From positions 1 through 53,010 of the IMG/VR virus record IMGVR_UViG_3300034631_000008: a stretch of DNA of 53,010 bases. The stretch is one strand, 5' to 3'. The DNA is from a virus. The first letter of the stretch is position 1, and the number at the start of each line of letters is the position of its first letter. Under the pieces are notes generated by a model. The model searched no databases. It had not been told where the DNA came from and worked only from the letters and a program-made list of their open reading frames with translations. The position numbers and the translations under genes were made by a program. This document shows, one piece after another, positions 1-53,010 of the stretch.

Positions 1-35
1 GCCAGCGGCGGCCGGCCCGCGTATTGCCGGGTCCC

Positions 36-125
36 GGAGAGGTGGCCGAGTGGTCGAAGGCGCTCCCCTGCTAAGGGAGTATACCAGAGATGGTATCGAG
101 GGTTCGAATCCCTTCCTCTCCGCCA
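36..125 (+). tRNA. tRNA-Ser (anticodon GCT)
   Basis: The acceptor stem GGAGAGG (36-42) pairs with CCTCTCC (115-121), followed by discriminator G122 and an encoded CCA (123-125). The anticodon loop CTGCTAA carries GCT, which reads AGC/AGU serine codons. A long variable arm (stem TACCA/TGGTA) is typical of class II serine tRNAs. The 3' part from base 61 is the phage attachment core, so integration leaves this copy whole. Confidence 0.97.
61..125 (+). repeat. attL core (tRNA-Ser 3' part)
   Basis: These 65 bases, from the anticodon stem through the CCA end, are identical to 52751-52815. The match stops at base 60 on the left and base 126 on the right. tRNA 3' ends are the usual integration site of phage tyrosine recombinases. 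Confidence 0.95.
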
Positions 126-279
126 GAGACCGGGCTTTAGCGCTCCCCCGACGTCTACGTCTCGGCACCCCTCGCACCAGAACATTCCCGGAAAATCCCG
201 CTCGTTCTGGGGGAAAAGTGGGGGACGGTGTTGCCGGTGCGTTCTTCATCCACGACATTCGCCGGCTGTGGAGAACAGC

Positions 280-684
280 ATGATCCGTGCGCTCGCTCTG
301 GCCCTCCTCCTCACCTCCCCAGCAGCCGCTGATCCCCTTCCGGTCTGCTCCGGCGGCAACCGAGCTGAGCGGAAGCTGACCTGCATCGTCAACGGCGACA
401 CCGGCTGGGAGAACGGAGTGAAGTGGCGGGCTCTGAACGTCGACACGCCGGAGATCAGCCAGCCGGAATGCGCGGAGGAAAAGCGGTTGGGCCTTAAGGC
501 TCGCGATCGGCTGCGGGAGCTGATGGGCGACGGCTACACGATCGAGTGGACCGGCGACCGCGGCCGGTATGGGCGCGAGCTAGCGCATGTCATCCTCGAT
601 GACGGCAGGAACGCCGGGCAAGTGCTCATCAATGAGGGGCTCTCGCAGCCATGGCCGAATGAGGGTAACCGTTGGTGCCGGTAG
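280..684 (+). CDS. Exported thermonuclease (SNase family)
   Basis: This 134-residue protein has a signal peptide (about residues 1-18, hydrophobic and ending AAA-D) followed by a compact staphylococcal-nuclease domain. The SNase landmarks are visible: NGDT around D40, R50, the DTPE motif (E58), and RYGRELA (R99), matching the R-E-R catalytic set. Cysteines at 23, 35, 64 and 133 could form disulfides, which fits a periplasmic or secreted enzyme that degrades DNA/RNA. ATG 280 is preferred over the in-frame GTG 268 because GGAG lies about 7 bases upstream. It is the first gene inside attL, a common place for lysogenic cargo. No role in the phage cycle is evident. Confidence 0.85.
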   Translation: MIRALALALLLTSPAAADPLPVCSGGNRAERKLTCIVNGDTGWENGVKWRALNVDTPEISQPECAEEKRLGLKARDRLRELMGDGYTIEWTGDRGRYGRELAHVILDDGRNAGQVLINEGLSQPWPNEGNRWCR

Positions 685-699
685 CCAGAGGAGTCAGCC

Positions 700-954
700 A
701 TGTCCGCCAGCAAGCTCTACGTCGTACAGCAGTTCGTGAAACAGGGTCGCCGGCTGATGAACGGGCAGACCATGCAGTTTAAGACGGCTGACGAGGCGAG
801 GCTGCGCGCGGACCGTGACGGCGCTCGGCTGGGGAACGTAGTCGGCGTCGTGGCGGTGGAGCAGACGGTGGACGTGGAGACGGGAGAAGTCTTGGAAGAG
901 CCGATCGTGCTCGTCCGGCACGGCGAGGTGCCAGCAGAGGTCGCGGGTGATTAA
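700..954 (+). CDS. Small hypothetical phage protein
   Basis: An 84-residue soluble protein with a good ribosome binding site (AGGAG before ATG 700). It begins with a basic segment and ends in an acidic, valine-rich half. No domain is recognised. Its stop codon is directly followed by the GTG start of the next gene, so the two are probably translated together. It is read in the same direction as the nuclease upstream and may share its transcript. Confidence 0.65.
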   Translation: MSASKLYVVQQFVKQGRRLMNGQTMQFKTADEARLRADRDGARLGNVVGVVAVEQTVDVETGEVLEEPIVLVRHGEVPAEVAGD

Positions 955-1212
955 GTGCCCAAGTCGATCACCATCTCCACCCTCGGCGACCTCGCCGACC
1001 ATGGCATGGGCCTCGCCTGGCACTGCGAGGACTGTGGACGCGAGCTCGATCTGACGCTCGCCAAGGCGATTGAGCTATGGGGCCGCGATCAAACCTATGT
1101 CAGATGGGACCCGCCGGTGAAGTGCGCCGGCTGCGGTAGCCGGAACATCAGCGGACGAGTGCGGGCGAACACGGCCATCAGGCAAGCTACAGGGACGCCG
1201 TTCGTGCCGTGA
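955..1212 (+). CDS. Small zinc-ribbon protein
   Basis: This 85-residue protein has two Cys pairs, CEDC around residues 24-27 and CAGC around 58-61, each on a short knuckle. This is the layout of a zinc ribbon. Such small ribbons in phages often bind nucleic acid or protein, but no specific function can be given. The GTG start abuts the TAA of the gene before it, and its TGA overlaps the GTG of the next gene by four bases, which supports a translationally coupled group. Confidence 0.65.
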   Translation: MPKSITISTLGDLADHGMGLAWHCEDCGRELDLTLAKAIELWGRDQTYVRWDPPVKCAGCGSRNISGRVRANTAIRQATGTPFVP

Positions 1213-1466
1213 TCCTTCACCGGTTCCGCGGCCCACCCGCCGAGACCTCGGAAGAGGTGGCAGCACTCGTCGTCCTGCATGGTCCGGAACGCGCACGACT
1301 GATGGCGCACGAGGGACTGCGGGATGCGTTGGAAAACCGACACTGGCTCGACGAGGACGAGCTGCGCCGACGCAGGCGCTACTGGAACAGCGTCATGCGC
1401 GAGATCGAGCGGCGGACCGGCTCTCGGCATGAGCCGGACACGGTGACGCGGTATCTGAAGCGGTAG
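1209..1466 (+). CDS. Small hypothetical charged protein
   Basis: An 85-residue, highly charged and probably helical protein, rich in Arg and Glu in the second half. Its GTG start overlaps the preceding stop (GTGA), which is the main evidence that it is translated. No family is recognised. It is the last gene of the left-end group before a 346-base gap. Confidence 0.6.
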   Translation: MILHRFRGPPAETSEEVAALVVLHGPERARLMAHEGLRDALENRHWLDEDELRRRRRYWNSVMREIERRTGSRHEPDTVTRYLKR

Positions 1467-1812
1467 ACGGCAAGAACGTGATGCGACGTGCCGCGTTGCA
1501 GGATGAGGTGGCGCCTATAAGAGGGAGCGGGTTATCCCCACTGTCCCCCGCCGGGGCGATTAACCGAACCTTAAAACAGTCTCGCGGCCGCTTTGGCGTT
1601 GCCGCGCAGTGCGGAATCGACCAAGCTGTCCTCTGGCCTCGATACGTCGGGACCAAAAGGGGCGGGCCGCCCTGCGGCAAACAGGAGCGGCCCGTATTGT
1701 CAACCACCTTGCGGGGGCCTTGTCGTGATCACGAGACCATATGTCGGTCATGACCCGACCATGTCAACTGATGTTGAAAGCCTCCGCTCCATTCGCCAAG
1801 GAGCGAGCAGAA
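1467..1812. other. Intergenic region with terminator-like hairpin
   Basis: No convincing gene is seen here. ORFs in this stretch have no ribosome binding site and low-complexity translations. It contains a stable hairpin (1663-1694) that probably ends the left-end gene group. The downstream part presumably holds the promoter of the RhuM-like gene, but no clear -35/-10 pair could be assigned. Confidence 0.5.
1663..1694 (+). terminator. Hairpin, possible terminator
   Basis: CGGGCCGC (1663-1670) plus CCTG pairs with CAGG and GCGGCCCG (1687-1694), with one bulged A and a 7-base loop. No long U tract follows, so intrinsic termination is uncertain. Confidence 0.4.
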
Positions 1813-2850
1813 ATGTCACAGGATGAACAGCCAAAGCGCGGGCTGACTAAGCGCATTCTCGACAAGGCCTCGGCGGCCGTCCGATTTGTGAAAGACGTCA
1901 CTTTCGACGCCCTCGCAAGTTTCACCAGCGACGGGAAGCAGATCGATTTCCCGATCGATTTTCAGACGGATACCGTCTGGGCAACCTACGAACAGATGGC
2001 AGCTCTGTTCGGAACGAAGTCCCCGGCGGTGATTAAGCACGTCCAGAACATCTACAGCGACGGCGAATTGGACCGATCGTCAACCGCTTCCAAAATGGAA
2101 GTGGTTCGCGATGAGGGCGGAAGAGCCGTCCGGCGCACCATCGATCATTTCAACTTAGACGTCATCCTCGCTGTCGGATACCGGGTGAACAGCCGGAAAG
2201 CGACCGAATTCAGAAAGTGGGCGACCAAGGTTCTGAAGGGCTACATCGAGAAGGGCTACGCCCTCAACGGCAAGCGTCTCGATAGCGATCCTGCTGCACT
2301 TCTGGCTCTTTCTCGTGAAGTCCGGGCCATCCGGACCTCGGAGAAGAACCTTTACACTCAGGTTAGAGAGACTTTCGCCGAGTGCTCGATCGATTATGAC
2401 AAGGACGACCCGACTGCGAGAACTTTCTTCGCAACGACGCAGGACGTTTTTCATTACGCTGCATCTGGTCAAACAGCAGCTGAGATTGTCCGATCCCGAG
2501 CCGATGCGTCCCGACCGAACATGGGGCTGACCGCGCTGGGTAATCAGAAGCCGCGAGCAGCTGATGTGACGGTCGCCAAGAACTATTGCTCGCCGACCGA
2601 GCTTCGAAAGATGGAGCTCATCGCTGAGGCATGGCTCCTGTATGCCGAAGGGATGGCGATGCAGAGTAAGCAGGTGTCCATGCAGCGCCTTCTCGATAAG
2701 CTTCGGGAGCTTGTCACTCAGTACGAATTCCCTGTTTTTCCTGGGTATCAGCAAGGAACGGTCCGGCGGGAAGCGGCAAATCTGCATGCCAGAAGACAGT
2801 TGGATCTCTTCCGACAGGGCCAGCGCCAGATTTCTGAGTCGGGCGCCTGA
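1813..2850 (+). CDS. RhuM-family protein
   Basis: A 345-residue protein matching the RhuM family, first described from a Salmonella pathogenicity island and common in prophages and mobile islands. Conserved stretches seen here are TVWATYEQMAALFGT near the N-terminus, the HFNLDVILAVGYRVNS segment, and the FRKWATKVLKGYI segment, followed by a long helical C-terminal region. The biochemical role of RhuM is unknown; the N-terminal part resembles a DNA-binding fold. An in-frame ATG at 1741 exists, but ATG 1813 has AAGGAG nine bases upstream and starts the recognisable protein. Its base composition is less GC-rich than its neighbours, and it sits alone between hairpins, so it looks like separately acquired cargo. 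Confidence 0.85.
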   Translation: MSQDEQPKRGLTKRILDKASAAVRFVKDVTFDALASFTSDGKQIDFPIDFQTDTVWATYEQMAALFGTKSPAVIKHVQNIYSDGELDRSSTASKMEVVRDEGGRAVRRTIDHFNLDVILAVGYRVNSRKATEFRKWATKVLKGYIEKGYALNGKRLDSDPAALLALSREVRAIRTSEKNLYTQVRETFAECSIDYDKDDPTARTFFATTQDVFHYAASGQTAAEIVRSRADASRPNMGLTALGNQKPRAADVTVAKNYCSPTELRKMELIAEAWLLYAEGMAMQSKQVSMQRLLDKLRELVTQYEFPVFPGYQQGTVRREAANLHARRQLDLFRQGQRQISESGA

Positions 2851-2884
2851 TCCGGCCGCAGTAACCTGACCTGAGCACTACAGA

Positions 2885-2914
2885 AGCCGTCGATCCGAAC
2901 TCGGGTCGGCGGCT
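2885..2914. terminator. Bidirectional hairpin between convergent genes
   Basis: A 12-base stem (2885-2896 with 2903-2914, G-T wobbles allowed) and a 6-base loop lie between the convergent RhuM and SRAP genes. There is no clear U tract. Confidence 0.45.
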
Positions 2915-2954
2915 CTGGCACGACGGGAAGTCTATGGCTAAGCGCGCCTGATCG

Positions 2955-3620
2955 CTATAGCGCCCCCTCCCCATCCTTCCGCTCCCCACGCGCCACGATC
3001 CGCAGCACGTCATCCGGCAGCGGCCGTTGCAGCGCCGACGCCTCCGCCCACTCCGCCCGCATCCACACGTCGATCTCCTCGGGCTCCGTCAGGATCACCG
3101 GCATCGCCTTCGGGTGGATCGGCGCGACGATCGCGTTCGGCTCGCAGGTGAGGAAGGCGTAGAGGTCGGCGTTCACCTCCCCCTCCTTCACCTTCCGAAC
3201 GCTCGTCCAGTTCGTCCAGATCCCGGCGAACACCATCAAGGGCCGGCTCTCGTCCCGGGCGAACCACACGGGCACCTTCTTGCCCTCAGGCGTCGTCTCG
3301 TACTCGGAGAAGCTGGTGAACGGCACGACGCAGCGGTTTGCCGGGCCCAGCCAGCGGCGCCAGTGCGGCGACTTCACGTTGCGGACGTTGGTGACGCCGC
3401 TGTCGACGGTGCGACCCTTCAGCACGAACTGCGGCGACGGCATGCCCCAGCGCATCATCGTCAGTTCGCGTTCGCCGCCCTCCCCGTTTCGCACCACCGG
3501 CGCCAGATAGTCCGGGAAGATGCCCGGCAGCGATGGCATGTTGCCCGATCGGTCCCGCATGGCGCGGTTGAACTCTAGGATGGCCGCCTGGCCCTTGGTG
3601 ATGGAATAGAGGTTGCACAT
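2955..3620 (-). CDS. SRAP-family protein (HMCES/YedK-like)
   Basis: A 221-residue SOS-response-associated peptidase family protein. These proteins crosslink to abasic sites in single-stranded DNA through the N-terminal cysteine and shield them from breakage. The active-site residues can be placed: C2 (exposed after Met removal), N78, E106 in FSEYE, and H169 in IHPKAMP. The start must be ATG 3620, because the upstream GTG (3623) would bury Cys2. It is convergent with the RhuM gene. No LexA-type box was identified. In a prophage it may protect phage DNA during induction or be simple cargo. Confidence 0.93.
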
Positions 3621-3721
3621 CACGGAAAGAGAGCACGGCGTATCGCCGCCGTCGAGATCACCATCAAATGGACTATCGGCACCAGCCGGAGACCGCTATG
3701 CGCAATCGATGAAGTGGCATC

Positions 3722-4021
3722 ATGCCAACCGCTCCAGAGGATTGTCACTTGGACAACGTTAGCGCGTTCACATTTTATTCGAGCATCGCGTTCTGGCTGG
3801 GCCTTTTGGGGACCTTGGTCTTTGTATTCGTCCTGCTGGTGGGTCCCAAGATGTCCTTCTTTGGAAGGCTCTGCTGGAGTGTCGGCTCTGTGGTAGCCAC
3901 CGTATTGTTTGTGATCATCTATGCACGTATGGAAATGCATATGGTGAAATCTCGTGCGCACCCATTACAGGAACTTTGCGACAACGAATCTCTACAATTT
4001 AGTGCCAGTGGATGTCGCTGA
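3722..4021 (+). CDS. Small two-helix membrane protein
   Basis: A 99-residue protein with two strong hydrophobic segments, about residues 18-42 and 53-66, separated by a short basic loop. The region is clearly more AT-rich than its surroundings, as expected for late-acquired cargo. No family is recognised. It could act at the inner membrane, for instance in superinfection exclusion, but nothing in the sequence proves that. Confidence 0.55.
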   Translation: MPTAPEDCHLDNVSAFTFYSSIAFWLGLLGTLVFVFVLLVGPKMSFFGRLCWSVGSVVATVLFVIIYARMEMHMVKSRAHPLQELCDNESLQFSASGCR

Positions 4022-4100
4022 GGCGTCGATGGAACATCCTGATGAGGCTGCGGTCCTGAAGGCGAGAGGGTGCTGTGCCGGCGCGGTCATGGCTGAAACA

Positions 4101-4132
4101 AGAAAAGACGCCGCCCCGGTTAAGGGACGGCG
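4101..4132 (-). terminator. Intrinsic terminator of the late operon
   Basis: On the minus strand a 9-base stem (4132-4124 with 4117-4109, one G-U pair) with a 6-base loop is followed at once by TCTTTTCTT. It lies just downstream of the last lysis-region gene and is a convincing end for the leftward late transcript. Confidence 0.8.
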
Positions 4133-4162
4133 GCTCTGGCATGGCGGCGATGCGGGCGGCGG

Positions 4163-4492
4163 CTATCGCCGGCGGCTCATTTCATGCCGAAGCTCCTGAA
4201 CCTCTTCCTTGTGGTCGACGACGGCGCGGGCATGTTCCTCGATTGCCTTCACCAGAAGGCGGGTCGCAGCGGCGTTATCGGTTGTCGCGATTGCCTGCCC
4301 CGTGACCTCCGTCGTCAGGCTCTTGATCGCCTCGCTATCGAAGAAGTCGGTGGCGACTTCCAGTCCTGGCCGCTGCTTTGTCGGCGCGTCCTTCCCTCTT
4401 TTGAACCCGAGGCCGGCGACGAGACCGACGACCAAAATGACAATTGCGTTGGCGAGTTTCTCGATCTCGATGCCTGCGAGCCATTCCCACAT
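4163..4492 (-). CDS. Lysis-region single-pass membrane protein
   Basis: A 109-residue protein with one transmembrane segment near the N-terminus (about residues 14-30, rich in Ile/Val/Gly) and a long charged, probably coiled-coil tail ending HKEEVQELRHEMSRRR. One N-terminal anchor plus a helical tail is compatible with an inner-membrane spanin or an accessory holin, but no family match is certain. It is the last gene of the late operon, three bases after the gene upstream and just before the terminator. Confidence 0.65.
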   Translation of the reverse strand: MWEWLAGIEIEKLANAIVILVVGLVAGLGFKRGKDAPTKQRPGLEVATDFFDSEAIKSLTTEVTGQAIATTDNAAATRLLVKAIEEHARAVVDHKEEVQELRHEMSRRR

Positions 4493-4495
4493 CCC

Positions 4496-4948
4496 TCAAG
4501 GCCTCGCAGCGTTCTTCCCGACATCTGACCAAGACCGGTAGACGTTCATGATTTCGAGCAGCACCATCGTCGACCAGCCGATGACGCCCGAGAGCGCCCC
4601 GCCCCCGTTCAGGAACGCCATCAGGAAGCCGAGACTGACCTGCGACCAGATCGCGACGCCCGCGACAGAGGCTACGGCCCGGATGTGGGGCGAAAAGGCG
4701 AAACCCTTGAACGTGCCGTTGATGGTCAGCGCCGAGAGCCGGATCATCCCGCACGCCAGGATGACCCACGCCCACGTCTGCTCGCTCGCCCAGCGCGCGA
4801 GATACTCGTAGGAGGGCGACACGTTGAACATGTCGGGCATGGCCTGGAGCGCGGCCCACATGCCGATCGCGGGCCATAGCATCACCCATTCGGAGACGCG
4901 GATCGGGAAGTGGTCCGCGACGCCCCGGTAGATGCGCAGCACGATCAT
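4496..4948 (-). CDS. Four-helix phage membrane protein
   Basis: A 150-residue integral membrane protein with about four hydrophobic helices (MLWPAIGMWAALQAM, WAWVILACGMIRLSAL, AVASVAGVAIWSQVSLGFLMAF, LSGVIGWSTMVLLEIM). ATG 4948 is preferred to the upstream in-frame start at 4981 because GAGG lies five bases before it and the extension would overlap the previous gene more. It overlaps the upstream gene's end by four bases. Its place in the lysis block suggests a holin or holin-regulator role; that is inference. Confidence 0.7.
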   Translation of the reverse strand: MIVLRIYRGVADHFPIRVSEWVMLWPAIGMWAALQAMPDMFNVSPSYEYLARWASEQTWAWVILACGMIRLSALTINGTFKGFAFSPHIRAVASVAGVAIWSQVSLGFLMAFLNGGGALSGVIGWSTMVLLEIMNVYRSWSDVGKNAARP

Positions 4949-5202
4949 CGGCCCCTCACCATCGGCCGCCACGGCGCCCATCCGACCACGCAGCCGTCGC
5001 GGCCGAGAACCTGCACCTCAAGCCCGCCACCGCGCCCGACCCGGACCAGGCGCGGCGCCGGTGGGCAGACGACGTCAGACAGCCGCCTGGGAGGCTCAGG
5101 AAGCGTAGGACTGGCTTGGGCGTCCGATGACAGCCAGATGACGGCCAGCCCCGCCAGGAAGGCTACGACGGCCAGAGCAGCGAGACGCCACCGCCGGTTC
5201 AT
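4945..5202 (-). CDS. Small lysis-region protein with N-terminal anchor
   Basis: An 85-residue protein with a basic start and one hydrophobic segment (about residues 8-24), then a Pro-rich linker and a short C-terminal domain with two Cys (46 and 71). This could be a signal-anchor protein with a periplasmic domain, as spanins have, but the family is not recognised. Its ATG overlaps the holin-like gene's stop (ATGA at 5199-5202) and its own stop overlaps the next start. This coupling is the reason for choosing the short form over a longer ORF in the same frame. Confidence 0.65.
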   Translation of the reverse strand: MNRRWRLAALAVVAFLAGLAVIWLSSDAQASPTLPEPPRRLSDVVCPPAPRLVRVGRGGGLEVQVLGRDGCVVGWAPWRPMVRGR

Positions 5203-5558
5203 CGCCGCACCGCCTCGATCTGCTTCTGCACATGCGGCAGGACCAGATCCCGGATCGCCCGGTCGTTCAGCCCGAGCTTGTCGATCGTCTCCGGGACAGA
5301 CATGCGCACGTAGTCGATCGCCGCATCGAGGGGGACCGTCTTCGCGCCGCCCAATGCGGTCTTCGCCCCGCCGGCACGCGCCAGCGCGGTCAGCGCGGCG
5401 TTCTCCAGAGCCGACTGCAGGATCTTCGCCTGCGCTTCGGACTTGATGACCTTGTTCGCCTGAAGCCATGCCATGGCGGCCGGGATCGCGATCGTGGTCA
5501 GGATCGTCGCCAGCAGCGGCAGGACAACGGCCAGCGTGATGTCGAGTGCGTTTTCCAT
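5199..5558 (-). CDS. Holin-like protein (LL-H type)
   Basis: A 119-residue protein with one N-terminal hydrophobic segment (about residues 7-30) followed by an amphipathic helical region with EAQAKILQSALENAAL. This layout fits the LL-H family of phage holins, which form membrane lesions that release endolysin. ATG 5558 has GGAGG eight bases upstream. The alternative ATG 5564 would be almost on top of that site. It directly follows the endolysin gene, the expected lysis-cassette neighbour. Confidence 0.65.
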   Translation of the reverse strand: MENALDITLAVVLPLLATILTTIAIPAAMAWLQANKVIKSEAQAKILQSALENAALTALARAGGAKTALGGAKTVPLDAAIDYVRMSVPETIDKLGLNDRAIRDLVLPHVQKQIEAVRR

Positions 5559-5560
5559 GG

Positions 5561-6223
5561 TCATGCCTCCAGAGCCGCGCGGATAGCGGCGGTAGCGGTT
5601 TCGATGCTGGTGAGGTGGGCGGCGATGTCGGGCCGGACCGGTCCCACGGGGACGGGCTCAGCGGGCGTGTCGGCGAGGCCGAACGCGGCGCGCATCTCGC
5701 GCTCCACGTTGATGCGCTTCGCGCTGCCCCAGACTGGCGTGCCGGACGCCGTCAGCCGGGTGTATTCGAGGATCGTGCCGTCGTTCGACCATTTGCCGTC
5801 GAAGAACAGCGCCGCCTCCTTCTGCCGGCGGGCGATGATCTCCTTCGGCTTCTTCCACGAGAGGAAGGACGTCCGGGCCGCGGCGATCTTGCCCGCCTTC
5901 CACAGGTCCGGCCACGACGCAGATCGGATCGCTCCGGTGTTCCAGTGGAAGGACAGCGCCCCGGCGAACTGCGCCTTGGTCAGATCGTGACCGGAGAACT
6001 CTGCCCGCACCGCATCGGCGTAGTTGTTCAGGGCCCAAGCATAGACGGCGAGGCAGTGCTCCATCGTCTGCGGCTCGCCGATGTAGCGCTTGACGTCGTG
6101 ACCCGTGGCTGAGGTGAGCCCCACCGACCACGTCCAGACGCCAACGCTGTCCTTGTAAGCCTGTCGGATCACCGCCTCATGGGAAGCGATCTCCAGCGCG
6201 ACGTCGTAGTCGACTTCCATCAT
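5561..6223 (-). CDS. Endolysin (GH24 lysozyme-type muramidase)
   Basis: A 220-residue cell-wall hydrolase that cleaves the glycan strands of peptidoglycan. The catalytic pattern of T4-type lysozymes is present: E16, D25 and T31 in HEAVIRQAYKDSVGVWTWSVG, with the spacing E-x8-D-x5-T. There is no signal peptide, so release through a holin is expected, and a holin-like gene follows. The C-terminal part (about 160-220) is a Pro- and Ala-rich tail. The start ATG 6223 has GGAG six bases before it. Confidence 0.92.
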   Translation of the reverse strand: MMEVDYDVALEIASHEAVIRQAYKDSVGVWTWSVGLTSATGHDVKRYIGEPQTMEHCLAVYAWALNNYADAVRAEFSGHDLTKAQFAGALSFHWNTGAIRSASWPDLWKAGKIAAARTSFLSWKKPKEIIARRQKEAALFFDGKWSNDGTILEYTRLTASGTPVWGSAKRINVEREMRAAFGLADTPAEPVPVGPVRPDIAAHLTSIETATAAIRAALEA

Positions 6224-6314
6224 GACGATCTCCGGGCGTGAAAAAGCCCGCCGCGGCAGGACCGGGACGGGCTCGAGACGCCGCTCGGAAGCGGCCGGGT
6301 GATGTCGAAGCGCC

Positions 6315-6569
6315 TCAGCGCCTGCCGCGCGGCCCGTATTTCAGGTCGCACCAGATGGCGGTGCCCAGTGCCATCACGGCGCCGAGGACGATGCCCGCAA
6401 CGGGATGGCTGGCGGCCATGGTCGCCGCGACGCAGGATCCCAGATCGAGGCTCGAGCCGAGATCCAGCGCCGAGAGATCATGGACAGTGCAGCACCGGGT
6501 GAGCGATGTGCCAAACCAGACATCCGGCCACCAGGTGCATTCCAGATCAGGCTCCCGGCCAGCCGGCAT
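6315..6569 (-). CDS. Small CCxxHD-motif protein with C-terminal membrane helix
   Basis: An 84-residue protein with an N-terminal Trp/Cys-rich part (CTWWPDVWFG), a CCTVHD motif at residues 26-31, a further Cys at 46, and a C-terminal hydrophobic helix (about 56-73) followed by basic residues. The CCxxHD string recalls the active site of secreted phospholipase A2, but the rest is too short to claim that activity. It lies between the tail-fibre accessory gene, which it overlaps by 23 bases, and the endolysin. A role in lysis or at the envelope is plausible. Confidence 0.6.
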   Translation of the reverse strand: MPAGREPDLECTWWPDVWFGTSLTRCCTVHDLSALDLGSSLDLGSCVAATMAASHPVAGIVLGAVMALGTAIWCDLKYGPRGRR

Positions 6570-7176
6570 CGACGTCGATCGCATCGAGGGAGGCCACGTC
6601 TCCGGCCGCCTTGATCGCGTCCTTCAGCGCCCAGGCGTGGCCCATGATGGCGCCGCGCCACTGGCCCATCGCGACCATTGCGCCGGACACGACAGTCGCC
6701 GAAGCCTGGAACGTCTGGTCGCCGGCGTCCCGGATGTCGATCGGGGCCGATCCCAGACCAGCGGCGATGGCGTCGTCGGCAATGCCCTTCAGCCCCAGCC
6801 AGTTGATGGCATCCATCTCGGTTCGCTGGTCGAGCGTGCGGATGCCTGCCGAGCCCCCGAAATTGTGCTGGTAGCCGCCAGCGATGACCTGGTCGCGGCG
6901 GATGTTCACCGCGGCGGCCTTCGCCGTCTTCAGCTCGTCGAGCGAGATCTCCAGCGGCCCCGGCGGCAGCATTTCGGTGCCGACGCGCCGCCATCCGGCG
7001 GCCACATCCTCCGCCACCGGCTCGAAGCCGAGAGACGGCGGGAAGAAATCGCCGACCTCCGCCGGGCGCGCCGCCGATGCGGCGTCGGGATCGCCCGAAT
7101 TGATCGCCAGGATCTCATCCGGAACGGTGACAGCCTCGAGCACGAGGCCGTCACCGTCGAAACGCGCAAGGCGCAT
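6547..7176 (-). CDS. Tail-fibre accessory protein (DUF4376)
   Basis: A 209-residue protein. The N-terminal 85 residues are variable and match the layout of fibre-associated proteins. The C-terminal part from KAAAVNIRRDQVIAGGYQH onward is a DUF4376 domain, found in phage tail-fibre assembly or fibre-tip proteins. It follows the tail-fibre gene by 12 bases, the usual position of a fibre chaperone. Confidence 0.8.
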   Translation of the reverse strand: MRLARFDGDGLVLEAVTVPDEILAINSGDPDAASAARPAEVGDFFPPSLGFEPVAEDVAAGWRRVGTEMLPPGPLEISLDELKTAKAAAVNIRRDQVIAGGYQHNFGGSAGIRTLDQRTEMDAINWLGLKGIADDAIAAGLGSAPIDIRDAGDQTFQASATVVSGAMVAMGQWRGAIMGHAWALKDAIKAAGDVASLDAIDVDAGWPGA

Positions 7177-7188
7177 GGTTCTATCTCC

Positions 7189-8895
7189 TCAATACTCGAT
7201 GATGACGAGGCCACGGGCGCCGTTGCCGCCGGCAGCGTTGGTTGACGATCCCGCCCCGCCGCCGCCCGGAAAGGCGCCGGGCTGACCGGCCGCGGTGACG
7301 TTCGGTCCAGCCGGCGAGCCGGCGTAGGTAGCCCCGCCGAAGCCGCCCATCTGGCGGCCAGTGGTGAGCGGAATGCCGTTGCCACCTGCGCGACCATTGA
7401 TGGCGATCTCCCCGCCAGAGCCAGAGCCGCCGGCGCCACCGAAAGCGGCCGGGCCAGCAGAGCTGCCGGAGCCAACCGCGCCGCCTGTCGCCGCGATCGT
7501 GCCGGCCACCGATGACGCGCCGCCTTGCGTGGGAGCACTGACGCCCGGTACGCCGCCCACCCCCTCCGCACCGACGATGATCGTCAGCGTCTGCCCCGGC
7601 GTTACCGCGATACGCCCCTCGGCATAGCCGCCACCGCCGCCGCCCGAGCCGGAGGAGTCGTCGTTGTTGGAGGCGCCGCCGCCGCCGCCAGCCCCCCACA
7701 CCTTCGCGCGTATGACCAGCACGCCAGCCGGAACCACCCACGAGAAGGTGCCCGCCGTCGGGAAGGAGACGGAGGACGATCGCGGCAGGTCGATGGGGCT
7801 GACGACGCCGGTACCGCTCCGGCTCGTGACTTCCGCTGCAGTCGCTCTCTTGACCAGCCCGTCCTTGGCGGTCGTTGCAAGGTCGCTCGACACGACCACC
7901 TCGCCCTGCGCCGTACCGTCGGAGGTGACGACGGAAAGCCGCATGCTGCCGGCAAGGCGCCGCAGGCGGACCAGATAGTCCTGCTCGACTTGATCCTTGA
8001 AATCCAGCGACTGGCCAGGACCAGCGATTTCGATCGTGTTGCCGTTGATGTCGACCAGGCCGTTGCCGCTATTCACGACGATCCGGGGGGCATAGAGATC
8101 CCCGGTCATCGTCCCGCCTGACTTCCGCAGGTAGGTCACCCTGGCCGCCGCCGGCGTAACGGCTTCCGAGTTGTTGGCGGCATCGCCGGCATCGGCAGCG
8201 AGCGCGATCAGGCCGCGAGCACCCGCCGCCGCATGGTCGCTGCTGACGACGATGTCGCCCTGATACTGCCCGCTCGCCGTAGTGATCGCGAGCCGGTAGC
8301 TATTTCGGCCGATGCGGACGAGGAAGTCCTCTTCAATCGTGTTCTTGAAATCGAACGACTGACCCGGACCAGCGATTTCGATCGTGTTGCCGTTGATGTC
8401 GACTTCGCCAGACGAGCCATCGTTGATCTTGATCCGCGGGAGAACCAGCGTCCCCGTCATGTTGTCGCCGCCGAGCCGGACGAACGGTCCCCACTCCGCC
8501 CACGTGGACCCATCGTACCGCAACACGATCTGCCGGCCTGACCAGTATTGCACTTGAAGCCCTGCGACCGGTGCCGCGAACGCCCACTCGGTACCGGTCC
8601 ACATTGCTATCTGATTATCGAATCCACCCCATGCCCCGGAGCCGGTCGGCAGAACGACGTATCGATCGCCAACAGCAGGAGAAGAAGGGGGCGCCGACTG
8701 CCAGCCATATACCGGGATGTCGGCATTGGCACTTCTCAGCGAGAGAGCGTTGATGGCCTGCTGTGCGTCCTGAAACAGGAAGTTGAACAGGTCGCGATCA
8801 AGCTCTCCACAGGGAAAGCCCTCGTCCAACTCTCCGGCGGAAGGCGAGCGCGTGGGTCCGTTGACGGCCCACGGGGGGTCGAAGGGCAAAGACAT
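7189..8895 (-). CDS. Tail fibre with DUF2793 and glycine-rich tip
   Basis: A 568-residue receptor-binding fibre. A DUF2793-like domain near the N-terminus (about 55-140, YGWQSAPPSSPAVGDRYVV) is followed by two copies of a module of about 110 residues. Each copy has the segment VDINGNTIEIAGPGQS and then a VVSSD motif. The C-terminal 170 residues are extremely Gly-rich and probably form a polyglycine-type receptor-binding tip. ATG 8895 is chosen because GAGG lies nine bases upstream and the protein begins MSLPFDPPW. It sits at the end of the tail block, before lysis genes. Confidence 0.92.
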   Translation of the reverse strand: MSLPFDPPWAVNGPTRSPSAGELDEGFPCGELDRDLFNFLFQDAQQAINALSLRSANADIPVYGWQSAPPSSPAVGDRYVVLPTGSGAWGGFDNQIAMWTGTEWAFAAPVAGLQVQYWSGRQIVLRYDGSTWAEWGPFVRLGGDNMTGTLVLPRIKINDGSSGEVDINGNTIEIAGPGQSFDFKNTIEEDFLVRIGRNSYRLAITTASGQYQGDIVVSSDHAAAGARGLIALAADAGDAANNSEAVTPAAARVTYLRKSGGTMTGDLYAPRIVVNSGNGLVDINGNTIEIAGPGQSLDFKDQVEQDYLVRLRRLAGSMRLSVVTSDGTAQGEVVVSSDLATTAKDGLVKRATAAEVTSRSGTGVVSPIDLPRSSSVSFPTAGTFSWVVPAGVLVIRAKVWGAGGGGGASNNDDSSGSGGGGGGYAEGRIAVTPGQTLTIIVGAEGVGGVPGVSAPTQGGASSVAGTIAATGGAVGSGSSAGPAAFGGAGGSGSGGEIAINGRAGGNGIPLTTGRQMGGFGGATYAGSPAGPNVTAAGQPGAFPGGGGAGSSTNAAGGNGARGLVIIEY

Positions 8896-8915
8896 TGATG
8901 ATCCTCGGTAAAAAG

Positions 8916-9620
8916 TTAGACGCAGGCGAATGGATCGACGAAGGTCGGGCAGAACCATTGGCTGCCATCGCAGAAGCCGCCCCAGCCTGCGCCGAAGCCG
9001 GCAGATAGACCGGAGCCCCGGTGGACGTATCGCGCTACGCCGGGGGCGAACGGCAGCACCCGAAACGCCAGCGGCAGTTCCATTTCTTCGCGATTGGTAA
9101 GTTCGCGGCCAAGGCCGACAGCGGCGCGGCCGGTACCCATGTTCACAGCGAAGGCAGTTGACCCCCAGATGTCACGCGCCGCTGTCTGGAGGTCGTCGAT
9201 CGCGTAGCGCTGAAGCGCTTGGTAGCGCCGGGCCTTTATGAACCCGCGATAGACGACATCGTCATCGAGACAGATGTCGCCTGAGCCTGCCGCGCGACAG
9301 TTCGACCAGACGCCTTCCTCGCAGAATCCGATGATGACCTGATTTGGCTCCGTTGTATCGCAGGCGAAGCCGAAGACCGGCGGGGAAACACAGACACAGT
9401 GGCATCGCGGCCAGCCGAGCCGCTTGCCCAGGAGGGTGAGCTGATCGCCGATTGCGGTATCGATATCGAAGAACGACGGGATGCTGTCGATCTGGACCGC
9501 GACGTCCGCGATATTCCCGATGTCGTACCGGATCACTCCGAGGAGGTTTGGGCTCTCCCGGTACTGCGTGAGGATCCTGTCGATCGCGGTCTCTACGAAG
9601 ATGTCACGGTTCAAGGACAT
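8916..9620 (-). CDS. Baseplate/tail protein, DUF2612 family
   Basis: A 234-residue protein of the DUF2612 phage family. These proteins sit between the baseplate J protein and the tail fibre and probably play the part of tail protein I. Visible family features are LLGKRLGWPR and the central YRGFIKARRYQALQRYA segment. It is unusually Cys-rich (for example RCHCVC near residue 74). It overlaps the baseplate J gene by 17 bases. Confidence 0.85.
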   Translation of the reverse strand: MSLNRDIFVETAIDRILTQYRESPNLLGVIRYDIGNIADVAVQIDSIPSFFDIDTAIGDQLTLLGKRLGWPRCHCVCVSPPVFGFACDTTEPNQVIIGFCEEGVWSNCRAAGSGDICLDDDVVYRGFIKARRYQALQRYAIDDLQTAARDIWGSTAFAVNMGTGRAAVGLGRELTNREEMELPLAFRVLPFAPGVARYVHRGSGLSAGFGAGWGGFCDGSQWFCPTFVDPFACV

Positions 9621-10503
9621 TGATCGTCACGTTCGCGAGGATGATCAGGGGGATTTCGCCGAACCCGAAGGTGAGCGGCAGCGCCGCGACGGCATCGTCA
9701 TTCTTCGCACATCTCACCGCCACGACCTCGACATTGGGCTTCGTGCAAAGCGCCTGAGAAATGATGTGCCGGGTCAGGGTGATCCCGTTGCGCGGCCGCC
9801 GCGCGCCGGTGAGGTTCAGGACCAGTTCCTCGGCGATGGCCTGCGTCGGATCAGGCGGGCAGCCGCCGGCATCGGGCCACTTGTAGATGTCGACCTCGAG
9901 CCTCGTCGGGACCTCCACCGGCCGATGGATGTGGATGGTACGGCAGAAGCCGTTGATCTCGGTCTCGACCCTCGTGTTGCCATAGGATGTGATCCCGGGG
10001 ACGATGTAGCGGCGGGCCGCCAATGCGACATCCTCGTCGGCGCCGCCCAGTGCCGCGACCGAGACGGAATGCGCATCGAGGCCGTTCTCATCGGTCACGG
10101 TGCCGTCGTTGGTGTAGATCTTCGCCCAGGTGACGCCGGGCAGGCCAATCACGGCTCGGTAGAAGTCAGCGTCCCGGGTGTTGGCGATCCCGACATTCGT
10201 GATGGCCTGAGCCAGGTCGGCATCGGTCTCGCCTGGCTGACGAGTGATCAACCGGAGCGCGGCAAGGCGATCAAGCGGAGTGCCTTCCGACTGGTTCGGG
10301 TCATAGGACTGATAGGCCGAAAGAGCGACTTCCCAGAGCACACGCTCGCGTTCTGCCCGCAGCCCGTTCAACTGCCCCATCGGCGACTGCGGCGTCTGGA
10401 TGAGCCCCGGGCCGAAGATAGCGACGTTCTGCTGCTCGATGTCGTTGAGGATCTCCGCCAGCGTCGGGAGGATGAAGCCGGTGGGCTGGACGCCAAGAGC
10501 CAT
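9604..10503 (-). CDS. Baseplate J-like protein
   Basis: A 299-residue baseplate wedge protein of the P2 gpJ / Mu gp47 family. The N-terminal GFILPTLAEILNDIEQ segment, the SPMGQLNGLRAERE stretch, and the GTPLDRLAALRLITRQPGETDADL region are typical. It joins the gp25-like protein and the fibre-bearing DUF2612 protein in the baseplate. Its ATG overlaps the preceding stop by one base. Confidence 0.95.
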   Translation of the reverse strand: MALGVQPTGFILPTLAEILNDIEQQNVAIFGPGLIQTPQSPMGQLNGLRAERERVLWEVALSAYQSYDPNQSEGTPLDRLAALRLITRQPGETDADLAQAITNVGIANTRDADFYRAVIGLPGVTWAKIYTNDGTVTDENGLDAHSVSVAALGGADEDVALAARRYIVPGITSYGNTRVETEINGFCRTIHIHRPVEVPTRLEVDIYKWPDAGGCPPDPTQAIAEELVLNLTGARRPRNGITLTRHIISQALCTKPNVEVVAVRCAKNDDAVAALPLTFGFGEIPLIILANVTINVLEP

Positions 10504-10877
10504 TAGACGGTCGCCTCTTCATCGTATTCGGTCGCGAGCGTGGCGCGGGTGACGTTGATGCCGCGGACCGTCCGGCTGTAGCTGAGGGAGAAGGCCTCGA
10601 TCCCGGTCACGCCGTCCGTCTCGATCAGTTCCTTCTTGATCACGCTCTCGGCGAGCGCCGCATCGAACTGCCGCCCCATGATCTGCTCCAGCCACGGCAC
10701 GCCGCAGGTCGTGTCGAGAAACCATTCTCCGAAGAACGTCATGGTTCGCTGGCGCGCATGCTGTCCGACGGCCTCGGCGTCGGTCACCATGTCGAGGTTG
10801 CCGTCGTCGGTGACGGCGAGGTCGTGGATGCCGTTCTCGTTCGGGCGGAGAGCGAGCGCGATGCGGGAGATGGTCAT
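10503..10877 (-). CDS. gp25-like baseplate wedge protein
   Basis: A 124-residue protein of the gp25 / gpW-like wedge family, which nucleates the sheath on the baseplate. The segments GQHARQRTMTFFGEWFLDTTCGVPW and the following ALAESVIKKELIET match the family core. It overlaps the spike gene by four bases and leads directly into baseplate J. Confidence 0.9.
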   Translation of the reverse strand: MTISRIALALRPNENGIHDLAVTDDGNLDMVTDAEAVGQHARQRTMTFFGEWFLDTTCGVPWLEQIMGRQFDAALAESVIKKELIETDGVTGIEAFSLSYSRTVRGINVTRATLATEYDEEATV

Positions 10878-11542
10878 AGCGCCATGGCCTCCAGCTTGTC
10901 GGCGATGGCCATCAGCGCGGCGCGGTTCTGCAGCGCGTGGCCGGTGCCCTTCGACGAGCCATAGGCGATCGACAGTTGGTCCTCGGCGATCAGGCGAATG
11001 GCTGTTGCCAGGAGCACGTAGATGTTCCCCTCCGAGCCCTCGATCGCGAACTTGCCGTCCGCCGAGCCCCTGACGCCGTACTGCCCCGCCTCGTCGAACC
11101 GGACGTGCGTGTTCTGGTCATCAAAGTTTTGGATCGGCGAGGACACGCTGTCGCCGCCGACGATCGTGGCCCGCATGTCCGACAGGTTGAACGACCGCTC
11201 CGTCCCGACCTCGAACGTCCCGCCGCTCTCGTCGTAATTGCTGGTGTCCCGCATCTGCGGCGTCAGCCGGACGCGGTCACCCACATTCACCGGCGCCGTG
11301 ATGGCCCCGGACCCGGCGCGGGGGAACTCGACCGGCACGTCCAGCAGATCGGTGACCTGCGTCGGCACGCCGTTGAGCCGCTTCTTGTAGAAGGGCCGGA
11401 CTGTTGCCGTCTGCCGCTGGGGATCGAACGAGACGATCTCGCCGTCCATCGGTCCCCACATGTCCTCCCGCTCGGAAAGGACGATCTGGCGGACCGTGTC
11501 CTCGAAGGAGGTGTTCGTCTTGTCCGGATGGCCGAAACCCAT
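10874..11542 (-). CDS. Gp138-type membrane-puncturing spike
   Basis: A 222-residue central spike of the tail tip. Residues 30-110 form the N-terminal OB-like domain of the Gp138 family (GEIVSFDPQRQTATVRP, then GDRVRLTP), and the C-terminal half is likely the beta-helical needle. It pierces the outer membrane during sheath contraction. It lies between the hub gene and the gp25-like gene. Confidence 0.88.
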   Translation of the reverse strand: MGFGHPDKTNTSFEDTVRQIVLSEREDMWGPMDGEIVSFDPQRQTATVRPFYKKRLNGVPTQVTDLLDVPVEFPRAGSGAITAPVNVGDRVRLTPQMRDTSNYDESGGTFEVGTERSFNLSDMRATIVGGDSVSSPIQNFDDQNTHVRFDEAGQYGVRGSADGKFAIEGSEGNIYVLLATAIRLIAEDQLSIAYGSSKGTGHALQNRAALMAIADKLEAMAL

Positions 11543-11545
11543 GGC

Positions 11546-12466
11546 TCAGTTCTCCGGTCGCGGTGTCGGGATCGGCGGACGGGCCGGGCCTTCATCGACC
11601 TTCTTGCCGGTGATGCTCTCGGCCGAGATCGAGACCTTGAAGTCGCCGTTCCGGTTGTTCCCCGCATAGGTGCAGGACCCGACGCGGTAGACCCCGCCTT
11701 CCGAGTTCATCTCCAGCACGTCGCTCTCGATCCGCACCCGCCGGCCGGGCCGGATGTCCGGCGCCATCATGCAATCGACCTTGACCCCGGCATCGGTGAT
11801 CGTGGGAACGCCGATCAGGCCCGTCTCCGGCGTCAGGAGCGTCAGCCCGCCAAGATAGCCGTCGACAGGGATCACCTCGAAAGTCTCGTTCTGGATCGAC
11901 GTGTGGAGCCCGTAAGACCGGCCAACACGATCCAGTTCCCGGACGCACGACCCGCACATCGAATAGGGCCGCTTGGTCGGCGGAAGGTCATCGAGCCCCT
12001 TCACCTCGCCGCGCGCGATCCCTTCCTTCTCCAGTTGCGCGCCGATGTCGTCGACGATGGTCCCGATCTCGGTCCCGGCCGGGTAGGTTTTATTGATCGT
12101 GGCGCGCCGGATCGCGGCATCGCCATCGCCGCACTGGACCGTGGTGATGATGTTGTCGCCGTCCCGCTTGTGCTCGACGTCCCGGAGGTTCCCGGCGAAG
12201 ATGATGCCGACGTTCGCTCCGCCCGACGGCGGGATGTAGCCGGCCTCCAGCACGATCCCGTCGAACTCCTTGCCCATGGCGTTGCGCGTTCCTTCGGCCA
12301 GGTTCCACACATCGATCAGCGCGGTGTTGGCCGAGCTCGACAGGCCCTTGCTCACCGAGAACTGGATCTGGATCTGCTCGTCGGTCTCGTCGCCCGGGTT
12401 GATGGTGTGGACGATCCGGCCGCCCTTCTTCATGATCAGCCGCGCCTTCCGAAGATAGAACTCCAT
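11546..12466 (-). CDS. Baseplate hub protein
   Basis: A 306-residue protein with the organisation of phage baseplate hub subunits (gp27/gpD-like). The N-terminal segment FYLRKARLIMKKGGRIVHT is followed by repeated beta-rich domains, and the C-terminal half has PDIRPGRRVRIESD and VYRVGSCTYAGNN, typical of hub domains. It would join the tube to the spike. It overlaps the plug-domain gene by one base and is followed by the spike gene after three bases. Confidence 0.82.
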   Translation of the reverse strand: MEFYLRKARLIMKKGGRIVHTINPGDETDEQIQIQFSVSKGLSSSANTALIDVWNLAEGTRNAMGKEFDGIVLEAGYIPPSGGANVGIIFAGNLRDVEHKRDGDNIITTVQCGDGDAAIRRATINKTYPAGTEIGTIVDDIGAQLEKEGIARGEVKGLDDLPPTKRPYSMCGSCVRELDRVGRSYGLHTSIQNETFEVIPVDGYLGGLTLLTPETGLIGVPTITDAGVKVDCMMAPDIRPGRRVRIESDVLEMNSEGGVYRVGSCTYAGNNRNGDFKVSISAESITGKKVDEGPARPPIPTPRPEN

Positions 12467-12804
12467 CAGGCCCCCCGCACCGCCACTGCTGCGGCGATGT
12501 CGGCATCGGTGAAGTGGTAGAGCCGCACCACGCCGTTCGGCAGTTCTGTCCGGCCCGGCTCAGCCGTCCCGCCTTCCTGCGCCGGCGAGGCGACGAGATG
12601 CCCGAGCCCGAAATCGAACGTGGCGAGCAGGTCGACCCCCAGCACGATGCGCCGGCCGTGCAGAACCGGCTCATCGTCGATCGACAGATCCATCGACCAG
12701 CGGTTCGAAAATGGCGCATAGCGAAGCCGGAACGTGGCGCGCCGGTTCAGTAGGATGACGGAGAACTCTTGATCCGCCGCGTCGATCACCGGAAGCTCGA
12801 TCAT
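12466..12804 (-). CDS. Small baseplate plug protein (Pam3 gp18-like)
   Basis: A 112-residue protein resembling the plug domain described in the baseplate of cyanophage Pam3. It has the characteristic run QEFSVILLNRRATFRLRYA, then RRIVLGVDLLATF. ATG 12804 is chosen because GGAG lies before it and it overlaps the previous stop by one base; an in-frame Met at 12816 lies inside that gene. It sits between the Dit-like and hub genes, as in other simple contractile tails. Confidence 0.8.
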   Translation of the reverse strand: MIELPVIDAADQEFSVILLNRRATFRLRYAPFSNRWSMDLSIDDEPVLHGRRIVLGVDLLATFDFGLGHLVASPAQEGGTAEPGRTELPNGVVRLYHFTDADIAAAVAVRGA

Positions 12805-13415
12805 CACTGGCTCCACTGGTAGAGCAGCGACGAGCCCCGGCCGCTATCGGTAGGGACCGACGTGGAGCGCGCATCGCCACGGTTCACCGTTCCCGCTGCC
12901 CGATCGACCGTAGCCGAGCCAGATGCGCGAGAAGCGGACGGGGGAGCCGCACGACGTGAATTCGCCCCACCGGGCTTGTTCGGTCCGCCCGACGCCGCCG
13001 CGCTTCCCTGTCGCCCGCCCTCGCCCGCTCTGGACGTGTCGCCCGGAACGGATGCCGATGAGACGATCAGCACCTTCTGGAATTCGACCCGGCCCCGGAA
13101 CACCCGGCTGAACTCGCTGGTCCGCTCCGGTGCGATCCGCTTGATCAGCAGATCGGTGTGGACATCGAAGCCGGAGACTACGGTGAAGGGGATGCGAGCC
13201 GCCTGCCACGCCTTGAGCGCCTGCCAAGTCACCGCCGCGCTCGGCGTCACGATGTCCCAGACGAGCGTCTCCGGCTCCATGTGGGCATGATCGGTGGCGA
13301 CCGCTCCCGATTCCAACGGGATCTCCGTGATCGACAGGACGCTCTCCGGCCGCTCGCTTTCCACCACTGCGATCGGCACCGGCCCGATGGCGCGGGAGAA
13401 GAGGATCGCACTCAT
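12804..13415 (-). CDS. Dit-like baseplate/tail protein
   Basis: A 203-residue protein whose first 140 residues match the Dit-like N-terminal domain of phage tail adaptors, with SVLSITEIPLESGAVATDHAH followed by TWQALKAWQ. The C-terminal 60 residues are a low-complexity tail rich in Ser, Gly, Arg and Ala. ATG 13415 overlaps the tape measure stop by four bases; the longer ORF upstream is an artefact of the high GC content. It connects the tape-measure end of the tail to the hub. Confidence 0.8.
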   Translation of the reverse strand: MSAILFSRAIGPVPIAVVESERPESVLSITEIPLESGAVATDHAHMEPETLVWDIVTPSAAVTWQALKAWQAARIPFTVVSGFDVHTDLLIKRIAPERTSEFSRVFRGRVEFQKVLIVSSASVPGDTSRAGEGGRQGSAAASGGPNKPGGANSRRAAPPSASRASGSATVDRAAGTVNRGDARSTSVPTDSGRGSSLLYQWSQ

Positions 13416-15754
13416 GGGGCCGCTGCCGGCTGGACTACCTGAGGCCGAGACTGGACCGGGCCGGCTGCCCTGGCGCCTGCCAGGGTCTGAAGGGAGCGGA
13501 GGCGTGCCTCTGCCCGATCTGCTGCGGCCATCCACTGGCTGACGTCGAGCGTAGCCGTTGCGTTGATGCCGCGCGAAAGGTCGGCCTGGATCGCCAGCGC
13601 CTGGTTGGCCGGCGCCATGAACCCGGTGATGTCCAACAGGGCCTTTGCCGTCGCCGTCATGTTGCTGATCGACGCGATGATCTCGCCGATCCGGGTTGCC
13701 GCGGCGACACTGTCTTCCTCGCTCACACCGTATTCGACCCGCAGGCCTTCGGCGTTCTGCCGGCCATCGCGGACCAGTTGCGCCTCAGGCGTATAGGAAA
13801 GCGGCTCTCGCGATGCCGTCTCCATCACCGCGGCACGGACTTGATCCAGCTTTGCGACGATCGGACCGACGACTTCGGTAACAGTACCGGCGAGGCCGGC
13901 AGAAGGAGGCGTGGGCGCAGCATTGACGACCGGCGCAGGGGGCCTTGGATCGACAGGCCCCGTTGCGGGAGCCGTCGACCTCGACCCCGTGATGACATCG
14001 GTCGCCATGCCAAGCTTGCCTGCCAGCCAGTCGGCAGCTGCACTGGTCTTGGCGGCAGCTTCCCGCAGCTGCGCCTCGTTGACCTCAACGACGATGGGAT
14101 CGCCCGTCGCCGGCGCCACGCGGCGACCTTCGGCATTCTGAGCCCGGAACTTCGCATCGAGCGCATCGTCGGTGTATGCGCGTGGGGTTTCCGGCGTGCG
14201 GGTCGCCACTCCCGTCGAGCCAAGCGAACCCTCCGGGATAGGTTCTGCCACCTGCTCCGGACCGATGAAGCCGAAGCGCGTCAGCGCACCGCCGAGCTTC
14301 TGGTCGATCGCAGCAACGAGCCGGTCGATCTGGGCGATGGCTGCGCTCACGAAGCGCTCCCATGCCGCTTCCGGGTTGTTCAGCACCTCGCCGATGGCGT
14401 TGAGCGCCGTCGTGATCTGCTGGATCGTGTCCGCCATCTCGTTGAGGAAGCGGACGATCTCCGTCGATGCAAAACCCTTGGCAGATCGGGTGAAGGCGTC
14501 GAGCGGGTTCTCGCCGGCAAGCTGGCTGATGCCGAGAATGCCGTTGATCGCGTCGGCCACGCCATTCGCGCCGTCGACCATCTCTTTGAACGAGGCGTTG
14601 ATCCGGTCGATGGCCTCCTGGCCACCCTCCAGCGTCCCGATGATGCTGTCGTCGCCGTTGAGCGCCGAAAGCAGGTCGTCGATGACGAGCAGGCCCGCGA
14701 TCATCGGTACGCGACGCGCGACTGCCATCATTGCGCGGCGGCCGAAGGCAGAGGTCGCCAACAGACCGGCACCGAGACCGATTGCCGTTGTCGCCTTGCC
14801 GAGCCCGTTGACGCGGGCAATCAGGCTGACCACACCGTCGGCGGCATAGTAGAAGCCGCGACCGATCCGGTAGGCCTGCGTCGCGAGATGCGACACCGTG
14901 TTGATGCTGCCGATCAGCCCGTCCGAGATGCCTTTGGCGACGTTGGCGACGAGCCCGCTCTCGAACGCCTGGTTCGTGAAGTCGAGAACGCCCTGCATCC
15001 GGCGCTTGATGTCGTCGTAGTAGCCGGCGTCCCCGATCTCGCGCAGAAACTCGGTCCAGCTGTCGGACAGGTTCGACGTCATGCCGACCCATGTCTTCGA
15101 CTGCTCGTCCATCGCGCCACTGAACCGGCCGAAGATGTCCATCAGCGCCGACTGGATCTCGACGGCGTCCTTCTTCACCGTCCGGGTGAGCGCCTTGCCG
15201 TTCTCCGTCCAGCTGTAGGTGATGTTGTCGCCTTCGGCCGCCGCCCGGATGCCGAACTCCTTCAGGCGTTCGTTCTCGCCCGTGACCGCGTCAGCGATCG
15301 CCTCGACGCCCTGCATCAGGGACTTGCCCATGGCGGACGCCGCGTCGCCGACGGTCCGGAGCGATCCGTCCATCGGGTCGATGCCGTAGGACTTCAGCCG
15401 GACGAAGGCCTCGGTGACCTGGCCAGCCTCATAGGGCGTGGTGCGGCCGAATTCGGTGATCCACTCCATCGACCGGCGCGCCTCCTCGGCCGATCCGGTG
15501 ATGGTCTTCAGGGTGGCCTCGTAGGTCTCGAACTGCGCGTTGACGGTCGCGATCGAGGCGACGAAATTGCCGGCCATCCGCCCCAGCTGCAGCCCGCCGA
15601 ACGCGGCCGCAGCGACACCCGCCAGTTTCGTGAGGCTGGATGCGAATCCCTTGGCGCCCCGTTCGGCACCCTTCATGCCCTGCTCGAATTTGCGGAGATC
15701 ACCCTCGCCGCGCAGATCAAAGCCGAGGATGGCGATAAGCTCGTCGACGATCAT
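13412..15754 (-). CDS. Tape measure protein
   Basis: A 780-residue tail-length-determining protein. The N-terminal third holds the conserved tape-measure domain: ATVNAQFETYEATLKTITGS, then FVRLKSYGIDPMDGSLRTVGDAASAMGKSL. Hydrophobic segments follow around residues 325-365, and the C-terminal half is Ala/Pro-rich. ATG 15754 follows an AAGGTG site; the GTG at 15763 is a less likely start. Normally this gene directly follows the chaperone; here a plus-strand cargo gene separates them. Confidence 0.93.
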   Translation of the reverse strand: MIVDELIAILGFDLRGEGDLRKFEQGMKGAERGAKGFASSLTKLAGVAAAAFGGLQLGRMAGNFVASIATVNAQFETYEATLKTITGSAEEARRSMEWITEFGRTTPYEAGQVTEAFVRLKSYGIDPMDGSLRTVGDAASAMGKSLMQGVEAIADAVTGENERLKEFGIRAAAEGDNITYSWTENGKALTRTVKKDAVEIQSALMDIFGRFSGAMDEQSKTWVGMTSNLSDSWTEFLREIGDAGYYDDIKRRMQGVLDFTNQAFESGLVANVAKGISDGLIGSINTVSHLATQAYRIGRGFYYAADGVVSLIARVNGLGKATTAIGLGAGLLATSAFGRRAMMAVARRVPMIAGLLVIDDLLSALNGDDSIIGTLEGGQEAIDRINASFKEMVDGANGVADAINGILGISQLAGENPLDAFTRSAKGFASTEIVRFLNEMADTIQQITTALNAIGEVLNNPEAAWERFVSAAIAQIDRLVAAIDQKLGGALTRFGFIGPEQVAEPIPEGSLGSTGVATRTPETPRAYTDDALDAKFRAQNAEGRRVAPATGDPIVVEVNEAQLREAAAKTSAAADWLAGKLGMATDVITGSRSTAPATGPVDPRPPAPVVNAAPTPPSAGLAGTVTEVVGPIVAKLDQVRAAVMETASREPLSYTPEAQLVRDGRQNAEGLRVEYGVSEEDSVAAATRIGEIIASISNMTATAKALLDITGFMAPANQALAIQADLSRGINATATLDVSQWMAAADRAEARLRSLQTLAGARAAGPVQSRPQVVQPAAAP

Positions 15755-15813
15755 GCGTTGCACCTTGCGGGCCGGGCGCCGATATTCCGGCTGTTCTGAC
15801 GGGAGACGAGAAA

Positions 15814-16122
15814 ATGCGAAGACTGATCACCGCTGCCGCGATGCTGGCTTCGACCGCGGCACATGCCGGCTGGCAGGAAACAGCGATCCAGGAAATCGAG
15901 GCAGAGCCGAAGGTGGTCGAGGCCATGTTCCAGAACGGCGGCCGCGTCCTGTGGGTGTCGATGCAGGACGACGGGACGTCGCGTGACGGCTTCGCCGACT
16001 ATCTGTGCCTGATCCTGTCGGAAGCTGGCCGTCCGGAGGATCAAGGCGTGACGGTTCGCATCTGGGATGCTTCCGTGATGCGCGACGAACTCCGCCAGAT
16101 CGGCGAGGGCCGCTGCGGCTAA
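15814..16122 (+). CDS. Small exported protein inserted in the tail operon
   Basis: A 102-residue protein with a clear signal peptide (residues 1-18, RRLITAAAMLASTAAHA) and a soluble domain with two Cys (about 65 and 101). It is on the strand opposite all surrounding tail genes. Its TAA (16120-16122) overlaps by three bases the TAG that ends the frameshifted chaperone extension (16121-16119). It has its own ribosome binding site (GGGAGACGAG). This is a typical cargo ('moron') position, between chaperone and tape measure. Function unknown; a periplasmic location is likely. Confidence 0.75.
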   Translation: MRRLITAAAMLASTAAHAGWQETAIQEIEAEPKVVEAMFQNGGRVLWVSMQDDGTSRDGFADYLCLILSEAGRPEDQGVTVRIWDASVMRDELRQIGEGRCG

Positions 16123-16354
16123 TCCCGCCGGGCGCGCTCCTGCATCGCTTCCTTCAGATCCAGCGCCTCGTGCATATCGAGCAGATCGGTCAGCGTGACC
16201 CACTCGTTCATGTCGCGGAGCATGCACATCGGCGGCTCTGCCAGGATCGGCCGCCAGAGCCAGAGGTTGAGGTTCGGCGCTATGCGCCGGACTTCCCTCT
16301 CGCCAAGGCTGCGGCCCCCTTCTTGGCGCTCATACTGCCCATGAGGCCGGAGAT
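16119..16354 (-). CDS. Tail chaperone extension made by -1 frameshift
   Basis: After a -1 slip at the heptamer 16361-16355, reading continues open to TAG at 16119 and adds 78 residues, giving a 224-residue fusion instead of 170. The extension ends in a plausible conserved domain (APNLNLWLWRPILAEPP, then DLLDMHEALDLKEAM), similar in kind to the T part of lambda G-T. It has no good start codon of its own upstream of that domain. This explains the 160 bases between the short chaperone stop and the next gene. Confidence 0.82.
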
Positions 16355-16792
16355 AAAAGGGCCGAGGACTTCCTTCAGCACGAAGCCGACGACCTCGTAG
16401 AGCCCGGTCGGGTCGGTCGAGAACTCGGTGTCGATGTCGGCCTGTTCATAGGACCCGTTCGCCGCCTTGACCTCGGCCATGGCGACCATGTCGGCGAGGA
16501 AGGACACGCCGGCATCGGGCTTCATGTTGCCGAGGATGCCCATGACAACGCCGATGATCTGGCTGTTCGCCGCCGAGAGCTTGGCCATATCCTCATCGGT
16601 GATCGAGGGCGCATTCTGCCCCTGATACCTGGACTGGATCGCCGAGGCCGACTGCATGGCCTCGATCGCCTTGGGAAGCTCGGCCGCCGAGCCGCCCAGG
16701 AGGTTCATGACGCGGAACTGCAGAGCCAGTGCCTCTCGAGCGAGCGGCTGCTGGACGCGAAACAGGCGCCCCGCGATCTTCTTCTCAGCCAT
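16280..16792 (-). CDS. Tail assembly chaperone (short form)
   Basis: A 170-residue helical protein between the tube and tape measure genes, the fixed place of tail assembly chaperones. It starts MAEKKIAGRLFRVQQPLAREAL and ends in a Lys/Ala-rich tail. Such proteins coat the tape measure before tube polymerisation. Lambda gpG and gpGT are the model: most ribosomes stop at the short form, and a few shift frame to make the long form. A slippery site is present near the 3' end. It follows the tube gene after three bases. Confidence 0.85.
   Translation of the reverse strand: MAEKKIAGRLFRVQQPLAREALALQFRVMNLLGGSAAELPKAIEAMQSASAIQSRYQGQNAPSITDEDMAKLSAANSQIIGVVMGILGNMKPDAGVSFLADMVAMAEVKAANGSYEQADIDTEFSTDPTGLYEVVGFVLKEVLGPFISGLMGSMSAKKGAAALARGKSGA
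16355..16361 (-). promoter_or_regulatory. Slippery heptamer for -1 frameshift
   Basis: The minus strand reads C CCT TTT in the zero frame of the chaperone gene. This is a canonical X-XXY-YYZ heptamer (X=C, Y=T, Z=T), at codons 144-146. Both tRNAs can re-pair after a -1 slip, and the new frame stays open for 78 codons. Confidence 0.82.
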
Positions 16793-16795
16793 CGG

Positions 16796-17233
16796 TTATG
16801 CCCTCGGGATGCGGTGCTGGAAGTTGCCCGTCCAAAGCACCCACGTCCGCACCGATGCGTTGGTGCCCTGCTGGACGCCGGGCGCCTGCATGATCATCGC
16901 CCGATCACAGGCGCCGCCCTCGTTGCTGTCCCCATCGCGGAAGGTCAGCGGGATGCCGGCGAGATTGCCGCCGCGCTGGCGGGCGAGCTGCTGGTGCAGG
17001 AGATTATGGAGCGGGGACCGATGCTGCACCCGGAGCGTGATCCGAGCCGAGTTGTTGACCGCCTGGGAGAAGATCGAAGATCCATCCGCCCCGACGACGC
17101 CGGTGCCGATGTCGGCACCCTCCTCGACGGTGATGGTGTCGTCGCCTTCCCAGAAACCGACCATGTCTCGACCGTTCAGCGTTCCGGTCACATTGCCGAA
17201 GCTGTAGGTCGTCTGAAGCGAAGAGCGCGCCAT
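16796..17233 (-). CDS. Tail tube protein (DUF3277)
   Basis: A 145-residue protein of the DUF3277 tube family. Landmarks are the N-terminal SFGNVTGTLNGRDMVGFWEGDDTITVEE, the QAVNNSARITLRVQHRSP segment, and CDRAMIMQAPG near the C-terminus. It stacks in hexameric rings inside the sheath. The sheath gene normally lies directly upstream; here an HNH gene on the other strand separates them. Confidence 0.92.
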   Translation of the reverse strand: MARSSLQTTYSFGNVTGTLNGRDMVGFWEGDDTITVEEGADIGTGVVGADGSSIFSQAVNNSARITLRVQHRSPLHNLLHQQLARQRGGNLAGIPLTFRDGDSNEGGACDRAMIMQAPGVQQGTNASVRTWVLWTGNFQHRIPRA

Positions 17234-17260
17234 TTTTATAGAACCCCATCGTTATGATGT

Positions 17261-17266
17261 TATAAT
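17261..17266 (+). promoter_or_regulatory. Possible -10 box for the HNH gene
   Basis: A perfect TATAAT lies in a short AT-rich pocket 35 bases before the HNH start. No good -35 hexamer is seen at the standard distance, so this is a weak call. Confidence 0.35.
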
Positions 17267-17300
17267 TTTCTGGCACCAACCTCAGCGAAGGTCGAATGCC

Positions 17301-18005
17301 ATGGATGTGCCAATGCCCAAGCACTCAGGCTTCAAGGATCATTCGGGGCGCACCTTTGGCCGATGGACCGTGAAGTCCTACGCAGGCGTTCGGGGTGTGC
17401 ACCATTACTGGATGTGTTCGTGTGCGTGCGGGACAGAGAGACCGGTTAACGCCGGCAGTCTCAGCAAGGGCGTAAGCAAGTCCTGCGGCTGCTTGGCCAA
17501 GGAGCAGATATCGGAGCGACTCCTGACGGATCGAACAGGACAGCGCTTTGGCAGGCTGACGGTAGTATCCCGGACCTTAAACAGGGGCGGGCAGACCGTG
17601 TGGCTATGCTCTTGCGACTGTGGAAACACTGCCGAGGTTTCCGGCAGCGCCTTGCAGAGTGGGAATACACGCTCCTGCGGATGCCTCCGCAACGAGAGGA
17701 CCCGCCAGCGCCGGTCGACGCATCGACAGACAAAAACGCCGGAATGGAATTGCTGGTGCGCTATACGGAAGCGATGCCATAACGAGAATGATGCCGCTTA
17801 TGCCTACTACGGCGGGCGCGGCATCAAGGTCTGTGACCGGTGGCAAGAAAACTTTGCAGCCTTCTATGCCGACATGGGGCCGCGTCCTTCTCCTGACCAT
17901 TCCATCGACCGCATCGACAATGATGGCGACTACGAGCCCGGCAACTGTCGATGGGCGACGAAGAGCCAGCAGGCATTCAATCGCCGCGCCAAGGGCACCC
18001 GCTAG
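17301..18005 (+). CDS. HNH homing-type endonuclease with two zinc repeats
   Basis: A 234-residue protein. Residues 15-64 and 78-128 are two copies of one zinc-binding repeat: (T/R)FGR(W/L)TV, then a CSCxCG pair and a closing SCGC. The C-terminal part has YYGGRGIKVCDRW and HSIDRIDNDGDYEPGNCRWAT (from H200), the usual ending of phage HNH endonucleases of this class. It is on the strand opposite the tail operon and lies exactly between sheath and tube genes. Its TAG shares bases with the sheath TAG (CTAG at 18002-18005). This is the picture of a free-standing homing endonuclease that inserted without damaging the operon. Confidence 0.88.
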   Translation: MDVPMPKHSGFKDHSGRTFGRWTVKSYAGVRGVHHYWMCSCACGTERPVNAGSLSKGVSKSCGCLAKEQISERLLTDRTGQRFGRLTVVSRTLNRGGQTVWLCSCDCGNTAEVSGSALQSGNTRSCGCLRNERTRQRRSTHRQTKTPEWNCWCAIRKRCHNENDAAYAYYGGRGIKVCDRWQENFAAFYADMGPRPSPDHSIDRIDNDGDYEPGNCRWATKSQQAFNRRAKGTR

Positions 18006-19162
18006 AAGCGCATGGTGATCGAAATCGTGGCGAAGTGGACAGCGCCGGCGTAGCGGAAGTTGACCTGCACGGCGGGCGCGATGCGCGCCTTGCGCTGCGC
18101 TGCCGAGATGGCGTCCACGTCGCCCGGCGTGACGGTGAAGGCCGGCACGAACTCGCCGTTCTCGTCCTCGTAGTCGGCGACGATGCCGGCGCGACGCGCG
18201 CGGACCATGACGGCCTCCGCGGCACCGGCGAGAATGCGCATTCCGTTCGGGTCCATCGCGATGCGCTTGTTGTTCAGCAGCGCGGCGAAGATCTCCTCCT
18301 CCATCCGCGCCGACAGCCAGTCGCCGGCATGGATCTCGTCGGTGAACACGTTCGCCGTCAGGGTCGAGCCCTCGACCACCAGGTTGACGCCCTTGGTGTC
18401 GACGTAAGTGTTGGCCAGATGGCCGGCCGTCGAGTTCTGGCCCAGCGCCGGGACAAATCCGGTGATGGCCTGAACGACAGCGGTGCCCTTGTTGATGCTG
18501 GAGAGACCGTTCAGCCGCTTGAACTTCCCGGTGTAGGCCGCGCCTTCCTCATCGAAGTTGAAGGTGCCCAGCTTGGCCGCGTAGGCGAAGCCCGGGTACT
18601 TCGTTGCGTCGGTGTGGTAGAAGACATTCGCGCGCTCGTAGGCGCCCTTGTGGCGAGCCGAGATGTTCGTCGCGTCACCGGCGTCCTCGTGCCCGTCGTC
18701 GTTGGACGTCAGCATCGCCTGCTTACGGCGCGGCTCGCACCACTCGATCACGGCATCGGAGCCGGGACCGTCGCGGAGCACGGCCTCGACATCAACCCAG
18801 TAGAAGCCGTCGTCGGCGTTCTCGATCGCGTCCAGCGCATCGGCGATGAAGGCTTTCTCGGCCGCCGCGTCTGCAGCGCCGGCAAAGCCCGTCGCATCGT
18901 ACCAGCCGGCCTTGACCTGCAGCGGCGCCGGGTTCTGGGCGAAGGCGAGACTGGCGGCCTCGTAGAACGGCTGGCCGGCATCGCAATCTACCGCGACCTC
19001 GGCCATGGAGCCGTAGGTGATGGTCAGGTTGTCGGCATCCAGCTTGCCGGCCACCGTGGTCGACGTGAGCAACAGCGCGACGCCGAAGCCCTCGATGCTG
19101 GGGAAGCGATCATCGCGCGTCAGGTTGACGTCGACGAACCGCGAAATGGGCAGCTTGGCCAT
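18002..19162 (-). CDS. Tail sheath protein (DUF3383)
   Basis: A 386-residue contractile sheath protein of the DUF3383 family. The N-terminal LPISRFVDVNLTRD and the C-terminal TVTPGDVDAISAAQRKARIAP, ending in VHFATISITMRF, are typical. ATG 19162 is preferred to TTG 19171 because AAGGA is ten bases upstream. The sheath contracts to drive tube and spike through the envelope. The gene is separated from the tube gene by the inserted HNH gene. Confidence 0.93.
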   Translation of the reverse strand: MAKLPISRFVDVNLTRDDRFPSIEGFGVALLLTSTTVAGKLDADNLTITYGSMAEVAVDCDAGQPFYEAASLAFAQNPAPLQVKAGWYDATGFAGAADAAAEKAFIADALDAIENADDGFYWVDVEAVLRDGPGSDAVIEWCEPRRKQAMLTSNDDGHEDAGDATNISARHKGAYERANVFYHTDATKYPGFAYAAKLGTFNFDEEGAAYTGKFKRLNGLSSINKGTAVVQAITGFVPALGQNSTAGHLANTYVDTKGVNLVVEGSTLTANVFTDEIHAGDWLSARMEEEIFAALLNNKRIAMDPNGMRILAGAAEAVMVRARRAGIVADYEDENGEFVPAFTVTPGDVDAISAAQRKARIAPAVQVNFRYAGAVHFATISITMRF

Positions 19163-19194
19163 GGCCAGCAAGTCCTTTCGTGACAGGCCCTTAA

Positions 19195-19233
19195 CCGGGC
19201 AGGCTTAGGTTTCAGGAGAGGGCAACTGCCCGG
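19195..19233 (-). other. Inverted repeat before the sheath gene
   Basis: CCGGGCAG (19195-19202) and CTGCCCGG (19226-19233) form an 8-base perfect inverted repeat with a 23-base spacer, exactly between the neck gene stop and the sheath leader. It may be a transcript-processing or attenuation element. Confidence 0.4.
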
Positions 19234-19728
19234 TCACACCGATGTGGTTTCCACACCGGCAGTTTCGGCGACGTCGATGACGAGGCCGTCGCGGATCAGC
19301 CCGCGGATTTCGATGTCCATCTGCTTGCGGGACTGCCACGCCTCATTGACGAGTTCGGTGGCGTCGCGGACCTGCGACGTCTCGAACAGCGAGAGCGGGC
19401 GGAGCGGCGCAGTGGCGCTGAGCACCTTCTCTGCCGTCTTCACCTTGCGCAGGATGGTTGCCCCCTCGCCGCCGTAGACGTTGAGGCTGAACCGCCAGTA
19501 CCAGTCCCGCACCGGCGCCTGGCTGATCTGCTCGTCTTCGGTGCCTTCGTCGGCCACCGGATATTCATGCTCGATCGGATTGGCGTAGAGCGCGTCCGAC
19601 ATCATCAGGTTGATCACGCCGTAAGGCTCCGCCGGCTCCGGCCCGCCCTGGTAACTGTCGATCCAGAGGATCCCGGTGGTCGTGGCGATCCAGTTGCGGG
19701 TTGCATCCATGACCTCGGCTTCGTTCAT
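19234..19728 (-). CDS. Neck/tail terminator protein
   Basis: A 164-residue protein in the position and with the organisation of phage neck terminator (tail completion) proteins. It begins MNEAEVMDATRNWIATTTG, has a central DWYWRFSLNVYGG strand, and ends with a long helix and short beta segment. It caps the tail tube at the head end. ATG 19728 overlaps the previous stop (ATGA), so the upstream in-frame extension is not used. Confidence 0.75.
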   Translation of the reverse strand: MNEAEVMDATRNWIATTTGILWIDSYQGGPEPAEPYGVINLMMSDALYANPIEHEYPVADEGTEDEQISQAPVRDWYWRFSLNVYGGEGATILRKVKTAEKVLSATAPLRPLSLFETSQVRDATELVNEAWQSRKQMDIEIRGLIRDGLVIDVAETAGVETTSV

Positions 19729-20063
19729 TTCAGTGCCCCGAGGATCGCCCGGGTGTAGCCGCCGAGCTTCTGCCAATCGTCGATGTGAAGCACCTTGTAG
19801 CGCGCCGCGCCGTCGATGATCCGATCGCCCGACTGCAGCGCAAAACGCGTCAGGCAGGCCGCCTGCGCCTCATTGCGGATGGTCGAGGGCAGGTTGTCGT
19901 ATTCCTTGCCGGCGATCGGCTGGATCGAAGCCTTGATCGTGGTCGAAACCGGCGGCGCGGGCACCCACTTCCCGTTCACATACGATCCTGCGTCCGGATC
20001 GCTGCGCTCATGCGTGACTGCCATCGTGGTGATGGCGTTGAAGGCGCGGGCGAGGCTGGGCAT
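19725..20063 (-). CDS. Head-tail joining (neck) protein
   Basis: A 112-residue protein in the neck gene cluster. It has a beta-rich core with TIKASIQPI and the C-terminal RYKVLHIDDWQKLGGYTRAIL, which resembles small head-closure proteins. The family is not identified with certainty; the assignment rests on position between the gp10-like protein and the neck terminator. Confidence 0.68.
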   Translation of the reverse strand: MPSLARAFNAITTMAVTHERSDPDAGSYVNGKWVPAPPVSTTIKASIQPIAGKEYDNLPSTIRNEAQAACLTRFALQSGDRIIDGAARYKVLHIDDWQKLGGYTRAILGALK

Positions 20064-20064
20064 G

Positions 20065-20538
20065 TCAGTCCTCGATCTTCCATGTCACTGCGGCGCGCAT
20101 CTCTCCGCTGTCGATCAGCGGGTTGCTGCTGCCCTTGAGCTTTGTCGTCACAGGGCTGTTCGGCGGGCTCCGGAGTGCGGTGATCTCGACCTGGATGTCG
20201 CCTTGAGCCAGGATGCCCAGCCGCGACAGGATGGCGTGCATCGACGTGCCGCTTTTGAAGATTTCGCGGGCACCGGCCGCCATGGCGCGCTGGTACTTCC
20301 CGCGGTTCGCCCGCATCGCGTTCCGCATGAACGGCCGCTCAGGAACGGGCCCGCCCCAGCCGCCGCCGGACGCGCCGCCACGCGTGCCGAACTCGTTCCA
20401 GATCGCCCGCATGACGAGATCGCTGCTGGCTTCGCCGGCCGGGAAGCCGACCTGAACGTGCGTCCCGCGGAAGCTGTGCGCCAGGATCCTCTTCCACCGG
20501 GTATCGTGCTCCTTGCGGACCACCTTGACGTTGAACAT
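20065..20538 (-). CDS. HK97 gp10-like neck protein
   Basis: A 157-residue protein with the pattern of the HK97-gp10 family. This is AIWNEFGTRGG, then PERPFMRNAM, and at the end SNPLIDSGEMRAAVTWKIED, in which the PLIDSG-M string is the family signature. These proteins take part in joining head and tail. It overlaps the DUF4054 gene by one base. Confidence 0.88.
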   Translation of the reverse strand: MFNVKVVRKEHDTRWKRILAHSFRGTHVQVGFPAGEASSDLVMRAIWNEFGTRGGASGGGWGGPVPERPFMRNAMRANRGKYQRAMAAGAREIFKSGTSMHAILSRLGILAQGDIQVEITALRSPPNSPVTTKLKGSSNPLIDSGEMRAAVTWKIED

Positions 20539-20945
20539 CAGGCGACCAACGGCCCGCTGAAATTCGCCCGCCTGAGGGCGAGGAAACGCGCGCCGTAATA
20601 GGTGGAGGCCAGAGCGTCGGCGGACATTTCCTGTCCTCCTGCGCCTCCCCCGGTCCCGGCGTAGCTCATTTGAACCTCGCTGACGCGGAATGACTTCACC
20701 GCGCCGGTCGTGGTCATGGTGGATGTGCCGTCGCCGTTCGGGTCGGCCCGCTCCACCGCGCCCTCGGCTATCAGCATGTGCGCTGCCAGGAGCATGATGG
20801 CGATGGGATAGTCGCGCTCCAGCCAGGAGGTGGTGACCGTGCCGGCCGCTTCGGTGATCACGAGGGTAACGAGGTCATCGGAGACCGCATCGAACTCGGG
20901 ATATCGCGCCTTGAGAGAGGCAGCGGTCGGCACGGTGTAGGCCAT
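20538..20945 (-). CDS. Head-tail connector (DUF4054)
   Basis: A 135-residue protein of the DUF4054 family: FKARYPEF-type start (SLKARYPEFDAVSDDLV), a helix with LLAAHMLI, then a Gly-rich loop and the closing STYYGARFLALRRAN. Such proteins form the adaptor ring below the portal. It is the first neck gene after the capsid block. Confidence 0.88.
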   Translation of the reverse strand: MAYTVPTAASLKARYPEFDAVSDDLVTLVITEAAGTVTTSWLERDYPIAIMLLAAHMLIAEGAVERADPNGDGTSTMTTTGAVKSFRVSEVQMSYAGTGGGAGGQEMSADALASTYYGARFLALRRANFSGPLVA

Positions 20946-20948
20946 GGG

Positions 20949-21356
20949 TCAGTCCTCGACCTTGTTCGCCTCGACGAAGGCGGCCTTGTCCGCATCCGAG
21001 AACTCGTCGAACCCGGAGACATCGTCCTTCCGCAGTCCCTTGGTGACCTGCTTGTCGCCGTCGAAGACTGCGAACCAGCCCGGCGAGGTCGCCTTGACGG
21101 CATAGGCGCCGGTGGGCGCGTCTTCCGTCTGGGCAGGACCGGCAGCGAAGCCCTGAAGATCCGCCCGCTTGAGACCGGCAAGGCCGCGCTCGGCGGGATC
21201 CTCGTCGGCCTCGATGATTCCCAGCTTCAGCCAGGTGCGGACCGCAGAACCGCCGGAGACCATCCGCCAGTTCTCGACCTTGGCCGTGCGACCGGCCGGG
21301 ATCGTGACGCCGCCCATCGTGAGCGGCGCCGAGTGCTTGTTCGTGACGTTCGCCAT
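20949..21356 (-). CDS. Hypothetical head-region protein
   Basis: A 135-residue protein between the major capsid and connector genes. The first 60 residues form a short beta domain (MGGVTIPAGRTAKVENW) like those of small head-associated proteins. The C-terminal half is acidic and ends SDADKAAFVEANKVED. It could be an adaptor or decoration protein; no family name is assigned. Confidence 0.65.
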   Translation of the reverse strand: MANVTNKHSAPLTMGGVTIPAGRTAKVENWRMVSGGSAVRTWLKLGIIEADEDPAERGLAGLKRADLQGFAAGPAQTEDAPTGAYAVKATSPGWFAVFDGDKQVTKGLRKDDVSGFDEFSDADKAAFVEANKVED

Positions 21357-21369
21357 GATCCGCGCTCCC

Positions 21370-22293
21370 TCAGAGCCCGTCGCCGTAGCGAACTTCCTTC
21401 GGGCGCCGGATGTCGAGGCCGCCGAGACGGAAGACGCCGGGCACGACCCAGTGCAGCGGGCCGTCCTGGAACACCGGCAGGAAGCGGTGCGGCATCGGGA
21501 TGTGCGCCTTCAACACCGCCGGATCGCGGCGATAAGCGACCATGCGGGCCGTCCCGCCGGCACCGGCGGTCGAGAGGCCGCGAAGCGTGCGGATCGTCAG
21601 CGCCCGGCCGGTCATCGCCGTGACGACGTTCTCGGTCCGGAGGAACTGCAGGATCGTCTGCTGGGTGTCGCCGAGGCGGTTCGACGCCAGGTAGGCGAGC
21701 TTGTCGTAGGGCAGCAGCACGGTGTCCGCCATCCCCGTTTCCTTCGTGTCCGTGGTGATGCCGAGCAGCACCTCGTTGAAGTCGGCGAGGATCTGGTCTT
21801 CCGTGGCCGTGGCCCAATCGCCTGTGGTCACGCCGGCGGCGGTCACGGCCGAGCTGTTGATCAGCCCGACGAAGCCCTTGGTCGTGTCGCCGTAGAGCAT
21901 GGTGCGGTCGACCATCTCCTCGTAGGCGCGGCGCGCGGCCATGGCGTCGTCGTTGGCCAGATTGCGGCCCGACATCATGGCGACGTTGATCTCTTCCCAG
22001 CCCCAGCCGTAGCCGATCGCCGCGGTGTAGACCGCCGTCTTGTGCTGGGTCAGTTCGGTGCCGGCCATCGGGATGTCGTCGGCGTTGCCGTTGATCCAGT
22101 CGGCCTTACCGAACTTGTCGCTCGAGTAGTAGGTGACCGTCTGAGCGAACGGGTTCGCCGAGGTGTCGACCGGGATCAGGCCCGGATACTGGATGTCCGG
22201 GTAGACGGTCTCGTTGACCGCCTGCTCGACGTGGGTCGTCTGCGAGCGGACGAAGCTCAGGGCCGCCTGAGCGTCATAGGTGTGCATGTTCAT
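21370..22293 (-). CDS. Major capsid protein (DUF2184)
   Basis: A 307-residue capsid protein of the DUF2184 family. Landmarks are VYPDIQYPGLIPVDT, the GYGWGWEEINVAMMSGRNL segment, MLYGDTTKGFVGLIN, and LLPYDKLAYLA. ATG 22293 has GAGGAG seven bases upstream; a longer ORF in this frame begins within the cement-protein gene and is rejected. Flanked by cement and neck genes as expected. Confidence 0.93.
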   Translation of the reverse strand: MNMHTYDAQAALSFVRSQTTHVEQAVNETVYPDIQYPGLIPVDTSANPFAQTVTYYSSDKFGKADWINGNADDIPMAGTELTQHKTAVYTAAIGYGWGWEEINVAMMSGRNLANDDAMAARRAYEEMVDRTMLYGDTTKGFVGLINSSAVTAAGVTTGDWATATEDQILADFNEVLLGITTDTKETGMADTVLLPYDKLAYLASNRLGDTQQTILQFLRTENVVTAMTGRALTIRTLRGLSTAGAGGTARMVAYRRDPAVLKAHIPMPHRFLPVFQDGPLHWVVPGVFRLGGLDIRRPKEVRYGDGL

Positions 22294-22304
22294 GGGTGTT
22301 CTCC

Positions 22305-22763
22305 TCAGCCCAGGCGAAGCGCAGCGAGGCCGGCACCCGAAGTGCTGGTCTCCCACCGGGCGTTCGGAATGGCCACGACACCGGCGCCGACGGCAGTCTT
22401 GCCGATGATCCCGGAGGCGAGCGTGACGGTGACGATGTCGGAAGGCGCCACAGCGACAGCGACCTCGACCCAGATGACGCCCTTGCGCATGATCAGCGCG
22501 GATTCGTACTGGGCAAAGGCGTTGGGCGTCTCGGGGCGAACGCCGCGCTCACGCATGGTGACGCCGAGATAGGTCTGCGCCGTCATGCCGGTGAGCGTCG
22601 CGGTGCAGCCCTTGTCGGCGGCGCCCTGCTGGACGACCTTGCCGAAGCCGATGCCGGCCTCGTCCTCGACGGTGCGCGAGATCAGGTCGACCGGCTCCAT
22701 GTTGACCCGGGCGCCTGCGCGACCCGCATCGATGGTCTCGTTGTATGCGGTCTGGATCGCCAT
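22305..22763 (-). CDS. Capsid cement/decoration protein
   Basis: A 152-residue protein that matches the class of phage structural cement proteins (Gp24-like). It starts MAIQTAYNETIDAGRAGARVN and ends with a beta-rich domain (GIIGKTAVGAGVVAIPNARWET). It is encoded between the scaffold gene and the major capsid gene, the usual position. It probably stabilises the expanded capsid. Confidence 0.82.
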   Translation of the reverse strand: MAIQTAYNETIDAGRAGARVNMEPVDLISRTVEDEAGIGFGKVVQQGAADKGCTATLTGMTAQTYLGVTMRERGVRPETPNAFAQYESALIMRKGVIWVEVAVAVAPSDIVTVTLASGIIGKTAVGAGVVAIPNARWETSTSGAGLAALRLG

Positions 22764-22766
22764 GGA

Positions 22767-23303
22767 TCAGGCCTCCTTCTTCCAAGCGTCGGAGAGGCGA
22801 GCCTCGTAGGCCGACTGACCATTGTCGTTGATGCTGGGCGGCGTCTTGTCGCCGAGCGCCTTGCGGACCACGTCGCTCCCCTTCTTCGCGTCCTCGGCGA
22901 GGATGTCGAAGCGGGCGTCGATATAGGCAGCCGACTTGCCCTCGACCGCGGCATCGCCGAGCTTGGCGACCACGACGGCCTTGCGGATGTCGGCATCGGA
23001 GACGCCGGTCGTCTTCACGTCCTTGGCGATGGCGCCGGCGAGCGCGACTAGATCGCCGCGGTCCTGGACGCGCTTGTCGATGTCGGCGTCGGACAGGATC
23101 TTGCCCTTCGCGTCGTCGAGGGCCGCATCCTTGGCGGCGATCTCCGCATCCTTGGCGGCGAGCGCGGCGGCGTGGTCGGTGTTGAGCTTGGCGATGTTCG
23201 CCGCGCTGTCGCTGAGCCGCTGCTGCAGCGTGGCAATGACCGTGGCGCCCTGATCGGTCACTTCGATCGGGATGCCATCGACGGTAACCGTCTTGAGCGT
23301 CAT
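22767..23303 (-). CDS. Internal start: scaffold-only product
   Basis: ATG 23303, at the border between protease and scaffold parts, has a good AAGGA site (23315-23311) seven bases upstream. Translation from it gives 178 residues containing only the coiled-coil scaffold. Lambda C/Nu3 uses the same nested arrangement. Whether it is used here is inferred from the sequence. Confidence 0.6.
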   Translation of the reverse strand: MTLKTVTVDGIPIEVTDQGATVIATLQQRLSDSAANIAKLNTDHAAALAAKDAEIAAKDAALDDAKGKILSDADIDKRVQDRGDLVALAGAIAKDVKTTGVSDADIRKAVVVAKLGDAAVEGKSAAYIDARFDILAEDAKKGSDVVRKALGDKTPPSINDNGQSAYEARLSDAWKKEA

Positions 23304-23879
23304 GGGAGGGTCCTTGTCCTCTATGGTGATCGGGGCGGCGCCCCACGATGCGGCACCGTCACCGATGCGGCATTCCGAGCCCGCACGGCCGCGCTGGACA
23401 ATCGCCAGGTGGTTCGCACGGATGTTTCGTTGGATTGCGTCGTAGGCCTCGCCGTTGGGCGTGACGCCATCTTCGAACGAGAGGTCGCAGGTGTAGCCGG
23501 CGGAGAGCTCCCGCTTGCCGCCCTGGATCGCCTTCACCGCGGCCGCGTCCTTGACGATCAGCGGAATGCGCAGCCGCTGGCCGTCCCGCAGCACCTCGTC
23601 GCCGGTCTCGCCCTTCGCCAACTTCGACCAGTTGTCCGCCGTGACGGCTTCGGAGGGGTGATCGTCGGTGATCGGGACGTGAGAGAACGAGGCCAGGCTG
23701 TCGCGGTGGAAGACCTCTTCCTCCGGCCGGTAGACCCGGACCATCTGCATTTCCGGCTTGCCGACCTCGAACCCGGCGTAGTGCTGGATCCCGGTCCGGA
23801 CGATCCGGGCATCGGCCACGAGATAGCCGTCGCCGGTCAGCCGTGGGTGCTCGACCGCGGCGGCGTCGATGAACTGCAT
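22767..23879 (-). CDS. DUF2213 prohead protease-scaffold fusion
   Basis: A 370-residue protein. The first 170 residues are a DUF2213 protease-like domain (FIDAAAVEHPRLTGDGYLVA, VPITDDHPSEAVTADNW, LSAGYTCDLSF, NHLAIVQRGRAG). H and S residues in these blocks are the likely catalytic set. The rest is a typical scaffold: a long helical, Ala/Lys/Asp-rich coil (about 215-265) and a C-terminal helical region. The protein directs capsid assembly and then removes the scaffold. An internal in-frame start probably also makes the scaffold alone. Confidence 0.88.
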   Translation of the reverse strand: MQFIDAAAVEHPRLTGDGYLVADARIVRTGIQHYAGFEVGKPEMQMVRVYRPEEEVFHRDSLASFSHVPITDDHPSEAVTADNWSKLAKGETGDEVLRDGQRLRIPLIVKDAAAVKAIQGGKRELSAGYTCDLSFEDGVTPNGEAYDAIQRNIRANHLAIVQRGRAGSECRIGDGAASWGAAPITIEDKDPPMTLKTVTVDGIPIEVTDQGATVIATLQQRLSDSAANIAKLNTDHAAALAAKDAEIAAKDAALDDAKGKILSDADIDKRVQDRGDLVALAGAIAKDVKTTGVSDADIRKAVVVAKLGDAAVEGKSAAYIDARFDILAEDAKKGSDVVRKALGDKTPPSINDNGQSAYEARLSDAWKKEA

Positions 23880-23895
23880 GTTGGTGATCCTCAGA

Positions 23896-24177
23896 TTACC
23901 GTTTGGGCGCCGGCACGTGGTTCTGTTCGCCGAATGCCACGGTCATAGGGTGCCAAGAGCCGCACCAGCATCCGTCGCAGCCTTTGACGTGCTCACGCTC
24001 GCTCGGGGCATCTGCATGAACAACATCCGTCAGTCGCGCGTCGCGCCATGAATACCGGACGAAATCTCGGCCCGGCTGCGGGCGCCCCGGACCTGCCGTG
24101 ATGCAGGCTTCCTCGACTTGTAGGATCACCTTGCCGAACCATCCGAGGCGATACCGCGTCCGACCTGTCAAACGCAT
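23896..24177 (-). CDS. Small conserved phage head-region protein
   Basis: A 93-residue protein starting MRLTGRTRYRLGWFGKVILQVEE and containing YSWRDARLTDVV. This pattern, a TRYR..WFGK..LQVE start followed by WRDA, is recurrent in small phage proteins encoded near the portal, but no function is known. The C-terminal part has a CDGCWCG cluster. A longer ORF in this frame overlaps the opposite-strand gene and is not supported. Confidence 0.65.
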   Translation of the reverse strand: MRLTGRTRYRLGWFGKVILQVEEACITAGPGRPQPGRDFVRYSWRDARLTDVVHADAPSEREHVKGCDGCWCGSWHPMTVAFGEQNHVPAPKR

Positions 24178-24213
24178 GGGCTTCGCCCTCGATCTGTGTA
24201 TGATGCCGCCCCG

Positions 24214-24420
24214 ATGACGACCGATCCCGACCGCCCCATGAAGACGCTGATCCTCGACCTGATGATCGAGGTGAAGGAACTGCGGATGCAGGTCAGCCGG
24301 ATGGAAGAGGCCGCAGACCGCCGGCACCGCATCGTCATGGACGCGATCGAGCCGGAGTTCGAGGAAGTCGATCCGCCGGCCGATGTAAGCGGCCCGCTGT
24401 CGGAATGGATGAAGCGCTAG
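24214..24420 (+). CDS. Small helical protein on the opposite strand
   Basis: A 68-residue protein, mostly one amphipathic helix (about residues 8-45, with heptad-like spacing in LDLMIEVKELRMQVSRMEE), so a coiled-coil oligomer is likely. The acidic tail ends SEWMKR. Its TAG (24418-24420) and the TAG of the minus-strand morphogenesis gene share the palindrome CTAG. An upstream GTG at 24196 is a possible start, but ATG 24214 is preferred. Function unknown; it looks like a small cargo gene. Confidence 0.55.
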   Translation: MTTDPDRPMKTLILDLMIEVKELRMQVSRMEEAADRRHRIVMDAIEPEFEEVDPPADVSGPLSEWMKR

Positions 24421-25244
24421 AACCGCTCCCCGTCGATCACCACCACGCCGCGCGCGACACACCGGCACTGGATCGGCTGCCCCGGCGGCAACCCGCCTTC
24501 CGCACCTGTGGGCTCGCCGTAGGCGTATTCCTTACCCTCCAGCGCCCGGTGCCGCTCCCGGACCCTCTCGTCTTGGCTCGTCGACCAGATGTAGTGCGTC
24601 AGCCCCGCCTGCTGGTGCCGGATCCGGTTCAGGTCCGACGTCAGCTTCGCCGTCTGGTCCCGCGCGATCAACTTCGCCCGGCTGTCCAGCACCCCGAACT
24701 CTTCGGTCATGCGCTTTCGCAACTGCGCCGCTGTCTGCCCCTGCAGCACCGCCTGGTAGGTGGCCTGCTCGACCCGCTTCACCGCATCATCGCCGAGCGA
24801 CCGGATCAGGCTCGCATTCCGCGCCGCCGCCGTGGTCAGGTAGTCGGCCAGATCCTCCTGGCTCACCACCGCGGCGATATCGATCCCGATGGTCGACCGG
24901 ACCGAGGCCAGCCACTTCTTGGTGTGCCGCTCGCTTTCCAGCCGAAGGATGCGCCCGACCATGCCCTCGGCAATGACGCCGAGGCTGACGGCGAGGTCCC
25001 GGAGACCCCGGAAGATGTATTCGCCTATCGCGTCCTGCGTCACTGCGGCCCGCTGGCGCGCGATCTCGGCTTCAGCGGCCGGAAGCACGTCGGAGCGCAC
25101 CGTGGCCGCCAGTGACCTCAGCATGGCGCGGAGGGCGCGGACGTATTCGGTCTGCGCGCCCCGGCTGTCGGCTATCGGAGGGAGGGTGATCGAGGCGCGG
25201 CGGGTCTTAGTGGCCGCCATGCGGGAGAGGCTGTAGGTTTGCAC
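24417..25244 (-). CDS. Head morphogenesis protein (Mu F-like)
   Basis: A 275-residue minor head protein. The C-terminal region has the Mu-F / SPP1-gp7 signature: the helical stretch ending ARDQTAKLTSDLNRIR, then IWSTSQDERVRERHRALEG, and PIQCRCVARGV with its Cys pair. It is needed for capsid assembly with the portal. GTG 25244 is chosen because AGGAAG lies about six bases before it; ATG 25220 is the alternative and would shorten it by eight residues. Confidence 0.88.
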   Translation of the reverse strand: MQTYSLSRMAATKTRRASITLPPIADSRGAQTEYVRALRAMLRSLAATVRSDVLPAAEAEIARQRAAVTQDAIGEYIFRGLRDLAVSLGVIAEGMVGRILRLESERHTKKWLASVRSTIGIDIAAVVSQEDLADYLTTAAARNASLIRSLGDDAVKRVEQATYQAVLQGQTAAQLRKRMTEEFGVLDSRAKLIARDQTAKLTSDLNRIRHQQAGLTHYIWSTSQDERVRERHRALEGKEYAYGEPTGAEGGLPPGQPIQCRCVARGVVVIDGERF

Positions 25245-25306
25245 AGTGAGCTTCCTGACTGCCTCGAAGTGTGCAAGCCTGCAATTCGACAACGGAGGAG
25301 GAGCGC

Positions 25307-25573
25307 ATGACGGTCTTTATCGTCGCCTACGATCTCAATCAGGTGGGGCAGAACTACACGTGCATCACGCGCAAGCTGGAAGCCCTGCCCTACTGCCACG
25401 CTCAAGGCTCGGTATGGTTTGTTGACTGGCATGGAACAGCATCATCATTGCGCGACCACTTGGCTTCGTGCTGCGATGCTAACGACAAGCTTTTCGTAGA
25501 CCCTGTCTCGAACACGTGGGCCGGCAGAGGCATGCCCAACTGTGGCACATGGTTGAACGGCAGAGGCTTATAG
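25307..25573 (+). CDS. Cas2/SinR-like small protein
   Basis: An 88-residue protein that begins MTVFIVAYDLNQVGQNY, with a hydrophobic first strand ending in Y-D-L and Asp9 in the position of the Cas2 active-site Asp. It continues with a helix, the strand SVWFVDW, a helix (LRDHLASCC), then DKLFVDPV. This is the ferredoxin-like pattern of the Cas2 / VapD / SinR-like group. The start has a strong GGAGG site. No CRISPR array or cas1 is present, so it is not a CRISPR component. It is a plus-strand gene in the head operon; its stop overlaps the portal stop by six bases. A nuclease-toxin or counter-defence role is possible but unproven. Confidence 0.65.
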   Translation: MTVFIVAYDLNQVGQNYTCITRKLEALPYCHAQGSVWFVDWHGTASSLRDHLASCCDANDKLFVDPVSNTWAGRGMPNCGTWLNGRGL

Positions 25574-27391
25574 CTTTCTTCCCGCCGCCCAATCCTCGTT
25601 CACCTCCTCGAATATCTCCGGGCCCAGCACGATTTCGCCCTGGTACGGCTCGATCTCGGCCAACGGGCGCTTGTCGCCGTAGCTGATCGTGATGTGGGGC
25701 TGGTACTCGGGATGATCCCACGTGGCGCCGGCCTCGATGATCTCCCGGTGCCGCCAACGAAGGTCGGACGCGGTGAACAGCAGCACGGTGGCCTCGCCGA
25801 AGCGCTCCATCTGCCTCGGCCCGCCGGCGCCGATCTCCAGCTTGGGCGACCACGATTCCCCGACGGCGAACCAGTCGACCGGCTGCCGGCTATAGATGAT
25901 CGTCACGTGCAGGTCGGGCACGATGTCCGTCATCCCCTGCGACTTCGCCCAAGCGGCAATCTCAGCGGCGTTCAGCACGTCCCTGCGCACATACAGCGTC
26001 CGGGGCGCGGCATCGTTCGCAGCGGCCTGCATGCGGGTCACATTGCCCGGCGCCACCGGCGGCACGACCTCCGGCTCTTCCGCACGCTCGCCGAAGTCAA
26101 TCGCGTCGCCCTCGGCCTCAGCTTCGTCCAGCGCGTTCTCGAAGCCTGGATAGAGCCCGTCCTCGATGATCTGGTTCTGCCGGCCCTTGGCGAGCACACT
26201 GTCGGGCATCACACCGGAGTTGATGTCGATCTGGAACGCCTGCGCCTTCTTCAGCGCGACCTCGGCCTTGTCCTTCTCGCTCATTTGCGAGAGCGGCGAC
26301 CACTCGTAGTAGACCTCCGCCGGCCGCTCGCCGAGCGCAGACCGGATCAGCGCCTCGTCGAGATTGTAGATCGCCGGCTGCAGCTCGAGCTTCTGCATGC
26401 TCTCGATGCGGTCGTGATAGTTCTTCATATCGCTTTCGCCGGTGGCGTTCATGCCGGCGGGCGACTGCCCCAGGAGGCGGGTGGCTGGAATATCGGCCGC
26501 GCCCGAGACGATGATCAGGAACTGCTGCAGGACCTCCGGCAGCTGCGAAAAGCTGATCTGCTTTCGGTCGTAGGTCTCGTTCGCGTCCCGGATCAAGGCC
26601 CGGTTCATCGACTTGCCGACGTTGGCCAGCAGGAAGCGCTCCAGCAGCCGGCTGCGGTACTCCGGATCGGCGACCATCGACATGAAGTCCGGCACGCCGA
26701 ACACGTCGATATTGGCCTCGAACACCAGGCTGGCGATGTTGGCCGCCGTGCTGTCGGCGTTCTTGATCGCGCTGAACACTGCCTGCAGCGAGCTTTCGCC
26801 CCAGCCGCGGTTCGGACCCTGTGCCAGCCAGACGTCCGGGTGAGGCTGCCCGGTGAACACCACCAGCCGCGACGGGTGGATGTTGGCGAACGCCACTCGT
26901 CCCGTGACCTGATAATCCTTCGGCCGCCCGTAGGTCTCGGCCAGAGCGTCCTGATCCAGTTCGCCGGCGATCACCTCTCGGCGCGAGAGGACCGTCAGGT
27001 ATTTCAGCCCGCCCTTGCCCAGTCCGTCCAGGCGCAGCGGCTGATCCGGCGCCTGGTCTGTGCCCATGTAGATCGCCGCGCCGCCCCACAGCCGCGCCTT
27101 GATCCGCGCGTCCAGAAGCTTCTGCCACAGCCCGAGCCGCATCTCCTCGGCTTCGATGGCCTCGATCTGGTCGTTCTCGGCCTGCCAGTCCCGGCCCTTG
27201 CGGATGGAGTCCATCGCCGGGATGTTGACGATCTTCTGCGGCAGCCAGGAGCCCTGGTAGGCGTAGAGCAGCTGCTCGTCGGTCAGGAACGACGGCCCGT
27301 AGTAGGTGCCGGCCGCCTTGTCCCGTGCCGGGTCCCCCATGCCGGAGGTCAGCGCCAGAAGGCTATCCGTCTGAAGCTGAGTTCCGGTCAT
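25568..27391 (-). CDS. Portal protein (DUF1073) fused to Acb1-like domain
   Basis: A 607-residue protein. Residues 1-430 are the DUF1073 portal, which forms the DNA gate of the capsid (LPQKIVNIPAMDSIRKGRDWQ, NRGWGESSLQAV, SGAADIPATRLLGQSPAGMNATGE). After an acidic linker, residues 463-607 form a separate domain with two HxT motifs, H495-V-T497 and H566-I-T568. This marks the 2H phosphodiesterase fold. The arrangement fits Acb1, the phage enzyme that destroys cyclic nucleotides made by CBASS defence. The domain would enter the cell, or be made late, as part of the portal. It follows the large terminase gene after three bases. Confidence 0.9.
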   Translation of the reverse strand: MTGTQLQTDSLLALTSGMGDPARDKAAGTYYGPSFLTDEQLLYAYQGSWLPQKIVNIPAMDSIRKGRDWQAENDQIEAIEAEEMRLGLWQKLLDARIKARLWGGAAIYMGTDQAPDQPLRLDGLGKGGLKYLTVLSRREVIAGELDQDALAETYGRPKDYQVTGRVAFANIHPSRLVVFTGQPHPDVWLAQGPNRGWGESSLQAVFSAIKNADSTAANIASLVFEANIDVFGVPDFMSMVADPEYRSRLLERFLLANVGKSMNRALIRDANETYDRKQISFSQLPEVLQQFLIIVSGAADIPATRLLGQSPAGMNATGESDMKNYHDRIESMQKLELQPAIYNLDEALIRSALGERPAEVYYEWSPLSQMSEKDKAEVALKKAQAFQIDINSGVMPDSVLAKGRQNQIIEDGLYPGFENALDEAEAEGDAIDFGERAEEPEVVPPVAPGNVTRMQAAANDAAPRTLYVRRDVLNAAEIAAWAKSQGMTDIVPDLHVTIIYSRQPVDWFAVGESWSPKLEIGAGGPRQMERFGEATVLLFTASDLRWRHREIIEAGATWDHPEYQPHITISYGDKRPLAEIEPYQGEIVLGPEIFEEVNEDWAAGRKL

Positions 27392-27394
27392 CGG

Positions 27395-28912
27395 TTACCT
27401 GACATTGTCGAGCGAGTAGGTGCTGTGTCCGGCCATCTCGCCGACGGCATCGATGAAGGGATCGACCTGGTCGTCGAACGATCCGTCGGGGAACGCTGCG
27501 ACCTCGGCCTCGAAATCCTTGAGCCACGGTGCCGCCTTGGGCAGCACCACCAGCCCGGCCGCGCAGGACGGAACCACGTCAAGCGCGCGGGTGTACTTGT
27601 CCTTCTCGCGCTGGATCGCGATCACCGGGATGGACTTGCGCTGCAGCGACTGGATCAGCCCCGTTCCCGAGACCTTGTCCTCGATCGCCATCTTGCGCAG
27701 GTGGCCGTACCGGCCCGCATCCATCGCCTTGCAGCGGGTCCACAGCGCGATCGCCGTGCTTTCCAGTTCCGGCGCCTCGAACCGCCCGCGGACGAGGTCC
27801 AGCAGGTAGGCCTTGCCGTCCCTGCCCGCGCCCCAGTGCTCCAGCACCGTGTAGTCGTTGCGTTCCTTGGTCTTCTGCGCCGTGTCTACGTAGATGCCGC
27901 GCCAGGCCAGCGACGGCACCTCATCATACCGGCCCCACCACTCCGTCTTGAACAGGTTGCCGCCGGCCACCACCGGATCCTGCATCGACTGCCCGGCGAA
28001 GACCTGCGGCGAGCTCTGCAGGACCTTGATCTGGTCGACGGTGTGCTTCTCGGCCCACAGCGGCCCCGTCGGCAGCCCGTGGCGGATCATCGTGACGTCG
28101 CCCGCCGGCGCCTCGTCTTCCCCGTCGATGAGGATCGGCAGCTTCAGCAGATGCCAGTGCTCACCGGAGTCCTGCAGCAGGTGCGCGGTGAAGTCGTCGA
28201 CGTGCAGCCGCTGCATGATCACGATCACCGGCACGTCTTCATGCGCCAGGCGAGACCGGAAGGTGTTCTCCCACCGCTCGTTGATGAACTTCCGCGTCGT
28301 GTCCGACGAGGCATCGTCCGGCTTCAGCGGATCGTCGATCACCAGCGCGCCGGTGAACCCCGGTTCGGCCAGGATGCCGGCGCGAAAGCCCGTGATTGGC
28401 TCACCCGACGCCGCGGCGCGAAGGTGGCCGCCATCAGTGGTCCGCCACAGCCCCTTCGCGTTCGTATCGATGCGCATGCGGACGGGCCAGTGAGCCTGGT
28501 AGCCGTCGAGATTGATGACGTCCTTCACCTTGGACGAGTTGTCCAGCGCCAGCGCCTGCGCGTAGCTGGCATGGATGAACCGGGCGCGCGGATTGATCGC
28601 GAAGCCCCGGGCGATGAAGTTGACCACCGCCAGCTCGGTCTTCCCGTAGCCGGGCGGCACATTGATGATCAGCCGGCGGATCGTGCCTGTGAAGACCTGG
28701 TCGAGCGCGTCGCAGATGACCCGGTGGAACGCCGCAACTGAGAACGGCTGGCCTTCCTTCTCGACGAAGAACTTGCGGGTGAAATCGAGATGCGACCGCA
28801 GCAGGCGTTCCCGCTCGGCCGCCCGGTCCTCCTCAGTCTTCCTCGCCTCCCGCTCCGCCCGGATCGCCGTCAACAATGCCGATCTGGACAAGTGCACGTT
28901 CAAGGGCTTCAA
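27395..28912 (-). CDS. Terminase large subunit
   Basis: A 505-residue packaging motor. The ATPase domain has Walker A PPGYGKT (about 86-92) and Walker B ALVIDDP (about 189-195). The C-terminal nuclease domain has a VDTA acidic motif near residue 346 and further acidic residues around FDDQVDP. It cuts and pumps phage DNA into the head. The start is uncertain: there is no ATG, the TTG at 28912 has GGAG ten bases upstream, and GTG 28897 is an alternative. Either start overlaps the small-subunit gene by 65-80 bases. Confidence 0.94.
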   Translation of the reverse strand: MKPLNVHLSRSALLTAIRAEREARKTEEDRAAERERLLRSHLDFTRKFFVEKEGQPFSVAAFHRVICDALDQVFTGTIRRLIINVPPGYGKTELAVVNFIARGFAINPRARFIHASYAQALALDNSSKVKDVINLDGYQAHWPVRMRIDTNAKGLWRTTDGGHLRAAASGEPITGFRAGILAEPGFTGALVIDDPLKPDDASSDTTRKFINERWENTFRSRLAHEDVPVIVIMQRLHVDDFTAHLLQDSGEHWHLLKLPILIDGEDEAPAGDVTMIRHGLPTGPLWAEKHTVDQIKVLQSSPQVFAGQSMQDPVVAGGNLFKTEWWGRYDEVPSLAWRGIYVDTAQKTKERNDYTVLEHWGAGRDGKAYLLDLVRGRFEAPELESTAIALWTRCKAMDAGRYGHLRKMAIEDKVSGTGLIQSLQRKSIPVIAIQREKDKYTRALDVVPSCAAGLVVLPKAAPWLKDFEAEVAAFPDGSFDDQVDPFIDAVGEMAGHSTYSLDNVR

Positions 28913-29216
28913 GCTCCGTGTCCGTCATCCCCTTCAGCTTGGTGACGTCGATCGTTGGGATGGGGCCACCTGTCGGGCCACCGTGGCGATGATCCTGCGT
29001 CGGTCTTCCCCAGCCTCGGTCGAGCACGCTGTTGGCTGCTGTGGCACGTGCTGCCGCCGGCGCAGCGGCGTCGCTCATGATCGACGTGAGAACGCCGATA
29101 GCCGTTTCGGTATGGTCCCGGGCGATCTCGGTCAGCGTGCGCTTCTGCTGAGCGTTGATTTTGGTGGACGAGCCCGGCCTGCGACCGGCGCCTGGTCGCT
29201 TTCCGCCGCGCGCCAT
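28833..29216 (-). CDS. Terminase small subunit-like protein
   Basis: A 127-residue protein that begins with the GGKRPGAGRRPGS motif common to small terminase subunits. It continues with a helical core and ends in an acidic Gly-rich tail. It would recognise the phage DNA end and recruit the large subunit. It is directly upstream of, and overlaps, the large-subunit gene, which supports the call. Confidence 0.85.
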   Translation of the reverse strand: MARGGKRPGAGRRPGSSTKINAQQKRTLTEIARDHTETAIGVLTSIMSDAAAPAAARATAANSVLDRGWGRPTQDHRHGGPTGGPIPTIDVTKLKGMTDTELEALERALVQIGIVDGDPGGAGGEED

Positions 29217-29234
29217 GTTTGATTACCTTTGATT

Positions 29235-29924
29235 ATGCGAATGGAGCTCTTTGTGAAGATCAAGGTCGAATATGACAAATCCGGTTATCAGATGGGCCTC
29301 CAATTTACCGGTCTCAAACGATGCCCCCACTGCTCCATCGCTTCTCCGAACTACTGGCGAGTTTGGGCAACCACTGGCTATAGCCCCCACACAGATAATT
29401 CCGCAGACAGGTTGTGGGGCGCCTATCACTGCAGGTCTTGCGGCTCGATCATCGCCGTCAGGGGCGCCCCTTCTGAGGGGCAATCAGGATCAAGTTGGCT
29501 GAATATTGACGCGGTGTTCCCGGAGGCACCTGTCGCCCACGATGATCTGCCGGACGCAGCACGCCGCTTCTTGCAACAGGCGTATGAGACTCTTCATGCA
29601 CCCGACGCCGCCGCCATGATCGCAGGGAGCGCTGTCGACGCAATGCTGAAGGCCAAAGGTTACGCAGACGGAAGTCTGTATTCACGTATTGATTTGGCTC
29701 TGAAGGACAACGTGCTGACTCAGGGGATGGCGGACTGGGCCCACTCAGTAAGACTGGGTTCGAACAGACCGCGGCATGCTGATAAGGATAGCCCCCACGT
29801 TCTCGAGGAAGAGGCACGACAATCGGTCGATTTCGCGGAAGCTTTGGGGAACTTTCTATTCGTTCTCACGGCTCGGATCGAACGTGGCATCGTTGCTGCG
29901 ACGACCAAATCGCCGGAAGCCTAG
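29235..29924 (+). CDS. Zinc-ribbon DUF4145-like protein
   Basis: A 229-residue protein. The N-terminal part has CPHC (near 30-33) and CRSC (near 66-69), a split zinc ribbon. The C-terminal half (about 105-220) is a helical DUF4145-type domain with the segment AAAMIAGSAVDAMLKAKGYADGSL and a following HADKDSPHVLEEEA. DUF4145 occurs alone and fused to restriction or toxin-type proteins; its activity is unknown. It sits on the opposite strand just upstream of the small terminase gene and is less GC-rich than its neighbours. The start is uncertain (ATG 29235 or 29241; no ribosome site visible). Likely cargo with a defence or exclusion role; inference only. Confidence 0.75.
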   Translation: MRMELFVKIKVEYDKSGYQMGLQFTGLKRCPHCSIASPNYWRVWATTGYSPHTDNSADRLWGAYHCRSCGSIIAVRGAPSEGQSGSSWLNIDAVFPEAPVAHDDLPDAARRFLQQAYETLHAPDAAAMIAGSAVDAMLKAKGYADGSLYSRIDLALKDNVLTQGMADWAHSVRLGSNRPRHADKDSPHVLEEEARQSVDFAEALGNFLFVLTARIERGIVAATTKSPEA

Positions 29925-30062
29925 TCGGCCGTCCAGCTTTTGCGGGTTCGCGACCAGATGGCGCCCCACACTCGGGATCGCCTTCACCACGCCCTTGATG
30001 CCGGCCTTGGCGCGGGCCTCGGCAAGGATGCGGCGGCGCTCGGCGCAGGATTTGCAGGACAC
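29856..30062 (-). CDS. Small CxxC protein upstream of terminase
   Basis: A 68-residue basic protein with CKSC at residues 3-6, followed by an Arg/Ala-rich helix (AERRRILAEARAKAGIKG). Similar small 'CxxC plus helix' proteins are common near phage packaging genes. GTG 30062 is chosen for its GAGG site eight bases upstream; TTG 30083 would add seven residues. Its 3' part overlaps the DUF4145 gene by 69 bases on the other strand. Confidence 0.5.
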   Translation of the reverse strand: MSCKSCAERRRILAEARAKAGIKGVVKAIPSVGRHLVANPQKLDGRLGFRRFGRRSNDATFDPSRENE

Positions 30063-30130
30063 CGTAGATACCTCGACATCCAACTCGCGAGATGATTCAG
30101 TGAGCGCCGACGCCGGCTAGGAGAACGTCA

Positions 30131-30340
30131 ATGACCGAGAAGCCAACAAAGGTCCGCCAAGTCCGAAACGAGGGGACAGCGGACGAAGCAGTCACCTTCA
30201 CCGTCCTGCACAATGGCGGGGTCGCGGGACGCGGAATGTCTGAGGCCGAGGCAGACGCTCTGATCGCGGAGATCGAAGAGGTCGAAAACTCGCCCTACCC
30301 TGCCGACAATATGTCTGATGCCTTCCCGAACTTGAGATAG
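30131..30340 (+). CDS. Small hypothetical protein
   Basis: A 69-residue acidic protein with AGGAG eight bases before ATG 30131. The sequence has a central strand (AVTFTVLHNGGVAGRG) and a helix with EAEADALIAEIEEVE. No family is recognised. It is read against the leftward operon, like the other cargo-type genes. Confidence 0.6.
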   Translation: MTEKPTKVRQVRNEGTADEAVTFTVLHNGGVAGRGMSEAEADALIAEIEEVENSPYPADNMSDAFPNLR

Positions 30341-30355
30341 TGAATATCCCGCCGG

Positions 30356-30796
30356 TTACCTGAAGCCGCTGATCCGCTCCGCCACATCGACCAGATCGAC
30401 GCCGGCCATGCGCGCGTACCGCTGCAGCCCCAGCACTGCGCTTTCCTCCGCCTGCCAGTGCGACCAGTAACACCGACCCGTCGCTATCCTACAGGGCTTG
30501 CCTGCATGGATGTTCAGGAGCGTGCCGGCACATCCCCGGCTTATTGACCCCGCCCCGTTAGTCGCCTTCCGCAATGTTTCAGCGGATGTCGTTGGCCGGT
30601 GGGTCGTCTCTCGCCCGCGTTCGCCCGTCAGTGGTTTCGGACCCGTACGCTCCTGACTGGTGGCGGCGCCCGTCCAGGCCGGGACTTGATTATCCCGGCG
30701 GGGCGTCGCCCATTCCGAGACCGCCATATCGAAGGGAGTGGAACCGCTCAGCGTTGCATGCAGCGCCTTTCGGCATCGCCACCATACGGTGACCAC
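30356..30796 (-). CDS. Hypothetical protein, start uncertain
   Basis: The C-terminal third (GRCYWSHWQAEESAVLGLQR and on) looks like real protein: amphipathic, with W/C residues. The N-terminal part is Arg/Thr/Pro-rich and less convincing. GTG 30796 is the outer start and ATG 30727 the inner one; neither has a good ribosome site. It lies between DUF6362 and the small CxxC gene in the leftward operon. Confidence 0.4.
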   Translation of the reverse strand: MVTVWWRCRKALHATLSGSTPFDMAVSEWATPRRDNQVPAWTGAATSQERTGPKPLTGERGRETTHRPTTSAETLRKATNGAGSISRGCAGTLLNIHAGKPCRIATGRCYWSHWQAEESAVLGLQRYARMAGVDLVDVAERISGFR

Positions 30797-30837
30797 CGCC
30801 GCTCCCTACTCGTGCGAGGGCTGCCCCTCGAATTCTG

Positions 30838-31503
30838 TCACCCCGCCTTGCGCTCAGCCATCCGCCGTCGGCGCTCGTTCTGATCGTCGGCCCAAGTCGT
30901 GTCTCGATTGTCGGGATCGTTCGCGGGGATGGCGTCTGCCGCGTGCCATGATCCGATACCGTCGCTGGCCTCGAATGACGGCTTCGGCGCACCGTTCCCC
31001 ATCTTGCCAACGTCCATACCCGAAACCTGGGCGAGTGTGGACACCCTATTCCAATCAGGGGCTTGCAACGATTTTCCGTTTTTTCGGATTAACGCGGCAA
31101 CGATAGAGAATGCCGACAGGAGCCGCCGATCCGCCGTCCTACGCACGCGGCCGGTTTCCTTGCACCAGCGGGCGAAGGAGCCATAGCGCTTCGGGTTCGC
31201 CATGCTCGCGGACCATGCCAGGATCAGCTTACGATGCTCCAGATCGGGGATGAAGTCGATCAGCCAGCCGTGCATGACCTCGTCGGCACGGGAAATGGCG
31301 ACAGAGCTCGGCCGCCAGACGTTCGGGATCGGATCGTCCTCGCTACCGTCGGATTGCGTGGCCGGCCAGCAGGAGACGACTGCCGGCGGCCGGGTGAGCC
31401 GGGAACTGACATGCGCGTCGGTATCGATCGCCTCGACGAAGCGGGCCTTTACCACGATCATCATGTCGGCGATGACGGCCGCGTCTTCGGAAATGTCTCT
31501 CAT
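30838..31503 (-). CDS. DUF6362-like phage protein
   Basis: A 221-residue protein resembling DUF6362. The core runs from VWRPSSVAISRADEVMHGWL to a helical region with AWSASMANPKRYGSFARWCKETG, in which a helix-turn-helix-like segment can be seen (SFARWCKETGRVRRTADRRL). The C-terminal tail is charged and low in complexity. These proteins are encoded between replication and packaging genes of alphaproteobacterial phages and may regulate late genes. Its start overlaps the preceding stop by four bases. Confidence 0.72.
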   Translation of the reverse strand: MRDISEDAAVIADMMIVVKARFVEAIDTDAHVSSRLTRPPAVVSCWPATQSDGSEDDPIPNVWRPSSVAISRADEVMHGWLIDFIPDLEHRKLILAWSASMANPKRYGSFARWCKETGRVRRTADRRLLSAFSIVAALIRKNGKSLQAPDWNRVSTLAQVSGMDVGKMGNGAPKPSFEASDGIGSWHAADAIPANDPDNRDTTWADDQNERRRRMAERKAG

Positions 31504-31703
31504 GCTTTGCCCTCATTCCAGAGCCTGACGAGAGCCACGCCCTTGGCGGATGCCTGCCATCGCCGCGGCTTGCCTACGTAGGCGATGAACCCATGTCGGC
31601 GGAGCGCCTGCTTTGCCCTGTCCTCCGCTCTGTCGGATGACCTGATGTCGATGCCCGCCACACAGTTGCGGAGTACCTTCTTCTCCATGTCGCCGAAGAT
31701 CAT
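31500..31703 (-). CDS. Small hypothetical protein
   Basis: A 67-residue basic protein (MIFGDMEKKVLRNCVAG at the start; RRHGFIAYVGKPRRWQA in the middle). ATG 31703 overlaps the previous stop (ATGA), so translation is probably coupled; the longer upstream ORF is rejected. Possibly a nucleic-acid-binding regulator; no family recognised. Confidence 0.65.
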   Translation of the reverse strand: MIFGDMEKKVLRNCVAGIDIRSSDRAEDRAKQALRRHGFIAYVGKPRRWQASAKGVALVRLWNEGKA

Positions 31704-32140
31704 GCCGCTTCCTCTCCGAATAGATCGCCATCCACGGCCGTATCGAGCCGCTGGCGCAGTTCCATGAACAGGAAGGCCCGGAGCGTCTTCCGGACCTCCC
31801 ATGGCCGCAGGCGGGTTGCCTGGAGCCGCATTGCCCGAAGGTCGATCTTGTCGAACGCGTCGAGGAGTTCCCCGCCCCTCTCCACCCAGCGCGGCCGCTG
31901 CTCAAGCACGTCGCTCACGGCGCCGATCGTTTCGCTCCAGAGTTCGTCGCGATTGCCGCTGGTCTGCCGGATGCAGCGGAGCGTCAACAGCAGATGCCCA
32001 TCGCCCATCCTGTTGCGCACTTCGTGGAGCGTGGCGCGTGCGTGCGTCTCGGCGGGGCCCCGGCGGCGGAAGACCGGGCGGACCCGAATGCCAACCCCAT
32101 CAAGCAGCGCGTCGAGGGCTCCCTTGGGGCGCGAGGTCAT
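31700..32140 (-). CDS. Conserved-looking hypothetical protein
   Basis: A 146-residue helical protein with an Arg-rich N-terminal third and C-terminal LRAFLFMELRQRLDTAVDGDLFGEEAA. ATG 32140 overlaps the stop of the gene before it. It lies between the helicase-side genes and DUF6362 in a tightly packed operon. No domain assigned. Confidence 0.68.
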   Translation of the reverse strand: MTSRPKGALDALLDGVGIRVRPVFRRRGPAETHARATLHEVRNRMGDGHLLLTLRCIRQTSGNRDELWSETIGAVSDVLEQRPRWVERGGELLDAFDKIDLRAMRLQATRLRPWEVRKTLRAFLFMELRQRLDTAVDGDLFGEEAA

Positions 32141-32499
32141 GCGCGCCTCCGCTTCGTCTCGACGGTGACCGGCTTCCGACCGGCCTTGTGCATGGTGAAG
32201 GTCTCGGATTGCAGCCGGCGCGATTCCTCGGCGCGGCGATCCTTGAATGCCGCGATCTCGGCCTTGATGCCGGCGGCGAGCGGATCCTCGGCAGCAGCAA
32301 ACCCGACCACGTCCGGCTCCCGCTTGCGGATCATGGTCATCGCCGCCGCCATTGCCTCCTGGAAGGTCGGGAAGATCACCACCCGGCCCTTGTCCTTGAT
32401 GAATCGCGGGTGCTTGTTGCCCTGGTTGGCGTATTCGGCCGCGTAGCCGCGCCCCCATGCGGTCGCCCATGCGTGGGTCTTTCCGGGTTCGTACCGCAT
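32137..32499 (-). CDS. Hypothetical basic protein
   Basis: A 120-residue Lys/Arg-rich protein. It starts MRYEPGKTHAWATAWGRGYAA and has a possible KGRVVIFPTFQEAMAAA strand-helix unit, then a basic tail (VTVETKRRRA). Its ATG overlaps the helicase stop by one base, so it is translated from the same message. Possibly DNA-associated; no family assigned. Confidence 0.68.
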   Translation of the reverse strand: MRYEPGKTHAWATAWGRGYAAEYANQGNKHPRFIKDKGRVVIFPTFQEAMAAAMTMIRKREPDVVGFAAAEDPLAAGIKAEIAAFKDRRAEESRRLQSETFTMHKAGRKPVTVETKRRRA

Positions 32500-34019
32500 C
32501 AGAACAGCTCCGGCGCGGCACGGCGGTCGCTCACATACTTGGTCGAGGGCCCGACGAACCGGACGAACTCGCGGACGCCCGAATTGCCGTATCGCACCTT
32601 CACGGCCCCGATCTCGGCCATGCCCTCGGGATCGCGCGGCTCGTCGTTGAAGCCCCGGCGAAGCATGAACCGCTTGCGGATAGCCTCGGCATCCTTCTCG
32701 TCGCGAGCGACCGACAGTTGCTCGTCACGCCACCGCTCAGGCCGGTAGATCGACAGGATGGCGTCGTAGTCCTCGCGAGCTTGCTCCCCGCCGAAGAGGT
32801 CCGCCGCGATCGGGCGCGGCACATACCGATCGGCGCCCTTCGAATTCCTCTGATTGAGAAACAGCACCGCCCCGCCGATGTCCTCGGCAAGCGCCTTCCC
32901 GGCCGAATTGACCGCGCCGGCTATCCTGCCCTCGTGGGCCCGCGGATCCTCCGGGGTGACGCGCCGGTTGTGGTCGAGGATGAACAGCGGCGTCGGCATC
33001 ACGATCCCGCGCGCCTGATACTTCTTCCGCTCGGTCGCTGCCCACCGCCGGACCAGCGCCGTAATGACGCCGATCTTCGCGTTGGCGAGCTTCCTGCCGA
33101 CGATCGGAAGCTTCTTCAGATCGTCCTTCGCCTTCGCGATCATGTCGACCTCGGCGCGGCTCAACGTCTCCCGCTCGCCGGCCTTGTTCCGGCGCATCTG
33201 GCTGACCGAGATGCCGGTGGCCTGGCTGACCATCTGCATTCCGATCTGCCCCTCGCTCTGGTCGAAGGAGATGATCATCGTCGGATGGCCGGCATCCACG
33301 GCCGCGCGGGCGATCTGCAGCATCAGCGACGTCTTGCCCTCACCCGAGGATCCGAGCAGCGCATAGAGGTTGCCGGGCTGAAAACCGTCTTCCTGGAGCA
33401 CGTCGCCGATCTCCGGCAGCGGGAACGGGATGGATCCTGCCGACGATGCCCGCGGACTCATGATGGAGGTGAACATCGTATCCAGCGCATCGCCGAACGT
33501 CGCGGACCCGGCATCCAGCCCGCCCGATCGGCGCAGCGACGAAAGCTGTTCCTCGGCCGTCTCGATCAGGCTGACCGGATCAGCATCGAGGCGCGCATCG
33601 TAGGCGTCGTTGACCAGGTCCTCGCCGACGCGGATCAGATTGCGTCGGATAGCGAGGTCATAGATCGCCCGGCCGTAGTCACCCGCGTTGATGATCGTCG
33701 TCGCCTCGGCAGCCAGCCGCGCGAGATACTGCGCCACTGTCAGTTCGCCGACCTTGTCGTGCTCCTTCATGAAGGTCTTGAGGGTGACCGGGTTCGCCAC
33801 CTTGTTCGACCGGATCATCTCGGCCGCGGTGGCGAAGATGTCCCGGTGCAGCGGCTCGTAGAAGTGATCCGGCTGCAGGAACTCGGCGACCGCGAAGAAC
33901 GCCTCGTTGTTGACGAGCAGCGCTCCGATCAAGCTTTGTTCTGCCTCAAGATTATTCGGCCTCTCCCGGTAGAACGGATCGGCTTCGCCATATGCTGCTG
34001 CTGGAGCCTGCGCGTTCAT
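32499..34019 (-). CDS. DnaB-type replicative helicase
   Basis: A 506-residue hexameric helicase for phage DNA replication. The N-terminal domain (about 20-165, with NNLEAEQSLIGALLV) resembles DnaB. The RecA-like motor domain has Walker A GSSGEGKTS (223-231), and further motifs lie around IISFDQSE and PLFILDHNRR. It starts inside the stop of the winged-helix protein upstream (ATGA). The ring helicase probably cooperates with that protein as initiator or loader. Confidence 0.93.
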   Translation of the reverse strand: MNAQAPAAAYGEADPFYRERPNNLEAEQSLIGALLVNNEAFFAVAEFLQPDHFYEPLHRDIFATAAEMIRSNKVANPVTLKTFMKEHDKVGELTVAQYLARLAAEATTIINAGDYGRAIYDLAIRRNLIRVGEDLVNDAYDARLDADPVSLIETAEEQLSSLRRSGGLDAGSATFGDALDTMFTSIMSPRASSAGSIPFPLPEIGDVLQEDGFQPGNLYALLGSSGEGKTSLMLQIARAAVDAGHPTMIISFDQSEGQIGMQMVSQATGISVSQMRRNKAGERETLSRAEVDMIAKAKDDLKKLPIVGRKLANAKIGVITALVRRWAATERKKYQARGIVMPTPLFILDHNRRVTPEDPRAHEGRIAGAVNSAGKALAEDIGGAVLFLNQRNSKGADRYVPRPIAADLFGGEQAREDYDAILSIYRPERWRDEQLSVARDEKDAEAIRKRFMLRRGFNDEPRDPEGMAEIGAVKVRYGNSGVREFVRFVGPSTKYVSDRRAAPELF

Positions 34020-35326
34020 GCGGCGGTCTCAGTAGGCTTGAGCAGCCGGACGGTGATGTGCCCCTTGAGCCCGGCGACGGTCTCGATCTGGCCGCGGCGC
34101 GTCAGTTCCTCCAGCGCCTCATCGATCCGGTACTCCGTCACGTCGAACCGCTTCACCAGCCCTTCCCGGCCGAACATCGCCCGGTCGTCGCCCGCATTCG
34201 CCGCGGCCTGAGCGAACAGGTCCATCAGCTTGTCGGCGAGCGCAGCGATGGCCTGGGGCTGCAGCGGCTTGGGCGGCTCGCTGACGCGCGGGATGGGCTT
34301 GCGGGCCGCAACCTTCGCTGGCCCTGCCTTCTGCTCGCCCAGAGGCGGAAATGAGCTTCCACGCTGCGACACGCGATAGGTGCCCTGGCTGACGTGAACG
34401 ATCCGGCGCGCCCGCAGCAATCGACTGATGGAGGCGCCGACGACGTCCTTGTCGAGGTCCGCGATCTCGCACAGGCCGTGGGGCTTGATCCCGCAGACGC
34501 CGTGCCGGTCGAGGTTCATGCGCATCACGTCGAGCAGACGCTGATCGTAGACCGTCATGCCATCAGCCTCCGGCACTGGGTCGTGGCGCGGGACCAGTCG
34601 CTCCGGCTCCTGAGCATGGACAGGCTCGGGCTCTGCCGCAGGCGCGTTCTGCAACAACTCGAGGTCGGATTGGATCAGGAGGACGAGCCCGGAGAGATAT
34701 TCCACCGGCACATCGCTGAGCGACTTTGGTTTGCCGGGGACGGTGGCCAGCGCCGACTTCATCATGTCGGTCTTGTCGTTCCGATCGCCGATGAGCTTCA
34801 TGATCTCCCGGCGCGCGGCCTCGTGCTTGTCTTCGGCATCCGCTTCCTCGCCAGCCGCTCCGCCCGGTCCTGCTCCGCCACCGCCCTCAGCACCCACCGG
34901 GGCATCGGATGGGAGATCATCGCCATCGGGCCCGGCAGTCTCGGCCACAGCGCTATCATCGTGAATTGGATCGTCGCGCGCCGGTAATTCGTCTGCCGCC
35001 GCGACAGCAGCGGCTCCCGCGACGGGCTCAGCATCTCCGGCGACAGCGCCAGCGGCCGGCTCATCCACCGGGGCCGGCGCGGGAGCGGGTTCGGCTTCAA
35101 CCGTCGCGGTGATCCCGATCGTGAGCCCGGACGGGGCCTGGAGCAGGAACTCGCGAAGCCCGCGGACTCGCGTCGACGCCCGTTCGCAGAAGATAGCGAC
35201 GCCCTGGTTGATCTGCGCTTCGTCTTCATGGCGTGCTTTCTCCGCGAGATGTCGGTTGGCTTCCCTCGTCGCGGCGTCAGCGCGGGCTTCTAGGAAGGTC
35301 TCGAGGTGCATCAGGTCCATGTTCAT
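34016..35326 (-). CDS. Probable replication protein with winged-helix domains
   Basis: A 436-residue protein. The N-terminal 85 residues are helical (coiled-coil-like ADAATREANRHLAEKARHEDE). A long Ala/Pro/Glu-rich linker (about 90-170) follows. The second half carries two winged-helix-like units: one around YDQRLLDVMRMNLDRHGVCGI to IVHVSQGTYRVS, and one around FGREGLVKRFDVTEYRIDEAL. It overlaps the helicase start and follows the resolvase, so a role in replication initiation or helicase loading is likely. ATG 35326 has AAAGGA upstream; the longer ORF in this frame lies within the resolvase gene. Confidence 0.75.
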   Translation of the reverse strand: MNMDLMHLETFLEARADAATREANRHLAEKARHEDEAQINQGVAIFCERASTRVRGLREFLLQAPSGLTIGITATVEAEPAPAPAPVDEPAAGAVAGDAEPVAGAAAVAAADELPARDDPIHDDSAVAETAGPDGDDLPSDAPVGAEGGGGAGPGGAAGEEADAEDKHEAARREIMKLIGDRNDKTDMMKSALATVPGKPKSLSDVPVEYLSGLVLLIQSDLELLQNAPAAEPEPVHAQEPERLVPRHDPVPEADGMTVYDQRLLDVMRMNLDRHGVCGIKPHGLCEIADLDKDVVGASISRLLRARRIVHVSQGTYRVSQRGSSFPPLGEQKAGPAKVAARKPIPRVSEPPKPLQPQAIAALADKLMDLFAQAAANAGDDRAMFGREGLVKRFDVTEYRIDEALEELTRRGQIETVAGLKGHITVRLLKPTETAA

Positions 35327-35934
35327 GCCGCAGTCCTTTCCTGCTGAGCGTCGTGGCAAAATTTCTTGAAGGCCGGAGTTCCGGATGCTGCGAACGCAAT
35401 GCCGACGGCCTCGGCCGCGTCGTGGTTCGGGACCGGGATTTTCAGCTGCGCGCACATGGCGACGGCGGCGCCCTTCCAGTCGGGCTTCTGGACGATCTTG
35501 CCGCGCTCCTTCACCGCGTTCATCGGCGGCTTGAAGCCCTTGCCGTAGAAGAGCGGGCGCCAGGAATTCACGGCGATGACGATGCGTGGAATGCCCTTGG
35601 CGCCGGCTGCGCAGGCGAGCGCGGAAACCATCTGGTTCGATGAGATCACCGCGTTGACGCCGGAGCCGCCCTCAACCTCTTGGGCCTCGCCCATGAAGGT
35701 CTGGACACGCTTTCCGCCCGGCTGTGCGCGGAGCGGCATTTCGATGGCGACGAAGTCCGGGCGCTGCTCTCGCATCATGACGAGGAGCTTGCGGTGGAGG
35801 TCGATCGCTTTCTCTTCGTAGCTCTCGCCAGTTGCGCGGATCAGCCCGGCCCGTATCGATGCGAGCGACCGCTGGGTGTCGTAGTAAGCAAAGCCAGTGC
35901 ACTGGGCGCCGTCGAGGCCGAGGATGATGGTCAT
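35323..35934 (-). CDS. RuvC-like Holliday junction resolvase
   Basis: A 203-residue protein with the RuvC/RNase H-like fold. Catalytic acidic residues are placed as D8 (ILGLDGA), E65 (FVAIEMP) and D172 with neighbouring E175 (NHDAAEAVGIA). It would cut branched phage DNA before packaging. Both ends overlap neighbouring genes by four bases, in a coupled operon. Confidence 0.9.
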   Translation of the reverse strand: MTIILGLDGAQCTGFAYYDTQRSLASIRAGLIRATGESYEEKAIDLHRKLLVMMREQRPDFVAIEMPLRAQPGGKRVQTFMGEAQEVEGGSGVNAVISSNQMVSALACAAGAKGIPRIVIAVNSWRPLFYGKGFKPPMNAVKERGKIVQKPDWKGAAVAMCAQLKIPVPNHDAAEAVGIAFAASGTPAFKKFCHDAQQERTAA

Positions 35935-37187
35935 GCTGCGCTTCCGAAGAGAGGACCGTGGTCAGGGTCGGTACCGGCTCGGCCAGCCTTGACGGCGGCA
36001 ATGGCGCGCTTGCGCTCCTCAGGCCCGGCGATTGCCATCTTCATGCGGCGCCGGATGTCCCCGGCATATTCCGCCTCGCGTTCGATCAGGATCGCGTCGA
36101 ATCCCTCGCGCCACGCAGCCTCAGCGGTCGTGCCGGTGCCTGCGAACGGGTCGAGGATCGTGCCGCCCTTCGGCGTGATCAGCCGGCAGAGGTATTGGAT
36201 GAGGTCGATCGGCTTGACTGTCGGGTGCTTGGACCCGATGCGGTCGTCAGCATCAGCCTTGGCCGCATAGAAGAACCGGGCTGCCGAGCCGCTGCCGCCG
36301 CCGTAACCGCCGCGTTCTGTCGCTACGAACTTGCCGCGCGCAACGCTATCGGCACCACTACAGCGAATGACCCCGCCGCTGTTGCCGTCGCTGTCTGGGA
36401 ATGCCGCCTCGACATCCTCGCTGCCGTCATGAAGGAGATTGGCCGGCCAGCGCCCATCGGGCGATCCGCCGCGCGGCCCCGGCTTCGCTGCGAAGTTCGT
36501 GCTGCCCGCGTCCTGGTACCTGCGCTCAGCGCTGGCCTCGCCTTCCCGATAGTGCGACCACAGCTTGCTGGCGCCTTCGCGCAGGCTTTCGTCGGTACCC
36601 ACGCGGCAGGCGTCGATGTTCACGGCGCCGGTTCCCCAGCGCAGGATGTTCGCGGTACCCGTCTCTTCGCTGAACGGCTTCTGGCCCATGTAGATCGGCT
36701 CGAGCGCCGGCTTGAGCGCTTGGCCGCCGTAGCGCTGGCCCTCGAACCCTTCCGCCTTGATGCGGGTCGCCTTTGGAAAGCCGCTGCCGAAGATCCAGCC
36801 GATCATCGGATGGGTAATGAAGCCGGCATCCTCGATCGCCACTGACATGCGGCCGAACCCGCGGGTGGACGCGAACGCGAGGATGTAGCCGCCGGGCTTG
36901 AGCACCCGCAGGACCGCCGCCCATGTCTCGACACGGAAGGCGACATCGCCACCGTCCCATGCCTTTCCCATGAAGCCTGCGGCGGAGCGCTTGTAGACGC
37001 CTGTGGGACCGTCCGCCTTCGTCGGCGTAGCGCCCTCCCCGCCGAACCGCTTGACGATGCTCGTCAGGTGGTAGGGCGGATCGCAGACGACGGAGTCCAC
37101 GCTGTTCTCAGGCATCGCCGCCAGCACGTTGAGGCAGTCGCCGACATGCAGCGTCACCCGTCCGTCGAGGAAGGCTTCCGCCGTCAT
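35931..37187 (-). CDS. DNA methyltransferase (beta-class)
   Basis: A 418-residue amino-methyltransferase for adenine-N6 or cytosine-N4. Motif IV DPPY (36-39) comes before motif I FAGTGTT (348-354), the order of the beta class. HPTVKPIDLIQYLCRLITP just before motif I is also typical. A large insert between the motifs (about 170-300) is probably the target-recognition region. No restriction partner is visible, so it is a solitary phage methylase that could shield DNA or adjust regulation. It overlaps a GcrA-like gene. Confidence 0.93.
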   Translation of the reverse strand: MTAEAFLDGRVTLHVGDCLNVLAAMPENSVDSVVCDPPYHLTSIVKRFGGEGATPTKADGPTGVYKRSAAGFMGKAWDGGDVAFRVETWAAVLRVLKPGGYILAFASTRGFGRMSVAIEDAGFITHPMIGWIFGSGFPKATRIKAEGFEGQRYGGQALKPALEPIYMGQKPFSEETGTANILRWGTGAVNIDACRVGTDESLREGASKLWSHYREGEASAERRYQDAGSTNFAAKPGPRGGSPDGRWPANLLHDGSEDVEAAFPDSDGNSGGVIRCSGADSVARGKFVATERGGYGGGSGSAARFFYAAKADADDRIGSKHPTVKPIDLIQYLCRLITPKGGTILDPFAGTGTTAEAAWREGFDAILIEREAEYAGDIRRRMKMAIAGPEERKRAIAAVKAGRAGTDPDHGPLFGSAA

Positions 37188-37654
37188 GCCGCCACCCTCG
37201 CCGGCTGCACCAGCCCCATGATCTCGCCGGCTTCACGCGGCCGGAACTTCTTGATGTCGACGAGGAAGCGATATTCCGCCTGCATCTCGGCAGGGACGCG
37301 GAACCCCCGGAGCCGCGCATAGTGCTCGGAAATCTTCTCCCGCCGCACGACGTTCGCCGCAGCCGTTCTGATGCCGGCCAGCATTCTCTCCCGGCACTCG
37401 GGATCCTGCCACCGACGCTTGGAGTGCTCCGATATCTTCGCGCCGAACCCGCGCGGGCGCTTCTTTCCCTTCAGCCGCTCGCTGCGGATAAGGGCGGAGC
37501 GCCCATGCCCGGTCCAGCCATACTTGTACGCCGTGCACTTGGCAGCGTTCGGGGTGCAGCCGAGCCGCGCACCGATCTCCTCATAGGAGAGGTGATAGTT
37601 CATCAGCCGCCGGAGCTCGGCGAGACGCTCGTCGGTCCATGATGTCCGCGCCAT
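37184..37654 (-). CDS. GcrA-like helix-turn-helix protein
   Basis: A 156-residue protein. Residues 3-45 (ARTSWTDERLAELRRLMN, then SYEEIGARLGCTPNAAKCTAYKYG) resemble the N-terminal HTH of GcrA, a regulator that in Caulobacter acts on methylated promoters. The rest is basic and unassigned. ATG 37654 overlaps the stop of the upstream gene; the GTG three bases before is inside it. It directly precedes the methyltransferase and overlaps it by four bases. A link between methylation and transcription is plausible but is inference. Confidence 0.7.
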   Translation of the reverse strand: MARTSWTDERLAELRRLMNYHLSYEEIGARLGCTPNAAKCTAYKYGWTGHGRSALIRSERLKGKKRPRGFGAKISEHSKRRWQDPECRERMLAGIRTAAANVVRREKISEHYARLRGFRVPAEMQAEYRFLVDIKKFRPREAGEIMGLVQPARVAA

Positions 37655-38223
37655 CACGCGGCGTCCTTCTCATCGTCGAGGTCTTCGTCGTCGCTGCCCT
37701 TGATGAGCTCTGCGGCGGCGTTGCGCTTCTCCATCGCCGACTGGAGCGCAGCCTGGAGCTTCTTCTGCTCCTTCTGCCATTCCTCCGCCCATGCGCGGCC
37801 CGACGCGGAATCCTCGTCGTAGGGATTGGAACCGACGCCGGACGCACCGGCCGCCCGCCCCTGCCGGCGCGCGAGGTCTTCGCTCGGCTCGCGGCTGAAG
37901 TCGCCGAACATGTCGGGCTGATACTCGACCGGGAGCGCGAACCACGATGCGATCTCGACCCGGCGCTTCAGTTCTGCCGGGATGATGCTGGGGTCTTCGA
38001 CGTCCGCGCACTTCATCATGAAGTCGATATCGGCGAGGACGATGCTGTCCGCCTTCGCGTCCTTGCGGAGCTTCTTGTAGATCTCCGCCTCCGCATCGAC
38101 CCGCGCCTTCTGCGCGCTGATCTTGCGGAAGTGATCCATCATCACCGCCTTGAGCTCGGCAGTGTCCTGCTCGGCGTTGTGACCGATGCCGGGTGCGTCG
38201 TTATTCGCTTGCGTCTTGGCCAT
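37654..38223 (-). CDS. IGHN-motif hypothetical protein
   Basis: A 189-residue acidic, helical protein. The N-terminus has PGIGHN (11-16), a short motif also found in the DndC-like protein of this window. A coiled-coil region follows (SAQKARVDAEAEIYKKLRKDA), and the end is a very acidic tail (SDDEDLDDEKDAA). The layout resembles GapR-like phage proteins but no family can be assigned. It is translated with the GcrA-like gene. Confidence 0.72.
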   Translation of the reverse strand: MAKTQANNDAPGIGHNAEQDTAELKAVMMDHFRKISAQKARVDAEAEIYKKLRKDAKADSIVLADIDFMMKCADVEDPSIIPAELKRRVEIASWFALPVEYQPDMFGDFSREPSEDLARRQGRAAGASGVGSNPYDEDSASGRAWAEEWQKEQKKLQAALQSAMEKRNAAAELIKGSDDEDLDDEKDAA

Positions 38224-38225
38224 GG

Positions 38226-38522
38226 TCAGATCCTTTCGCCAGGGCGTGGGGTTTCAGGGCGGTGCCAGGGGATTGAGCCGCCGACGGCATTCTCGGCCCG
38301 GGTGTCGATCAGCCGGGTCAGAACAGCGTCGAGGGATTCCGAGAGTGGGCGGAGAGGCCCAGCCGGAGCCGGGCCTTCCTCGACGAGCGTGCGCGGATTG
38401 CCGGGTGCAAAGGCACCCTCTCCCAAGCCCGGCGCGCATCCGTGCAATCTCGAAGGGCTCGTCGGCCTCCGCTTGGACGTCTCGGGAGAGGTGTTCGTAT
38501 TGGCTGGGCGGAGGGCGCTCAC
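38226..38522 (-). CDS. Small Pro-rich hypothetical protein
   Basis: A 98-residue Pro/Arg/Ser-rich protein. ATG 38522 overlaps the stop of the DndC-like gene (ATGA), and the stop is two bases before the next gene. These facts support translation, although the composition is typical of a spurious ORF in GC-rich DNA. No domain. Confidence 0.5.
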   Translation of the reverse strand: MSALRPANTNTSPETSKRRPTSPSRLHGCAPGLGEGAFAPGNPRTLVEEGPAPAGPLRPLSESLDAVLTRLIDTRAENAVGGSIPWHRPETPRPGERI

Positions 38523-39790
38523 AGCATCAGCGGCTGCACAGAGCCGTCCCTGAAAACGCTATCCATCGGGGTGTCGGCCTGCGGCTCGTCGCCGGTCCAA
38601 CCTTGCGGCCAGGTCTCCGCAGCGATCAGGGCCCGGATGCGGGCCGCTTCTTCTGCGTTGAGGATGTCGACGCCAGGACGACCGAGGCGCGCGGCTGCGT
38701 CGTTGCATTCGGCCTGAATGGCTTCGATGCGCTCAAGCGCCATCAGCCGGGCAGCGAATGTCAGTGGCCCCATCCGCTGCTTGTTCTTGCCGGTGGCGAC
38801 CGTCCGTACATCATCGAGCGACGGGCCGCCGTTGTGTCCGATGGTTGCGTCGGCAGTGACGGGATCAAAGCCTGTCTTCTTGATCCGGTGCCGGCTTTCC
38901 CGCAGCTCACGATAGATCGGCTTCAGACCGCGGAGCGGCGCTAGGTGAGCCCATGCGGGGGTGGCTAGGACGGTTTCTAGGGCGAGGTCTTTGGAGGCCA
39001 GCGGGCAGCCGATGCAGCCAGTGCGAGCCGCGATCTCTGCCGCCTCGTCACCGCCGTAGGCGTCGGCAATCGCAACGGTCGCCCAGCCGCCGTACTCCTT
39101 CATCGGCGCGTAGATGCGGAGCCAGTCCCACACGTTGCAGACCCGCCAGTGCAGGATCGGCGCCAACGTCGCGATCCGCCCGCGGATGCCCTTCGCCTGC
39201 GGCAGGACCTCCTGATACCAGCCCTGCCCGCACTCGGCGCCGTCCTTGCCGCAGGACATGGCGATGCGCTGGTCTCGCACGGCGCTCTCGCCCTGGCGGA
39301 CGCCGGTGATCATCAGGACCTTCCCGTCGATCTGTTCAAGCCGCTCGGCGATGGCCTGCGCCATCGGATCAACCTTGACCTGACGGGTGCACCAGCGGAG
39401 CGTATTGTTGTTCGGCGGCGGGACGCCCCGGCCAAGGATGTAGACCAGAAAGCGCTTATCCATCGGCGCGCGGACAACCTGGCACTCAATCCCGCGTGCG
39501 GCGAGCTGATCCATGATTGTGAAAGCGGACGCCTGAAGGGGCGGAAGCTCCTGTCGGGTGTCGGCATAGAAGACAGTCAGCGACTTCGGTGCCGCAATCC
39601 GCCCGACGTCGATCAGATGCACAATGAGGGTCAGCACGGCGGACGAGTCTTTGCCGCCCGACCATGCGATGCCCCAGTGGGGATGCTCCGGCCCGTAGGC
39701 CTGCAGCGATGCAACGGTCATTTCGACGGCGTCGTCGTAAACAAGGCGCTTCGATCCCTCGAACAGTGTCGGCTGGGCCGCAGCGCTCAT
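38519..39790 (-). CDS. DndC-like PAPS-reductase-family protein
   Basis: A 423-residue PP-loop protein. The ATP-binding SGGKDSS (44-50) and the conserved TLRWCTRQVKV (C134) belong to the phosphoadenosine-phosphosulfate reductase family. Added Cys residues (C180, C187 and GCIGC at 259-262) fit a Fe-S cluster, as in DndC, the enzyme of DNA phosphorothioation. An IGHN motif is at 317-320. No dndD/E/A partners are present. Such proteins are frequent in phages and their substrate is not known; DNA or tRNA sulfur modification are the candidates. ATG 39790 overlaps the preceding stop. Confidence 0.85.
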   Translation of the reverse strand: MSAAAQPTLFEGSKRLVYDDAVEMTVASLQAYGPEHPHWGIAWSGGKDSSAVLTLIVHLIDVGRIAAPKSLTVFYADTRQELPPLQASAFTIMDQLAARGIECQVVRAPMDKRFLVYILGRGVPPPNNNTLRWCTRQVKVDPMAQAIAERLEQIDGKVLMITGVRQGESAVRDQRIAMSCGKDGAECGQGWYQEVLPQAKGIRGRIATLAPILHWRVCNVWDWLRIYAPMKEYGGWATVAIADAYGGDEAAEIAARTGCIGCPLASKDLALETVLATPAWAHLAPLRGLKPIYRELRESRHRIKKTGFDPVTADATIGHNGGPSLDDVRTVATGKNKQRMGPLTFAARLMALERIEAIQAECNDAAARLGRPGVDILNAEEAARIRALIAAETWPQGWTGDEPQADTPMDSVFRDGSVQPLML

Positions 39791-40278
39791 TCCGCAGCCG
39801 CCAGCTTGACGCCGGATGCGCCGAAGCACTTCCCGCGAGCCGCTTCCATGCCGCGCGTGATGTCCGCGACGGCTGAGCGGCCTTCCGCCTCGATGCAGGC
39901 CAGCTCCCGCCGGGTGATCACGTCGTCCGCATCGGCGGTGGTGACCGCGAAGACGAACTTGCCCGCATCGACCGCAGCCTGTCCCGCCAGCGAGCACAGC
40001 GGCATGTCGGCGTGCTGGATCTCGTCCCGGCGGATCAGGTAGCCGGCCATCGCTGCGATCGCCTCGAGCATGCACGGATAGCCCGCCGCCGCGTCGATCT
40101 TGCAGAACAGTTCAGCCGGGATCGCGTCGGGATGGTTGTCGCGCTTCCACCGGGTGATCGTCGGCTCGGACACCCCCAGCGCGGCCGCCATGCGAACGCC
40201 GCCGCCGGCCATCTTGCAGGCGCGGTCGAACGCGGCCTTCAACGCCAGAAGTTCGATGGAGAGAGGCTTGTCGCTCAT
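39787..40278 (-). CDS. YdaS/CII-like regulator
   Basis: A 163-residue protein. Residues 12-65 contain a helix-turn-helix (GGGVRMAAALGVSEPTITRW) as in YdaS-, Cro- or CII-like phage regulators. The C-terminal half is helical and unassigned. It is in the leftward early operon behind Cro-like and small genes, where a CII-type switch is often found. Confidence 0.65.
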   Translation of the reverse strand: MSDKPLSIELLALKAAFDRACKMAGGGVRMAAALGVSEPTITRWKRDNHPDAIPAELFCKIDAAAGYPCMLEAIAAMAGYLIRRDEIQHADMPLCSLAGQAAVDAGKFVFAVTTADADDVITRRELACIEAEGRSAVADITRGMEAARGKCFGASGVKLAAAE

Positions 40279-40322
40279 AGGGGCTCCGAAAGTTCAGGGC
40301 GGCGAATTACGGTGACGGTTGG

Positions 40323-40664
40323 TCAGGTGCGCGCGATTGTCGCGCCATGAGTGACGACAGCGATCTTGGATGGGTGACGATCGGCGAGGCGGTGGATGCC
40401 GTCTTGGCCGAGTTGGGATTGGGCGACCGGAACGCCGGCTGGGAGGCCCGACGCTCCGGTCTTCAAGCCAGCAGGGAGGACGCCAGCGAAGGAATGGGGG
40501 CCGGACCGGTCATCAAGGCGGGGGGAGCCTCTACCGGTCCGGCTGACACGCGCCTTGGTGGGGAAACCGGCTGCGTGATCCTGATCTTTCCAAGCCCCCA
40601 GCAGCGCGCCGACCGCGCACGCGGCAGACGCCAGCAGCGGCGATCCGACGAGAAGCGCGATCAT
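40323..40664 (-). CDS. Hypothetical protein with N-terminal membrane segment
   Basis: A 113-residue protein with an N-terminal hydrophobic stretch (about residues 2-24, IALLVGSPLLASAACAVGAL), which may be a signal-anchor. The remainder is Arg/Ser/Pro-rich. ATG 40664 overlaps the stop of the DUF551 gene, which supports it. A plus-strand ORF in the same place is rejected. Confidence 0.55.
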   Translation of the reverse strand: MIALLVGSPLLASAACAVGALLGAWKDQDHAAGFPTKARVSRTGRGSPRLDDRSGPHSFAGVLPAGLKTGASGLPAGVPVAQSQLGQDGIHRLADRHPSKIAVVTHGATIART

Positions 40665-41143
40665 GCCGCGACCTGCACGGCTTCATTCGCCTCTTTCCGG
40701 CGACGCATCCGTTCAGCCGGCTCGAGCTCCAGCCAGGCAGACGAGCATTCCCGGCAGGACGGCATCCGATGAGAACGGTCGCAGCCTTCGGGGTTGCGGC
40801 ATTCGGGGTTGGCCGGGCCGGTCGGCGCAATGACGGGCGGGGTCGGGAGCGGCATCCAGTGGGTGGGCTGACCTTGCGGGGCCGAGAGCCAATGGTCGGC
40901 TCCTCCGAAGCCGCCCTTCTCGCTTCGGCCGGGGTAGGCGTAAGAAGTCCCGACCCAACCGGCGTCATGCCCTGGCTGGTCGACCTCGTCGTCCACACGG
41001 TCCGACCCAGACATGATCTCGCAGCCGGCCAGCGGTCCGTAGGCGAGGATCGGGGTGTCCTTCGGCGCCGTCTCGATCGGCTGCCACTCGCGCTCGCCGC
41101 AGTAGGCGTTGATGGGGAGGTCGCGGATCGGGTGGTGGGTCAT
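40661..41143 (-). CDS. DUF551-domain protein
   Basis: A 160-residue protein. Residues 19-100 match DUF551: WQPIETAPKDTPILAYGP at the start and THWMPLPTPP at the end. The C-terminal part has two Cys pairs (CRNPEGC, CREC). DUF551 is very common in phage early regions and its function is unknown. Both ends overlap neighbours by four bases. Confidence 0.85.
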   Translation of the reverse strand: MTHHPIRDLPINAYCGEREWQPIETAPKDTPILAYGPLAGCEIMSGSDRVDDEVDQPGHDAGWVGTSYAYPGRSEKGGFGGADHWLSAPQGQPTHWMPLPTPPVIAPTGPANPECRNPEGCDRSHRMPSCRECSSAWLELEPAERMRRRKEANEAVQVAA

Positions 41144-41571
41144 GCTGCGGCCTCGCTCGGCCGCGCCTGCACGTATTCCCGGATCTCACGAGCATGATCG
41201 CGGCAACCCTTGGCCATCGCGTCGTATTCGGTGGCTCTCGCCAGCAGCTCGTCGTCGGAGAGAAGATCGACAGGCACGAGATGCGACGCGCCTTCCCTGA
41301 TGACGGTGTAAGCCTTCTGGAGGTGGTCGAAGCCCGGAAGGACCATCTGGCCGTCCGCCTTCTTCGGCTTGCTGTCGTACTTGCCGACGCAGCGCTTCAT
41401 CACTTCGTGGACGTGGGCGATGGCGCAGACGCGGTAGAAGGGAACGTCGCTACCGGCGACATCGCCTTTGCTCTCCAGGTACTCGGCGGTCAGCCATTCG
41501 ACCCGAGTGATGACGCCGGCATCGACGCGATCCTGAACGAACTTCCGGACTTCCGTGTAGATGCTATCCAT
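41140..41571 (-). CDS. Conserved phage hypothetical protein
   Basis: A 143-residue protein. A central MVLPGFDHLQKAYTVIRE segment and the closing helical part (ATEYDAMAKGCRDHAREIREY) recur in small phage proteins of the early region. No function is known. It lies three bases after the HTH protein gene. Confidence 0.72.
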   Translation of the reverse strand: MDSIYTEVRKFVQDRVDAGVITRVEWLTAEYLESKGDVAGSDVPFYRVCAIAHVHEVMKRCVGKYDSKPKKADGQMVLPGFDHLQKAYTVIREGASHLVPVDLLSDDELLARATEYDAMAKGCRDHAREIREYVQARPSEAAA

Positions 41572-41574
41572 CGG

Positions 41575-42267
41575 TCAAATCCTTGTGGCGATGATGTCGT
41601 GGATGCTGTCGATCGACGCGATGTTGGCGCGGACCTTCGCCGTCTGCTTTTCGTCGAGGTTCGGGAGGATCGCTTCGAGATCGGCTTTGCCGAGTTCCGC
41701 CGCGTATTCGCTGACGAGCGCCACGAAGTGCATGGCCTTGTTGAAGGCTTCCGGATCGCGGCCCTTGAGCCACGTCTGAGGATCGGGCGCCGGGCGGGCC
41801 TTCCGGCCTTGATCAGCCAGCGTGGTCAGCGTCGGCGGCGTCGGGCTCTCGACCTGCTCGGTGAATTCCGGCTCGGGCAGGCTGGCAATGCGAACAGCCT
41901 GCTTCGTCTGATGCGGCGACATGCCGGCTTGTTCGGCCACCTCGCGCTGTGTCGGCGCGGGAGCAGAAGGGCGGGCGCCCTCCTTTTTGGTCGTGTCGCC
42001 GCCGCGACCATCGAATTGCTGAAGGAGTTCTCCGGCGCGGCGCATCGCGCGGGCCCTGATGCGCGCCGCCATCCGCTCGAGCTCGAGATCTTCAGCCTGC
42101 TTGGCGTAGGATGCGAGAGCGGCGGCCTTGTCTGCCCAGTCCTTGCACTCGTCGACGGAGGCGCAGTTGGTCAGCGCCGTCTTGGCGTTCTCGTAAGAGA
42201 CCGGAAGGCGAGCATTCGAGACATTCGCCGGGAGTTTGGTGGGAGTAGCGGGCGCGATTTCGATCAT
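41575..42267 (-). CDS. Helix-turn-helix phage protein (ParB-like part)
   Basis: A 230-residue protein. The first 90 residues are helical with a conserved pattern (ECKDWADKAAALASYAKQAED, then ARIRARAMRRAGELL). A helix-turn-helix follows (TQREVAEQAGMSPHQTKQAVRIA, about 107-130). Similar proteins occur in many prophages near the repressor region, sometimes annotated as ParB-like. It starts inside the Cro-like stop (ATGA) and so is the second gene of the leftward transcript. Confidence 0.72.
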   Translation of the reverse strand: MIEIAPATPTKLPANVSNARLPVSYENAKTALTNCASVDECKDWADKAAALASYAKQAEDLELERMAARIRARAMRRAGELLQQFDGRGGDTTKKEGARPSAPAPTQREVAEQAGMSPHQTKQAVRIASLPEPEFTEQVESPTPPTLTTLADQGRKARPAPDPQTWLKGRDPEAFNKAMHFVALVSEYAAELGKADLEAILPNLDEKQTAKVRANIASIDSIHDIIATRI

Positions 42268-42467
42268 GCGGCCACTCCCTCAGCGTTCGGGGTCGGACGT
42301 TGTGCGACCGCCTCAAGAAGCTTCTGCGCGGAGCCGCGAGGGCGGGTGATGCCTTTCTCCCATCTGGAGACATTCGATCGGTCGACGCCGATCTCTGCTG
42401 CCAGCTCTTCTTGGGAGAGGTTCAGGCGCTTGCGGAGCGCCGCGATATCGATTGGTTTCTGATCCAT
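42264..42467 (-). CDS. Cro-like repressor (HTH_3)
   Basis: A 67-residue protein with one XRE-family helix-turn-helix: IAALRKRLNLSQEELAAEIGVDRSNVSRWEKG. It is divergent to the CI-like gene and starts the long leftward operon. ATG 42467 is chosen; the upstream in-frame extension runs through the operator. The likely -10 box ends only about ten bases before the ATG, so the message may be nearly leaderless. It would oppose CI at the shared operators. Confidence 0.88.
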   Translation of the reverse strand: MDQKPIDIAALRKRLNLSQEELAAEIGVDRSNVSRWEKGITRPRGSAQKLLEAVAQRPTPNAEGVAA

Positions 42468-42476
42468 GACGATCGC

Positions 42477-42506
42477 ATATGTGCATAACGCACTTATCCT
42501 CGTCAA
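42477..42506 (-). promoter_or_regulatory. Probable leftward promoter of the Cro-like gene
   Basis: On the minus strand, -35 TTGACG (42506-42501) is followed after 18 bases by ACATAT (42482-42477). O1 lies between and over the -10, so bound repressor would block it. Confidence 0.55.
42481..42493. promoter_or_regulatory. Operator O1 in the cro-cI region
   Basis: GTGCATAACGCAC is a 13-base palindrome with one mismatch, differing by one base from the two sites at 45.7 kb. It overlaps the probable -10 region of the Cro-like gene. Confidence 0.75.
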
Positions 42507-42518
42507 GTCGAAACGCAC
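42506..42518. promoter_or_regulatory. Operator O2, half-conserved
   Basis: The right half AACGCAC matches the other sites, while the left half does not. Its centre (42512) is 25 bases from O1 and 23 from O3, the regular spacing expected for stacked dimers. Confidence 0.5.
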
Positions 42519-42528
42519 ATTCGATCCG

Positions 42529-42541
42529 GTGCAATTTGCAC
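42529..42541. promoter_or_regulatory. Operator O3 at the cI start
   Basis: GTGCAATTTGCAC is a perfect 13-base palindrome sharing the outer GTGC/GCAC of O1. It ends two bases before the cI ATG, a place suited to autoregulation. Confidence 0.65.
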
Positions 42542-42543
42542 GG

Positions 42544-43158
42544 ATGGATTTTGACGACCGCCCAGAGCCCGCGAGAAGGCTGGAAGAAGCGAGGCTGGCA
42601 CGAGGCTTTAAGAGCGCCCGAGCCGCCGCCGACTACTTCGGGTGGAAGTACGACAGCTATGCTCAGCACGAGAGCGGCCTTCGCGGCCTTTCCAGATCGG
42701 CAAAGCGATATGCGAATGCCTACGGTGTGTCCGAAGGCTGGCTGCTGACCGGCGAGGGAAACGACGAGATCACCAACGTGCCTCACGTCTCTTGGGTGAG
42801 CGCAGGCCAACTGAAGAAGTCAGAGGGTGTGACCTCAGCCGAAATCGAACGGTATGTGCCGGTAGCCAATCTGCCTCGGGGCGACTGGATGGCTTTGACC
42901 GTCCGCGGTGACTCGATGGATCGGATTGCGCCCGAGGGTTCGATTATCGTCCTCAACCACGCCGACGACACGCTGCTCAACGATCGCTTCTACGTCTTCT
43001 CGCTGGAAGGCGGAGAAGCGACATTCAAGCGCTACCGCAGCTCTCCCCGCCCCATGCTGCAGCCGTTCTCGACGAACCTCGACCACATGTCGATTCCCGC
43101 CAATGAAGGCGAGTTCTATGTCGTCGGCCGCGTTCGCCGGGTCATCACCGATGTCTGA
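42544..43158 (+). CDS. CI-like self-cleaving repressor (S24)
   Basis: A 204-residue lysogeny repressor. The N-terminal part (10-60) is a helix-turn-helix domain (KSARAAADYFGWKYDSYAQHE). The C-terminal LexA/S24 peptidase domain has cleavage site A87-G88 (WVSAGQL), Ser124 in RGDSM and Lys162 in ATFKRY. All parts for RecA-stimulated self-cleavage are present, so SOS induction is expected. ATG 42544 begins the homologous part; an upstream ATG at 42466 would read through the operators. No ribosome binding site is seen, only operator O3, so translation may be from a leaderless message. Confidence 0.93.
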   Translation: MDFDDRPEPARRLEEARLARGFKSARAAADYFGWKYDSYAQHESGLRGLSRSAKRYANAYGVSEGWLLTGEGNDEITNVPHVSWVSAGQLKKSEGVTSAEIERYVPVANLPRGDWMALTVRGDSMDRIAPEGSIIVLNHADDTLLNDRFYVFSLEGGEATFKRYRSSPRPMLQPFSTNLDHMSIPANEGEFYVVGRVRRVITDV

Positions 43159-43522
43159 GAACCCGCCTATCCTCTACGCCCGCCTTCCGGATGCAGCATC
43201 AAGTGCCGGATACGTCGTCCGCGGGCACACGATGGGGGCAATCCGGGACGGATGGATCGTGTTCATCGAGAACAAGCAGAGGCCTCCTGGCGACCATCTC
43301 CTGAACGAGTTGTGCGTGGTCGAGACGAAGGCCGGCGAAAACCTCATCCGCTACGTGCGGAAAGGACGGCGGCCCGGCACGTGGGATCTGGTTACGGTCA
43401 CGGGGCCCGACATGCGAGACGTCCCCGTCGTGTGGGCTGAGCTCGTGATCCTGATCCAGCCGCACAGCCTCTCGGGACCGGAGATTGAGGTTCTCAATCA
43501 GATGGATGGGGTGCTGGGGTGA
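43151..43522 (+). CDS. S24-like protein lacking catalytic residues
   Basis: A 123-residue protein that looks like the C-terminal half of an S24 repressor without any DNA-binding domain. YVVRGHTMGAIRDGWIVFI aligns with the CI segment WMALTVRGDSMDRIAPEGSIIVL, but Ser of GDSM is Thr27. The Lys position of ATFKRY is Ile66 in ENLIRY. There is also no Ala-Gly cleavage site. It overlaps the cI stop by eight bases and so is made with CI. It may pair with CI and change its stability or cooperativity. Distance to the next gene (TcmP) is 39 bases. Confidence 0.78.
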   Translation: MSENPPILYARLPDAASSAGYVVRGHTMGAIRDGWIVFIENKQRPPGDHLLNELCVVETKAGENLIRYVRKGRRPGTWDLVTVTGPDMRDVPVVWAELVILIQPHSLSGPEIEVLNQMDGVLG

Positions 43523-43561
43523 TCGACGCAGCTGCGCTTGCCTTGAGCGGAGGGTGATGCC

Positions 43562-44470
43562 GTGAGTCATGTCTTCGGCGGCGAACACACTGAACGGAAG
43601 CTTGACGTCGTCGAAGACTACCTGAAGCGCTACACCAGTGCGTTGAGCACGAAGCCATTCACGCTTTGGTACATCGATGCTTTCGCCGGCACAGGATCGC
43701 GAGATGTCGAGCGAGATGTCGGATTATTTGACGAGACCGACGATCCAACGGTTCGGCAAACATTGGACGGCTCGGCGCGTCGCGCCCTAAAGATAGACCC
43801 TCCGTTTCAACATTTCGTTTTCGTAGAAGAGGACGCCGAGCGCGTCGCCACTTTGGAGAACATCCGCAGCGAGTTTCCTGATCGCGATGTGACGATCAAG
43901 TGCGGAGAAGCCAATGAGGCTCTCGCAGACTTCGATTTCTTGAAGACGTGGTCAAGAGTTAACCCGCTCAATCGAGGCGTCGTATTCCTAGACCCATACG
44001 CGCTGCAAGTCGACTGGGCGACGTTGGTCAGCTTGGCTCAGACGAGGAAGATAGACGTCTGGTATCTCTTCCCCATTCGTGATGTCACCCGGCAGCTGGC
44101 GCACGACATTGATGGCGTCGGTCCGAAATCCGGAAGGCTTGATCGCGTCCTCGGGCACGCGTGGCGGGAGTTGTATGCGCCCCCGCCAGCGAACCAATCA
44201 AGCTTATTCGACGCCCCTGTGATCCCTTCTCACAAACGGATAGCGACGAAAGCAGAGATAGAGGATTGGTTTAGGCGAAGGTTGGAAAGCGAGTTCAGCT
44301 TCGTCGCCGATCCGGTTCCGATCGGCGGTCGCGACGATAGCCCGATATTCTCGCTCTTCCTGGCGATCGGCAACAAGAGCGAGAGAGCGAAGCGGCTGGC
44401 AGGTCAATTTGCCAAAGATGTCAGGCGCCGGCATGAGCAGCGGGCATCTCGTCGTATGTCCGGCCGTTGA
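43562..44470 (+). CDS. tcmP: Three-Cys-motif partner protein TcmP
   Basis: A 302-residue protein of the TcmP family, named for its regular occurrence beside three-Cys proteins. The N-terminal part has YLKRYTSALSTKPFTLWYIDA and then AFAGTGSR (about 40-47), and VFLDPYALQ is at 142-150. This organisation resembles a Rossmann-type methyltransferase, with FAGTG as nucleotide-binding loop and DPYA in the place of DPPY. The C-terminal half is basic. It follows the CI / S24-like genes on the same strand, is more AT-rich than its neighbours, and its 3' end overlaps the convergent three-Cys gene by 50 bases. GTG 43562 is the start. Function experimentally unknown. Confidence 0.87.
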   Translation: MSHVFGGEHTERKLDVVEDYLKRYTSALSTKPFTLWYIDAFAGTGSRDVERDVGLFDETDDPTVRQTLDGSARRALKIDPPFQHFVFVEEDAERVATLENIRSEFPDRDVTIKCGEANEALADFDFLKTWSRVNPLNRGVVFLDPYALQVDWATLVSLAQTRKIDVWYLFPIRDVTRQLAHDIDGVGPKSGRLDRVLGHAWRELYAPPPANQSSLFDAPVIPSHKRIATKAEIEDWFRRRLESEFSFVADPVPIGGRDDSPIFSLFLAIGNKSERAKRLAGQFAKDVRRRHEQRASRRMSGR

Positions 44471-45179
44471 GCATCCGACCGGACGCCTTCTTGTTCCGTC
44501 CGCCCCACTGCTTGAAGAAGAACGCTGTGCGCGCTCCACGACACATGCGCTCAATCTCGTCGACCCATGCAGGATCCATGTGACGCGACTTCGGACCTGA
44601 TTCCCCGCCGACGATCGCCCAATGAATATCTGAAAGGTTCGCCCCTGCGACAGAACCGATGAGCGGCTCGAAAGAGATGAACCGGACCGCTGCCGGCACA
44701 CGGCGCAGATCGTCGATGCGATTGATCACCCGGCCATCCTCGACGCTCGTCCCCAGCCAGACATTTGGCAACACAGCGAGTCCGCTGTTTTGCAGCACGT
44801 CGGCCATCCGATCAGGTCGCTTCGTCAGGATCTGGTAGGTGTGGTGCGGCGTGTTCCGCATGACCGTCCAGACCTCGCCGATGAACTCGACAGGCACGCC
44901 GTCATGGAACAGATCCGACATCGAGTTGACGAAGACCCGGCGCGGCGATCGCCACTTGGCGGGTGCCGCCAGCGCGCCATGATCCAGCGTGATTTTCCCG
45001 GTCCAGACCTTCCGCCCGCCGCTGGTCCGAGTGAGGCCGCGGTACTTCTCCTGCCCCATGGCCTCGAGCCGCGCGGCCATTCGCATCGCGTAGCAGTTCG
45101 TGCATCCGGCTGTCAGCACGGTGCATCCCGCCACCGGATTCCAGGTGGCATCCGTCCATTCAATCGAGGTCTCGGCCAT
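44421..45179 (-). CDS. Three-Cys phage Gp37/Gp68-like protein (DUF5131)
   Basis: A 252-residue protein of the Gp37/Gp68 (DUF5131) family. The Cys cluster C19-x6-C26-x2-C29 (NPVAGCTVLTAGCTNCYAMR) recalls iron-sulfur or radical-SAM-like centres. Further landmarks are VFVNSMSDLFHDGVP, YQILTKRPDRM, NVWLGTSVED and HWAIVGGESGPKSRHMDP. The usual partner TcmP is encoded convergently, overlapping by 50 bases. ATG 45179 has AGGAG nine bases upstream. The enzyme's substrate is not known; nucleic-acid modification is a common guess. Confidence 0.9.
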   Translation of the reverse strand: MAETSIEWTDATWNPVAGCTVLTAGCTNCYAMRMAARLEAMGQEKYRGLTRTSGGRKVWTGKITLDHGALAAPAKWRSPRRVFVNSMSDLFHDGVPVEFIGEVWTVMRNTPHHTYQILTKRPDRMADVLQNSGLAVLPNVWLGTSVEDGRVINRIDDLRRVPAAVRFISFEPLIGSVAGANLSDIHWAIVGGESGPKSRHMDPAWVDEIERMCRGARTAFFFKQWGGRNKKASGRMLNGRTYDEMPAAHAGA

Positions 45180-45256
45180 GGGATGATTCTCCTATGTTCA
45201 TGGCTTAATCTTTTGTAGACCAATTCGGGCTTTCGCGTGCCTGTCGCGTACTATTC

Positions 45257-45295
45257 AACCTTCAGGAGTCTTGGCGTTCTTGGTCCCTGAAGGTT
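45257..45295. repeat. 10-base inverted repeat
   Basis: AACCTTCAGG (45257-45266) and CCTGAAGGTT (45286-45295) are perfect inverted copies separated by 19 bases. The core CCTGAAGG occurs again at 45376-45383. Confidence 0.7.
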
Positions 45296-45542
45296 GCGAG
45301 AGGAGGGTTCCGGAGCCAAAGACCCCCCTACCCCCACAGGCCGAAGCCAGCGAAGGTAGGGAGGCCATGGCTGGTCCTGAAGGCCGGAGCCGGATGGGAC
45401 ACTACGCCAGGACGCCTCTCGGCAATCCGTCCTCAGTTTCCGGTCGCACCGTAGGATGATCTAACCCCCGCGCGTGGCGGCTGTACCGGCAGACCCGTTG
45501 CAGAGCCCGTCGCCGCCTTCACCCTTCGAGGTCGCGCATAGA

Positions 45543-45560
45543 CTTGCCTTGCGAGGCAAG
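45543..45560 (+). other. Short hairpin (possible small-RNA element)
   Basis: CTTGCCT and AGGCAAG form a perfect 7-base stem with a 4-base loop (TGCG). It lies about 45 bases upstream of the terminator and could be the 5' part of a small RNA that ends there. Confidence 0.4.
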
Positions 45561-45602
45561 ATCATTTAACCGAAATCCTGTTCACAGACTTCAGCATGCG
45601 AG

Positions 45603-45640
45603 ACGCGAAGGCCCCGGTTCACCGCCGGGGCTTTTCGCGT
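45603..45640 (+). terminator. Strong intrinsic terminator
   Basis: GCCCCGG (45611-45617) pairs with CCGGGGC (45625-45631) and is followed by TTTT. The flanks ACGCGAA and TTCGCGT extend the stem. It would stop transcripts arriving from the left before the rightward promoter. Confidence 0.8.
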
Positions 45641-45675
45641 TCTAGGCCGTGCTCCTGTTCGCCGTCAACAAAAAT

Positions 45676-45688
45676 GTGCGTAACGCAC
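45676..45688. promoter_or_regulatory. Operator, distal copy 1
   Basis: GTGCGTAACGCAC, a perfect 13-base palindrome directly before the -35 box of the rightward promoter. Confidence 0.8.
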
Positions 45689-45718
45689 TTGACGTGATGT
45701 GCGTAACGCACGCATATT
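45689..45718 (+). promoter_or_regulatory. Rightward early promoter
   Basis: -35 TTGACG (45689-45694) and -10 CATATT (45713-45718) with 18 bases between. One operator lies in the spacer and one upstream, so the promoter is probably silenced by CI in the lysogen. It would drive the recombination, xis and int genes. Confidence 0.68.
45699..45711. promoter_or_regulatory. Operator, distal copy 2
   Basis: A second perfect GTGCGTAACGCAC, 23 bases from the first (centre to centre), inside the promoter spacer. Confidence 0.8.
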
Positions 45719-45757
45719 AGGCCCATCGAAACGCCACCGCCCCGATGGAGCCCCGAC

Positions 45758-46003
45758 ATGCTGGACACGCCCGAAGCAGCAATCAGCAGACGCGGTTTTC
45801 TTGGCGGCATCGCAGCCACCGTCACCGCAGCCTTCATCCCGGTCATGTCCGGCAAGGCCGACGCCGCTGAGGTGAGTGAGCCGAAGCACCGGAAGCTTCC
45901 CGATGGCTGGGAACATGTCGGCTCGGGCCGCTACCGCTTCACCGCATTCACGTCGACCGAGACCGTGGTGTGGGCAGAAACGCCCGCAATCGCCGCCGCC
46001 TGA
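45758..46003 (+). CDS. Small protein with Tat-type signal
   Basis: An 81-residue protein. The N-terminus has SRRGFLGG (10-17) followed by a hydrophobic stretch and an AxA-like end near ADAA. This is the layout of a twin-arginine signal peptide. The mature part would be only about 45 residues, rich in aromatic residues (PDGWEHVGSGRYRFTAF). It is the first gene after the repressed promoter. Export of a folded 5-kDa protein is odd for an early phage gene; the motif could also be chance. Confidence 0.6.
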   Translation: MLDTPEAAISRRGFLGGIAATVTAAFIPVMSGKADAAEVSEPKHRKLPDGWEHVGSGRYRFTAFTSTETVVWAETPAIAAA

Positions 46004-46030
46004 CCACCCACCCCCTCTGGAGCCGCCCCG

Positions 46031-46378
46031 ATGAAGCACCCTTTCCGCCCTGACGAAGCGCCTTGGTACATCAACCGCAGCCCGATCGAGGTTGAGACGA
46101 CTGCCGACCTGATCATCTGCGGCGCGCTCATTGCCGAGCCCACGGTCACTCTGACCATCGCGGACGTCCGGACCAACCCGATCGTCGTGAACTACGAGTT
46201 CGAGGACCACGCCGGGACCGTCGTCGAGGTCGATGCCCAGAAGTGGCACGTCACCCACAAGTCCGAGCAGGCGGCATGGCCGGAGATCGCGGTCTTCGTC
46301 AGCGCCTGCGACTGCGCCTTTACCGATGCCGTCCGCGCTGAGGCTGCCGAGCAGCTGCAGACGGCGATGGCGGCCTGA
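46031..46378 (+). CDS. Hypothetical early protein
   Basis: A 115-residue protein with GGAG eight bases before ATG 46031. The beta-rich middle (TVTLTIADVRTNPIVVNYEFED) and a short C-terminal helix suggest a small globular fold. No family recognised. It is the second of a row of small early ORFs, each with its own C-rich leader and ribosome site. Confidence 0.65.
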   Translation: MKHPFRPDEAPWYINRSPIEVETTADLIICGALIAEPTVTLTIADVRTNPIVVNYEFEDHAGTVVEVDAQKWHVTHKSEQAAWPEIAVFVSACDCAFTDAVRAEAAEQLQTAMAA

Positions 46379-46440
46379 GCGGCCGCCCGAATTTCCCCAC
46401 CCCAACCACACACCCCGCCCCGGCGGAATGGGAGCCAGAG

Positions 46441-46680
46441 ATGACGAGCACCAGCAACTATGTCGGCGGCGATGTCAGCGCGCCCGCGAAGTATGAACTC
46501 CGCATCAACGGCACGGTCACCGAGACCAGCAGCAATGTCGTTGACCTTTACTGGAAAGCGCGTTGGGCGGTCTGCGGGAAGCCCGAAGCTCGCGCAGAAG
46601 TCGAAGCTGTCTCTGGCTTCTACGTCAACGCCTTCTTCTCGGATGACACCCTCCTTGAGTGGGAACGCGCCGCCGTCTGA
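46441..46680 (+). CDS. Hypothetical early protein
   Basis: A 79-residue protein with GGAG seven bases before its ATG. It starts MTSTSNYVGGDVSAPAKYEL and has a hydrophobic/aromatic core (VVDLYWKARWAV). No family recognised. A perfect 7-base hairpin (46690-46707) follows its stop. Confidence 0.62.
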   Translation: MTSTSNYVGGDVSAPAKYELRINGTVTETSSNVVDLYWKARWAVCGKPEARAEVEAVSGFYVNAFFSDDTLLEWERAAV

Positions 46681-46689
46681 GCCCCCACC

Positions 46690-46707
46690 GAGGGGCATCG
46701 GCCCCTC
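46690..46707 (+). terminator. Hairpin between early genes
   Basis: GAGGGGC and GCCCCTC form a perfect 7-base stem with loop ATCG. There is no U tract, so it may be an attenuator or RNA-processing element rather than a full stop. Confidence 0.4.
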
Positions 46708-46732
46708 ATCCCCAACACCGGAGATTGAGACA

Positions 46733-47140
46733 ATGACGAAGGCGAAATCCGCGAAAGCCCGCAAGCAGCATCACGAAGCATCGAAGCCGGAAGAGGCCCC
46801 GATAGTCGCGCTCAAGGTGGGCGACTGGCAGTTCCCCGCCTTTGACGGGCTGTCCGCAGCCTTCGGCGCAGATGGCCGTGACTACCCGCCGATGGATCGC
46901 ATCCCCGACGAGTTCATGCGCGGTCACACGCCCTTCAACAAGGTCGTCTCCACGCTGTTCTTCAAGGGCGGCTCGCTTGCTGATTTCAGTCTGCAGTTCA
47001 AGCCGGACATCGACCGCCGGTCAGCGATGACTGCGATCCGCGCCCTCCTCTGTTCCTTCGCCCCGAAGCACGAAGTCAAGGAAGCCACCGTCGCTTGGTG
47101 CCTCTCCGAATGGACCGTGCCGACCGACCTCCCCGCCTGA
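46733..47140 (+). CDS. Hypothetical early protein
   Basis: A 135-residue protein with a Lys-rich N-terminus (MTKAKSAKARKQHH) and a folded remainder containing FDGLSAAFGADGRDYPPMDRIPDEF and a C-terminal helical region. ATG 46733 follows GGAGATTGAGACA; the longer reading frame begins inside the previous gene and is rejected. No family recognised. Confidence 0.7.
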   Translation: MTKAKSAKARKQHHEASKPEEAPIVALKVGDWQFPAFDGLSAAFGADGRDYPPMDRIPDEFMRGHTPFNKVVSTLFFKGGSLADFSLQFKPDIDRRSAMTAIRALLCSFAPKHEVKEATVAWCLSEWTVPTDLPA

Positions 47141-47175
47141 TCCCATCCCCAACGACGAAGCGCAAAGAGGCAGAG

Positions 47176-47559
47176 ATGACCAACCGACTCTCCGACGCCA
47201 CGCTGTACGCCCTAGCCGATCCTGTTGAAGTCGAAGGCTACGACGCCCCGCTTCAGCCGTTCACTGCGGCTCGTGCCCGACTGGACGATTTCGACGTGAT
47301 CCGCGAGACGGCCCGCGCCCTCAAGCTGCCGCCGCTCAATGCCCACCAGGAAGACGCGATCATCGAAGCTGTCGGGCCTGCCGATGGCGTTGACGATGAT
47401 GTCCGGCGCGTTCGGATCGTTCGCGAAACCCTCGCCGAGTTCGGCGTCGATACCGACCGCTGCACCGCCGTCTATTCCAAGGTCTACGGCCGGTGCAAGC
47501 GCATCGCGATGGACGTGGACCGGGCGCACCGGGGCGCGTTCTCGGAGGCGAGGGTATGA
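47176..47559 (+). CDS. Hypothetical early protein
   Basis: A 127-residue acidic protein, helical at the end (TAVYSKVYGRCKRIAMDVDR). ATG 47176 has an AGAGGCAGAG leader. It overlaps the exonuclease start by four bases (ATGA), so it may be a partner or regulator of the recombination genes. No family recognised. Confidence 0.7.
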   Translation: MTNRLSDATLYALADPVEVEGYDAPLQPFTAARARLDDFDVIRETARALKLPPLNAHQEDAIIEAVGPADGVDDDVRRVRIVRETLAEFGVDTDRCTAVYSKVYGRCKRIAMDVDRAHRGAFSEARV

Positions 47560-48506
47560 CGGCGGAACAGGTCTGGACCGGCAAGCCAATCAGCAAGCCC
47601 GGCATCTATCGGGGCATCGGATTGTCCGAATACCACGAGAAGGCGGACCTGTTCGACGGCCCGTCGATCTCCAAGAGCTCGCTGAAGCACCTTCTGCCGT
47701 CGCATGGCGGCAGCCCGAAAGCCTTCTGGGGCCGGTGGCGGCACAACCCCGAGCACATCGCACAGAAGTCGACCGATGCGCTGAATTTCGGCAAGGCGGC
47801 GCACTGCCTGCTGCTCGGCGACGAGGTCTTCGACGACAGCTTCGTCATCCGCCCGGACGAGTATCCGGACGCGAAGACGGGCGAGATGAAGCCGTGGAAC
47901 GGCAACGCCGGTTGGTGCAAGGGCTGGCTCGCAGATCATGCGGGTAAGACGATCGTCACCGCCGACCAGATGACCATGATCCGCAAGATGCGGGACGACG
48001 CCGCGCGCTATCCGCTGGTGCAACAAGGCCTGCTCAATGGCGCCGTCGAGCGCACGATGGCCTGCAAGGATTCTGAGACCGGCATCTGGCTGAAGGTCCG
48101 GCCCGACGTCATCCCGGCGGCCGACGGTGTCTATGCGGACCTCAAGACCACGGCCGACCTGAGCGAGGACTTCCTCGAGCGCCAGGCTTTCGACGCCTGC
48201 TACTACCTGCAGGGCGCGATGATCCGCATGGTGTGCCGAGAGCTCAAGCTGCCGTTCACGACCTTCGCCCTGCTCTACGTCCTGAAGGACGAGATCCCCG
48301 ATACCGCGCACGTTGAACTGTCGGAGCACGAGCTCGACCGCGGCGAGCGGGAAATCCGCTGGGCTCTGACCACGATCCGCAAGTGCCTCGACGCTGGCGA
48401 ATGGCCCGGCGCGCGGCCGTTCAAGGGCGGCGAGCAACACCTGCAGCTCAAAAATTGGCACAAGACCAAGATCGACGACTTCCTCGAAATGGAGCAGGCA
48501 GCATGA
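47556..48506 (+). CDS. RecE-like exonuclease (PD-(D/E)XK)
   Basis: A 316-residue protein of the phage exonuclease group related to RecE (DUF3799-like). The core has SISKSSLKHLLPSHGGSPKAF at the N-terminus, then KVRPDVIP with D about 191, and ADLKTT as the D-x-K end of the PD-(D/E)XK motif. It degrades one strand of double-stranded ends to feed the annealing protein encoded next. The genes overlap by four bases (ATGA), the usual Exo/Bet type pair. Confidence 0.9.
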   Translation: MTAEQVWTGKPISKPGIYRGIGLSEYHEKADLFDGPSISKSSLKHLLPSHGGSPKAFWGRWRHNPEHIAQKSTDALNFGKAAHCLLLGDEVFDDSFVIRPDEYPDAKTGEMKPWNGNAGWCKGWLADHAGKTIVTADQMTMIRKMRDDAARYPLVQQGLLNGAVERTMACKDSETGIWLKVRPDVIPAADGVYADLKTTADLSEDFLERQAFDACYYLQGAMIRMVCRELKLPFTTFALLYVLKDEIPDTAHVELSEHELDRGEREIRWALTTIRKCLDAGEWPGARPFKGGEQHLQLKNWHKTKIDDFLEMEQAA

Positions 48507-49771
48507 ACCAGATCGCCCCCATTGATCGCCTGCCGCAGGCCTTCCGTGACGACGTGCACGCGATGGAGCCGCAGTTCGTCGCCGCGCTCCCGCCTCAGAT
48601 CCCCGTCGAGCGCTTCATGCGCGTCGTGATGACCGCGGTGAACAGCGACCCGGACCTTCTCCGCGCCGACAAGCACAGCTTGTTCGAAGCCGCCGTCAAG
48701 GCAGCGCAGGACGGCCTCCTGCCCGACAAGCGAGACGGCGCCTTCGTCATCTTCTCCGGCAAGGTCCAGTGGATGCCCATGGTTGGCGGCATCCTGAAGA
48801 AGGTGCGCAACTCCGGCGAGTTGAAGAGCATCGCCGCGCACGTCGTCTACTCCGGCGACCAGTTCACCTACGAGCTCGGCGACGAGGAGCGGATCGAGCA
48901 TCGCCCCAACCTTTTCGGCGATCGCGGCGAGCCCATCGCCGTCTATGCCGTGGCGCACACCAAGGACGGCGGCATCTATCGCGAGATCATGTCGACGAAG
49001 GATGTCGAAAAGGTTCGGTCGGTCTCGAAAGCGAGGAACGGCGGGCCTTGGAAGGAGTGGTGGGACGAGATGGCCCGGAAGACGGTCATCCGCCGGCTCG
49101 CCAAGCGGCTTCCGATGTCCAGCGACCTCGACGACATCATCCGCCGCGACGACGAGATGTACGACCTGAACCGCCGGGAAGCCGACGTCGAGCGGCTACC
49201 GTTGTCGGCGCGCCTCGCCGCATCGGCGCAGCACAGCATCACGGATGCGACGGAGGGCTTCAGGCACTCGGTCATCGACGGAGAGCTTCGCGGCGCTACT
49301 GAGGCTCCTGCGGGCGAGAATGGCGCGGATGAAGGCGAACAGCCGGGCCAGCAGGAGGATGTGAGCGAGGTTGAAGTCGCGCAGACGAGCCGAGAGAGCG
49401 AGACTCCCGTCGCGCCGCCGGCTGACGAGAGCGAGACCGGCGACGTTGACCCCGCCGACGAGCGCGAGGAGCCGACCGTCTCGGAAGCCGACCGCAAAAC
49501 TCTGGCACGGTACGCGCAGGACATGTTTGGCAAGGCGATCGGGGAAGGCATCCCAGAGAAGCGCGAGGCCGACATCCTGAAGGGATCGAAGGTCTGGGCC
49601 GCAGACATCGGTAAGATGTCCGACGAGGCGAAGGAGATGGCCCGCGCGATCATGCGGTCAGCGAAGGCCGTGAACTCGGGTGACACGAGCGTCGAGAGTG
49701 CGGCCGATTATTTCGCGGGCGTTCTCGACGTGCCGATGGAGTCGATCATGCCGGCGCGGGATGTCGCGTGA
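48503..49771 (+). CDS. recT: RecT-family annealing protein
   Basis: A 422-residue protein. The first 235 residues are a RecT domain: RFMRVVMTAVNSDPDLLRADKHSLF, QDGLLPDKRDGAFVIFSGKVQWMPMVGG, and RNGGPWKEWWDEMARKTVIRRLAKRLP. It binds and anneals single-stranded DNA. The C-terminal 190 residues are an extra acidic, low-complexity linker plus a short helical region (VSEADRKTLARYAQDMFGK), longer than in classic RecT. It is coupled to the exonuclease gene. Confidence 0.93.
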   Translation: MNQIAPIDRLPQAFRDDVHAMEPQFVAALPPQIPVERFMRVVMTAVNSDPDLLRADKHSLFEAAVKAAQDGLLPDKRDGAFVIFSGKVQWMPMVGGILKKVRNSGELKSIAAHVVYSGDQFTYELGDEERIEHRPNLFGDRGEPIAVYAVAHTKDGGIYREIMSTKDVEKVRSVSKARNGGPWKEWWDEMARKTVIRRLAKRLPMSSDLDDIIRRDDEMYDLNRREADVERLPLSARLAASAQHSITDATEGFRHSVIDGELRGATEAPAGENGADEGEQPGQQEDVSEVEVAQTSRESETPVAPPADESETGDVDPADEREEPTVSEADRKTLARYAQDMFGKAIGEGIPEKREADILKGSKVWAADIGKMSDEAKEMARAIMRSAKAVNSGDTSVESAADYFAGVLDVPMESIMPARDVA

Positions 49772-50166
49772 TGCCTCGCCGCGAGTTCACGAAGCAGACG
49801 AAGCGCGACGCTCTGCGCCGGTCCGGCCTCCGATGCGAGAGCATCGGAGAATGGTACGGCCACGCCCCTGGCCACCGCTGCAACGCGGATCTCAGCAAGG
49901 GCGTCCAGTACGATCACATCGACCTCGATGCGAACAGCAAGGACAACAGCCTGGGGAACTGCGCTGCGGTCTGCATCGCATGTCATCGCTGGAAGACGGC
50001 GAAGGTGGACGTTCCGAAGGCCGCGAAGACGCTCCGCCAGCAGGACAAAGACCACGGCATCGAGGGTCGGAAGCAGCCGATCCCCAGCCGCAACACCCTT
50101 CAGCGAGGCAAGCGAGCGTCCAAGCCGCCGCTGCCCCCACGCGCACTCTTTGGGGCAAGGTCATGA
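49771..50166 (+). CDS. Small HNH endonuclease
   Basis: A 131-residue protein with an HNH-type arrangement. CNADLSKGVQYDHIDLDANSKDNSLGN (about 37-63) has the central DHI, and CIACHRWKT closes with a Cys pair and His. The C-terminal 40 residues are a basic tail. It follows recT with overlapping codons (TGATG), as in many phage recombination modules, where it may cut branched or foreign DNA. GTG three bases upstream is inside recT. Confidence 0.85.
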   Translation: MPRREFTKQTKRDALRRSGLRCESIGEWYGHAPGHRCNADLSKGVQYDHIDLDANSKDNSLGNCAAVCIACHRWKTAKVDVPKAAKTLRQQDKDHGIEGRKQPIPSRNTLQRGKRASKPPLPPRALFGARS

Positions 50167-50669
50167 CCCAGGCGACGGACACGATGAAGACGGTACGGGA
50201 GGCGAAAGCTTGGGAGTGCGAAGACTGGCCGGACTGGCTGCATTCGGTGGTAGAGGAAACCAACACGGTCGCCGACGAGATGGATATGAGTGCGGAACAA
50301 GCGCACGCCTATGCTGCCCTCGCCGCTATCGACGCAATGAGCGCGGGGGAGACGGTGGCGTGGCGCTGGAAATACGATGACGATGGGGTCTGGTTCGTTC
50401 AGGATTACGAGCCGAAGTTCTCCCTAAGCATGCGAAATATCACAGTCGAGCCGCTGTTCGCCGCCCCTCCCGCAGACACTACCGCGCTGGGGGTGGAGGT
50501 TGAGCGCTGGCACAGCGCATACAGCATTGCCGTTGATCAGGCACAGGAGAATGGAGCCCGAGCCGACGCAGCCGAGGCGGCTTTGCGAGTTATCGCAGAG
50601 GGGGAAGTCGGCATTCACGGATATAGAGCGTTTGCCCGCGCCACCCTCGCCCGGAGCACAACCCGATGA
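50163..50669 (+). CDS. Hypothetical early protein
   Basis: A 168-residue acidic protein. The middle AWRWKYDDDGVWFVQDYEPKF and the C-terminal helical half (DQAQENGARADAAEAALRVIA) recall small phage proteins with a DUF551-like middle part, but no assignment is made. ATG 50163 overlaps the HNH stop (ATGA). Confidence 0.68.
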   Translation: MTQATDTMKTVREAKAWECEDWPDWLHSVVEETNTVADEMDMSAEQAHAYAALAAIDAMSAGETVAWRWKYDDDGVWFVQDYEPKFSLSMRNITVEPLFAAPPADTTALGVEVERWHSAYSIAVDQAQENGARADAAEAALRVIAEGEVGIHGYRAFARATLARSTTR

Positions 50670-51196
50670 GCGCCAACAACCGGGAGCAGGTGCCGGACGA
50701 TGTGCGGAAGCTGGCGATGGAGGCGGCCAACGATCTGCACCCATTCGTCCATGTTTCAGACAGAACTATAAGCATCATTCACCGCGCCATCCTCGCCGAC
50801 CGCGCCACCCGGCCAGCCGAGCCCGCGCCTGACGTGGCGGACCTGATCGAGCGGCTGACGCGACAGAACGTGTGTCGGCGCTGCGACTGCATTTCATGCG
50901 AGCGCGATGGTGCCGGCGAGCTTCACGATCATGTCTGCACCGATGGCGAAGGGTGCGTCGAGACGCGGGAGAAGCTTCGCAAGCGTGTTCAGGCGCTCCG
51001 CTACCTCTGCAACGAAGCTGGACGCGCCCTCGCCAGCCTTCAAGCGGATCGGGTGGCGGTGGTGGAGGAATGCGTGCGCCTTCTCCGCTCGTTCCTCGTG
51101 AATGACACCTCCGTCAACATGCGTCTCATTGACGAGATTTCCGAAGCCATCCGCGCCCTCGCCGCCAATCCGGCCGGGCCAAAGAGGGAGGGGTAG
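50666..51196 (+). CDS. Hypothetical Cys-rich early protein
   Basis: A 176-residue protein with a Cys cluster in the middle (CRRCDCISC, then a C-x6-C), which could bind a metal, flanked by helices. The C-terminal part is helical (VAVVEECVRLLRSFLV). It overlaps the preceding stop by four bases. No family recognised. Confidence 0.68.
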   Translation: MSANNREQVPDDVRKLAMEAANDLHPFVHVSDRTISIIHRAILADRATRPAEPAPDVADLIERLTRQNVCRRCDCISCERDGAGELHDHVCTDGEGCVETREKLRKRVQALRYLCNEAGRALASLQADRVAVVEECVRLLRSFLVNDTSVNMRLIDEISEAIRALAANPAGPKREG

Positions 51197-51199
51197 GAG

Positions 51200-51364
51200 A
51201 TGGCGCCCCTAGCACATCCCACGCACCAGATGGACACGCGCCTAATTCCGTCCCGTTGCGCTCTCTGTCTCGCGACATCGAGTGACCCTATGACGCTCGC
51301 GTTTCCCTGCATTAACGCAGAAGTCCCTGACGAGGACGATGACACTGACGAGGCCAATCAATGA
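51200..51364 (+). CDS. Very small CxxC protein
   Basis: 54 residues, with CALC near residues 20-23 and an acidic tail (DEDDDTDEANQ). It starts three bases after the previous stop and its TGA overlaps the next ATG (ATGA), which supports coupled translation. No family. Confidence 0.55.
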   Translation: MAPLAHPTHQMDTRLIPSRCALCLATSSDPMTLAFPCINAEVPDEDDDTDEANQ

Positions 51365-51507
51365 CCCGCCTCAGCTTGTGGATAGCCATCCGCCTCGACG
51401 CCCTCGGCTTCATTCGTCAGCGCGAGATGGAGCACCAGCGCACCGTAGCGCGGTATAACGCCGCCCTCGCGCAGCTCCGCCGGTACGAGGCAGGGGAGCG
51501 GGTGTGA
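51361..51507 (+). CDS. Very small basic helical protein
   Basis: 48 residues, one hydrophobic stretch (RLSLWIAIRLDALGFI) followed by a basic helix. Its start overlaps the gene before and its TGA overlaps the next ATG by one base. Possibly a small membrane-associated or regulatory peptide. No family. Confidence 0.5.
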   Translation: MTRLSLWIAIRLDALGFIRQREMEHQRTVARYNAALAQLRRYEAGERV

Positions 51508-51860
51508 TGGAGACGGTTCTTGACCGCGCCATCTCGCCGGCCGAGGCTGTGGAAAAGCTGTGCGCTCGCGGTGTGAAAATCACCGAGCGCTCTCTCCGCG
51601 AGAAGGCCCGGCAGATCGGCGCTTATCGTAAGGTCGGCCGGGAAGTCTTCTTCCTGCCGGAGGACCTTGAGAAGATCGTGGAACCAGCATGCTCGAACCG
51701 AAGCGCCGTCCGAAAAGCCCGTACTGGGTCCTCCGCGGGACCATCGACGGCAAGCGCGTCGAAGTCAGCCGGAAATGGACAACCGCGGCCGCCGCGCGCC
51801 GCGCCCTCCCCGGCGTCATCGCCGAGCTATCCGCCGATCCGGTTGGTGAACAAGGTCTGA
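51507..51860 (+). CDS. Excisionase-like protein overlapping int
   Basis: A 117-residue protein. Residues 10-58 form a MerR/Xis-type winged helix (ISPAEAVEKLCARGVKI, then RSLREKARQIGAYRKVGREVFFLPEDLEKIVE). The remaining 57 residues are a low-complexity tail read from DNA that also encodes the integrase N-terminus in another frame. The 172-base overlap with the integrase recalls the xis-int overlap of lambda. It would direct Int toward excision. ATG 51507 overlaps the previous stop by one base. Confidence 0.75.
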   Translation: METVLDRAISPAEAVEKLCARGVKITERSLREKARQIGAYRKVGREVFFLPEDLEKIVEPACSNRSAVRKARTGSSAGPSTASASKSAGNGQPRPPRAAPSPASSPSYPPIRLVNKV

Positions 51861-52741
51861 CATTCCGCCAGGCTGCGGCGACCTACGTCACACTGCACCC
51901 GAACGCCCGGTTCATAGGCCCGCTGCTGCGCTACTTCGGCGAGATCCTGGTCGCAGACATTACCAACGCCGAGATGCGCCGCGCCGCGAACTCCATCTAT
52001 CCGAAGGCGGCCCCGGCCACGATCCGGCGGCAGCTCTACACCCCGGTCAAGGCGATCCTGAACCTCGCCGCCGAGGACGATCTCTGCACCGTCCCGAAGA
52101 TGCGCGCGCCCGCCGGCGGCAATAAGCGCACCGTGTTCTTCCTGCCCGAGCAGGCCAACGCGCTGATCACCGAACTCGGCCGCGATCCCAACGGTTTCCT
52201 CGCCCCGATGGTGACGTTCCTGTTCGGCCAGGGCTGCCGGATGAGCGAGGCGATCACGCTGGACGGGATGGACGTCTCGCTCGAGCATCGCTTCGCCATC
52301 CTGCGGGACACGAAGAACGGCGAGGAACGGCGCGTCTCGCTGATCCCGCGCGTCGTGGCCGCGCTGTCGACCCTTCCGACGATCGGCCAGCCAGGCCCGG
52401 TGTTCCGCCGCAGCGATGGTCTCGGCTTCCGCTATGGCAAGGCGAGCGGCGGGCAGATCAAGAAGGCCTTCGACCGCGCCCTGAAACCTGCTGAGCTCGA
52501 CCCTTCCCGCTACACCCCGCACGTCTGCCGGCACTCGTGGGCAACCTGGTTTCATGCCCAAACGAAGGACGTTCGCCGACTGCAGGACGAAGGCGGGTGG
52601 AAGTCGGGGGAATGGCAGCGCTACACGAAAATCGGCACGCCGACGCTAGGGACCGACGCGCTGCGCAAGGGCTGGGATTTCCGGGAAGTGGGGGAAAATC
52701 GGGGGAATGGCGAGGTCGAGGCATATGCTTCAAGTGCTTAG
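51689..52741 (+). CDS. int: Tyrosine integrase
   Basis: A 350-residue site-specific recombinase. The N-terminal arm-binding part (about 1-50, YWVLRGTIDGKRVEVSRKWTT) and core-binding part precede the catalytic domain. The active-site set is R184 (GCRMSEA), K209, H278-x2-R281 (HVCRHSW), W304 (GGWKS) and the nucleophile Y312 (RYTK). It is encoded nine bases from the att repeat at the right end, the usual location. It would insert the phage at tRNA-Ser and, with the excisionase, release it. Confidence 0.96.
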   Translation: MLEPKRRPKSPYWVLRGTIDGKRVEVSRKWTTAAAARRALPGVIAELSADPVGEQGLTFRQAAATYVTLHPNARFIGPLLRYFGEILVADITNAEMRRAANSIYPKAAPATIRRQLYTPVKAILNLAAEDDLCTVPKMRAPAGGNKRTVFFLPEQANALITELGRDPNGFLAPMVTFLFGQGCRMSEAITLDGMDVSLEHRFAILRDTKNGEERRVSLIPRVVAALSTLPTIGQPGPVFRRSDGLGFRYGKASGGQIKKAFDRALKPAELDPSRYTPHVCRHSWATWFHAQTKDVRRLQDEGGWKSGEWQRYTKIGTPTLGTDALRKGWDFREVGENRGNGEVEAYASSA

Positions 52742-52750
52742 CACCAGTTC

Positions 52751-52815
52751 CGCTCCCCTGCTAAGGGAGTATACCAGAGATGGTATCGAGGGTTCGAATC
52801 CCTTCCTCTCCGCCA
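52751..52815 (+). repeat. attR core (partial tRNA-Ser copy)
   Basis: An exact copy of bases 61-125. It carries only the 3' three-quarters of the tRNA and so does not form a functional gene. It marks the right end of the prophage. Confidence 0.95.
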
Positions 52816-52824
52816 TCCCGCATA

Positions 52825-52839
52825 TGTCCGGCCCGGACA
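52825..52839 (+). terminator. Palindromic hairpin after the tRNA copy
   Basis: TGTCCGG and CCGGACA form a 7-base stem around one base. It is in host DNA beyond attR and was probably the tRNA-Ser terminator before integration. No U tract, so tentative. Confidence 0.4.
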
Positions 52840-52873
52840 CATAGGTAAACGAACGTACCTAAGACATGGGTGA

Positions 52874-53010
52874 CAACCTCGTGCGGAACTGGTCGCAGAA
52901 ATCGAGTATCGAGGCTGGACAGGCGACGGCAAGCTCCGCCATGCCTCCTTCAAGGGCCTGCGCGAGGCGGCCGATCACGCGAATATCCTTCTCCTGCCGG
53001 TGGACGGGGA
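52874..53010 (+). pseudogene. Fragment of ATP-dependent DNA ligase C-terminus
   Basis: In the plus frame after a TGA at 52871, the translation contains LVAEIEYRGWTGDGKLRHAS and FKGLRE. This is the end of bacterial LigD-type ATP-dependent ligases (nick-sealing in end joining). No start codon or upstream ligase sequence precedes it, so the 5' part is missing. It runs off the window. It is host DNA beyond attR. Confidence 0.6.

Follow-up and report, generated by a model that had tools for sequence, protein, structure and literature searches.

A contractile-tailed phage with a probable programmed -1 ribosomal frameshift in its tail assembly chaperone gene and with a slip site and -1 frame conserved among related loci

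The closest described counterparts of the locus presented here are the TAC-N/TAC-NC tail assembly chaperones of the Vandenendeviridae (PAK_P1, PaP1, and Adele) and Andersonviridae (PMC12846349, December 2025). In that work, which comprises 56 alleles, the small open reading frame (ORF) downstream of the chaperone in the PAK_P1 family is proposed to be a -1 frameshifted C-terminal domain reached at a GTTTTT site. These phages share with the window (the whole stretch of 53,010 nucleotides of viral DNA analyzed here) a contractile tail, the position of the chaperone gene, a C-terminal domain in the -1 frame, and a T-rich slip site near the 3' end of the gene, and in them the C-terminal domain is usually annotated as a separate hypothetical gene. 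The published GTTTTT site differs, however, from the CCCTTTT of the window and from the TTTTTTC found in most of its closer relatives; four related loci that carry GGTTTTTT (L043, L048, L049, and L116) resemble it. The gpG/gpGT chaperone of lambda is also comparable to that of the window, as the gene lies upstream of the tape measure gene, slips by -1 near its 3' end, and continues in the -1 frame into a C-terminal extension; the tape measure protein is bound by gpG and the major tail subunit by the T domain, and frameshift efficiency in P2 is 2- to 3-fold above that of lambda (PMC5009743). An earlier, sequence-only reading of the window had invoked this G / G-T logic of lambda. Its frameshifted-chaperone layout stands, but the nearest relatives turned out to be of the Vandenendeviridae/PAK_P1 type, with a contractile tail, to judge from the sheath gene. 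Lambda has a non-contractile tail and slips at the heptamer GGGAAAG, both unlike the window. The E / E+E' genes of P2 provide a -1 frameshifted chaperone in a contractile-tailed phage, although the chaperone family and the heptamer differ from those of the window. A further paper, PMC11292799, does not concern this frameshift.

The 0-frame gene at 16280 to 16792 (minus strand) encodes the 170-amino-acid short form (TAC-N, or "G") of a tail assembly chaperone. Its product exceeded the curated cutoff (22) of the Pfam profile PF21822 (Phage_TAC_15) with 62.9 bits (E value of 5.7e-17) and matched phrog_1613, tail assembly chaperone, with an E value of 2e-8. Its upstream neighbor is the tail tube gene (16796 to 17233, minus strand; PF11681 KPP10_Orf10, E value of 3.4e-13; phrog_280), and downstream lies the gene of the tape measure protein, the expected client of the chaperone (13412 to 15763, minus strand; PF20155 TMP_3, 3.9e-21; phrog_973, 7e-55). 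A tail sheath gene (18002 to 19171, minus strand; PF11863 DUF3383, 1.4e-16; phrog_205 tail sheath, 1.3e-63) completes the order sheath-tube-TAC-tape measure, in which the chaperone occupies the place between tube and tape measure that is typical of G/GT-type chaperones. Pfam, PHROGs, and gene position thus agree on the tail chaperone assignment already made from the letters alone. The presence of the sheath gene indicates that the phage is contractile tailed, and the integrase (51689 to 52741) and the gene with an S24 repressor-type domain found in the 53-kb window indicate a prophage or temperate phage. The chaperone of the window also contains an insertion of approximately 15 to 21 residues (around residues 49 to 65; about 16568 to 16649, minus strand) that is absent from its relatives.

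The same gene order surrounds the homologues in the Rhizobium phages RHEph04, RHph_N17, and RHph_TM26, Aminobacter phage Erebus, and Pseudanabaena phage Pam3, whose chaperones and extensions are 27 to 37% and 49 to 67% identical, respectively, to those of the window; as in the window, a -1-frame extension is combined with a tandem heptamer. For Pam3, the depositors named these proteins sheath, tube, chaperone, and tape measure, the tube being the gene equivalent in position to 16796 to 17233. The fusion was unannotated in all six phage records viewed, and the extension was either unannotated or entered as a separate hypothetical gene.

Codons 144 to 146 of the chaperone gene, which is read from 16792 to 16280, are GGC CCT TTT and include the slippery heptamer C CCT TTT (16355 to 16361, minus strand; CCT in the P site and TTT in the A site), at a position that is conserved in the homologues. 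The gene has no other XXXYYYZ heptamer in frame, and CCCTTTT occurs in frame only once in the 6,371 codons of 22 window genes. The -1 frame starts with TAT at 16355 and stays open for 78 codons up to the TAG at 16121 to 16119, so that the predicted frameshifted form has 146 + 78 = 224 residues; we call this extension (16119 to 16355, minus strand) TAC-C or the "T" domain. The 0-frame stop, also TAG, comes 24 sense codons after the end of the heptamer, and the stretch from slip site to stop (16280 to 16355, minus strand) would be read in both frames. The heptamer at codons 144 to 146, the 78-codon opening to 16119, and the predicted 170- and 224-residue forms, all of them described in the sequence-only reading, were confirmed in their coordinates and arithmetic.

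To evaluate conservation, related loci were collected from public collections by separate queries with the extension and with the chaperone, and the 123 loci in which both could be found were retained. They represent 81 distinct sequences, 77 of which had a strong extension score and were kept; the distant loci L122 to L125, where the chaperone assignment is doubtful, are outside this set. Named bacterial genomes among the related loci belong mostly to Hyphomicrobiales. The extension lies in the -1 frame of the chaperone in 123 of 123 homologous loci. Across the 77 distinct loci, for which all counts include shared descent, the 0-frame stop falls 27 to 87 nucleotides past the TTT codon and the extension has 74 to 90 amino acids, and since every length change on either side is a multiple of three, the -1 relation is retained. 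The homologous phenylalanine is encoded by TTT and preceded by a codon ending in T in all 77, versus a TTT share of 30% among the upstream phenylalanine codons of the same genes. A tandem XXXYYYZ heptamer is present in 71 of the 77: TTTTTTC only (39 loci), TTTTTTT (18), TTTTTTA (4), TTTTTTG (1), the upstream site alone as CCCTTTT (4) or AAATTTT (1), and CCCTTTT together with a T6 site (4). The remaining six read G GTT TTT TCC (4), T TTT ATT (1), and T TTT TAC (1). The alignment of relatives, proposed beforehand as a check of the frameshift, shows that site and -1 frame are conserved, and no relative was found in which the heptamer was lost while the -1 frame was broken.

The protein encoded by the -1 frame is also conserved, with 35 to 63% identity between the relatives and the window in a 58-row alignment. 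Its third residue after the slip is an invariant arginine (16349 to 16347, minus strand in the window) that falls within the overlap, and it is followed by a GxWxP region and by RIAPNLN, LWRPI, PPxY, WVTL, and DAHEALDL motifs, in which AP, RP, PP, and HEALDL are conserved. Four-fold third-base identity was 0.47 in the overlap versus 0.36 upstream, as expected for a stretch that is read twice. From the slip site onward, the -1 frame appears to be under selection at the protein level. The extension of the window matched phrog_4364, listed with unknown function, at an E value of 1.7e-7, as did 44 of 52 family extensions (E values up to 0.001); this match and the conservation support the earlier suggestion that it ends in a real domain. 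Against DUF6889 (PF21829), the window extension scored 13.6 bits, below the curated cutoff of 23.9, and six of 52 relatives gave matches with E values up to 0.01 (best, 2.5e-6). Like phrog_4364, DUF6889 is listed with unknown function, and both families appear to represent tail chaperone C-terminal domains that are encoded through a frameshift.

Structure predictions were made with alignments built from the window and the scanned loci only. AlphaFold2 modeled the extension (52 rows) as a small all-helical domain with a mean pLDDT of 91.6. The best named viral matches in Foldseek were small uncharacterized proteins of phiEcoM-GJ1, Pectobacterium phage PM1, PaP1, and PAK_P1, with a probability of 1.00 and E values of 0.02 to 0.07, all above 0.001, and with a sequence identity of 14 to 16% for PAK_P1 and PaP1. 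These PAK_P1-type targets are likely the ORFs of the frameshift proposed for the PAK_P1 family. A fold search of the PDB with the extension gave no match, and searches of solved structures by sequence and fold with both domains gave no informative one. The locus shows all those features of the frameshifted-chaperone logic that are accessible to in silico testing, and we consider it very probable that the chaperone gene contains a programmed -1 ribosomal frameshift.

We weighed three other ways of explaining the same arrangement. The extension could be an independent small gene that begins at a start of its own, either inside the chaperone gene or beyond it, as the separate small coding sequences annotated there in the RHph_N17 and Erebus records and the existence of phrog_4364 and DUF6889 as stand-alone families would suggest. 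However, only 8 of the 77 loci offer, ahead of the conserved RP motif, a start codon in the -1 frame that is accompanied by a Shine-Dalgarno-like match, conservation begins right at the slip site and thus upstream of the annotated starts, and an independent gene would need neither a -1 relation in every locus nor an invariant TTT; we regard this explanation as highly unlikely. The change of frame could also lie with RNA polymerase, slipping on the T run, and not with the ribosome, an idea favored by the runs of six to eight T at the site in most relatives and most applicable to the four G GTT TTT TCC loci that lack a tandem heptamer. In the window and its two closest relatives, however, the site has only four T (CCCTTTTA), and exactly the heptamer suited to tandem slippage is retained. 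A run of four T is too short for efficient polymerase slippage, which makes this mechanism unlikely in the window, and we give it even less credence than a separate gene.

Codon usage provided the background for the chance expectations. CCT and TTT are both rare in the window gene set (8.6% of proline and 9.4% of phenylalanine codons, respectively), and the probability of C CCT TTT at Gly-Pro-Phe with codons drawn at that usage is 0.005. Of the synonymous resamplings, 44% had some XXXYYYZ heptamer in the overlap, so the presence of a heptamer is by itself weak evidence, as is the open -1 frame, because the other alternative frame is also open (109 codons) in this window of 65% GC. What is decisive in lifting the case above chance is conservation, both of the -1 relation in the 123 loci and of the protein in that frame. 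Although such heptamers and long open frames are common at this GC content, a chance heptamer in an unused -1 frame of a GC-rich gene is contradicted by the conserved slip site and by the -1 frame protein shared across the 58 aligned rows, and is the least credible explanation of all.

For the programmed -1 ribosomal frameshift, a possible stimulator is a Shine-Dalgarno-like AAGGA (16371 to 16375, minus strand), identified by sequence match 9 nucleotides upstream of the heptamer. A match of at least 4 nucleotides occurs at this place in 68 of the 77 loci versus 30% of control positions; the window has a poor version of the motif, and its close relatives L008 and L010 have none. Its role is suggestive, being confounded by the conserved K/Q/R-E residues and their codons. 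Downstream of the site, no significant stimulatory RNA structure was detected in the window (z of -0.01). The family mean z of -0.9 was calculated against mononucleotide shuffles only and was rejected as evidence of downstream structure.

The slip site itself varies along the family. In most relatives the site is T TTT TTC and lies one codon further downstream than the C CCT TTT of the window. A maximum-likelihood tree calculated from chaperone and extension together places the window in a clade with L008 and L042 (support 100/96) in which all members have CCCTTTT only; the sister L010 (93/97) has both sites at once (CCCTTTTTTT), and L013 and L057, which branch next, carry the T6 site alone (92/88). 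Elsewhere in the tree, L082 (AAATTTT) and L085 (CCCTTTT) form a second pair with the upstream site only. The four loci without tandem heptamer that read G GTT TTT TCC form a single clade (100/100) and keep the -1 frame, and in them the slip may involve the P site only or be transcriptional. We lean toward the view that the slip site shifted at least twice, T TTT TTC giving way to C CCT TTT or A AAT TTT one codon further upstream, through forms with both sites (CCCTTTTTTC and CCCTTTTTTT) and with the -1 frame never left without a slip site, the clade of the window representing the end state and its sister L010 still holding both. As the tree is rooted at the midpoint, we only infer the direction of the movement; CCCTTTT is probably derived within this chaperone family.

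According to this frameshift model, most ribosomes would read 16792 to 16280 and release the 170-amino-acid chaperone, and in a minority tRNA-Pro on CCT and tRNA-Phe on TTT would shift back by one base and pair with CCC and TTT. The slipped ribosomes would enter the -1 frame at the TAT of 16355 and end at the TAG of 16121 to 16119, producing the 224-amino-acid form, which ends in the small helical domain. If the lambda gpG/gpGT system is a guide, the shared N-terminal domain would coat the tape measure protein, the rarer C-terminal domain would recruit the tail tube subunit, and neither form would stay in the virion. We infer the slippage itself, its ratio, and the division of labor between the two predicted forms.

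Two additional ORFs are found around these genes. One, of 102 amino acids (15814 to 16122, plus strand), has an apparent signal peptide (MRRLITAAAMLASTAAHAG) and no Pfam match; it lies between the extension and the tape measure gene, and its stop overlaps that of the extension. At the same place, the close relative L008 has a different signal-peptide-like ORF of 129 amino acids (3161 to 3550), so this position is possibly a hot spot for cargo genes. The other, on the opposite strand between the tube and sheath genes (17301 to 18005, plus strand), encodes a Cys-rich protein of 234 amino acids that resembles an HNH-type homing endonuclease, with CSCACG and CSCDCG repeats (RIDNDGDYEPGNCRW), and also lacks a Pfam match.

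Together, one proviral chaperone and 76 distinct related loci are added to the frameshifted tail chaperones, with the window as a further example, well supported by comparative sequence evidence, of an already known phage frameshift strategy. The family provides a natural series of slip sites in one gene (TTTTTTC, both sites, CCCTTTT, and GGTTTTTT) that would be useful to study how the slip ratio is kept while the site evolves. It also suggests a role for phrog_4364, and probably for DUF6889, as the C-terminal part of a fusion made by frameshifting and not as genes in their own right.
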